DNA of 64,000 nt, from NCBI RefSeq assembly GCF_016859285.1, contig NC_053414.1, forward strand, positions 2,338,017-2,402,016. The letters run 5' to 3'. Source of the DNA: Xiphias gladius. Taxonomy: Eukaryota; Chordata; Actinopteri; Istiophoriformes; Xiphiidae. Positions 1-64,000 of this stretch are shown in pieces (position 1 is the stretch's first letter; each line of letters begins with the position of its first letter). A model generated the notes under the pieces. It had not been told where the DNA came from, made no database searches, and worked only from the letters and a program-made list of their open reading frames with translations. The translations under genes were made by a program, and so were the position numbers.

Positions 1-787
1 GGGACGCGGGCTTTGTTTAATTAATAATAAATGAGTGTTTAACAGCCACAAGCGTGGATTAAAAGCTCAGCAGGGGCTGGGTTACCTGCGGGTTACCTGC
101 GTGTTACCTGCGTTCATCTGGGCTGCTGAGGAAGTTCACAATGACCTCATGAAATGAACCTTTCGTTTCAGCAGAGGAAGGCGGCTCAGTGTCCAAAACG
201 ATGGGACAAAAGCTGAGATTTTACCTGAACGGATAAATACACCCTGATCTCCTCAATAAACGTCCGGCATCTGGACATCTTTCTGCCAGTCTCGCCGTCA
301 GTCCACGGCAGAAGAGAATTATAGCCAAACTCCCTTTCAAATAATCTCGATTAACAGCGAACTAACTTGTTTGCTGGATTGACCGAGTGTGAAAACCTAA
401 ATTGGGATTGTTTGTAAATCTAAAGAACAAATACTCCAGTTCGGCGACACATTCAAAAGACCGATCTGAACTTTAATCAATAAAATATCCCGTTAGAGGA
501 AGAAAAACCTGAGATGCTTAGAGAAGGATGCTTCAACAAAACTCCTACAAGAGAGAAGAAAATGTCCACATTTAGGTGTAATAAACCAAGTTTGGTGTGC
601 TACATGAACCCGAATTTACAGAAACTTTTCCACGGTTACGAAAGTTTCTTTTCGCGGCATGTGTCTGATTGTAACCGAGTAAACACTAAATCTGTCAGAA
701 TTTAGACGGAGTTCGGCGCATCCCTCTCTCTTAAGTGAACAGCACCTTTGGCTCAGCGGTAACTCTCGTTGACGTTGTCCGACTAAC
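1..787. other. polr3f first intron, no feature recognised
   Basis: This stretch follows the polr3f exon 1 donor on the minus strand. I see no second exon matching the winged-helix start of RPC6, no RNA gene and no clear repeat. Confidence 0.4.
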
Positions 788-849
788 CTGTTCTCAATCT
801 CCGCAGGGTCTGAAAGGTTCGTCTCCTTCTTCACTTTGACTTCAGACAT
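788..849 (-). CDS. polr3f: DNA-directed RNA polymerase III subunit RPC6, first coding exon (partial)
   Basis: The minus strand opens with ATG at 849 and encodes 20 codons plus two bases, beginning MSEVKVK and containing DPAEIENR, then meets a splice donor (CAG|GTTAGT, intron starting at 787). This agrees with the remembered N-terminus of vertebrate POLR3F, an RPC6/RPC34 subunit whose winged-helix domains take part in Pol III initiation through TFIIIB contact. No second exon is visible in bases 1-787, so the winged-helix exons must lie off the left edge. The gene is divergent from dzank1, as in human. The exon is short and rests on roughly 20 residues, but start, reading frame, donor and synteny all agree. 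Confidence 0.85.
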
Positions 850-1109
850 TTTTATAAAACTCTGCTGGTCCGTATTTTTCTCTCTGAGCCGCTCTTAGTT
901 GGCCTGCTAACCTGTTAGCCTGTTAACCTGTTAGCTAATGTTGCCTAAAATGCTAGTTCGGGGTCCTGAAAAGTTCGCAGCTGGCGTGGGGGTCCTGAAA
1001 ACTGCCTGTTTAAAAAATCTGAACGTGATTCTTCTTTTTTCCCTTTTGTGGCAGGTAGCAAACCAGCGTTAAGGTTAAGGTTGGAGTGTGGACCAGAGTT
1101 ACCTGTCCC

Positions 1110-1205
1110 CTTAAGTCAAGTCTAGTCAAGTCATTTTATTTGTACAGCACCCAATCATGGCACTTTTCATATAGAGCAGGTCTAGAGACAGAGAGAGGAA
1201 GAGTT
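1110..1205. repeat. Dispersed teleost repeat fragment
   Basis: The segment reads through TCAAGTCATTTTATTTGTAC and then ATAGAGCAGGTCTAGA, phrases I recognise from an abundant interspersed repeat of fish genomes. It sits just upstream of the retrotransposon fragment. The family name is not resolved. Confidence 0.5.
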
Positions 1206-1339
1206 GACCACACAGATTAAACCTCTCCGGCCAAGGACACACACCATTCAAAATGAAATGCTCAGAGATGCAGGGTGCAGAGTGGAACCTGTTCAGTATC
1301 GTATTACAGTCAGGATGTTTTCCAGACAACTGCTGCAAA

Positions 1340-2705
1340 GGGCAGATTTCCCTGATTTATAAGAGTGGGGACAAATCAGACCCGAGTAACGACCGCGGCA
1401 TCTGTGTCAGCGGTTGGTAAAGTAGGTGGATTATTCTGTAGTGTCCTAAATGGAAGAGTCTCCATCCTGAGTAAAAATCAAACTGGAACAGACGTGTTCA
1501 CCAAACAGAAAAGGGCGAGATATTCACGTTTCGCTGATTTCAAACCAGCTTTTAACTCCATTTGGCTGAAGGACTCGATCACAGACTTTTACAATGTGGT
1601 GCAGGTGTAAAATCTATGATCTGATTAAATCAGTTTGTTTGGAAACCAGGTGTGTTGATAAAACTGGAGCAAAACAAGCTGAATTCTTCATGCAGAGAAG
1701 AGGTGTTGGTCAGGGCTGCAGCTTAAGTCTGACATCATTGATTGTGTATATAAATGAACCTGCTGTTCAGGCAGATCGATGTGCTGCTCCTGGTGAAGTC
1801 TGTTTAATGCCGATGACCTTGTTCTACTACAGCAACAGCTGGACATCGTAGAAAAATCCTACCAGAACTGGGCCCTGGCAGTGAATATGAACAAAACCAA
1901 TATCATGAATTTTCAAAACTGCCCCAGATGACAGGGGAACAAATACCAGCTCACCGTAAATAATCAAACCACTGAACCCAGTGTGAGCTGTACCTACCTC
2001 GGTACAACCATGAGAGCATCAGGAAGTTTCACCAGGGCAGTGAAGGCACTAAGAGAAAGAGCTCCAACAGCTCTAAATGCAATGAGGAGAAAATGTTATG
2101 ACAAACTCCCAATTAAAATCTGGCTTAAATATTCGATGGTGTTGTCCAGCCCATTGTGCTACATGCTAGTGAAGCACGGGGGCCACTGGACCACCACAGC
2201 TGAACCTGTTGGATCGACACCCAACAGAATCTCTACCGGCAGAATTCTGCAGATACATTTTACATCTACAAAGAAAAACAGCAGAATCAGGCAGATGCTC
2301 TCACATTTTTAAACACCTTAGATCCAGACCCCCAGGCGCCCTCCAAACCCAGGAGCCGAGCCCAGAAAAGAGCTCCTTATGTCAGCTGGTGCTGAGACAA
2401 ACTGCCCCCTCTCAAACACACTCTGACCAGTCTCACACCAACACTGGTTTCCGAGGACCAGTCAGAGCTGTAAAGAAACCTGAGTGAGACACTGGGACGG
2501 AGAAACGATGAGGACGTCGTCTGTCCCTGAACAGAGACGATGGACTGGCTGATGACACATGATGAAAAACCCCCAACGTCACTAAAAAGCTTCACTTTCA
2601 TTTAATATCGTCAAAATCCTACAAATACTTTTCTCTTCTCCGGGAGTTTTTCTTCTTTTCCGTTTCATTGTATGTTTGGATTTAAATAAAGTTACTAAAA
2701 AAAAT
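1340..2705 (+). mobile_element. Degenerate non-LTR (LINE-type) retrotransposon, reverse transcriptase region and 3' tail
   Basis: Frame-broken reverse transcriptase coding sequence is readable on the plus strand. In order there are a block like KSGDKSDPSNDRGICVS (about 1363-1410), an ADFKPAF-like block near 1533, RRGVGQGCSLS near 1700, a remnant of the catalytic [YF]ADD box read as NADDLVLL near 1807, NWALAVN near 1870, YLGTTM near 1995 and a C-terminal stretch to about 2450. Several frameshifts and stops separate these, so the copy is dead. The 3' end has AATAAA near 2685 and an A-rich run ending near 2704, as expected of a 3'-anchored retrotransposon insertion. The 5' part is truncated. The clade is not assigned. 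It lies between the divergent polr3f and dzank1 genes. Confidence 0.8.
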
Positions 2706-2908
2706 GCTTTTCATCGGTGCAGCCCGGGGGGGCGGGCTCCATAAACCGCAGGATTCCTTTCGGCACCGCCCTCCGCCGTCACTCTCAGCGAGTAAAACGA
2801 GCGAACGCGCGGGGGGCGGCAGCGGCCGTTGCTGTGGCGACGCTTCTGTATTCGGCGGCTGACCGGAGACGGAGCAGATCGACAATCTGCTGCTTCTAAT
2901 TAGCTCGG
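2706..2908 (+). promoter_or_regulatory. dzank1: GC/CpG-rich promoter and probable noncoding exon 1 of dzank1
   Basis: Immediately after the retrotransposon tail the sequence becomes strongly GC- and CpG-rich, including GCGGGCTCC, CGAACGCGCGGGG and AGCGGCCG. A donor-like junction (AGCTCGG|GTAGGA, intron from 2909) follows. Placed 1.25 kb upstream of the dzank1 start codon and divergent to polr3f, this is best read as the dzank1 promoter with a noncoding first exon. No TATA box is obvious. The transcription start is not defined from sequence alone. Confidence 0.6.
2828..2841 (+). promoter_or_regulatory. X-box (RFX-binding) motif in the dzank1 promoter
   Basis: GTTGCTGTGGCGAC is an exact match to the X-box consensus RYYNYY-N(1-3)-RRNRAC with a two-base spacer. 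X-boxes bound by RFX factors mark promoters of cilia genes. DZANK1 is reported to act in transport to the photoreceptor cilium, so location and function agree. One motif of this degeneracy can occur by chance. Confidence 0.6.
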
Positions 2909-3534
2909 GTAGGACTCATTATCGATTATTGGTTATTGATATTAACTGTATCCGGTTGTTCGGTTTTTGTGTTGAAGTTTGTTTCTCGGTGAAGGAAACA
3001 AACAGACCCGAGGAAGCTCTACAATACAGCCTCCACACGTACGTGACTTTGTTTTCCGTCCCAGAGTGTCCCGTGTGGGCGGCTGCGGCGAGGAGCGAAC
3101 ACGCCACGTATATTGTTGGAAAAGTGTGGAGTCCGGTCAGTTTCCCTCGTTCCAGACCACATAGAGAAAAGGGTGAAATGAGCTCCGGTGCATTTCCGCC
3201 ACGGACGCGCTGAGTCCAGAGGAACCTGACCCGAGTTTGCTTCCTGTCTAAAGTCTCAGTCAGTCCGGCTGAAGCTGGAGACGTTCGCTGTCGCTGCAGG
3301 GTTTGTTTCCAACGGTGGAAAGTCACCAAGTACTGTACTTCAGTATAACTCTGAGGTACTTGTACTTCAAGTCAGCTCAGTTTTATTTGTGTAAAACCTG
3401 TAAAACGCGATGGAAGTTCGAGCTGCTCAACATCAGCATGAAAACAACTCGGTGCAATTATTTTAAACAAAGTTTCAACAATAATGAAATACAACAATTA
3501 AAACTGAACTCTCACACGTGTTGGTCTCTCTACA

Positions 3535-3694
3535 GTTGTGAGGACACTCATTGACATGGTGCATTCCCAAGCCCCTGACCCTAACCTAGACCTGGTTCTG
3601 ACCCGACCCCTGAAACCGGGTCTGAACCCTCAAACAGCCCTTTGAAGGTGTGGTGATCAGCTCATGAACTATGATCATCATTACAGACTAAAGA

Positions 3695-3749
<55 letters not shown>
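3535..3749 (-). repeat. Dispersed teleost repeat plus (CT)n(CA)n microsatellite
   Basis: From about 3539 the sequence GAGGACACTCATTGACATGG runs into several CCTGACCC/CCTAACC-type phrases, then ends at a (CT)7(CA)20 microsatellite (3695-3749). It is the reverse-oriented counterpart of the element at 32030-32230, and the two share recognisable wording. It lies in dzank1 intron 1. Confidence 0.6.
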
Positions 3750-3751
<2 letters not shown>

Positions 3752-4163
3752 GTGTTTGAATTACTGGCCGGCTGAGGTTGGAGCTGCACGAAGCCACAGA
3801 TACTGGGATTTTAACGAGCACCGATACATGTACATGTACTTGAAAGAACGACAAAATCCTACATTTTCACCAACAGAACGCAAACGTCAGACTGTGAAGT
3901 CCTGAAAAACTCTTTTTGATCTTTTTCAAAATAACTTGTTTGAACAAAATATTAAAACATAACGAGTCAGGACCTTTGTGGCTCCGTCATTTATCACTAA
4001 GGGACGTTTGTCTTCCTACGAGGACTTTTACTGTGGAGATTTAACTACATTTAGCTGGAAATACTTCTGTACTTGTACTTATGCTGAAGATCTGAGTACT
4101 TCTTTCACCAAGCTGACTGATTGATTGATTGGTTGATTGATTGATAGGTAAACAGTCGTCGTC

Positions 4164-18428
<14,265 letters not shown>

Positions 18429-18712
18429 CGGACACACTGGGCCGAATCACCTTCACTGGTTTGAGTACGAAGCTTTGTAGAATCCAGATGTTGTAATAAC
18501 GGTGTGTACAAATGTTTTGTTATCGGATCAACATAAAACACTGACATTTTTAGATTTATAGAACGGTGCCCTTCCTGCTTTGTCACCTCAGTTCTGTGAG
18601 AACCAGGTTCAGTGGACACCGCAGGCTTCAGTGACACGTTGGTGGTTGGGGGACAGTGGTTCACTGGGTGGATTTTATCTGAAATACCTTTGTGTTTATG
18701 ACTTTGTTACTA

Positions 18713-18718
18713 AATAAA
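18713..18718 (+). terminator. Poly(A) signal of dzank1
   Basis: AATAAA occurs 285 bases after the dzank1 stop codon, within an ACTAAATAAAAACC context, in the spacer shared with convergent kat14. Confidence 0.6.
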
Positions 18719-18859
18719 AACCAGTGTAAGTTGACTGAGGTCTGATTTTGCTGTTCAACACTGAAACTGTGAAATTGTTTAATATTTTATTTTCCGTTTA
18801 CCTTGGAATCAGAATGTGTAACATAATAAACTCAAGGTCAGTTTACCAGCTTTCAACTA

Positions 18860-19075
18860 CAGTTAAGACCATAAGTGTTTGGACAGTGACAATTTTCATA
18901 ATCCTGCCTCTGTTCACCACCACAATGGATCTGAAACAAAACCATCAAGATGTGATTTTAAAATTAGCATTTCAGCTTTAATTCAAGGGGTTTAACAAAA
19001 AATATCTCATTAACCGTTCAGGAACTACAGCCATTTTTATACGTAGTCCCTCATTTTCAGAGCCCCGTCCCATCT
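18860..19075. repeat. Dispersed teleost repeat
   Basis: Phrases AAGTGTTTGGACAGTGACAA, CACCACAATGGATCTGAAAC, CAAGATGTGATTTTAAAA, TTTAATTCAAGGGGTTTAAC and CTACAGCCATTTTTATACGT match a very common teleost interspersed repeat, probably a non-autonomous DNA transposon. It fills part of the dzank1-kat14 spacer. Confidence 0.6.
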
Positions 19076-19559
19076 CATAACACCACTTTCTGATAGTGGG
19101 TCACTGCAGCGTCCAGTCTGTCCTCAGTCCAACATGAGAGGACGAAGCAGCAGCTCTGCTCAGAGGACGGATTCTAACTTCTGCCGTCGCGTTCTCCTCA
19201 TGGTTTTCCATCGTCTGAGCTTCCACTGCAGCTCTTTTAGTGACCCCGTCTCGCCGCGTCCTCTTCTTCTGTGGTGGTTTAGCGGCAGCGGCTGGAGAAT
19301 CGGCTCCTGCTGTTGATCAGCTCGTAATCACTCAGCAGCAGTGGAGGGAAACCAGACTTCACTCAGGTTTTACTTGGAACATTTTCTGGAAAGTCACTTT
19401 TACCTTTGTGCTAAATATGGATGGAAATTTAACTATTGAGAATCAACTGCCTGATGGTAAAGTACCTGAAATAAACTTGATGTCGAATGAATTTACAGAA
19501 TCGGCGATCAGCTAATATTTAGTATTTTATAGCCTCAATTGGAATTTCTGTTTGAAATT

Positions 19560-19790
19560 TTTGAAAACTCACTGGAGCTCAGACTGCCACATCTGCCTTC
19601 GTCAGTTTTCAGGTTGTCCATCCGTCCCGTTGTTGTGAACCTGATTTCTCAGGAACGCCCTGAGGGAATTTCTTCAACTTTGGTACAAACATTCAGTTGG
19701 ACTCAAGGATGAACTGATTAGATTTTGAGGGTCAAAGGTCAAAGGTCAAGGTCACTGTGACCAAAGGACACAAGGATGCATATGCTAATT
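19560..19790. repeat. Dispersed teleost repeat with AAAGGTCAAAGGTCAAGGTC
   Basis: CTCAGGAACGCCCTGAGGGA, GTTGGACTCAAGGATGAACT and GTCAAAGGTCAAGGTCACTG are recognisable parts of a frequent fish repeat. The adjoining 18429-20698 spacer otherwise holds only low-complexity sequence and the repeat at 18860. Confidence 0.55.
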
Positions 19791-20698
19791 ATAAAATAAA
19801 ATACACTTAATACTTTTTATTAAATTCCTTCAAAGTCTTCACTACATACGAGTCTGGACATGGATGTAAACTACAACCTGACTGGTTGGAGGAGGCGTTC
19901 AACCACGAGGTGGTAAATCTAGTTAGATCCTTATTTTGTTTTACAGTGTTTAATGTAAAACCTTAAAATCAGCGGCTGCGAATCGAAAAACATCTGTAAC
20001 ACTCTTTGCCTGCAGGTGGTGGTGAAACTGCAGCAGCTGTTACTTACTGTGCCTGTAGAGGGCGTCAGCGCCACATCTCCGGGTCTAATCTGCTGCTGTT
20101 ACACTTGTCACAGCTCCCCCTGTTGGACAAACTGCAGTCTGCTGAGCGTGAATGAATGAGTGCTACAGAAGCGGGTGCCATCCTGTGTCTCACATCTAAA
20201 AATATTTCAGTGTCCACAAAACCTAAAAAAAAGTTTTCACTGTTTTGCTTTAATTGCTCACAAACATTCAGACAACGTTTAACAGATGATTGAAGAAAAG
20301 GAAGTTTAGTGGGAAACCGAACCAAATGAGACAAAACAAGGCCAAGACATTTATCGACAACGAAACTGAACTGATAAAACTAGATACATCAGGAGCTTCA
20401 CCCTGATTTTTTTGATACAGCTCATATGTTGGAATTTTTCTGCTCTTGAAGCAGTTGAGTTTACTTCATCTGAGCGACATTTAATTACTGATCCTCATGA
20501 TTTCCTGGTTGTAAATATCTCCAGAAGCACCAACAGTCACATGATTGATTTAACCAAAAGTACTGTGAAATATAAGTCTGTCTCCTCCCTCATCAGCCAG
20601 GTCCAGGTGTGCCGCAGTGGACCAGCTCACTGAACAACACCGCTGGACCGGATGTTCTGGTCATTTGAAAAGTAAGGTGAACACACGGCGTCGTCGTC

Positions 20699-23600
20699 TC
20701 AGCGTCTCAGTCGGAGGAAGAAGGCGTGGCGGCACTCTTTGCTGTCGACGGGGTAGTATTTATCATAGAAGTCCAGGATGTACTCCTCCGCTTTGAAACC
20801 GAACTTCTGGTACAGCAGCATGGCGGGATTACTGGCCGACACGTGCAGTGTGACGTCCTTCCCCATACACGTCTGAAAAACACAAACACCACAAAGATGT
20901 AGCCAGAAACACCAACACATCCAGCCCCGCTAACAAGTAAACCAAGCGTTTAAACTCTCTAGAGTCAGGAACTCCAGAGTTCATCTGTTCTCGTCTGATA
21001 ACCAGCGTTACCCGAGGTCAGCTCGTCACCTTCGACTCGTCAGGTTGACTCGTTGCTTTATTTGGCTCATGAGGTCAACTCAGCACGTTACTCCACTTGT
21101 AGGATCGACTCGACTCATGAGGTCGATTCATGGCGTTTCTCTCGGGATCAGAGCCACTTGCCAACCCGAGACCGGAGTATTGCACCGGTTTCAGTGATGG
21201 TGGAGCAGCAGCTTCCATTAGGTCCACTGAATATAAACAAACCCAGGATGCATCAGCGTGACACTAAAGATCACCAGTAGTGGACTGGGAAGAAGTTCAC
21301 TTCACAGGAGGCAAACTGGAAATGCTGAACATTAAATTACTTAATGATGTTCGAACATGGACCGTAGCGCCAACTGTTGAAGGTTCTTATCTGTATTACA
21401 ATTCTGACCAATCAGGAACTACGACCAACTTAGGACCAGTTCTGGATACCCCATCCTCAGGTAGCTTCCATATCATTATTTGCCTTGAAAATTTCCTCCG
21501 TTTGACCACTGACACCATCGATGGACCATCTGACCTGCAGAGTCTCACCTGGATGAGATGGTAGATCATGAAGGTGCCGATGCCGGCTCTCCTCCACTCA
21601 GGGTGGACCAGCAGGAAGGAGATGTAGGCCTCGTTGTACTTTACATCCGGCACCATGAAACCAAAGCCGATCACGACTTTCTTATAGAGGACGACCACGC
21701 TGAAGTCCGGGTACTGCAGACACTCAGAGAGGTCCACACCTGGAGGGGGACGGATGAAACAGGTGGTAGATTTGGAGAGACAGATTCATAGCAGGACGGT
21801 TGTAGGTAAGTAAAAGGATGCGTCTGTGCTACCTGGCCAGAAGCTATCATGACACATGGCGTTGACGGAGCGGATGTGGTTTGGGCGGACGTAGCAGTAG
21901 TCGATCGGGGCGTCAGGCTCAGGGACCCAGTCAGGCTCTGCTCTGTGAGGGTAAGCTCTGATCTCCGCCAGCAACCTGAGCTTCACCGGACGACTCTCAT
22001 AATCCCTCCTGAGGAACAATCACAGAGAAGTGCTACTGCTGAGGAGACAAAAGTCCTGAAGCCGTCTCTACCTGACGGAAGGTTTCACGACGCTCTTTAC
22101 CTGATGAACGGTTTCAAGATGCGCGAGGTATATGGACTCTTGATGCTCTGGTCCACACTGCTTTCTGCTCCCATCAGCCGATGCCAGAAGGACACCGAGT
22201 TTTGCTGGACTCCCCTTCTGCTAGAGAGGTTGGTCTGCACACAAACACATTTATGTACAGTCTACATCAGTGGTTCTGTCAGCGTCCTTCAGGGGGTTTC
22301 AGCATCCCAAACAAAACCAGAGGCTAAAACCACAACTGCCAAACATTTGCAGTCACAGACAAATTTTATTCAAACATTTCCCCGTTACTCTTTCAGTTTA
22401 AGAGCAGTTTCTTTGATGTTTTGTTGTTGACAACAGCCGACCTTGGTGGAGCAGTGAGAACAATGTTGGCGGAGAGTTCGAATGATGTTCAGACCAACTC
22501 TGCTTACACAATGATATTGTTAAACCAATTTACTACTTGATACATCTTCTGCTGTATTACGGCGTCTGGTTGGATTCTGTAGTAAGAAATATTTTCACTG
22601 TGTAGTGGGCTCAGATTAACACAACACAGAGAGACAAAGCATTGATCAGCTGCCATGGCATCAACTTCCATCATACAACATGGATGATTCAAGGAGCAGA
22701 CTTAAAGAAATCTCGTCCTGGGGTCACACTACTTCCTGAACATTAACCATTTCCTGCTGAGACGGGGGTGTAAGGCATCACATAGTGTAGGGAGATTTCA
22801 TTCCAAAGTGTAAACTGATGTGATATTTCACATAGACAGTGTTAGTTTGACTGAATGACACCAGGATGAACGTTGAAAGTACCTGGAAGCGATCAAGAAT
22901 TCGCAGCTCCTGGCTGTTGGTGCAGTATTTTCCCATGATTCCACCTCCCATCAGTGTCCCCACCTCCTGGGCGCCATAGATACCTCCCACCAGGCTGAGG
23001 GTGGCGCTGACTGCCCGGTCGATGTCCAGCAGGGGGAGCCCCCTTTGCCTCTTGGCCTGGCGGACCAGCAGCTTCCTGTGAAGGCGTTTGGCCTGCGGGG
23101 TGACGGCTAAGGCCAGCGGGCAGGCATCCAGCCGCCGCAGCAGCATCCTCTCCTCGTAAAGAGTGAGGGGGGCGTAGCGAGGACTCTGGGAGACGCCGCC
23201 AGCTCTGTCTGTTTTCTCTGGATGCGTTATCCTCCTCCGCTCGGGCCCTCCGGCACCAACACACCCCCCGGCAGAGAGAGACGGACCTTCGCTTCGTGCC
23301 GCTGGCTCCTCAAAGTCATCCTCACGCTCGCGGCTTTCATCGTCCTCGCTCTCCGCTTCACGTTTGATGTGAGGTGGCGCTGGTCGGAGCTTCTTGCGGG
23401 CCGCAAGGCTGGCGCTGGGAGGAGGGATGTACTCCATCCCTGGGTCGATCATCCCCTCTGTCTCCATCTCCTCATCGTCTGGAGGTCAAGGCAGCACAGA
23501 GGACACGCCATCAGCGCTGACATCATGTTTAAACAACACAACTACTCACAGTGGACAGAAAACACCTGGATGAGTCGGACGTTCACTCACCGTGGAACAG

Positions 23601-26600
23601 CGCCTGTGGAGGCATGGCATCGGGGATGAGGTCCGCCTCTGACAGCAGGCTGGGTGTAGCTGAATGAGATGCTGGTGTCCCCGGGGCGGAGAAGTCAGGC
23701 GAAGGCGATGGTGACGGACTGGTGAGCGGTGTTCGGTCTGAAGAGCTGAGGGAGGAGAAATCAATGACCTCACCTTTCTCCAGGATGAGATCGGGCCGGC
23801 GCCCGGTGCTCCCGCTGCGACCTCCGCCCAGCTTGACGGGCGTGGAGGAGGCGCTGCGGTCGGTGTAGCCTCCAACCGCTTCCTTCTGAGCCCGCCGGAT
23901 GTCTTTGGCCTCCTGCGTGCGAGAACGCTTCTCCTTCAGCTGCATGGCGTTCTCCACAGGGTTTCTTGCGCCACGTTTTCTCAGACCCTCCACAGTGATG
24001 ATCGGGTCCACTGCAGGTTTGGAGACTGCAGGGAAACAACAAAATATCAGCTGAGTTTATTTTACCTGCAGGGGTTACCTGAAACCTTTGACCAGAGAGC
24101 TCCTGGATGAATCCAAGCAAAGGTTACCCTTAGTCTTAGTGGTGGATTTGTCCACCTCTGGTCTCAGGGTCGGAGGTCTGTTCTGGACCAGCTTCCACCA
24201 GCCGGGCTCACCGAACTCCTGCGCTCCTGATCGGAAGAAGGTGGGACTACCGACCGACAGACAGCCGGCCACTGTGCTCCACCATGTCGACGTCTTCTTC
24301 CTGCAGAGTGAGACAGTCACCAGGTCAGAGACTCGTTGTCTCCTGGACTAATCTAGAAGAGTAGAGCAGCCGCCACCCATTTTGTTTTTTAATTCCCCCA
24401 GACATGTTTTTATATATAAATATGCTACAATTCAGATTTGTTTAACATGGTCTTCCCACATACAGCAGGACGCACATCTACGTTGACCTCCTCACTGAGA
24501 AATTCCGGACCTATGAATATTCAAATATGTAAATATCAATGGCTTCGTGCCCCGCCCACCACCGCTGCTCACGCTAGGTTGACCGGTAACAGAGCAGAGA
24601 GCGTTAAGATGGCTACTGTTGGAGGAAACATCGAGAGATTCAGCCACATGTCTCAGCCTCAGTCAGACCCAGACTCAGATGAGGAGTCTGTCTTGCACCA
24701 AAACCAGCAGACGTATCAGAATGAATTTGTTCATGTTGTTTGTTAGCTTGTTAGCTCGTAACTGGCAGCGGCTGACGCGGGGTTAGGGGTACCTACAAGT
24801 CTGCTCTTTGCTAGGGTGTCAGGTTACAGTTGCCCCACCCCGCAGGTTGATGGGATTGGCTCCCCAGATGTGAGACGTATGAAACCTACACCGCGTGAAT
24901 CCGTGTTTCTGAGACCGTCATTGCTACACTGCAGTTCCAAGGAGGAAATACTCGGCCACGAGGCTGACTGCTTATTTCGCTCATCATATGTCTGGTATCA
25001 TAGAACAAACACCACATGGACATGCTAACAACGTTCAAAACTTGATTTTCATTGGACGGGGTCTTTAAGTTTTTATTCTGAGACTGAGAAGTGGGGATTG
25101 CAGGCAATGAGGGACAAGGAGGAAAAGATGCTGTCAGAAAGAATAACATATTAATTACATAATAATATTATCAAGGTTATTTATTTAAAAATAAACAAAC
25201 TTGAATTATCCTGTAACTAAATATTACCTCCGCTTTCAAACATTGACTTACAGCTAGAGTTAACATGTCTATATTTAAAATTTAGAGTGACCTCGTTCCC
25301 AGCAGGAAGTTCCAGTGTCGGCCAATAAAAGCACAGATGTCTTCCTTCCACCTGAAGTAACCCTGCCGACCCGTCCCCTCCAGGGACAGATTGTACATGG
25401 CCAACATCACCACCTGACCCACAGAATACAGGAAAAATCAAACAGAAATAATCAAGTATTTTTAAAGCTGCAGCAATGCCTCATGTTTGAGGTGAGTATC
25501 TGTTGTCTTTACTGTTTACACTGAGTAAAATCAAACTAAATCGTTTGATCCATCGGCCCGTATTGATCAGGACACTGATCAAACGTGTATTAATGACACT
25601 ACACGAGTGTCAAACGAACCAACTTGACCACATAGAGAATCGTCATTTTTTAAAAGTTCATGTTATTAGTGTGAAATCTTTAAATCTGCAGGAATAAATA
25701 ACAACAGTCTGATATATTTATGACGTATAAATATAGAAACAGGCTTGGAATCACAGGAAACTAAATTCTGCTGCGAGACGTTCTGCTGCCGGTGGATGAG
25801 GTTCTTCAGAGAAACCACATAATGAGGAGAATTTAGTTCCACACTGACAAGAGTGGAGAAGATGATCAGAGACTGTGAATCACATCAGGGTCGGATTTAT
25901 TCTGCTCATTTGTTCGCAGCTGGTAGATGAAAAAAAAAAAAAAAAAAGAAGCTCTGTAACTTGCAATTAAATGTTCAAATGCAAATAATGGACTGAAGCT
26001 ACTCTGTTCTCAATGCTTCAGCTCATGTATTATTATTATTATAACTCTTAACCAACTTAACAGACCTCTGCAGCTCTCTGACATTTAAGTTGAACAAAGT
26101 TTGACTAATAGTTTTTATACCTACGTTTCTGAGTAAAAGTAAGGAATTTTTTCAAAGTTGGACTTTTTGCAGTTTGATGAAGAGTCTGTGGTTGCTGCCT
26201 GTCAGCAGCAGCTGTGTACCTGCTGCCAGGTGAGTCTCATCCTCTCGAAGCTCTCCTTGCCGTCCTCGGAGCAGTCAGAGCAGATGAATTTGAAGAAGTT
26301 GTCTCCTTTCAGGTAGCTGGGCTGTTCGCTGCGGAGCTGAGCTGCAGACAGACAGAGCGTTAGAGCAGATGTCGGACTGGGTGCCTCCGCCAGACACGAG
26401 GCTTTTACTATTTTAGGTTAATTTGCCGATCGACGACCAATATTTGATTCGATTCTGGATTGGTCCCCCGACATTATGCAGCTACAGTTCGCACTTGACA
26501 CAACAGACCAGAATCAGGATTAGTGAAGAGAATGATATATGTTTGACAGCCAATAGCGCTGTGTAAAATCACATATCCTGCCTCACTGCTTTCCAATCGA

Positions 26601-28146
26601 TTCCTATAATATTTGTTTTGTGTCCTATAGTATTACAGACAGGGTGTCAGCGTGGATCTGCGTTGGAAGGTCTGGGTGGGATTTAGTCAGACTCTCTTTA
26701 ACCTCAGCATCAACAACATACTGATGCTTTCAACAAAATACAACATGATGCAGGTGTAGTTCACCTGCTAAATGTCGCTTAAAGAGAGGCAGTTTTTAAA
26801 AAACCTGAAGAAGCTGCGCTCACGTCACTGACTATTTGTTTAGTGGTTTTAGTGTTTTGCGGTTTGTCTGGTTTGTAATTATTCTTTGGCACTGTGCTGT
26901 TATGGGCAGTGACAGTCTGAGAGGCAGACAGGAAACATGGGGGGAGAAACGGGGGGAGGACACTCAGCAAATGTCTCTGGCAGGGATCAGACCAGGGACG
27001 TTGCAGTTACGGGGTATGTGCTTTAACCACTAGACTACTCTTCAGTCAGTGTTGCAACAGAGCAGGGCGGAACAAACATCTGGATTTATAGCAACTACCA
27101 TATGAATCAAAGTATGACTAAGGATCCTGATCTGGTTCCTGTGGCTCGACTTGGGGCATCCTTACTTTCATGTCAGGGTCTGGATCATCATTTGTCGTTG
27201 TGTCTTTTGTTAAACAAACTACGACATGACTCATCCGCAGCATCTGAGTCGTCTCCTCGTTCTCATCATATTTTACACACGTTCGAGAGAAAACTCCGCC
27301 ACCAGCTTCATGTCCCTGTGATTCGCATGCAGAGCTGTCAGGAAATTGACTGTACGGCCACGAAACACAGAATCAATCAGTGTAGATTTTCAGCGGATAA
27401 ACTAAAAGACAGTGAGCGTCGGCCCCCGTCCTCCAGACAGACTCCTGTCAGTACCTGGTGTGTGGCTCGCTTTATGAAACAGTGAAGTGCAACACTGAAC
27501 ATCAACGTGACGAACTTTAAAAAGTGGACCGGGTCCCTCCTCTTCACTCACTCTCCACTGTCTCCAAACAAGCCACTTCACAATGGATGTACAATATGTA
27601 GAATGTAGAGCTGGAACAATTAATCGATCAATCAGATCATTAATCAACTGATCCTCAGATTTGATATTTTTCTTTGTCATGCACGACGATGGAGTGAATT
27701 TCTTTGGGTTTTGGACTGTTGGTCCTTAGAAATTGTTAACGGGCATTTTTTAAAACAATTTTCTGGCATTTTATAGACAAAACGATGAATCAGTTAGTTG
27801 CGGCTCCGGCACAGAGTGAATCAATGAGCCTCCTGCTCTGTCACAGTCTGACTCAGAGAAACGGAGCGCCCCGATTGGCTGTCTCACCTGCAGGTATCCA
27901 TTTGTGGCAGCGGTCGCAGTAGAAGGACATGTCCTCGCAGGCCCAGCCTCCGTCGGCCTCCTCACCCACGTCGCTGGTCAGAGAGTCTCCGCTCTGGTCA
28001 TGTGACAGATCCACGGATCCCTGATCCTCCGACTCCACGATCAGCAGAGTCTCCCCCTCCACCTCCCCCTCCTCCAGACCCTCTGAGGCCGACGTACAGG
28101 CCGCCTCGTCCTCACCCCCACCCAGCTGCTCGCCGCTGCTGTCCAT
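20699..28146 (-). CDS. kat14: Lysine acetyltransferase 14 (CSRP2-binding protein), 10 coding exons
   Basis: Coding exons, 5' to 3' on the minus strand: 28146-27888, 26341-26220, 25413-25292, 24300-24128, 24025-23591, 23478-22883, 22234-22101, 22008-21833, 21739-21549, 20872-20699. They join in phase to 793 residues (human about 782). Visible in order: acidic N-terminus with SEGLEEGEVEGETLLIVESE; two CxxC pairs (FYCDRC at about 77-80, FICSDC at about 106-109); the tryptophan-rich block TSTWWSTVAGCLSVGSP; DPIITVEGLRKR; a serine-rich segment (SSSDRTPLTSPSPSPS); and a C-terminal GNAT domain with the acetyl-CoA loop RRAGIG inside HPEWRRAGIGTFMIYHLI, ending FFLRLRR. The family is the acetyltransferase subunit of the ATAC complex and acts in the nucleus on histone H4. 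A TTTAAT at 20480 (ATTAAA on the minus strand) is a possible poly(A) signal. The start is 2 bases after an acceptor, so transcription must begin upstream, probably at pet117. Confidence 0.95.
24380..25135. other. Unassigned interspersed sequence in a kat14 intron, possible DNA transposon remnant
   Basis: This block of the intron 24301-25291 has a base composition unlike its flanks. It includes GCCCCGCCCACC, a plus-strand frame with MATVGGNIERFSHM and an acidic run (SDPDSDEES) at 24608-24744, and a run toward TTGGACGGGGTCTTTAAG at its right side. The TTTAAAGACCCC-type end and short acidic frame resemble remnants of fish DNA transposons, but I do not recognise a family and found no inverted ends. 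Confidence 0.3.
26830..27046 (-). mobile_element. tRNA-derived SINE (minus strand)
   Basis: On the minus strand the head reads TAGTCTAGTGGTTAAAGCAC (A-box region) followed about 30 bases later by GGTCTGATCCC (B-box region), then a body with GAGAGACA/GACTGTCACT-type phrases and an A-rich tail near 26840. This is the usual build of tRNA-derived SINEs in teleosts, with its RNA polymerase III promoter in the head. It lies in the 1.5-kb kat14 intron 26342-27887, where no other feature was recognised. Confidence 0.65.
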
Positions 28147-28148
28147 CC

Positions 28149-28292
28149 CTGAGCTTCGGGTACACAGTAATACACGGGGACAGGTAAACATGAGGACAGT
28201 CAGAAACGTCGCAGGAACACAACTGTATAGGTAACACAGGACAGGAATCTCACAATAACACACCACAGGTGAACAGGTGTATCAGTTTTTAC
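28149..28292 (-). other. Predicted 144-nt intercistronic intron joining pet117 exon 2 to kat14 exon
   Basis: Five bases after the pet117 stop the minus strand has GACAG|GTAAAAAC, a good donor. The kat14 ATG is preceded by AAGCTCAG|GG, a fair acceptor. Removing the 144 bases would give one mRNA carrying pet117 and then kat14, separated by 7 bases (GACAG plus GG). Confidence 0.6.
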
Positions 28293-28297
28293 CTGTC

Positions 28298-29928
28298 TCA
28301 GTGTTGGTCCTCTGGGTGGAGCTCTGTCTCTCGGCGTTGTCTCTCCTCCTTCAGGTGTCTGGTCAGAATCTTCTGCTCCTCCAACCTCCTCAGATTCTCC
28401 TTCTTCCTCTCCCACCGCTCCAGATCCCTGACTACACCCTCGTGGAGACGCTGGGGGATAAAAAACACACAGAATAAACATTAAATAACCAGACTCAGAG
28501 TTAAGTTACCACGACTCAGTGATTTTGGTTTAGTTTTACAGTGTAAAAGGTCCCGCTCACTGCATATGATGGTCAAAGTTTTTAACAACCAAATTTACGG
28601 GGTCCTTATCGAAAAAGTTCATGTGTTAAACTATTTTAGAATTAGATTATTACCACATGAAGAAGCCAACACGCCAGGCTCCATTTAAAAAACATCTAAA
28701 GTTATTCTAATCAGTTTAAATAAGCATGGTTTGGTTTTACACTGACTGCAATGTCCTCAGAGACTCAGTAAAGTCAAGACAAAGCATGAAACACACACCT
28801 TCCCTTCAGTACAGTAACCTTCAAAATAAAGTTACACTTCAGGATGGCAGGACCATGTTTGGTAACAAGGTGAAGGACATTTTGTACTGAAGTGAAGCAG
28901 CAGCTGTGGTCATCAGTTCAGAGAGGAAATACCAAGGTAGAGGTTTGATCTGAGTATGTAAAACACTACGATTACAACAGAGCAGAACAGATTCATCAAA
29001 CTGTTTTACTCACGAGGTTTGACCTCGTCAAACTGTGCACTGCTGCCGTTAGCTGCTGTCAGACAGGGAGGATGTGTTCACTACTTTGTCTTGTCAAAGT
29101 AAAAACCAGGAGACCTGTTAGGGCTTCAAACCCTGAGAAAGATCCCTGCTGCATCGAAATGTTGACTGTTTAATAGATGTCTTACAAGCTTCAGACCTCA
29201 TTGTTTCTACACCTTCAAAATCCTGAGCTAAGAGTTGTTAGTCACTCACCATGCTGTTTTTGGTTTTCAGTACTTATGCAGCATTAAGTGGCTTTGGCCA
29301 ATATAAAATGTAAAATGTATATAACTACCTACCTATATATAGGTAGGTGGTTTGTCAAGTGTTTGCAAGCGCAAGAATTTGTTCCAATACTGATAATCTG
29401 ACAATTACTTTCTAAATTGTGGATTGCCTTATTAAAGAACTGTTTCAGCTCTTTTACAGTCTGCCTTTTCTGTATCCTAACACTGTGCGTGTTGTAATTA
29501 GTTTGACAAATTTCCTGAAAACAAGGCAAAGAGCTCGGATTTGAGTGAGTTTCTATTGTGAAAAGTCTGTACCGGATGTGACTGGCTCGCCGTTCAGCCT
29601 GACCGACAGCCGTTTTCGGTGTTTTCGGTTTGTGCAGTTAACGTTACCAGACTCAGCTCCGTGTGGTGAACGTTACAGGGCAGCAGCTTCTCCGTTAAAC
29701 ACCAAACACCTTCAGTTTTTAGCTTTACACGGTAAAACAGTCCGTTGACTTCCTGTGACCTCCCGCTCCGCTAACCTGACCGCGGCACTGCTAACTGTTA
29801 GCGTTAGACCGGCTCGGTTCGGCCCGCTGTACCTGTCGGTCCCAGTTCTGCTTGAGGTGAACGGCAGCCACGGTGCCTACGGTCAGAACCACAGAGAGCC
29901 CGAGGACCACTTTAGAGGCTGTAGACAT
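28298..29928 (-). CDS. pet117: Protein PET117 homolog, mitochondrial (2 coding exons)
   Basis: Exons: 29928-29833 (32 codons) and 28450-28298 (50 codons plus stop TGA at 28300-28298), joined in phase 0 across a 1.4-kb intron with GTACAG donor and CCCCAG acceptor. The 82-residue product (human 81) starts MSTASKVVLGLSVVLTVGTV, a single hydrophobic N-terminal segment (about residues 6-25), followed by a charged helix with RLHEGVVRDLERW and RKKENLRRLEEQ. PET117 assists cytochrome c oxidase assembly at the mitochondrial inner membrane together with PET191/MR-1S. The gene lies directly upstream of kat14 on the same strand, only 151 bases from stop to start codon, as in human. Within its intron (28451-29832) the sequence is ordinary; a 22-bp palindrome sits at 29327. 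Confidence 0.93.
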
Positions 29929-30075
29929 CACGTTAGCCTTAGCTTAACGTTAGCCAGCTGCTAACCACCTCTGCCGCTGCTGCGTCTTCTTCAGGCGCTG
30001 GTTTGCTACGTGAAGCGTCTGAGTAGCGCCCCCACCCGACCGGCACCGGTTAACACACCGCCGCCCTGTTAACGA
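29929..30075 (-). promoter_or_regulatory. GC-rich promoter region of pet117 (and probably kat14)
   Basis: Upstream of the pet117 ATG on the minus strand the sequence is GC- and CpG-rich (CGCCCCCACCCGACCGGC, CCGCCGCCC). Combined with the CpG-rich intron start down to about 29560, this marks the likely shared promoter. No TATA box is obvious. Confidence 0.45.
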
Positions 30076-30360
30076 CAAGTTGAGGCCCATCAGTCACAGA
30101 CGGGACTGATGAAGTGGTGCAAGATGTTAAAACTGTTAAAACTATTAAACTGGTTGTTGGTGAAACCAACTAATATACAGAAGAATCAATATATATGTAT
30201 AAAGTGAGGATACGTATGTATAGTTTTTTATTTCTCAGTGAACTTCATCCAAAGTGTAGAAAATAGAAATAAACTAAATCAGATCAGTATTTGCACAGTT
30301 TTTCAGGTTCTTGGCAGGTAGGTTGTTCTAGCATCTTAGAGAAGTTGCCATGGTTCCTCT

Positions 30361-30744
30361 GTGGATTCAGTCTGTCTCAGTGTCCTCTGTCTCTTCACGA
30401 GATCCCAGACTGACTCCGTGATGCTGAGATCAGGGCTGTGTGGGGTTCAGACCATCGTGGATTCAGTCTGTCTCAGTGTCTTCTGTCTCTTCACGAGATC
30501 CCAGACTGACTCCGTGATGCTGAGATCAGGGCTGTGTGGGGTTCAGACCATCGTGGATTCAGTCTGTCTCAGTGTCTTCTGTCTCTTCACGAGATCCCAG
30601 ACTGACTCCGTGATGCTGAGATCAGGGCTCTATGGGGTTCAGACCATCGTGGATTCAGTCTGTCTCAGTGTCCTCTGTCTCTTCACGAGATCCCAGACTG
30701 ACTCCGTGATGCTGAGATCAGGGCTCTGTGGGGTTCAGACCATC
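30361..30744 (-). repeat. Four 96-bp tandem repeats derived from a Tc1-like transposase segment
   Basis: GTGGATTCAGTCTGTCTCAG starts copies at 30361, 30457, 30553 and 30649, an exact 96-base period with a few substitutions (CCTCTG/CTTCTG, CTGTGT/CTCTAT/CTCTGT). On the minus strand each unit encodes the same 32-codon stretch containing SPDLSITESVWDLVKRQ, with a stop codon in the MV*TP context. That is a degraded SPDLNPIE..W motif from the catalytic region of Tc1/mariner transposases. Confidence 0.9.
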
Positions 30745-30830
30745 TGCTGCAGGACTCCTTGTTCTTCATGACTCTGGCTGTAGGTTCGGGCTCGTTGTCC
30801 TGCTGCAGGAGGAATCTGGGAAGTTAGAAA
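30745..30830 (-). mobile_element. Tc1-like transposase fragment flanking the 96-bp repeats
   Basis: On the minus strand this part reads QQDNEPEPTA, a remnant of the QDND.KHT block that holds the second catalytic aspartate of Tc1-like transposases. It runs directly into the SPDLSITE repeats. The copy is broken by stops and lacks both ends. Confidence 0.65.
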
Positions 30831-31259
30831 GCAAGAAGACATTGAAACAGCGAACTACAAGTAATGAACAAACAGCTCAAGTGGCTGGCTAAAAATAATG
30901 ATGAAATAATTAGCTCCAAGTGAGGGGTAACAAATAATATGATTGCATTTAGTATTTGTATTAACCCGGTCAGCCCATTGATCATTCAAATAATAATAAC
31001 ATTTAAAATTCTTTATTATATTTGTAACAGGTAATTGTTTTTTATCATTAAAATAATGAAAAAATAAATAACTTCTTAATTATTTCTGTGACAGAAAAAA
31101 ACATTTTTCTTCTAATATAAAGATTTGACCACTCATTTTATTGAAAATAAGACCTTTCAGTCATAAAAGGTCTGAATACTCAGTGTTTGATAGATTAAGT
31201 TTTTGTCTTTTTCTGTTTTCATAATTTTCAAATCAGAACAATCAAAATAAAATTAGTTC
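30831..31259. other. AT-rich intergenic spacer, no feature recognised
   Basis: This AT-rich stretch between the Tc1 remnant and the rrbp1 promoter shows no coding potential, repeat or RNA gene that I recognise. Confidence 0.4.
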
Positions 31260-31481
31260 AATCTGTAGTTTTAAGCCCGAGAACAACATCTCCCATGGGG
31301 CCAGTGGCCGAGCTCGTGCGGATGGGCGGACGTCCTCCCGCCTCCGCCAATCCGAGAGGCGAAGTGTCTGCGAGTGACGTCCCCGCCGACCAATGAGGGG
31401 CCGCGCTGCCAGCGTGGGCGGAGCTTGTGGTCCCGTTAAGAGAAAGTGCCACGACTCCGCAGCCTGACCGACTCCGCGGAG
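31260..31481 (+). promoter_or_regulatory. rrbp1: Promoter and noncoding exon 1 of rrbp1
   Basis: CpG-rich sequence (GGGCGGACGTCC, CCGCCTCCGCC, GAGGGGCCGCGC) with CCAAT at 31389 leads to a donor ACTCCGCGGAG|GTGAGA at 31481. The next plausible acceptor precedes the rrbp1 start codon (CCTCCAG at 34129 or CTGTAG at 34140), leaving a 2.6-kb first intron. The ACGTCC/GACGTC content is compatible with CRE/ATF-like sites but proves nothing. Confidence 0.55.
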
Positions 31482-31942
31482 GTGAGAAAACCTCTCCAGA
31501 ACTCAGGTAAAGGCTTTTCTTTCACTGCTGCTGCTTCGCGGAGAAGCAACGGGCTGAAACTAAACGCTAAATGTCCGGGGGACGATGAAAAGCTCGAAGG
31601 TTTGGGGAAAATCCGTGGATTTTATACTTTAAAAAAAACCAGACTGCAAATTGACAGGAATGATGATCATATTAAACTTCTACCGAGAAAACGTTCGTTT
31701 AACTTCAATCCAAAATTTAAAATGGAAACATCTGGACAATATCACAGGAAAACTCAGTCAGAAGATGTGGCTCGTCTGAGTCCGTTAAAGCTACAGAAAA
31801 ACGGTTTGGTGTGAATGAACATCGGACTGTTGGAGAACGACCCGTAAAAGGCCGAAATATTCAGTGTCGGAAACGAAGTAGCCTTTGGGTTAATGAGGGG
31901 ATGTTTTTAATCAGAAGAAACCGACCTGAGTTATATAACTGC

Positions 31943-32191
31943 AGTGTGTGTTTGTGTGTGTGTGTGTGTGTGTGCGTGCGTGCGTGCATGTGCATGTGCG
32001 TGCGTGCGAGCGCGCGCTTGTACGGCTATACATTGTGAGGACCAGTTTGACTCAGACCTTTTGCAGTGAGGACATGTTGTCCGGTCCTCACACCCTCAAC
32101 GGGCTGTCTGAGGGTTCAGGTCAGAACCAGGTTTAGGTCAGGGTTAGGGGCTAGGGATTGCATTATGTCAATGAGTACAAGTTTGCGTGCG

Positions 32192-32228
<37 letters not shown>
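31943..32228 (+). repeat. Dispersed teleost repeat flanked by two TG microsatellites
   Basis: A (TG)n(CG/TGCG)n tract (31943-32015) is followed by TTGTGAGGACCAGTTTGACT, GGTTCAGGTCAGAACC, GGTCAGGGTTAGGGGCTAGG and GCATTATGTCAATGAGT, then a second (TG)n tract (32193-32226). The middle part is a familiar fish repeat that travels with microsatellites and is the opposite-orientation relative of the copy at 3539. It is in rrbp1 intron 1, where 32230-34129 otherwise shows nothing recognisable. Confidence 0.65.
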
Positions 32229-34154
32229 CATGTACACGGGGTTAATCGTGGACTCGCCCCTTCTGCTCCTCGAACATTCAAACACTCTGAAAAACGGAGC
32301 TCCCAGTAAAAGAAGCCATACAACGATTCTACTGGTCATAGACAAAATTAGGATTCGACTAATTGACAAACTAACTGGCAGAATAATCAATAATGAACAG
32401 AAATCGTTAGTTGTAGCCCCTGATCAACTGATGAATCAACTCATCGTCTCAGCTGTACAGAGCAACTTCAGTCTATTAGAGGTGGAGATGCCAGGTTTTC
32501 AATCCACAGGGACGATTAGTCAGTTGATGTGAAAACTCAGAGCAAAGCACGTGAGCTCACCGTTTTGTATGACTGAGATCATTCTGATAATGACCCCGAT
32601 ACAGTTTAACTGAACAAGCTGTCAGATTTAATCATTGATGGTGACCTTTGACCTCCAGTCAGCCATCAGCAGGTAAACACCACCACAAGAAAAATCAATA
32701 TGTTCCCATAAAGGAAAGCTTTGTGCTTTTCATTTGTTCTTCTTTTTTCAGTATCAACTTTGGTCCTGTGTATTTGTTTGTTTACGCGTTTATTACTGAT
32801 GTTCCGGGGAGTTTCGTGAATCTGCAGCTCATCTGTTGTGAAAGTCATTCTGCCAGTTCTGTATCAGAGCTGCTGGACACAAACCCGTGACAAACAAAAT
32901 ACCTGAACCTGAAAGGATCCCTCCAGGAGAACAGGTAGAAATATTAGGATTCCTTAGGAGAGGAGGACGATGACGACAGAAACAGATCAGCTGCACAAAT
33001 CAGCGGTTCAATCCATTTGTGTGTTTCCCTGTTATTCTCTATGAACGTTACCCATCACTAATTTTCAATCAAACATCATTAATAAAGACCATCAGTGTTC
33101 ATCATAGAAGTAAAGACTTAAAAACGAATAAAAACATAAATGAAACGTGGTTGTTTTTGGTTCCTCCTGTGGTTCTGGAGGTCCTACCATTATTTCTAAG
33201 GGCTGAAATGCTCTTAGGAGCAACCTCTTATGCTTAGGAAGGTTCATAAGATGGATTTTACCCGTAACTGAGCCTCAAGATGCTTTTAGGAAATGAGGCC
33301 CAGGTCAGTTTTTGGTGCGGATGGTGCAGATAGTGTGCTCATTTATAAAACCCTTTATGCAGCAGACAGAATCAACAGCTTTAATTCTAAATTCTTTAGG
33401 TCAAGTCGACTCTCTCAGCTCTTGGACACGGGACCGGGCTGTACACTGGTCTAAAAATTCTGTTCTGGATCAGAGTTATTGATTTGTCTCGGATTCGTTA
33501 AACTGTGTCCTGTAGTTATTTAGCACATCACTGTAGATGCTGCTGACCACTAATGAACACACTGTGTGACTGCGACCAGATGACAGGTGCACATGTCAGG
33601 TGGTCTGCTGAAGATGATCTTAAGTCTGACTCAGCTCCAACTTTACACAAATTATCCTCCTACAAAGCCCTGACAGTCCCAGGATTTCCACTTCCTCTTA
33701 GATATTCTCCGAAAAGTAGCGTCACTGTTCATCACCGTCAGAGACTCAAAACCACCTCAAAGATGCAAAACAACAACAGAGAGACACAAAAATTTGTGTC
33801 GACGAGTTACAAATTATTTCTTGATATTATTTCATGATACAATATTAAAATTTTTTTATTGTTGTTCATTTATTACACTTTTAACTTATAATAATGTTCA
33901 TTTTATTATTGCGAAGAATCCCGGTTTAAATTTGGGTCTTGACACATTTTTACTAATTTAACAAATGTTCCCCCTTCTTCAAATCTGTGCCCAGTCTGAC
34001 CCCAAATTAAAAGGTTTCTAAAACACCCCCGTTGTAAAAACGCTACTTCCTCCATTGCTCCTATGGGAGAAGAGACATTAATACATGAAAACTGTGAAAC
34101 GTGAAATGTCCTTCCTCTTAATCCTCCAGACTTTCTGTAGGACACTGATCAGTC

Positions 34155-37100
34155 ATGGACATCTCCGACCCGCAGACCCTCGGCTTCATTGTCTTTGGAG
34201 GCTTCATGGTCATCTCGGCGGTGGGCATCGCTCTCGTCTCCACCCTCTCCATGAAGGAGACGTCGTACGAGGAGGCTCTGGCCAAACAGCGTCGCGAACT
34301 CGTCCAAGCCCAGACCCAGAGGTCAGAGAAGAAGAAGAAGGACAAGACTTTGGAGAAGAAGAGCAAAGCCAAGAAGAGGGAAGACCGACCCGATGGAAAG
34401 TTCTCAGAACCAGGCAGCGATGGCAGCGAGGAGCCTGTGGTGGTGACCTGTACAGAACCAGAGTCTGACCCAGAACCTGCTGCAGAACCTGATGCTGCAC
34501 CTGAACCCACACCAACACCTGAACCAGCACTAGAACCCACTGTGATCACCTCTGTCAAGTCTCCTCCAGCCCCTTCACCGAAGGAGAAGAAGAAGAAGTC
34601 AGCCCGGATGGAGCCAACTGCTGTGGCGGAAACCGTTGCTAAGGATGTTCTGGTCCTGGCCGTGGCCCCGGTGGTAGATGTTCCTCCGGTAAATGTTGTC
34701 GCTGAAGTCATCAAAGAACCGTCTGCTGCCAAAACTGAAGAACCCAAAGAGACCTCAAGCAAGAAGAAGAAGTTCAAGAACAAACCTGAGACAGGTGAGT
34801 TTTTAACTTTCAGCTGGAGTCATTAACATAAATGTTTAAGTGTTCATCAGCCGGTGTTGTCAGATTTTTCTTAGAGTCAAATATCATATATCGATCCCTC
34901 AATGGACCTCAGATGTATGATACCGGTTGGGCTCCACTGTAAAATAATGTTTAATTAGATTACTGTTGTCCTGGTTTTTCTATTAAAGCTTCCATCACCA
35001 AACCTACTGCTATCGCCCCGGTGCTGCCGTACGGCGAGCTGCTGTCCGCCGTGTCCAACGTCATGCTCAGTGACGACGAGAGGCACAAACTCATACAGGT
35101 CCTGAACCAGAAGGCTGGGGTCCGCCACGATTCCTGGCAGCCGGTAGATAAACACTGTGACAACGCCAGCAACCAGCTAACAGTAGCAGCTAACAAGTAG
35201 TGAAAGAGTTAAAAAAACAAACAGCGTACAAACAGCACACTGCATAATGTTAGCGGTTATAGCTAATATTAACAACTACAAACTCCTCCAATAGTAGCAG
35301 TATACATTGACAAAGTGAATACACAAACACTGTCACAACACCTTTCACCAGCTACCAGCTAACGTTAGCAGGTAGCAAATACTAGACTGTACACAAACAG
35401 TACACGATTTCATGTGATTGCTAATACAATCATCATATCACATAGTTAGCAGCTAGCACAGAATAAAGCCATATATACACTGTCACAATGTATGTGTGCT
35501 CAAACACCGGCTAAGGTTGGGTAGCACATTCCCAGTATATGGTGATACATATTGTGTACCATTCAAAAGCTAATGCTAATAGTTAGTGGAACTTTTCCGA
35601 CTGCTAGCATTGTGAAATACTGTTCACACCTATAGATTTGAGTGGTAATGACTAGGAATCTTCTTAAAGATGTTTCTGAAAGCAACTGGGTGTTAAATAA
35701 TAATTCGGTGCCTGATTTATAAACACACATGACTGCTTCACGTCAACCAAAGTCTGGTATTCGAGGTAACTAAACACAAATTATTGCTCAGTTTTTACCC
35801 CATAGCCAACCTGCTTCTCATACAGCGTTAACTTAGAACTAGATATTCATTCAGTCTGATAATTATAGTCTTGTAGTAACTGCTTTTGTCATCTTAAGTC
35901 TAAAGGTGTGGACATTTTCTATCACCCCTTTAAAACCCCATGTCCTTTTAATTAAAAAGCTTTTAAATATATCTCATCAAACAGTTATATTGGGTCTCTG
36001 TATGACTCCCAGGCCCGTCAGAAAGGAGACCTGCTGTCCACTCTGAAGAAACAGCTGGAGGAGAAGGAAAAGCTTTTGACTGCTGAGCAGGAGGTCACAG
36101 CCACCGCCAAGAGCCGCCTCCGAGAGTTCAGCAAGGTGATCCAGGCTGCGCTCTGATCATCAACCATGTGGTCTCTGTGAGATTTATCCCTTCAGTTCTG
36201 TTGGTTTGTCCAGTGGACAACAATGCAACTCACAAAGAAATGGTACCAGGACACCTTAAAATATCGTGTTACTCTGAAGGTCCGCTGAGATACGACGACA
36301 AGTTAGTAGAAAGACATGAATATGAGTGAACAAATGCAAATGTTCTTGACAGACTGAAATGGAAATTTCTTGACATGATTAAAAGTATCTGAAACAAGGC
36401 AAAGGACAAAGAACTGTGAATCGGCTTCAGGGACAGGTGCACTTAGCCCCACCTATATATTTTAGTACAAATAAATTTAAAATAAATTTTGTAGAGTAAC
36501 AAGTCATCTTCAGACCTCTAGTTTATCATAAGAAGGTCAAATTGAACTTGCTGCGTTTCCTTCTTCAGGAACTTGGTGCAGAGAAATCCAAGATGGCATC
36601 CTTGGAGGCCAATTTGAAGGCGGAGCTGAGTGCACGGAGTCAGGAGGTTGACACCATTAAGACCAGAATGCAGACCACTGAAAAGGAACACTTGAAAAAC
36701 ACCCAGCAGCTCAACTCGAAGGTATGGTCTAGCTAACTTTAAATTATTTAGAGGCAAATCAATGCAAGCCTCAAGTCTCAAGTTTTCGAGTGCAGGTCTA
36801 AATCAAGTCACAACTCCCAAGGGAAAGTTTAAGTCAAATCACAAGTCCACTAGGGCAGCTCCAAGTCAAGTCTGAAATCCTGTCAAAGCAGGTGTCATTT
36901 CAAGTCTATAGTCCTTGGCAGTAGGTCCAAGTCAAGTCGCATGTCTTTGAGAGCAAATTACAAGTCTAAGGGGCAAATATAAATCAAGCCCCATGTATCT
37001 TTGAGACCAAGTCAAAGCCAACTCTCTAGCCCCTCTGGACACGTCTAATACAAGTCTCCTGTCTCGTCCAAGCAAGTCTCAAGTCCTTCTTGAAGGGACA

Positions 37101-40100
37101 TTTGAGTCAAGTCTCAAGTTTTTGTGGGCAAGTCAAATGGAAGTGTAAAGTCCTCTAAGACAAGTCTAAGTAAAGTCTCAAGTCCTCGAGGGCAAGTCTA
37201 AAGGCACAGATACGCTTTCCGCAGAGAAAGTCACAAGGACATGAGCTGACGTGGAACCGTGATGAGAAAACGTTTGGAGCTAATATACTGCGTGCGGGTA
37301 TCTTCTTGTGGCAAACCAAAGTTTTCCATTTCTCCCACACATCCGTGTAGTTATAAAATATCTGAAATGCGTGGATGGGCGAAAACCCGCTGCACAGGGG
37401 TGTGTCTGCCGGTGTCAGTGTCGCTGCGCGGAGCCTCGCAACCCTCGCAGATGAATCAAACGTAAATCAAGCTTAAGTCAAGTCCGAAATCTTGTCAGAG
37501 CAAGTCTCAAGTCAAAGGTCCTTGAAGCCAAGCAGAATCACAGCTCTTCAAGAGCAAGTTACACATCAGTTGCAATTCTGTCCAGTCTGTTTTTAATAGT
37601 TTTTAAATAGTGAATTTATGTCTCAAGTCTCAGGTCTCAGGTTCTGGCTAACTAGTTGTTAGCTGAGACTGTTAAGCAGTGTTTGTAGCATGTTTAGCTA
37701 ACTGGCTATTAAACTGGAACAGATCAGGAGTTTGCAGGAACAGCTGGAGAACGGCCCCAACGCTCAGCTGGCCCGACTGCAGCAGGAGAACTCCATCCTC
37801 CGGGATGCCCTGAACCAGGCAACCAGCCAGGCCGAGAGCAGGTAACACACTCGAGTCCAGTTAGGTTAGTGATTTATTAAAGTACCCATTGCTAGCCTTT
37901 GGTGGCCATTGCCATAAATTTATTCAACGAGTTCTCCAAAGATCACCACCTAACTTTACCTGCTCGTTCAGTTCAGATCGGTTTCTGACCTGTAAATTGT
38001 GTTCATTCACAATATTCATTCGATTTCTTACTAATCCATTTTAAGCCTGCATTGCCTTTGTAATTTAGCCAATGAAACCACAGCATTACAGTTAGACGTC
38101 ATTCAACTTTTGTGTGAAAGACTTTCATGATGCCACTGCAACATAGTAAATCACATCTTGGCAGCATTACCTGATATTATGTGAGTGAAACAATTAGACA
38201 GTATAAAAACAGCAGACTTAAGATATGTGCTTCAGTCAAGGTAACTACACTGACTGTACAGAACCACACTTTCTTAGTACTGCTGTTGGTTGAAAGCCGG
38301 ATTTAAAATTTATTGTCTCCGTGCTGGAGAGGCGGCCTGAATCCAGTCCAAACCTTCTTATCGATACAGACAAATTACTGCAGGACTCTGTAGGACATAT
38401 TATAGGAAACCATTTGGAAGGTTGTGCTCCTTTTGGGACTGGAAGAGGTGGGATGTAATACAACAGATAAAAGCAGAGTACACATAATATTCCTCCTGGA
38501 GGTGGGGGGCTGCCGCACCCTCAGTACCCCTCCCTCCTTCAAATATCTGAGACCAATGTCTCGGTGTCTCGTTTTCTTTACTAGACAATTAATTTGGGAG
38601 CGGCTGCACGCCTGAAGGTCTCTGCTTGGATTGTTCTCACATTAGTGCTCTCTGGGACTCCTAGTTGCCTCCTTAAGATGTTCTGGCCAAAGTCTGTGAC
38701 CCTTGACTTTTGAGTTCAGCATCTCATTGGTTGTACTGACTGAACCTGGAGAGTTTCACTGTCACGTGACTCTTATCTGTGGGACACATGAGCAGGACTT
38801 GTGCTGCCCCCCTCTATCATCCGGTCTAACTCTCCCTGCAGGCAGAATACGGAGCTCGCTCGTCTCAGGCAGGACTGCGCCCGTCTTGGTCGGGAGTTGA
38901 CCGAGCGGACCGACGTCCTGCGGGCCGATGAGGCACGCATGCAGAGCCTGGAGGCCAAGATGGCCACCGCCGAGGTCAGAAATAAGAAACTGTTGTCATA
39001 GATTTTTCCAGTTACTGATCTGACAGTGGAGCTGCTGTAAACAGGAAGTGACCCGTGTTTTCTGTCTTTCAGCTGGTCCACGCAGACACTGAGCGCGCCC
39101 TGCAGCAGCGACTGGACGAAGTGCGCTTGCAGCTGAGCGTGTCGCAGCAGGAAGCTGCTGCTGTTAGCGGTCAGTGTTTCTGTTAGCACGTAGCCAACTC
39201 AACCGCTCGGTTTCAACAATGCTGACTAACGCGAGACAGAACTGAAACGTTCCTTCGGCACATTTTTCTGCATTTCCTCACCAGAAGCCCAGAAACCCAG
39301 AAACCTTTTTTAGCAGCAGTGCATTACTTGTTTTCCTGCTGTTTGTACCTCAGAGCTGCAGGGGGCGCTGGCATCCAGAGAAGTTGAGTTGCAGGAGCTC
39401 AAGGCCCAGCTGGAGAACCAGGCTGCAGTGCAGGTAACAACCCGAGCACCTCACCTTCATCACGGGATTTATGTCCTGATGACAGGTATTCCCTCCACTT
39501 CTTCTTCTACAGTTTTACAGTGCAGTTTCAAACATGTCTGACAGTGGAAATGAAACTAGCTGCCTCAGTCAGTAGTCGGCACTAAATCCTTTTACGTCGG
39601 CAGGACGGAATATCGCTTTTTTTCTGCCTGACACACGGATCACTCCGGAGCCCCCGAAAGTAAATTTTATTTTGAAATTCTTTTGCATGACCTTGCAATA
39701 AATGTTGCGTTCCCTCTGATCCATAGAGAAAGGCTGAGCTGTCCTATAATATATTGTTATGTATGAGTAATGTGTTCTGCTGTTGGCTGTGGCCACGTTG
39801 TGAGTGGGCATTGCACCCTCAGGCCCGACTGCTCAGGCACAGGTCTCTATCATTGCATCTAAACAGATACCTAACTCACCGTCTGCTGCTGTGATTATGA
39901 CTGTACGGGATGACGCTGTGATCGTGGCTGTTATGATTTACATTAGTTTATAGTGGGTGTAACACTGACTAGACGCAGGGTTGCGTGTGCGCAGCTTAGC
40001 GACACGGTCGCGCTGACCGAGCGTCGTATCGTAGCCCAACTCCTGTGGGGTGTCGGCAACACGTCTGTCACACCTGGTAGAACCACCTCGTCCGGCTGAA

Positions 40101-43100
40101 TGATGCTTTCTCGTTGCTGATGTTAAGAGTCAGGGGACAGTTACAGCAGAGACGCCCACAGCATCGCAGACCGAACCGCGGCCGCAGCTTCAGACGGCGT
40201 CCGTTTACTGTTGCAGCTCGGCCCGTTGAAAGGAGGAATAAGAAATACGTGCATCGCGTTTAGTGTCGGTTCTCCTGTCGGTAGCATCTGCGGAGCGGTT
40301 CATTAAAGTGGCGGTGTGTTGGAACTGGAACGCACCAACACGCTACCTGGTCCTGTGGATCAGCGGGAACGCAACAAATATTGTGGGAGAACAGAAAAAA
40401 GTGGTTCAGAAAAACATCCCCTCGCTGAGCCTTCAGGGCCCCATTTAGTACACACATAAAAAGTTAAATACAACTAATCTGACCGAGTGAAACTGCTCCA
40501 TCTGCTGGACATTACATTTAGTGTGAGAGAGTGAGGAAATGTTGGATACATATCAGATCAAATCAAATGTATTGTTGGGACCAATGGATGGAAGAACGCT
40601 CAGCAGATTCACTCATGGAGACGAAGCGAATTCTGGTAGAGTTTGAACGAGCGAGATCGAGCTGTTGAGAAACGGTGAAGCGACGGCAGTGACCTGTTTG
40701 TGTCTGCAGGTGGAGAGCGCGTCTGAAGTGGAGCAGCTGAAGATCTGGTACTAAACTTTTCTGTTGTCACATGACCGAAACAGTAGCCGAGTGTAGATGT
40801 TGTGGAGGTGTGTCAGACTGCAGAGTGACTTCCTGTGTGACTTCCTGTCAGTGTGCGACGCAGAGATGAGCAGGTCGTCACTCTGGAGGCGGAGCTTGCA
40901 CAGCTGAAGGAGGAGCTACAGCTGCTGACATCATCACAGTCACAGAGGTCAGAAACACGACAAGCACAAAACAAATTAATATCTCCTCAGAGGAACTTTT
41001 TACTTTGAAAATCCTTTCTCAAACTGATGGATGAAGATGATGTTCAGCGATCATAAATGGGCTCTTATTGTGAAAGTGTCCACAAAGTAGCAGAGCCAGC
41101 AGCACCTGGTGGACGTTAGAGGAACTGCACCGTCTTGAATCAAAAACTGAGACTCTGTGAGTAGTCGAGGTGATTTTTGTCTTTTGTCTCCTCAGAGCGA
41201 AGGAGGACGAGGCCGGAGCAGCAGCTGGAGATGAGATGCCGAAAGACGTACGTTTGAATTCGCAGACCCAACATCAGGGTTGCAGTTTGAAACTAAGGCT
41301 TCCTCCTCGGTTTATCCTCCGGCCCCTGCACCACTAAAAATATAAAGCTTCTGCTAGATACGTTTTGTACACTGTCCTCCATCTTATAACTGATCACGCA
41401 TTCTTTACATCCCTGCTGATCGTGATTTTGATCGATGATCGATTCTCTTCTCTCAGGCAGCCACTGATAAGTCCTCACGGTCAGAGTTCAGGCAACTTGA
41501 TCTCTGTCAATTTCATCTTTTTAAATCACGACCACAAAACAAGTGTAACAGGATATATGAGTATAGATCTTTCATATTGTGCAAGGGCGGACAAATAAAC
41601 ATCTACAACATAAACAAATCGTTTTTCCTCCCTTTGTTTCTGCCCCCACCGCGAGAACAGTTGATTCTGACCATAAAACCACAATGAATGGATGATTATG
41701 AATAAATCAAAACACGAACAGCAGGTAAAAGAAGGAAAAAAGCAACAATAAAGACATTACAAATTCAGTTGATCCACTTCCCTGATTTTTGGTTGAAAGT
41801 GGCAGCAGAGAATTTCAAGCTGAAGAAGCAAAATCAAATTAAAACCGAATTGATAGAGAAAAACCCAGAAAGGGAGAGAGAGAAAAATAATAGGTGTTGA
41901 TGAGGATGCTCTTTGAATCGGATCCTGCTGTGAGGTTTGTTGAACAGCTGCTGTTTCTTTGTCTTCTTCTCTGCAGGGATCAGGAAGTGAGACAGAGTCT
42001 GAGCAGCCGTTTGAAAGGTAAGACACTCACAACACACACACCTGCATTGAGCAGCTGAGGGTCAGTGGTCGAGGGTTTCGGGGTCCAGCTGTACGTGACC
42101 GGTTGTCGTTTGTTGTTATCAGTCTGGAGGAAGACTCTCAGCTGCTTCGTCTGGAGGAAGAACTTCAGCAGCTCAGAGACGAGCTGCAACGGAGTCGTAG
42201 CCACAGCGACGTGAGTCCACACCCACCTCATCTAATACTTCACAGTTCAATACGACCTGATGAGATGAGGCGTCCACCCAGTTCTCCCCGTTGACGCGCC
42301 AAGTCGGCATTTTAGGATTTACCCACTCCGGGGGGAATTTTGGAAAAACAAGAAAAACTCCGTTTGAGTTTGGACAGAGTCTAAGAAAAATCAGCCCGTT
42401 GACTAATTTCACCGGCCTGACGCGGACGTAGTGCGTAATAACAATGACTGTTGTGAATCATAGAAATAAAAGTTCGGGAAAAAATTCGAAGAGAACATTT
42501 CCAAGAATAATGTGAGAATTTAAAGGTTCAATCGCAACTTTCAGAAAAACGTTTCAGAAAAGGCAAATTTGGAGAAAATAGAATTCTGAAAATAAAGCCT
42601 GGATTTTGAAACAAAAGGGGAAACCTTGTGGTAAAATGAAAGACATGAAGGAAATATTTAGTAAAGTTGTTTCTGTTCTGAAATAAAAACTGAATCTGCA
42701 GTATAGTCTTCAAAATTTCAGACTCTCTTTGGGATTCCTTCATTTGTCTTTACTTTTATCAGGCTACTGTAGATTTTCCCTATTTAGATTTTACAGTGTT
42801 TGCCCATAAGGTTAATTCTGTCTTTTGTATGAAAACTGAACCAGAGGAAAATAAAGAAACGGCATCATACAGCATCAAGTACTGTATGAGGTGATATTTA
42901 GCGAAAACCCGGGACGTAGATCTCACTTTTCTTCCATCTCGTGTGGTTTTGGTTCCTCAGGAGCTGCAGGAGAAAATGTCGGCGTCAGCAGAGGCGTTGT
43001 CGGCCGCGGAGCGACTGATCGAGCAGAGAGGGGCCGAGCTTAAAGCGGCGCTGGTCAGAGATAAACGACTTCTTCTGTTCTGACGAAACACAGTGGGAAA

Positions 43101-46100
43101 TACAAGTTGAATAAATACGCAAAGACCTGAAAATCAAGCGGAACTTTAGAGAGATCAAAACTAGTGAATAAGCAGACTTTGGTTACCAAGTTTGTCTTTA
43201 CGGTCTGAAGTTTTACAGTGTAATGAGTGGAAGGTGCACTGTAAAATATATTCATAATTTCCTGCGTGTGTGTGTCCAGGCAGAAGCAGGGGTCAGGTTG
43301 GAGTCCCTGCGTTTGGACTTCCAGGCGTCGCTGCAGGTTCTGTTTCCTGGCGTCTCGGTGGAGCTGGAGCAGGTCAGTCAGCTGTTTCCTCTGTTTCTGA
43401 AAATTTTGGTGAAATTCATTGTTGAGTTCGTCCATGAGCCAACGAACAAGTGAAGAGCTTTTAATTCTGATCCAGAAATCTTTTAGGAACAATTGCAAAC
43501 ACTGTGAGATGAGGACGCTGTTGAACACCTGTATCCCTTGATTTTCTTTCAAATCCAGTTTAAATATTTAGACGATGGTTCAGCCGGTACGAACTCTCTG
43601 AATTCTCGCTGGTTATTGATTTTTGTTTGATCGCAGATGAGCTGTTCTTGGTGTAATCTCTTCTCATCGTCAATGGATAAAAAGTAAAGCTTGTTTCAGT
43701 GTGTTGTCTCAGATTTAACAGCTGTAGGAGCGGTTCAACTCTGACCGTCAGGACTTGGGGTGGGGGGTGACCAGTCCAGCAGACAGCAGCGGTGCGTTAA
43801 CAGAACATGTGTTTTCTCTGCAGAGAAACTGGCTGGAACTTTTTACTCAGAAGGTTCAGGAGAGTAAAAGTGATGCAGAGACGTCTCACTGTGAGGTAAA
43901 GACCCAAAACCAACACACACACACCAGGTCGACAGCTGAGACAGAAGGTAGTGTCATTATTAGCACTGCGAGTGAAATTCTTCAAGAACTCAGAAACTTG
44001 TTCCCTGAACTCAAGATTTTTGTTTGTAGAAGCCATGAACTTTTCCAGAAACTCGGAATATCAGATTTTTTTCAAGGAACTGGTCACGAACTCTGGAACG
44101 TTTCCCACCATTTAGACACTTTTTTAAGAACTCAAGTTCATCAAGCACTTTTTCAGGAGAACGAATCCCAGAAGTCAGTAGATTTTTTTAGGAACTCAGA
44201 ACCTTTTCCATGCAAAAAAAACATTTGTATATTTGTAGAACTCAGCTCATAATCTCATGATTTCTTTCCAGAAGTTTTTTAGCTCCTCTGTGACTTTTCC
44301 CAGAAATCACACAGATTTTTAGCTGAACTTAGCTGAACTCTTCTGGAATGAACTGAAAAACTGTTTCGGGAACCGATGACATTTTTCTGGAACTCTTGAA
44401 CTCAGAACTGTAGACCCCGGGAACAGTTTCAGGGATTTCTGTTTTTTCATGAACGTTGTTGATTTAGTTTTTTTTTCATGTCCTTCATTTTTCTGTCAGA
44501 ATTCTGTAACTTTTTCCAGCAGATAGTTAGATACTGAACTAGAGAAAACTTTTCAGGAGTGTCTCTTAGACGTCAGGAGATTTTTGAGGAAGTCAAACGT
44601 TTTTCCATGAAGTCAAGAATATTCTAGTAAAATCAGAAGCTTTTTCAGAAACTCTGGGATTCTAGACTTTTTTCAGAACTTTCACAGAAACTCAGCGCTT
44701 GTGAATTTGGTAACTTTTCCTGCAAAAACTTTTTTCAGGAACTGATCCAAATTATATGGTACCTGTTCTGGAATTCCAACAAATTACAGAAACTGGAATT
44801 TTGCTTAGGAATCGATCATTTCGATATTAAAGGTGTTATATTGAACAGCAGGTACTTTTATGTTATTTTCTTTTCCATGAAATCAGGATCTTTTCGTGGA
44901 ACTCATCAGTTTCTGTGGGAGTTTTGTTCTCATCCTAGAACTCGAACTCTAATTAACTCTAACAAACTTTGAGGTGAACTGCTGCTGCCTGCAGATTCAG
45001 AGGGGCTCCCCCTGCTGGACGCTTTCAACACCCAGATGGGAAACAATTGGATACGTTTTGTTGTTAACATATATTTTTTTGTCTTTTTCTTTTTTGTGTG
45101 TGACCAGCTGCAGTTGAGGCTGAACAAGGCAGAGCAGAAACAAACTGAGCTGCAGGTAGAGCTTGATCAGAACAGGAAGCTGCTGCAGGAGACGGTGAGA
45201 ACAATTCTCAAGCAACTTTGCTAGTAAACCTTCAAATTGAGCGGTTTCACCTGATTACCTGGTTATTAATGGCGGTGAATTTGTTTTGTTGTTTCTCTGG
45301 CAGGAGGCAGAGCTTCTGTCTCTGCAGCGACGCTCTGAAGAAGAAGAAAACACCTGGAAGAATAAACTTACTGAAGCCGAACAGCAGAAACAAACGGTGA
45401 GGGTCATTTATCGGATACGTCGTGTTCAAAATACTCAAAGTCACGTGACAACTTCACAGTTTCTGAAAAGTCCCAGGGAAACCTGTTTGCTCAAAGGCTG
45501 AATCAGTGATCATGTGTGTTCCAGGTCTCACGACTTCATTCTCAAAGTCTGACATTTTGTGGCCCCGATACTTAATCATATATTTTGCAGCATTTAATAC
45601 AGATCAGTTAAACTACAGTTTAATGAAACCTGTAGACTTATTAAAAATCCTGGTGTCACTTTTTGAGGTAGTTGTTCAGTGAGTGATTCCTGCCGCCTGC
45701 AGGTCCTGGATCGACTCAAGCTGCTTGAGGACGAAGTTCAGTCGAAGGGGACGGAGACGGAAAACCCTCAGCAGGTCCGTCCTCTCGGCGTCTGTGTTGG
45801 GTGTTTCTGCGAAAGAAGCGAAAGCTGTAGTTTGGATGTTAACGATCGTTGGTGTTAACGTGGAGTTTATTGCTGTGTCTCAGCTGAAGGAGCAGCTGAT
45901 GTTGTTGGAGGCTCAGCTGGAGAAACAGCTGGAGGAAGCCAGCTTCAGCCAGAGCTGCAGCGAGGAGCTCGCTCAGGTCCGAAGACACACACACACGATC
46001 GGCTCGATCACGTGTCACAATCAATCGAATAAATTAGTCTTGACTTTCATTATCGAATTTTCTCAATGAATCCGTTCATTTAGTCTATAAAACATCAGAA

Positions 46101-46467
46101 AACCGTCAAACATGTCCACCGCGGTTTCTCAGAGTCCGAGGTCTTGTCTTCAGGTGTCTTGTTTTGTCCAACCAACAGTGTCTGTCTCTTTAGTCTGCAT
46201 CTGCCTGTGGTCGCCTGAATGAACAGTTTAACTATTAGTAACATGAAGCTTATCGTTATTTTCTGGAGGTGGGGCTTTGAATTCTAGTGAAACACCTTTT
46301 CACTCGTTTCCCAAACGTGCCCCACAATTGAGATCAATGAATCCAGGTCCAGTAATTTTCAGGGTTTGTATTTTTTCAAGTCGTTGCAAGTTTTACACCA
46401 ACACTGCAGAAACTGAAATAATCACAGTGTGAGGTGAGGGGACGGGTTCACATCCAGTAGTTTGACC

Positions 46468-46498
<31 letters not shown>

Positions 46499-47322
46499 CA
46501 GGTGCATTCTCAGTTGCAGCAGATGACCATCAGGTTGCAGTCAGAGCAGCAGCAGCGACGGCAGCTGGACGCAGAGCTGCAGCAGGTCAGAGTCACGTGT
46601 TCTACCGACCACGGTCAGATGACAAGTTGTCAGGTCGAAAACGCTCATCTATTGGTTGCTGTTTTTCAGGCGCGACAGGAAGTTCTGGAGCTGCAGCAGC
46701 AGATGGAGGCTGACCGGAGATCTGCTGCTTCCCCCAAGGTTTTGGTCACGTTTAGTCCTAATTTACCTTTTAAAGGCTTAAATTCTCCAGACTGAACATT
46801 GACGCCACAGGGAGAGGAAGCACTCACTTCCTGGCTTTGTCAAAGTAAAAGTTATGAGAAATGTTGCTCCTTCGATACGTGTGATAATAAAATAACGTTT
46901 ATTTATGTAGGACAAAATGTTTTCAATCATAAACAGCAAAAATTTTCAGTAAAATAGGAAGAAGAGAAGAATTTGCTAAGAAAATTCCAAATATATTCAA
47001 ATACACAAACTTGCTGTAAATGTATACACAGACATTAGTGATGGTGATGTGCTCATGTGTTTTAGGGTCCGCTACATAAGAAGTTATTTTCTGGATGAAT
47101 AAGGTTTCATCTAAAAAATAACTACTTCTGCCAAACTTATCTCAGACGTGACCCATTGATAGATGGGAGATGACTCCGCAGCATTTCTTCTTACTTTTAT
47201 TTTGGCGAGACGTTCAAGGTCGAGCCTTTAAAACAGGAGCAAAGTGTTTTAGTTGAATCTGAATTCTGCTGCTGTTTCTGCAGGAGGCGACAGTCGAGGT
47301 GAAGGAGGAGACGCCGGTGTGA
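34155..47322 (+). CDS. rrbp1: Ribosome-binding protein 1 (p180), 23 coding exons
   Basis: Exons: 34155-34794, 34989-35143, 36013-36135, 36569-36721, 37723-37841, 38842-38974, 39073-39169, 39354-39433, 40710-40747, 40852-40947, 41196-41247, 41977-42017, 42123-42210, 42961-43053, 43280-43372, 43824-43895, 45108-45194, 45304-45396, 45703-45774, 45884-45976, 46502-46585, 46670-46738, 47284-47322. All join in phase to 869 residues. The start MDISDPQTLGF, followed by a transmembrane segment (about 8-28) and SMKETSYEEALAKQR, matches RRBP1. Next come a lysine-rich patch (about 57-75), a Glu/Pro-rich acidic stretch (about 95-130), a second KEKKKKS patch, the IAPVLPYGELLSAVS region (about 220-235) and a long coiled coil from about 265 to the end. 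The family is an ER membrane protein that binds ribosomes and microtubules. There is no decapeptide-repeat array, so it resembles the short mammalian isoform. From 42961 onward every coding exon is a multiple of three. Confidence 0.95.
36760..37650 (+). repeat. CAAGTC-rich degenerate tandem repeat in an rrbp1 intron
   Basis: AAGTCAAGTCTCAAGTC-type words recur irregularly (36765-37200, 37450-37560, 37618-37645), interrupted by about 230 bases of other sequence. The period is variable, roughly 30-50 bases. The same word family, inverted relative to the plus strand, occupies three tmem63b introns. Confidence 0.75.
37842..38841 (+). other. rrbp1 intron, no feature recognised
   Basis: The 1.0-kb intron between the exons at 37723 and 38842 shows no recognised repeat or RNA gene. 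The part from 38230 to 38640 has longer broken frames than its neighbours and could be an old insertion, but no family was recognised. Confidence 0.3.
39434..40709 (+). other. rrbp1 intron, no feature recognised
   Basis: This 1.3-kb intron includes a moderately CpG-rich patch (39970-40220) but no repeat family, exon or RNA gene that I can support. Confidence 0.3.
43960..44960 (+). repeat. Ancient degenerate repeat field (GGAACTCAGAACTTTTTCAG-like)
   Basis: In the rrbp1 intron 43896-45107 the words AGGAACTCAGAA, TTTTTCCAGAAACTC, TTTTCAGGAACT and GAACTCTGG recur about every 25-45 bases over 1 kb, all on the same strand. They look like a decayed tandem array. No family was recognised. Confidence 0.55.
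46471..46498 (+). repeat. (GT)14 microsatellite abutting a 3' splice site
   Basis: The run ends three bases before the rrbp1 exon at 46502 (GTGTGTGTCAG|GTGCATTC), so the acceptor lacks a normal polypyrimidine tract and depends on a UG run. Confidence 0.9.
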
Positions 47323-47470
47323 TTCCTTCCGCTCTCGGACCACGTTTCTTGATTTTGTTCCACCTGTAGCGGAGCGGCAGAAATCAGACGTCAGGTCTTT
47401 TTCTTTACAGTGAGGTTGAACGAAAACACGCAGCTCTGCTTTATTATTGTCTCTCTGCTGCTCAGTGACA

Positions 47471-47476
47471 AATAAA
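47471..47476 (+). terminator. Poly(A) signal of rrbp1
   Basis: AATAAA occurs 149 bases after the rrbp1 stop codon, followed by a TG/T-rich stretch, giving a short 3' UTR. Confidence 0.65.
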
Positions 47477-47967
47477 CGGTAAAGTCTGACTGTTGGTTTT
47501 ACGGGTCGATTTTTCTGTCGTTTCTCTCGGCTCCGACTTGTGAGAGCAGCACCTGCAGTGAAGTGTGCGGAGCTGAATACAGTCTGGGTCAGTTTGTCCC
47601 AGGGACAGATTAGGAGTCAACAAGACGGGCTCCTGGACACAAGTCAGAGACCCCCCACCCCTCCACATAGGAGGGCTTTTATTGTGAAGAAGCCACAGGA
47701 AACGGGTTTGTCTCTGAGGTTAGCGCCGACTGTGATCCTTCTTCGAAAATGCGTCTACAACAGAACCGTTCATTTGACCCGAGCGTGTTTGTTATAAACA
47801 GATTTCATTTTAAACAGCCACCTGCCGTTACCACGGTAACCACAAGTTTCACCAAGTCAACCAAGACTGAAATCTGAAGAATGATCACTTTTAACTTTGA
47901 CCTGTAACAGTGTTTTTACAGAGTGGTTCCACTACTTAGTGATAGTGACACTGTACTTTAACCAACC

Positions 47968-48099
47968 TATTTATCCTGTATAATCAGAATATAAAGACGT
48001 AACAACTGGTTTATTTATCCTTATAATCAGAATATAAAGACGTAACAACTGGTTTATTTATCCTGTATAATCAGAATATAAAGACGTAACAACTGGTTT
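47968..48099. repeat. Three-copy minisatellite, 43-44 bp unit
   Basis: The word AATCAGAATATAAAGACGTA recurs at 47982, 48025 and 48069. Units are near identical and differ by a TG indel. It lies in the rrbp1-tmem63b spacer. Confidence 0.85.
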
Positions 48100-48442
48100 C
48101 TGACAGACTCTGATGCAGCTGTGACCAGATCTCGTTGTTCATCAGCGTCTCTGTTACCGGCTCCAACTCCTCCATCAGTGGAGGCTGCTGGATGAACAGA
48201 TGATGAACCACAACACAGAAATAATAGAAAAATAGAATAATAGAAAACGTGGAACAAACACTGAGCATTGATAAAGTCTTAAACATCTGCTCACAGCTGC
48301 ATTACAGCCTGTTAGAAACCAGTTATTAAATGTGTATGTAAATGCTCAATCATTAATCAAGTTCTTCCAAAAATCACAGGAAAACCCTCAGCCCCTCTGT
48401 TGTGGACTCAGAGAAGGAAGAACTGGACGGATGAAAGCCAAT

Positions 48443-48448
48443 TTTATT
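48443..48448 (-). terminator. Candidate distal poly(A) signal for tmem63b
   Basis: TTTATT on the plus strand gives AATAAA on the minus strand. If used, the tmem63b 3' UTR would be about 5.8 kb. A proximal candidate (TTTATT at 54141-54146) lies only about 70 bases after the stop codon. Confidence 0.35.
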
Positions 48449-49972
48449 GATCAAGTAACATAAATAGGACAAATGTTTCACTGTACATACAACCTGGAAA
48501 GTAAAGTCAAAATAAATAGTGTCCCAGCAATAACTTAAAAGCATGAGATGGACCAGCTGACCGTTAGCTTGGAGTCAGTGGGATGAGACGCCGAGTCCCG
48601 TCGGTCTCGAAGGACGACAGTGCGGTTCGACGGCTATTTACACATTTCATATTATACACATTTGTTCAGTTTCAGTAGCTTTCGGCTGATGTTTAGTTTC
48701 AAACTCTTCGGTTCACATTGGTCTTTTCACAACTTCAATAACTTCAGCAACGATTTAAAAAACTACGAAAAGCAAAAAGCAGCGGCTGATTATTAAAAAC
48801 CTTTAGTTACATGTTACAACAGCATCGTCGCATCTATCAACGTGTCTTTAATACAGGTTCAGTATCAAATACCTCAGTCAGCAGGTTACAAAAATATCAT
48901 ACAGACTCTTCTTTAACGAGCGTCTTCAGCTTCTGCAACCCCGAGATGTCAGTGAACGCAGCAGCTCTCAACCTTCAGTGCAGCTCCTCGGAACCGGAAG
49001 GAACCAGAACCGAGACCACTAACCCTGCGAGATGACGTTTTAACCCTTTCGGCCTCCGGGGGTCTGGTTGCTGGAGGAGGTCTGGATGCTTGTGTTTAAG
49101 AAACTGCTGCCGTCCGTTAAAATTGTGGGAAACCGAATGCGACAGACTGTTGGATCTGGGATCTCGCGTCGCTTAAACGTGAGTCAAAATGATAAATGTG
49201 CTTTTGTGATAATCGAAGCTTGATTTCAACGTGTTCTGGGGATTTGAGAACCTCGTGAAAAGTCGCGGTTCATCTTGACCTTGGAAACTGAAGTTTGCTG
49301 AATAACCGAAGCCAAAATGGAAGCAAAGGTCCGGGAAGTGATCAGGACAAAAATGGAAATTCAAACATCTACGATTGGATGGCAACTACATCCGCTGATG
49401 AAGATCATGAGATACGATCAAAAGCTCAATAACAGCTTCCGGATGGACCTTGGGGTGAGATTGTGGGATCGATTTCGAGATGCCGAATCTTCCTCAGTGA
49501 CGCTGGAGCAGAGGAAGAAGGTTTAACAGAAAACCATCAGCAAGTGGCGACCTACAGGGGTAACGACGCTTCAGCCATAGTTCAGCTGGAACTGGCTACG
49601 AAGCTCGATTCTTCTCTGGTACGAACTGGAGACCAACAACATTTTGTACTTTGAAATAATCCGAAACCTTTTCTGAAACCATCTGGCTCCTCCAGAAACC
49701 AGGCCTGCGGCATTCTCCGGGCCACTGGGTTGAGAACTGCTGAGTTGAACCTCCAGACTCAGATTCAGACCTGGGAACCACTGCGAGCTCTCCCTCCGTT
49801 TCAGTTTCATGTGCATACAATCACGGCCGGAGCGCCTGGCAGCAGACGCCCCGCTGGGGGTGAACAGGAAACCAAAATAATGAAACATCTGGAAACAAAT
49901 GCTGCAGGTTCTCCGGCGTGTAGCCACCAACTGACACCGACGTCCCGGTGGCTACAGCTTTCATAGTCCAGC

Positions 49973-49978
<6 letters not shown>

Positions 49979-50045
<67 letters not shown>
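49979..50045 (+). repeat. (CA)33 microsatellite
   Basis: This is an uninterrupted CA run, preceded by GCGCG. Long minus-strand frames across it (Val-Cys repeats) are artefacts. Confidence 0.95.
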
Positions 50046-50049
<4 letters not shown>

Positions 50050-51747
50050 GAGAACATGACAAAAATTTAAACAAGCAACAAAAACGGATGTAAACATTAT
50101 TTTAGGAAATAGACAACACCTGAGACTATTTCGTCACGTCGCTGCGCTGAAATGTTTAAAAGTTTGTGTTATTCGTTGAACGCGTTTCCTTGCTTCCTAA
50201 CGATGCTGCTGCCAAATCAGCATCATTTTCCCGTTGCCATCGCAACCAGTAATGGCAGCAACGACGAGGCGGTGAACTCCTTTGCCGACCCGTCGCATCC
50301 AAACATCATACTTGCTTTTTAGCTACACGCACATGCAGACAAGCAGCTGCAACGCGAGTGTGGTTGTTTATGGGTTCTTCATAATATTAGGATCAATCAA
50401 GTTGGCCACTAGGGGGCAGATCAGAGATGAATCATCACTAGTGACACCAGAATATCTTAAACTATAAATGTCAACACTCAAAGAGGTCACTTAAGGTAGT
50501 TTTGTCCAATGAAAACAAAATTATCTCGAGCCAACATCCTCTCTTAGAGTTAAAGGGGCACTGCAGTGATTGAATATGTCCTTTACAGATAGTCTGATAG
50601 ACTCAAAAGAGACACTAAAAAAGAGAACTTTCCGATTCTGAGCAGCTGAGGCGAAGAGATCCTAGTACTGCTCAAACTCTATTTCCCATAATACAACTGA
50701 ATAGTCTTTCACGAGAGCCTTCCTGTCCTGCCTGGTAAACTGCCAGAGTTGTCTTTTTTTTTTAAGTTTTTCCAAAACCAAAAACACAAGGGTAATAGTG
50801 TGAGGTATCGATTAAACTGTGTGTTTATCTGCTCTAATATAAGCTACTAATGTTAGCGTGTCCGGCTAACTAGCTTATTACCTGCAGTAGTAACCGGGGC
50901 TAAGAGTTAGCAAATCCTTAGCGAACTACCTTATTTGTGCGGTCACAGTCTTTTGAAGACAGAGTTTTCAACCAACTCATGGAGCTACAGTTAGCTTAAT
51001 CAGCTAGCTAGCTACAGCTAACAAAATGTGCCAATGACTGACAGCTGTCATTTCAGCCAAGAAAATCTATGTCTGCCAGCTAGAAACAAGAAGCTGCTTT
51101 TGCCTGGTTCTGCGTGAAATCAAAGTTTCAACGTTTCAGTTACTACAATGAATGTTGACGGTAAATCTGCTGTCGTTATTGCTGTAAACTTTATACGTAA
51201 CGTTCTATAATGTAAAGACCGACAGTCACAGCAACAGTAACTAAGCGACTCAGTAACTTGAGCTCACAACCCTCTGAAGAACAAAGGTTAAGCATGGTAA
51301 CCATCATGCATACCTGAATGTGTAGTTAAAAGCAAGTATGTGAGTTTTTAAACATGTTAATCCTCACACGGTATCACGGACACAGAAAATACCAGATTCT
51401 GATTGGATGGCAGGTGTCTTATTTTTTGTTCAGAGAAGAACTGAAAGCAGAGATCGGCAGAAGAATGAAGTGAGCGGCATGAGGAGCTAACAGGCTAAGC
51501 ATGAAAACGCAGGCTGACACGCATCATCGGACACCATGAGGATCATGGGAAAGTACCGACTGAAACTCCCTCCGTCGCGAAAATATTCTTCACCCGAGCT
51601 GCAGCTGAAGCCTTTAACGTGAAGTTTAAGTCAATTCTCAAACAGCTGAAAAGGGTCAGAATTTACATTTTCGTAAACCATTTCTCTTGACGTTTGGTAA
51701 CATGATAGTTCAGTTTCAATTCAGACATATCACAGGATGAAGACAGA

Positions 51748-51800
51748 ACATGCTTAGCCTAGTTTAGCACAAAGACCAGAAACTGTTAGCCTTGCTCCAT
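51748..51800 (-). repeat. Dispersed 'GCTAAGCTAGGCTAA' element, reverse copy
   Basis: CATGCTTAGCCTAGTTTAGC followed by ACAAAGACCAGAAACTGTTAGCC-like wording is the reverse complement of the element at 13862 and 62424. Confidence 0.55.
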
Positions 51801-52539
51801 CAACAGAGAAAAAAATCTTCCAACAACTCTTTTACCTGGTCACACCCTAAAGTGTCACATCTCGGTGATGTAGCGGCGACTCACAGCCAGCTGAGAACAT
51901 GCTAGCACTACTCAGCGAAATTTTGTTCTCTGAATTTCATTTAATAAAGAGTTACTGCAGAGGATAAACACTCTTTGAGCTAGTCAGCTTGAAGCAAGCT
52001 AATTAACAGTTAGCATGTTAGTTAGCTCAGTCACTAACAGGACACTAAAGTCTCCACAGTTCAGTAAAAGCAGTATCAGTCCTATGAGCAGCTTCAATCA
52101 AACTTGATAGTGACACACAGCTAATAAGCTACAATAGCTTCCTCCATGTTGGACTTCTGGCTCTCCATACACTCAAAGGTCAACTCTGTCAGAATGGTTT
52201 GCTGTTGGCCAATGGTGCAAATCTGCGGGTCAAAATGTATGGGAATTGAAATCTAAACCATAGCTTTTAGCAGATTTTCTTTGCCCTTGCAAGCAGTCTT
52301 GTTAGCTAGCAAGCTAGTCACCAATCTATCCAGGAGACGACATTGTTGGCTAGAGCCATGGGTGAAGACCTAGCTAAAATTAAGATAACTGGACTAAGAA
52401 ACTAATATTTTGAGCATAATATCAAATTAGGCTAACTGATTTTAGAGACAGAGATTGATGCAAACAAGATGAGACAACATGTAAACCAGACAGACTGGTT
52501 TAGAGGTTAGGTGAGGATTTGTTTTTTCTCTTCTAGCAA

Positions 52540-52625
52540 CTTGGCTAAAAGGTTCCCCCTACTTACAGTCTTTGTGCTATGCTAGGCTAAGACATCTTGG
52601 ACTTCTCTGTCCTGGACAAACAGAT
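52540..52625 (+). repeat. Dispersed 'GCTAAGCTAGGCTAA' element, copy
   Basis: AAGGTTCCCCCTACTTACAG, TCTTTGTGCTATGCTAGGCT and AAGACATCTTGGACTTCTCT match the consensus of the copies at 14340 and 62424. Confidence 0.6.
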
Positions 52626-52965
52626 GAAACTGATAATCATCCGCAATTCCTGACAAGTGAAGTGATTTCAGTTGGACTCAATATGGTGTGGCCATTTAGG
52701 CTTGAATTGTAGCAGTAATGCAGTAAAAACTGGAACATTGTTGATGTTTGTAGAGGAAGTGTAAGATAAACATTCGTATTCTTTCTAAATGCAAACATTT
52801 TAGTACCATAGTGAAGGAAACCATTTCGCTGTACTAATTCTACAGTTGACTGACAACCGGTTTGAGAAGCACTGGAACTTCTTACCCAAATGTTATGGTG
52901 TTTTTTGGTTACCTGGCGATGTTGTTGAACGTTTCATGATGCAGGTTGGTGTACAATAAGCTACC

Positions 52966-52968
<3 letters not shown>

Positions 52969-53014
<46 letters not shown>
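52969..53014 (+). repeat. (CA)23 microsatellite
   Basis: This is an uninterrupted CA run in the spacer upstream of the tmem63b stop. Confidence 0.95.
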
Positions 53015-53017
<3 letters not shown>

Positions 53018-54212
53018 ACAGTGCACACTTCAAAACACACACAAACGAAAAACATTTTCCCTTGAGAGTCCCGACAGCTTCAGGCGTTGAGGGTGGACCG
53101 TCCGGTCGAAAAGCGCTGCTCTTCTGTGTCTACCTGAGCTCAAACTACTCGACTGCTGCTGCTGCCAGACGTATCAGATCATCTTCACAAAGATCTCCCC
53201 ATGAATGAAAAGAGTTTTGATTGCTAAACCTACACAGACACAAATATCCCCATTCCCTTTGTCAGGTGTTCATGATTTAAGGTAGTTCAGGTGAGATCAA
53301 AACCTCCTGTTGAGTCCGGTTGTTCGACGGATGAGGAGTGGTCCAACTGAAGCGCAAAGCCGAAAACGTTCATCCTGCAGGTAGGAGCATGTGCTACCGG
53401 GACTAGGGTGGAGATCTGGTGAGGCTGATTGGCCACTACAGTCCTTTGAAGGATGTCATCGTCTGAGGGTGGCAACGTCTTTAGTCCAGACAGCACATTT
53501 AACAACATGCAGCGGAAGCTTGGCCTGTCAAAAAAAAAAAAAAAAAACCTCCAGGGGATGTGTTGAATGTACCGGCAAAATCCACGACCCACGGCATCCA
53601 CAAAAAGAAAGAGGTAAAAAGCGCAGAGGGAAAGGAGACTGCGATGCGTCTGCGTAAGCAAGGCTTCTATCACTACAAGAGCTTGGCGAGTTATTTAGCA
53701 ATCCAAAACCGGAGGACGGCGGCAACAGCGGGGGTTTGTTTTGAGGCGTCAACCAGGCCGAGGAAAAACACAGCGTCAGCATCAGCTTTGACCCCTCGGT
53801 CGAGTTCCGGCAAGCCGCGGAAGGATCAGGAGTCAAGACACGAGTGCGAACGAACAAAATCCAGCCCAGGCACAAATTTTTAAACCCTGTCCCCCAGCCC
53901 CAAAAAAAGGAAGAAAAAACAAAAACAAAAACAAAAAAACTTTTGGCTTTGTGGTTATGTACAGTGACTTCCTGTGAAACAGTTTGATGTCCATCAAGTT
54001 TCCACAGACGTGCAGGGCTAGATGTTGGCGACCTGGCGCCGGCGTCAAAGGTCAGGGTCAAGTCTTCGAGCTGGGAGGGGGTGGAGCTAACCGTATCGAT
54101 CTGTTTGTATGTCTGTGTGTGTAGTGATTCTCCAGTCAGCTTTATTTTCCAAATGTTGTGTGGGTATGGACCCTCAACTAGCTCCGCCCCCTCCCTCTGG
54201 ATCCACCCCCAG

Positions 54213-54420
54213 CTACTGGTGGACCTCGTTGGCGATCAGACTGTCCTCCCCTGACTGGAAATCCGCCTCATTGATGCTGTTCCCTCCATTCAGCATCTCC
54301 TCGTCCTGAGACGACCCGCGGTCCTCCTCGCCACTGCCGCCGCCAGGCTCGTCTGAGTTTGGGTCCTGGAGCACCTGGGCAATGTACATCTGCTGCTGCT
54401 GCTGCTGCAGCTGCTGTTGT

Positions 54421-54452
<32 letters not shown>

Positions 54453-57400
54453 CTGAACCACACAAAACCACAACAACCAGGTTAACCAGCAGGGAGAGAC
54501 AAAACACGGAGAAGCCGAAGTCTAATATTTAGACTCATTAGCATCATAGCTACACCCGGGTATCAAACCTCACTACTTAGATTTGGTACTAACTGAAATG
54601 TGTCCATGGCAAATAATCATTCATAATCAGAGTACAGACATATTCTACGATCAGACAGTTTCTGATTTAAATCATTTTCTCAGTTTTAGTCTGTATTTGA
54701 TTTCGACAAAGTTCAGATAATGACAAAGATCAGCTGCCTGCGTTTACACAATATCTAGCGACATGTTCATATTCCTAAAGGTAAGGTACCTAAACTCAGG
54801 TATTTACGGGCCCAAAAGAAAAAAGAAAAATGTCCCAAAAGATACATTTTGATTTTATGTGATCAACTTGAGCCCACAAATTACCATCTTTTGTGAACAA
54901 GATAACTGGCACGTCACATGGCAAGTGAACTAATTGTAGCTTACACACTATGCAGATAGTACTGTGGTAGTTCAGTAATAATTCAGTCTTTACACCATCT
55001 GTTTGTTTTTGGACCGATATTTAGTCACAAGAGCGTATACCTTACGGGGAAAATTGACCAGAGCTTAGTGTCATTTGTTCACCTGAGATTTGGTGGTGGG
55101 GGAGGATGAGGGACGAGCCGGGCGCCCGTTCTCAACGGTGTCCACGTCGTTCTCCTTGGTGTCGATCTGAGACAAAGAAAGAGAGTTAGACAGCAGCTTC
55201 TATGTTTCCTACACATTTTTTAGAACCTTTGATTAAAAAGTTTCTGTACCTTGTAGTTGTGAGCACTAAGGTACTTGAAGTGTCCGAAACAGACGTGAGA
55301 CAGACAGACCACAATGGTGACGATCAGCACCACCAGAGTGAACATGGAGGTCGGCGTCTGGAAACCTGACGGCACATTAGCATTAGTTAGCGTTCAACAA
55401 CATCTACACGTGGGAGCCATCTTGTCAGCCACAGATACAGACATGATACAGCGCAAACGTATTTTGGCTTGTGTTTCATTTTGATCATGATTAGACTCAA
55501 CTGACCTGACAGTTAATTTGGGCGTGCCTCAACACTCGTGACTAGACGTTGACTTCCCTTGACTGACCTGATGTGGTCTTGACTTGTTTCAACTGTCTTA
55601 AGATGTGATTTTGAATTGTCTTGACTGACCTGAGATCTGACTAGGACCTGACTGACTTGAGACTTGATTTGGACTGTTGATCGACTAGAAAAGGCGGTTT
55701 TTGTGGTTTGTCCAGCAGGGGGCGGGGCTTACCTGTGCGTACGGTGGAGAAGAAGAGTAGCCAGAAGAGGCAGAGGATGGGCGCAGCCACCACCTGGGTG
55801 ACGGCTCCGGAGTGGATCTTCTTGTCCAGTTTGGAGGGCAGGTAGGCATAGTACATGTTGTATCGGTCCACCAGGTGTTTCAACAGCATGTACATCAGAC
55901 CTGCGGGGGGACAGGTGAGTGGCTTAGTCAGGCAGCCCCACAGATGACTTAAAGTAGCAGCGTCTGATTAGGGTAGTCATTGCAAGTCATTGCTGACTTG
56001 ATTCGACAAGACTTGAGATGGACTTGGACTTGTCTGGACCTGTCTCAAATGACTTGTGACTTAATTTGGATTTCTTTTAGCTGACTTGAGACTTGACCCA
56101 GACTTGCTTGGACTGACTAGAAACTTCATTACTTGAAACTTGACTGTGGCTCACTTGATGTGGATGGGATTTGATTTTGACTGACTTGGGACTTCATTCG
56201 GACTTGCCATTAAAGTCTTTAAAACAGCTCTGGGTACTAGTGTCAATACTTCAGTACTAATACTCTGTGTAATCCTGGTACCATATACGGTCGTACTGAT
56301 GCTGTATAACAGATACTGTAGTGGTAACAATGCAGCGGTGGGTGTATTGTGGTTGAGACCGACCGAAGGGGACGATGATGGGGCAGGTGATGCTGTAGGC
56401 CATCACCACCGTGAAGACGTTCATCATCCAGGCATACGCTGCTCCGAACTGGAACTCATAGGCCTGGTGCTGCAGGGATGACACAAGGCAGTTGAATCCG
56501 TACACAGTCAGAGGAGCGCCCCAATGAGGCCGACATGTTCATTAATACCAGAAGATTAAACTCTTGGCTGAGTCATAACTAGAGAGACAACTTTACTATA
56601 ATTACAGTTGTCCAAATAAAGACAGTACAGTCTCCCAGGTGGAGATAAGATATTGATGCATGTGAGGCCACACGAAGCCATAATAGACTAGAGCCCACAC
56701 GGAAACAATGATGTACCATAGTCCACACAGAGACAATAATGGACTACCGGGTGTCTATGTAGAGTCAACAATGCACTCGACTCTACATGCAGCCAATAAT
56801 CGACTTTGGTCCACATGGACACAAGAACAGACTCGAGTCCAGCTGCAGACAGTGATGGACTTGTCTGTTTTGTTGTCCATCAGGCACAAGTCTCGGTCAG
56901 TGTCCGTTCTCACCCTCTTGACGTTGCGGCGGTCAGCAGCGGAGCGAGCCAGGCACAGCCGGATCATGTACATCAGCAGACCGGGGATCCTCAGCAGGTC
57001 CATGGCGTTCCCGATGAACGCAGAGGCGATGACATAGTTGACAAAGAATGCTCCGTTATCCGGCAGGAAGACGCACCTGAAGGGAACACAGCAACGCCGT
57101 TAAAGCGGAATGTCCTTCGAATTACTGATCACCTACGGATCATTTATAAAAAGGACAATAATAGCTGCACTGAAACTGAGCTGTTTCAAAATAAGAGTAA
57201 CAAAGGAAAAGGATACACATACTTGAATCACCACAAATTAAGTACTTTATTTAAAATGTATGTTTATTTGAATTTTATTTGAGAATTTATTTTGATTTCT
57301 TAAATTTTAAATTGGATTAAATTTAAAAGAGATTAATGTAGACTTTTATTTAAAAAAATACAGGTACAAAAGAAAAAAAAAAGGAAACTTCATTGACTAA

Positions 57401-60400
57401 TAATTCTAATTTAGTTCTACATTTCACTGCTCTAGCGACAATGGTACTGAATGTAAAATTTAGCTTTCCTTTCTTTAATTTCTAAAATTTAAAATGGAAT
57501 CACGTGTAAAATCATTTGAATTGGATTATTTGGAGTCAATTATCTTTCAGTGAAGTTTTTAATTTAATTTTGGCAGTAATTATGCGTTCTTAACATGAAA
57601 ATCAAAATAAGACTTCAAAATTTTATCAAAAATTTTAAATGAAAAATTGATTTTAATATTTAATTTCAATTCTGTCCTAAATCATATCCACACAATTGGA
57701 AAATTAAATTTCAATTTGGTTGAACGATTTAACGTTAATATTGGCATTTCTGGACTTCCACATGCACTATGATGAAAATAATTGTTAAAAGTATAAACTA
57801 TGGTGAGCAGAAACAGCAGGACAATACTCACTCAAATCTGACTTTGGCATCGGCCAGGAACTTCCTATCAAAGAGCCAGCGGAAAAACACATCCAGACTG
57901 GAAAAGACAGGCAGAGACATTTTAATGAGGAAGGCAGAGGTCAAAGGTCGCTCAGGAATCTTACAGTCCAACAGTTTTTATCACCTGCTGAGTCCGAGAG
58001 ATGGCAGCAGCAGAACCATGAAGATCAGGAAGGTGTAACATTTGTGCATCGTGGTCCTGTTTTCTCCAGACCTGCAAACACACACAAGAGGTCAAATCAG
58101 GGTGAAATCAAGGTTCACTTGGCTTTATTTGGATTTGACTTGATTTATCTAGACAGACGTGGTTGGAACTTGTCTTGACTTCTGACCTGGGACTTAACTT
58201 GGATTTGTCTCTGTGTTCATGACACCCAACTTACCTGAACCCACTTAATTTTTTCTTGTCTTAACTAATTTGAGACTTGACTTGGACTTCCTTTAATGGA
58301 GTCTCAAATGACTTCAGAGTTGATTTGGACTTGTTTAGACTGACTTGAGACTTGCCTTGATGGTCTGGACAATTGACTTGGACTCACCTCAATTCATTTA
58401 TTTTTGACTTGTCTCGACTGACTTGAGAATGGATTTGGACTTGTCTTGAATGACTCTAGACTTGACCTGGACTCGTTTCAGCTTTCTTGTCACTTCACTT
58501 GGACTTGTTTTGAACAACGTAAATCTGACTTGGACTTGTTTCAATAGACTCGGTTTAGACTTTTCTTGACTATCCTGAGACTTTACTTTGACTTGCCCAG
58601 AAAGTCTTAGTAACAACTCTGTGCTAGTATTGCTATTGCAGTACTGATGCCTTGTTTTAGTACTGATGAAGATGATGAAGAGGAGGAAGCAGCAGAATCA
58701 CCTGGTCCAGTGAGCCTCAAAGAAGGCAGAGTAATAGACGATGGTGGGCAGCAGAGCAGAGAAAGCCCAGAGAAGCAGAGTGGGGAAGAACTGAGTGACG
58801 ATGGGATTCTGTACAAAAGAACCAGACAAACGAACAAACAAACAGAACACAGAGAGCAGAGAGTCAGAGTCGGACGGATCGTCTCATGTCAGCACTCGAC
58901 TCCAGGTGGTACCCAGCGCCACTGAAAGGGTGGTTGTGGTTTCTTACGTTGAGATACTCGACAGGCTTGGTGACATTGAACTTGTCCATGGTGGAGATGA
59001 TGATGGCGGGCGTGGTGAGGAAGAAGAGAAGGATGAAGAGGATGCAGTTGATGATGAAGCAGCGGATCCACCAGGAGATCCCGCCCAGCGACAGGTGCTC
59101 CCTGCAGGAACAAACCAGGACACGACATCAGCTTATCTGACAGGCTTTGTTTGTTTGGTGTTGGACCGGGTTTTAGGCAGGCGGAGCTCGTGGACGTACC
59201 AGCGGACGTTCTGCGGGTCGGGCGCGTATGAAACGTTCCAGTTGTGAACATGAAGAACCTCGCTGAACTGAGAAGAACGTGGCTCCTGACGACACCGACA
59301 ACCCTGAACCTGACAGGCATTAAAGTCCTTCAAAATACTGTGAAAGCAGAGGAGGCGGGGCAGTAGAGAGGGGGCGGTGTCAGAGCAGTGTAAATTAAAT
59401 CTACAAAAGCTACGACTAAAAATACATTTTTTTCCCAACGAAAACGAGACAAAGTCTAAATCAAAGTAATGTTTTCATCAACAAATAAAACTGACACATG
59501 AACTGAACCAATTTCTGTCTTGACGTCAAGTCGGGCTATCTTTTGTGTTTACGGCTATCAGTGGGAGGAGTCAGAGACAGAGGGGCGGGGGCGGGGCGGG
59601 GCTCACATGGCGGTCATGGCCTCGTTCTGGAAGGTGACGAAGGCCATGCCCAGTGGTTTGGTGTGGACCTTCTCCTTCTCCTTCCTGTACTCCTCCTTCA
59701 GCTTGGCCTCTCTCTTGGTGTAGTAGCTGACTGCCTCCTCCTGCAGGACAAATAAGTGTGATCGTTTAGTAACACGCAAAAGTAACATGCCAACACTTAG
59801 CATGTTAGCATTAGTGCTTGAGTTCAGCTTAAGGCTGATGAATTTTATACTTTGTTTTTAAGGTTGTGTATGTTCTCGTGAACTATGATGAAAACTTTGA
59901 CCTGCTGGTGGCGCTAGATGAACAGTCAGAGGATTGTCAAAGTCACTAAGGTTTATTAATGTTATATTCAGGAGAATATGAATGTTCATTTTAATTTTTC
60001 AACCGAGTCACATCTATATGGCAAATAATATACAACAACACCAAACGTTCAGCATTTTAAGGTTTTTAGTTGAAGACTTTGGCTTTTCAGCGAGAACACA
60101 GAACTTTGGATTGAAAACTATTGGCACATGAAAGGCGTTTGGAAGTTGGTTTGCATTAGTGTGAATATGACCTCAGTGTCACACTGAGGACAAACTGCAG
60201 GGAAACACTTTTTTAAACTAAATAAATAAATAAAAAATTCCACAATGATTAAAAATGCATCATCATATTTGTTGATCTTAGTATCAGCCCTCAGATTTGA
60301 CCACTTCTGTATATTGGACTACTGCTGCCAAATCAGTGTGAACTGCAGCTCTTTGCAGAAATCACGTCTCCTGGTAATCGGAACAGATCAGGGGAGATTA

Positions 60401-63014
60401 TAAAACTAGCATGTGTTTAGAAACTAAAGTAAAGTTTTTCCAGGTTGCTGTTCGCTGATGGGTTAGCTCCTCTAGATTTCCCACATCAACCGCGCGCTGA
60501 ACCAAGCAGATGTGCTGCTCGAGCGCCTCGTTTTCTCGCTGTAATGTTAACACAGCTGTAGCTGTAGCTGAGTGTGAAGAGTTACCTCCTCGCAGCCGGT
60601 GATGGCGCAGCAGCAGAGGTGTCCACAGGGTTTGGGGTTGATCATGGTGGGAACGTGTTCCTTCGCCATCAGGTCGGTGAAGAACTTCTTACTGCGCTCC
60701 GTCTTCTTCCTGTAAAAAAAAAAAATCAAAAAACACAAACATATAGAGTGGTTGCTTTAGTCCAATTTTCAAAGTGTGACACTGTGACAAAACTTCAGTC
60801 TGTATCTGTTTCCATTCTGTCAAACTGTCCCATTAAAGCTGCTGAACCAGCTGTGACCAGCTCTTGTTCTCAGTGTAGCCGTGGATGTTCAGACAACTGT
60901 CACTGGGTCACTGTGACACTGAAGGAAACTTAAAAACGTGAAGCTTCTGAATGAAGTTCTGCAGCCTCTTTCTCCTCTGGTTTCTAAATGGATTTCTGGA
61001 GCTTTATTGTGGAGGGACATCAGAGGTAAATGATATCCTCAGGAAGTGGACGTCTCACTGAATCATATCAACATGATTCAGACTCACACTCTGACTCACT
61101 TAGGACCTTGAGAAGAAGCAGATTTTTGATGCACACTGCAGCAGCAGTTTATCCCAGCATGCACCGGGCCCTGACCCTGTCTGTCTCACCTCTCGCCATT
61201 CAGAGCCATCAGTTTGGCCACGTTGTAGCAGATCCGAGCCTCCAGCACCGTGCAGTTCTCATACGCTTGTCTGAAAATAATACAGAGGAGAGAGAACAGG
61301 TTAAATCCTGCGGATCTGCAGCCGACTGGAAACTTCCCTCAGTCAAGTTCACTTAGATCCAAAGAACTCAGGAAGTACGATGTGGAAACATTTCAGATCT
61401 GACCAATAAACTGCGATGTTGTATTTCATGAGTTGTCCAGTTTAAATTTTTAAATTTGACATTCGTGTTTCCTGTTAATAACTGTCATTGAAGCACAAAT
61501 TTAAATAGCATTTTCAATACTGCTCTGCTGTACACCTGAACAGTGCCTTGACTATTTTGAATATAAGGCCATCTGTGTCTGAACCTGATGTCTGTGGCTC
61601 GTGGACGCCACATTACTTCCACATGTACAACTACAGACTTACGATTCAATAAGTAAACCAGCAAACAGTGACGTCCTTTCAACATTATGCCATCAGAACA
61701 TCGTTATCAGGACATTTATTATTAGTGATGAATTAGCATTATCTACATCTGGACAAAAAACAACGTTGTTTAGAGATCAGGACTGATCAGGAAGAAGATC
61801 GGTGAACTTACTCAAAGTGCTGTTTGATCTGACTCTCCTCAGCGTATTTAGAGATGCCGTTAATGAATAAAGTGCGTTTCACCTGCAAGACACAAAACTG
61901 GGATTAAAACACAAGTCAGAGAAAAAAGAAAAAAAAAAAAAATCAGAACTCAGTAAAGGGAGATTCTCGTTTCAACCTGCGAGAATTAGATCTGGACTTT
62001 GTATAAAAGTGTCACCGTGGACACGATTCAATGGGAGCGTATGACTGAACATGAGCTTTGTTGTCTTTTCTCCTACACTGGCATTTTCTCCAAACGCAGA
62101 TTCTGAACAGTTGACTCATGTTTCCTGGGCTTTCTGTTTTCACCCTCAGCAGCAGTGAACAGTGCGTGTTTCCTACCAGGTCGTCCTCCTTGTAGTGCAT
62201 CTTGGACGTGTGTCTCCTCATGCTGTAGACGGTCAGGAGCAGATACATGAAGGCGAATGAAGTGTGGAGCCACAACAGATTCGTCCTGGACACAACAAAA
62301 ATTGGTTTAAATATAAATCTTATTCAATTAATTAAAATCTTTTTTGTTCAGAGCAAACGTGCAACTCCAAGCTATAGACTTGAAGTCGTTTGAAGGTGGA
62401 TATTTTCTCTTTTGGTGCCAGGCTAACAGTTTCCCTCTGCTTCCAGTCTTTGTGCTAAGCTAGGCTAAACACGTCCTGGACCTGTCTCTGTACTGGACAC
62501 AGTATTCAGATTAACTTCAGTCTTCTACTTTGACCTTTTTTCAATCATTGTTAAGCTACGGTCAGTGAGCTCAACACTTCCTGCAGATGTTTCACATTAA
62601 AAGCCTACTAGGAAAGGGAGAGTTTATGCTATATGAGCCTTCAATGTGAAACATCTGCAGGAAGTGTTGGGTTTCATTGAAGGTCGCTTTCGAGCGATTA
62701 AAAGAACAAAGTAGAAGCTACTGGAAATAATTAGTTACTGAAAACAATATTAGTCAGATTTTAAAAGTTACCCGTGTAATGTATCATCGCCTTTATCTGC
62801 TGAAACAAATAGGTAACACAAATCATTTGCTGAGGATTACAAAGTCTATATCTGACCACTGGTGTCTGAGTTATCGCCAGTGATGATCAAATGGTCACAT
62901 TTAGGCCAATCAGCAGCCCCTGTCTTCATAAATGACTCCAGCAGAAATCTTCATGCACTCACCCAGACTTCAGGTTGGCTATCGTGGTGCGTCCAAAGCT
63001 GTAGGCGTTGTTTT
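54213..63014 (-). CDS. tmem63b: CSC1-like protein 2 / TMEM63B mechanosensitive channel, 17 exons, N-terminus missing
   Basis: Exons (5' to 3' on minus): 63014-62963, 62285-62177, 61882-61812, 61270-61190, 60709-60586, 59740-59607, 59337-59200, 59101-58948, 58808-58702, 58071-57985, 57897-57832, 57076-56914, 56469-56364, 55900-55733, 55365-55250, 55166-55083, 54452-54213. They encode the last ~665 of about 830 residues in phase. Visible: first helix of this part ([20 protein letters not shown]); the cytosolic domain with [10 protein letters not shown], the cysteine patch [21 protein letters not shown] and APDPQNV; then DUF221/RSN1-type transmembrane helices ([84 protein letters not shown]). 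The C-terminus ends [11 protein letters not shown]. Closest is TMEM63B rather than 63A/63C, from the YIAQVLQD and FQS.EDSLI.NE.HQ tail. The OSCA/TMEM63 family forms osmotic/mechanically gated cation channels. The N-terminal exons lie beyond 64000. Confidence 0.93.
54390..54455 (-). repeat. CAG repeat (polyglutamine) at the start of the last tmem63b exon
   Basis: On the minus strand a CAG/CAA run with one CTG encodes about 14 Gln, Leu and 6 Gln before MYIAQVLQD. The splice acceptor itself (GGTTCAG|CAGCAG) is the first unit of the run. In human TMEM63B the corresponding place has no Gln tract as I remember it. Confidence 0.9.
55485..55685 (-). repeat. CAAGTC-rich repeat in a tmem63b intron, block 1
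   Basis: The plus strand shows TTGACTGACCTGAGA and GACTTGAGACTTGATTTGGA words, which are CAAGTC words on the tmem63b sense strand. It is the same family as the rrbp1 intron field at 36760. Confidence 0.7.
55985..56215 (-). repeat. CAAGTC-rich repeat in a tmem63b intron, block 2
   Basis: GACTTGAGATGGACTTGGAC, GACTTGTGACTTAATTTGGA and GACTTGGGACTTCATTCGGA recur at intervals of roughly 40-50 bases. Sense orientation relative to the gene is as in block 1. Confidence 0.7.
57077..57831 (-). other. AT-rich tmem63b intron, no feature recognised
   Basis: The 755-base intron is strongly AT-rich with A runs near 57370. No exon, RNA gene or repeat family was recognised. Confidence 0.4.
58095..58620 (-). 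repeat. CAAGTC-rich repeat in a tmem63b intron, block 3
   Basis: This is the largest block, over 500 bases of GACTTGACTTGGACTTG-like words with a period near 45-50, occupying most of the intron between the exons at 58702 and 58071. Open frames on it are low-complexity artefacts. Confidence 0.75.
59741..60585 (-). other. tmem63b intron, no feature recognised
   Basis: This 845-base intron between the exons at 59607 and 60586 shows ordinary AT-rich sequence and no recognised element. Confidence 0.35.
62424..62505 (+). repeat. Dispersed 'GCTAAGCTAGGCTAA' element, best copy
   Basis: GGCTAACAGTTTCCCTCTGC, TTCCAGTCTTTGTGCTAAGC and TAGGCTAAACACGTCCTGGA occur in sequence, nearly the form I remember as a common teleost repeat. 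It sits in the tmem63b intron 62286-62962. Confidence 0.65.
62572..62669. repeat. Perfect 27-bp inverted repeat (hairpin), 44-bp loop
   Basis: Positions 62572-62598 and 62643-62669 are exact reverse complements, centred on CTGCAGATGTTTCACATT and AATGTGAAACATCTGCAG. The arms fold into a 27-bp stem in the tmem63b pre-mRNA. It may be the core of a miniature inverted-repeat element. Confidence 0.9.
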
Positions 63015-63804
63015 CTGTAATAAATAAGAGAAGGAGTCAGAGTTCCTCATCAGGAAACCAAACACGAGCCCCGACACCTTATAACCGAGACGCTTAGAAC
63101 TAAAACTGTTGATTTAGTCCGAATATTCTCAGTTTTAGCAGCAACACTCAAGTGTAGCTCGTACACCTGAAATTTAAAATTCATTCTTGACCTTGGAGTC
63201 CATAAAGTCAATTTAGTAGCGGTTCCGGAGCTTTTGGTCATATCACATGATCTTCCTCAGCAGATGGAGTTTGTCCAGTTGTTTTGGAATTGTAGAGGTT
63301 CAAATGAGCATTTTCTGAGCACTTTGAAGACTTGTTATCCTTGAAGGCTTAGAAGTTGCCAACCTGGACAAAACAAGTTCTCAAAGTGCTGAGAAAAAAA
63401 ATGGAAATTTGGGTAACTCCAAATCGAAAGCTGTTTTAACAACTGCATCAAGACAGTTTTTAGTGTGACGGATTGAACCAGAGATCATATAGACATAAGA
63501 CTTGTCCCCCTTAAAATGTTTGGCGTTTCTGATCAAATGTGACGACTTTTACAATCTGTTTAGTCCGTTCACAAACAAAATATGGACCAATTCAATGGAA
63601 AAAACCCACAGTAATCAGAGCTGACATAGAGAAGCTTCTGTTCCTTAAATGTATTTTAGACTTTTACTGCATTTACTTTCATTTAATTTTATCCAAAGCC
63701 CCCACTCCTCTTTTGGAGCAAACTCTTTCGGAGAGGAGTTTGAACCTCCATAAACCGCTGTCCGACAGCAGGTAAACAGTAGCATTCATCAGCCACAACG
63801 TTAA

Positions 63805-64000
63805 AACCAACTGCCTAATATTATGTAGGTCCCCCTTGTGCCAACCTCTGAAGGAGTCCTGTGGTATCGAGCTCCAAGACGTTCGCATCAAATTCTTAAA
63901 GTCCTGTAGTGGCGAGGTGGGGCCTCCATGGATGGGACTTGTTTTTCCAGCACATGCCACAGATGTTTGATCAGAGTGAGATCTTGGGAATGGGGAATAT
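63805..64000 (-). mobile_element. Tc1/mariner-like transposase C-terminal fragment with internal deletion
   Basis: On the minus strand the sequence reads IKHLWHVLEKQVPSMEAPP, equivalent to the DLNPIE.LW..L region of fish Tc1-like transposases in which the catalytic E has become K, then a broken stretch, and ends with GGGGGACCTACATAATATTA, the usual tail of this element. Comparison with the form I remember suggests about 40 bases missing near 63839 (TTGGCACAAGGGGG). It is inactive, in the upstream tmem63b intron, and runs off the right edge. Bases 63015-63804 show nothing recognisable. Confidence 0.7.

Follow-up and report, generated by a model that had tools for sequence, protein, structure and literature searches.

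A candidate bicistronic pet117-kat14 transcription unit in Xiphias gladius

The window analysed here is a 64,000-nt stretch of Xiphias gladius DNA (NC_053414.1, positions 2,338,017 to 2,402,016 of the forward strand). It carries two intact open reading frames that encode distinct known proteins, PET117 and a KAT14-like protein, arranged in tandem on the minus strand. The PET117 frame specifies 82 residues and is divided between coding exons at 29928-29833 and 28450-28298, the second range taking in the stop codon. The frame of the KAT14-like protein specifies 793 residues and runs from 28146 to 20699 across ten coding exons. The features of the locus are as follows, in window coordinates:

29600..30200, minus strand: CpG-enriched region around pet117 exon 1, a probable shared promoter, from CpG observed/expected
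29833..29928, minus strand: pet117 exon 1, coding part, 96 nt, with the ATG at 29928
28451..29832, minus strand: pet117 intron 1, 1382 nt, from junction sequences and the unbroken frame
28293..28450, minus strand: pet117 exon 2, which includes the stop codon TGA (28300-28298) and GACAG ahead of the donor
28149..28292, minus strand: putative intercistronic intron, 144 nt, predicted from splice-like signals
27888..28148, minus strand: first coding exon of kat14, GG followed by the ATG at 28146
20699..26341, minus strand: kat14 coding exons 2-10, encoding the remainder of the 793-residue protein
26341-26220, 25413-25292 and 24300-24128, minus strand: kat14 exons 2, 3 and 4
24025-23591, 23478-22883 and 22234-22101, minus strand: kat14 exons 5, 6 and 7
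22008-21833, 21739-21549 and 20872-20699, minus strand: kat14 exons 8, 9 and 10

The joined PET117 protein matches Pfam family PF15786 (86.7 bits, E 1.1e-24), and its best match among solved structures reaches only E 0.094. At its C-terminus the KAT14-like protein has a GNAT acetyltransferase domain (PF00583, E 1.2e-12). Its N-terminal region weakly resembles PHD-finger proteins and the winged helix of ASH2L, the latter at 20.8 bits against a Pfam cut-off of 25. In solved structures, the full protein has distant matches to PHD/winged-helix and acetyltransferase chains, the best at E 8e-10, and the portion encoded by the first kat14 exon has a best match of only E 0.2. The 793-residue protein is presumed to be KAT14 from the order of its domains and from its sequence; no library match bears that name. 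Its exons were located with peptide words, 20 of 21 of which could be placed, and one exon, 22234-22101, was identified by direct inspection of the DNA. A PET117 pattern scan of viral contigs returned 17 pattern matches, none of them a relative, which is no surprise for an animal gene.

The boundary between the two genes is compact. Past the pet117 stop codon, the sequence GACAG (28297-28293) leads into a donor, GTAAAA, which begins at 28292. At the other side of the interval, an acceptor sequence, CCGAAGCTCAG (CTCAG), ends at 28149, and the bases GG (28148-28147) precede the kat14 ATG (28146-28144). The preliminary description had placed the donor five bases past the pet117 stop, the kat14 ATG two bases past an acceptor and seven bases between the joined reading frames; the first two positions are confirmed in the DNA, and the 7-nt distance from the pet117 stop to the kat14 ATG follows from the splice geometry. 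The kat14 ATG would then stand at offset 256 from the pet117 ATG, in a different frame, which rules out read-through or a PET117-KAT14 fusion protein.

Splice-site strength was scored with approximate vertebrate matrices, and ranks refer to the 11 sites of the joint gene model. The intercistronic donor scores 3.92, fifth of 11, and an equal or better donor occurs once per 1103 nt on the minus strand. Donors of at least 3.9 lie within 10 nt past a stop triplet in 26 of 3162 cases on the minus strand and in 23 of 3140 on the plus strand; within 20 nt, the counts are 64 of 3162 and 48 of 3140. These chance counts, like the acceptor count given below, include the pet117-kat14 site itself. The donor is better than chance. 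The acceptor at 28148 is the doubtful element of the junction. In the plain matrix it scores -2.0, the lowest of the 11, and an equal or better site is found once per 59 nt. A composite acceptor score places it at 8.48 (eighth of 11, once per 308 nt); this score is an ad hoc combination of branch point and pyrimidine tract with approximate weights, devised after the site was seen. By the composite score, an acceptor as good lies within 6 nt ahead of 24 of the 894 minus-strand ATGs. If independent, the donor and the acceptor would coincide in about 2 in 10,000 cases, a value that depends on a post hoc composite score and on an acceptor for which the plain matrix gives no support. The claim that kat14 needs an upstream exon is weaker than first stated, since it depends on this acceptor, which is poor in the plain matrix.

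The pet117 promoter had been proposed as the nearest one available to kat14, and CpG content agrees with this in part. CpG observed/expected is 1.10, 0.87 and 0.93 across 29600-30199, compared with 0.12-0.69 in 28200-29599, and the enrichment extends into the 5' part of pet117 intron 1 (23 CpG in 333 nt). The intercistronic interval is poor in CpG, with 4 CpG in 144 nt and a ratio of 0.33 in 28200-28399. The region of the first kat14 exon has values of 0.63-0.69, which may reflect coding composition. Equally high values occur in parts of kat14 intron 1, at 27200-27399 (1.08), 27600-27799 (0.92) and 26400-26599 (0.91), and also at 31200-31999 (0.95-1.21), between pet117 and an RRBP1-like gene. 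Because similar values recur elsewhere in 26000-32000, CpG was dropped as a unique mark of the pet117 promoter. The CpG pattern points to the pet117 start and leaves room for other starts. The stretch at 31200-31999 could itself be another promoter. Four tandem copies of a 96-bp unit, 98% matching, occupy 30361-30744, immediately upstream of the pet117 start region with its CpG enrichment.

The start codons differ in context. AUG contexts were scored with approximate weights and ranked as percentiles among 896 minus-strand ATGs. The pet117 AUG, with G at -3 and U at +4, is middling (-1.28, 56th percentile), compared with a stronger spliced kat14 AUG, which has G at both -3 and +4 (+1.0, 89th percentile). 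The 253 nt between the pet117 and kat14 starts contain no other AUG. This AUG-free stretch is permissive for scanning and is not evidence of it: synonymous resampling of PET117 yields no AUG in 49% of cases (P 0.49), and AUG depletion as a sign of selection for scanning was rejected on that basis. Just 3.5% of 252-nt windows of kat14 lack an ATG, a difference from pet117 that is probably due in part to the lack of an internal Met in PET117. Two further ATGs, at 30090 and 30248, fall in the leader if transcription begins above them.

Reinitiation and leaky scanning had both been offered as routes to the second frame. The sequence favours leaky scanning, reinitiation being the less likely route given the 82 codons of the first frame and the 7-nt gap. 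A review reports the prediction that upstream ORFs longer than 55 codons prevent reinitiation, although it also describes the process as particularly efficient in mammalian cells (PMC4705651). As a separate observation, the spliced junction (28352-28293 joined to 28148-28099) has a predicted fold of -34.4 kcal/mol (z -2.72), with 3 of 200 shuffles as stable. The kat14 start sits inside this stem-loop, and the fold, computed for this one sequence, is noted as an observation only. Rfam returned no matches at gathering scores.

A bicistronic pet117-kat14 mRNA, by any splice form, is somewhat probable on this evidence. The best reading is more specific: the pet117 promoter would drive kat14 on a bicistronic mRNA that has the 7-nt junction, and the kat14 start would be reached mainly by leaky scanning. 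It is held tentatively, at just under an even chance. In this mechanism, the CpG-enriched pet117 start region would drive pet117 and kat14 as one transcription unit, with the entire pet117 frame as the first cistron of the main kat14 mRNA. Splicing would take out the 144-nt interval and bring the pet117 stop to within 7 nt of the kat14 start. Most ribosomes would make PET117 from the first AUG, in its middling context, and a fraction would scan past it, encounter no other AUG for 253 nt and begin KAT14 at the stronger one. Were pet117 the only frame translated, exon junctions in kat14, lying past the pet117 stop, would target the mRNA for decay; stability of a bicistron thus implies translation of kat14. 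Translation of kat14 in an early round would clear the exon junctions past the pet117 stop and so shield the mRNA from nonsense-mediated decay. An obligate form of this arrangement, in which every KAT14 protein in this animal is made by leaky scanning over the frame of PET117, a cytochrome-oxidase assembly factor, is rather improbable. If it were true, lower start-site stringency would trade a mitochondrial assembly factor against a chromatin acetyltransferase, and respiration would be directly coupled to histone acetylation.

The best-surviving alternative, although unlikely, is that a common or neighbouring upstream promoter gives rise to two kinds of mRNA. The pet117 mRNA would end early, at a non-canonical or intronic poly(A) site, and kat14 mRNAs would start within pet117 exon 1 or farther upstream, with the complete pet117 frame absent or untranslated. 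Such kat14 mRNAs could come from splicing of pet117 exon 1 to kat14, from a start downstream of the pet117 ATG or from a separate upstream non-coding exon. Variant poly(A) hexamers are present in 28292-26342, and the CpG enrichment that enters the 5' part of intron 1 and reappears at 31200-31999 is consistent with additional starts. In human, PET117 and KAT14 presumably have annotated 5' ends that almost coincide, together with a PET117 mRNA of its own, which would also support this alternative. The canonical signals AATAAA and ATTAAA, however, are absent from the 1951 nt between the pet117 stop and kat14 exon 2, though not significantly: 0.82 are expected, and 44.5% of simulations have none (P 0.445), for which reason their absence was also rejected as proof of a common 3' end. 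The direct splice from exon 1 to kat14, which the preliminary description had raised, is disfavoured on two counts. The exon 1 donor is weaker than that of exon 2 (1.02 vs 3.92), and skipping of exon 2 creates a 67-codon ORF that overlaps the kat14 start out of frame, so this form would also depend on leaky scanning.

That pet117 and kat14 are independent genes is improbable. In such a case, kat14 would have a start site of its own, within the interval or within pet117 intron 1, and the pairing of donor and acceptor would be a coincidence. The low plain-matrix score of the 28148 acceptor is compatible with a coincidence, and pet117 intron 1 contains CCAAT, TATA-like and TCT-initiator-like motifs. 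A scan for 11 promoter motif classes does not discriminate: the interval has none of them, the sequence upstream of pet117 has 2 and most of pet117 intron 1 has 3. The interval is low in CpG, which argues against a start within it, and a donor 5 nt past the stop is unlikely by chance, as the 10-nt count given above indicates.

Another improbable reading is a bicistronic mRNA that is not spliced at 28148 and therefore has a longer spacer, either because the 144 nt are retained or because a rival acceptor inside the interval, with its exon start at 28222, is used. In both forms the leader of kat14 would be longer and would contain an in-frame ATG at 28191, 45 nt upstream of the kat14 start; the open frame of kat14 reaches back to 28281, and the context of the 28191 ATG (-1.17) is near that of the pet117 ATG. 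An isoform retaining ATG 28191 would extend KAT14 by 15 residues. The plain matrix prefers 28222 (2.24) to 28148 (-2.0), but the composite score reverses this order (6.98 vs 8.48), and use of 28222 leaves an intron of just 70 nt.

Gene lists from pig (PMC13247619, PMC10034349) and human (PMC3012649) put PET117 next to KAT14/CSRP2BP; thus, the PET117-KAT14 neighbourhood is probably old. Vertebrate mRNAs with two conserved full proteins are few, and one survey reports 14 human bicistronic transcripts (PMC13303939). The main text of that survey, as distinct from its dataset, has no mention of PET117, KAT14 or CSRP2BP. Similarly, a paper on fly gene models names neither Atac2 nor Pet117 in its main text, as distinct from its supplement of polycistronic genes. 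A shared PET117-KAT14 mRNA is not described among the literature matches listed, in a search that lay outside supplements and most subscription papers. Among those matches, only one paper combines PET117 with the word "bicistronic", which there refers to mitochondrial transcripts (PMC9810596). A pet117-kat14 bicistron would be a rare but known arrangement, the pair itself being apparently undescribed.

Several known systems resemble the predicted one. Human RPP14/HTD2 encodes a protein of nuclear function and a mitochondrial protein on one mRNA, reportedly conserved for 400 million years (PMC5932603). The predicted pet117-kat14 mRNA likewise combines nuclear and mitochondrial proteins. However, the mitochondrial ORF of RPP14/HTD2 is located downstream, in the 3' UTR, whereas here the mitochondrial protein is upstream and the nuclear protein downstream. 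PYURF-PIGY, MIURF-MIEF1, ASDURF-ASNSD1 and STREMI-SLC35A4 are human bicistronic transcripts, and the STREMI protein is mitochondrial (PMC13303939). As in pet117-kat14, a protein-coding ORF lies upstream of that for an unrelated protein. In this survey, 50% of the downstream ORFs are intronless, whereas the downstream ORF here, kat14, has 10 coding exons; the human pairs are bicistronic transcripts, whereas the pet117-kat14 transcript is predicted. In green algae, mutation of bicistronic mRNAs supports leaky scanning, and one tested construct has a 14-nt inter-ORF distance (PMC11892635). The algal bicistrons share with pet117-kat14 a weaker first start context, a stronger second one, few AUGs before ORF 2 and a short gap. 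They belong to a distant lineage, however, and were tested by experiment, whereas pet117-kat14 is predicted and its AUG depletion is within chance.

If correct, the bicistronic arrangement would link a mitochondrial assembly factor with a histone acetyltransferase. Work on either gene, whether annotation, knockouts or expression studies, may then unknowingly affect the other.

Beyond the two genes, a large coding exon with a start codon lies at 34155-34826 on the plus strand. It belongs to the RRBP1-like gene, which is divergent from pet117, and matches the Pfam family Rib_recp_KP_reg (E 1.5e-29). Long low-complexity tandem arrays occupy 6508-7168 (TCTC-rich), 10636-11073 (ACAGCCTGTGGTCT-rich) and 15138-15592 (CTGCTACTA-rich), and the long ORFs that run across these arrays look spurious.
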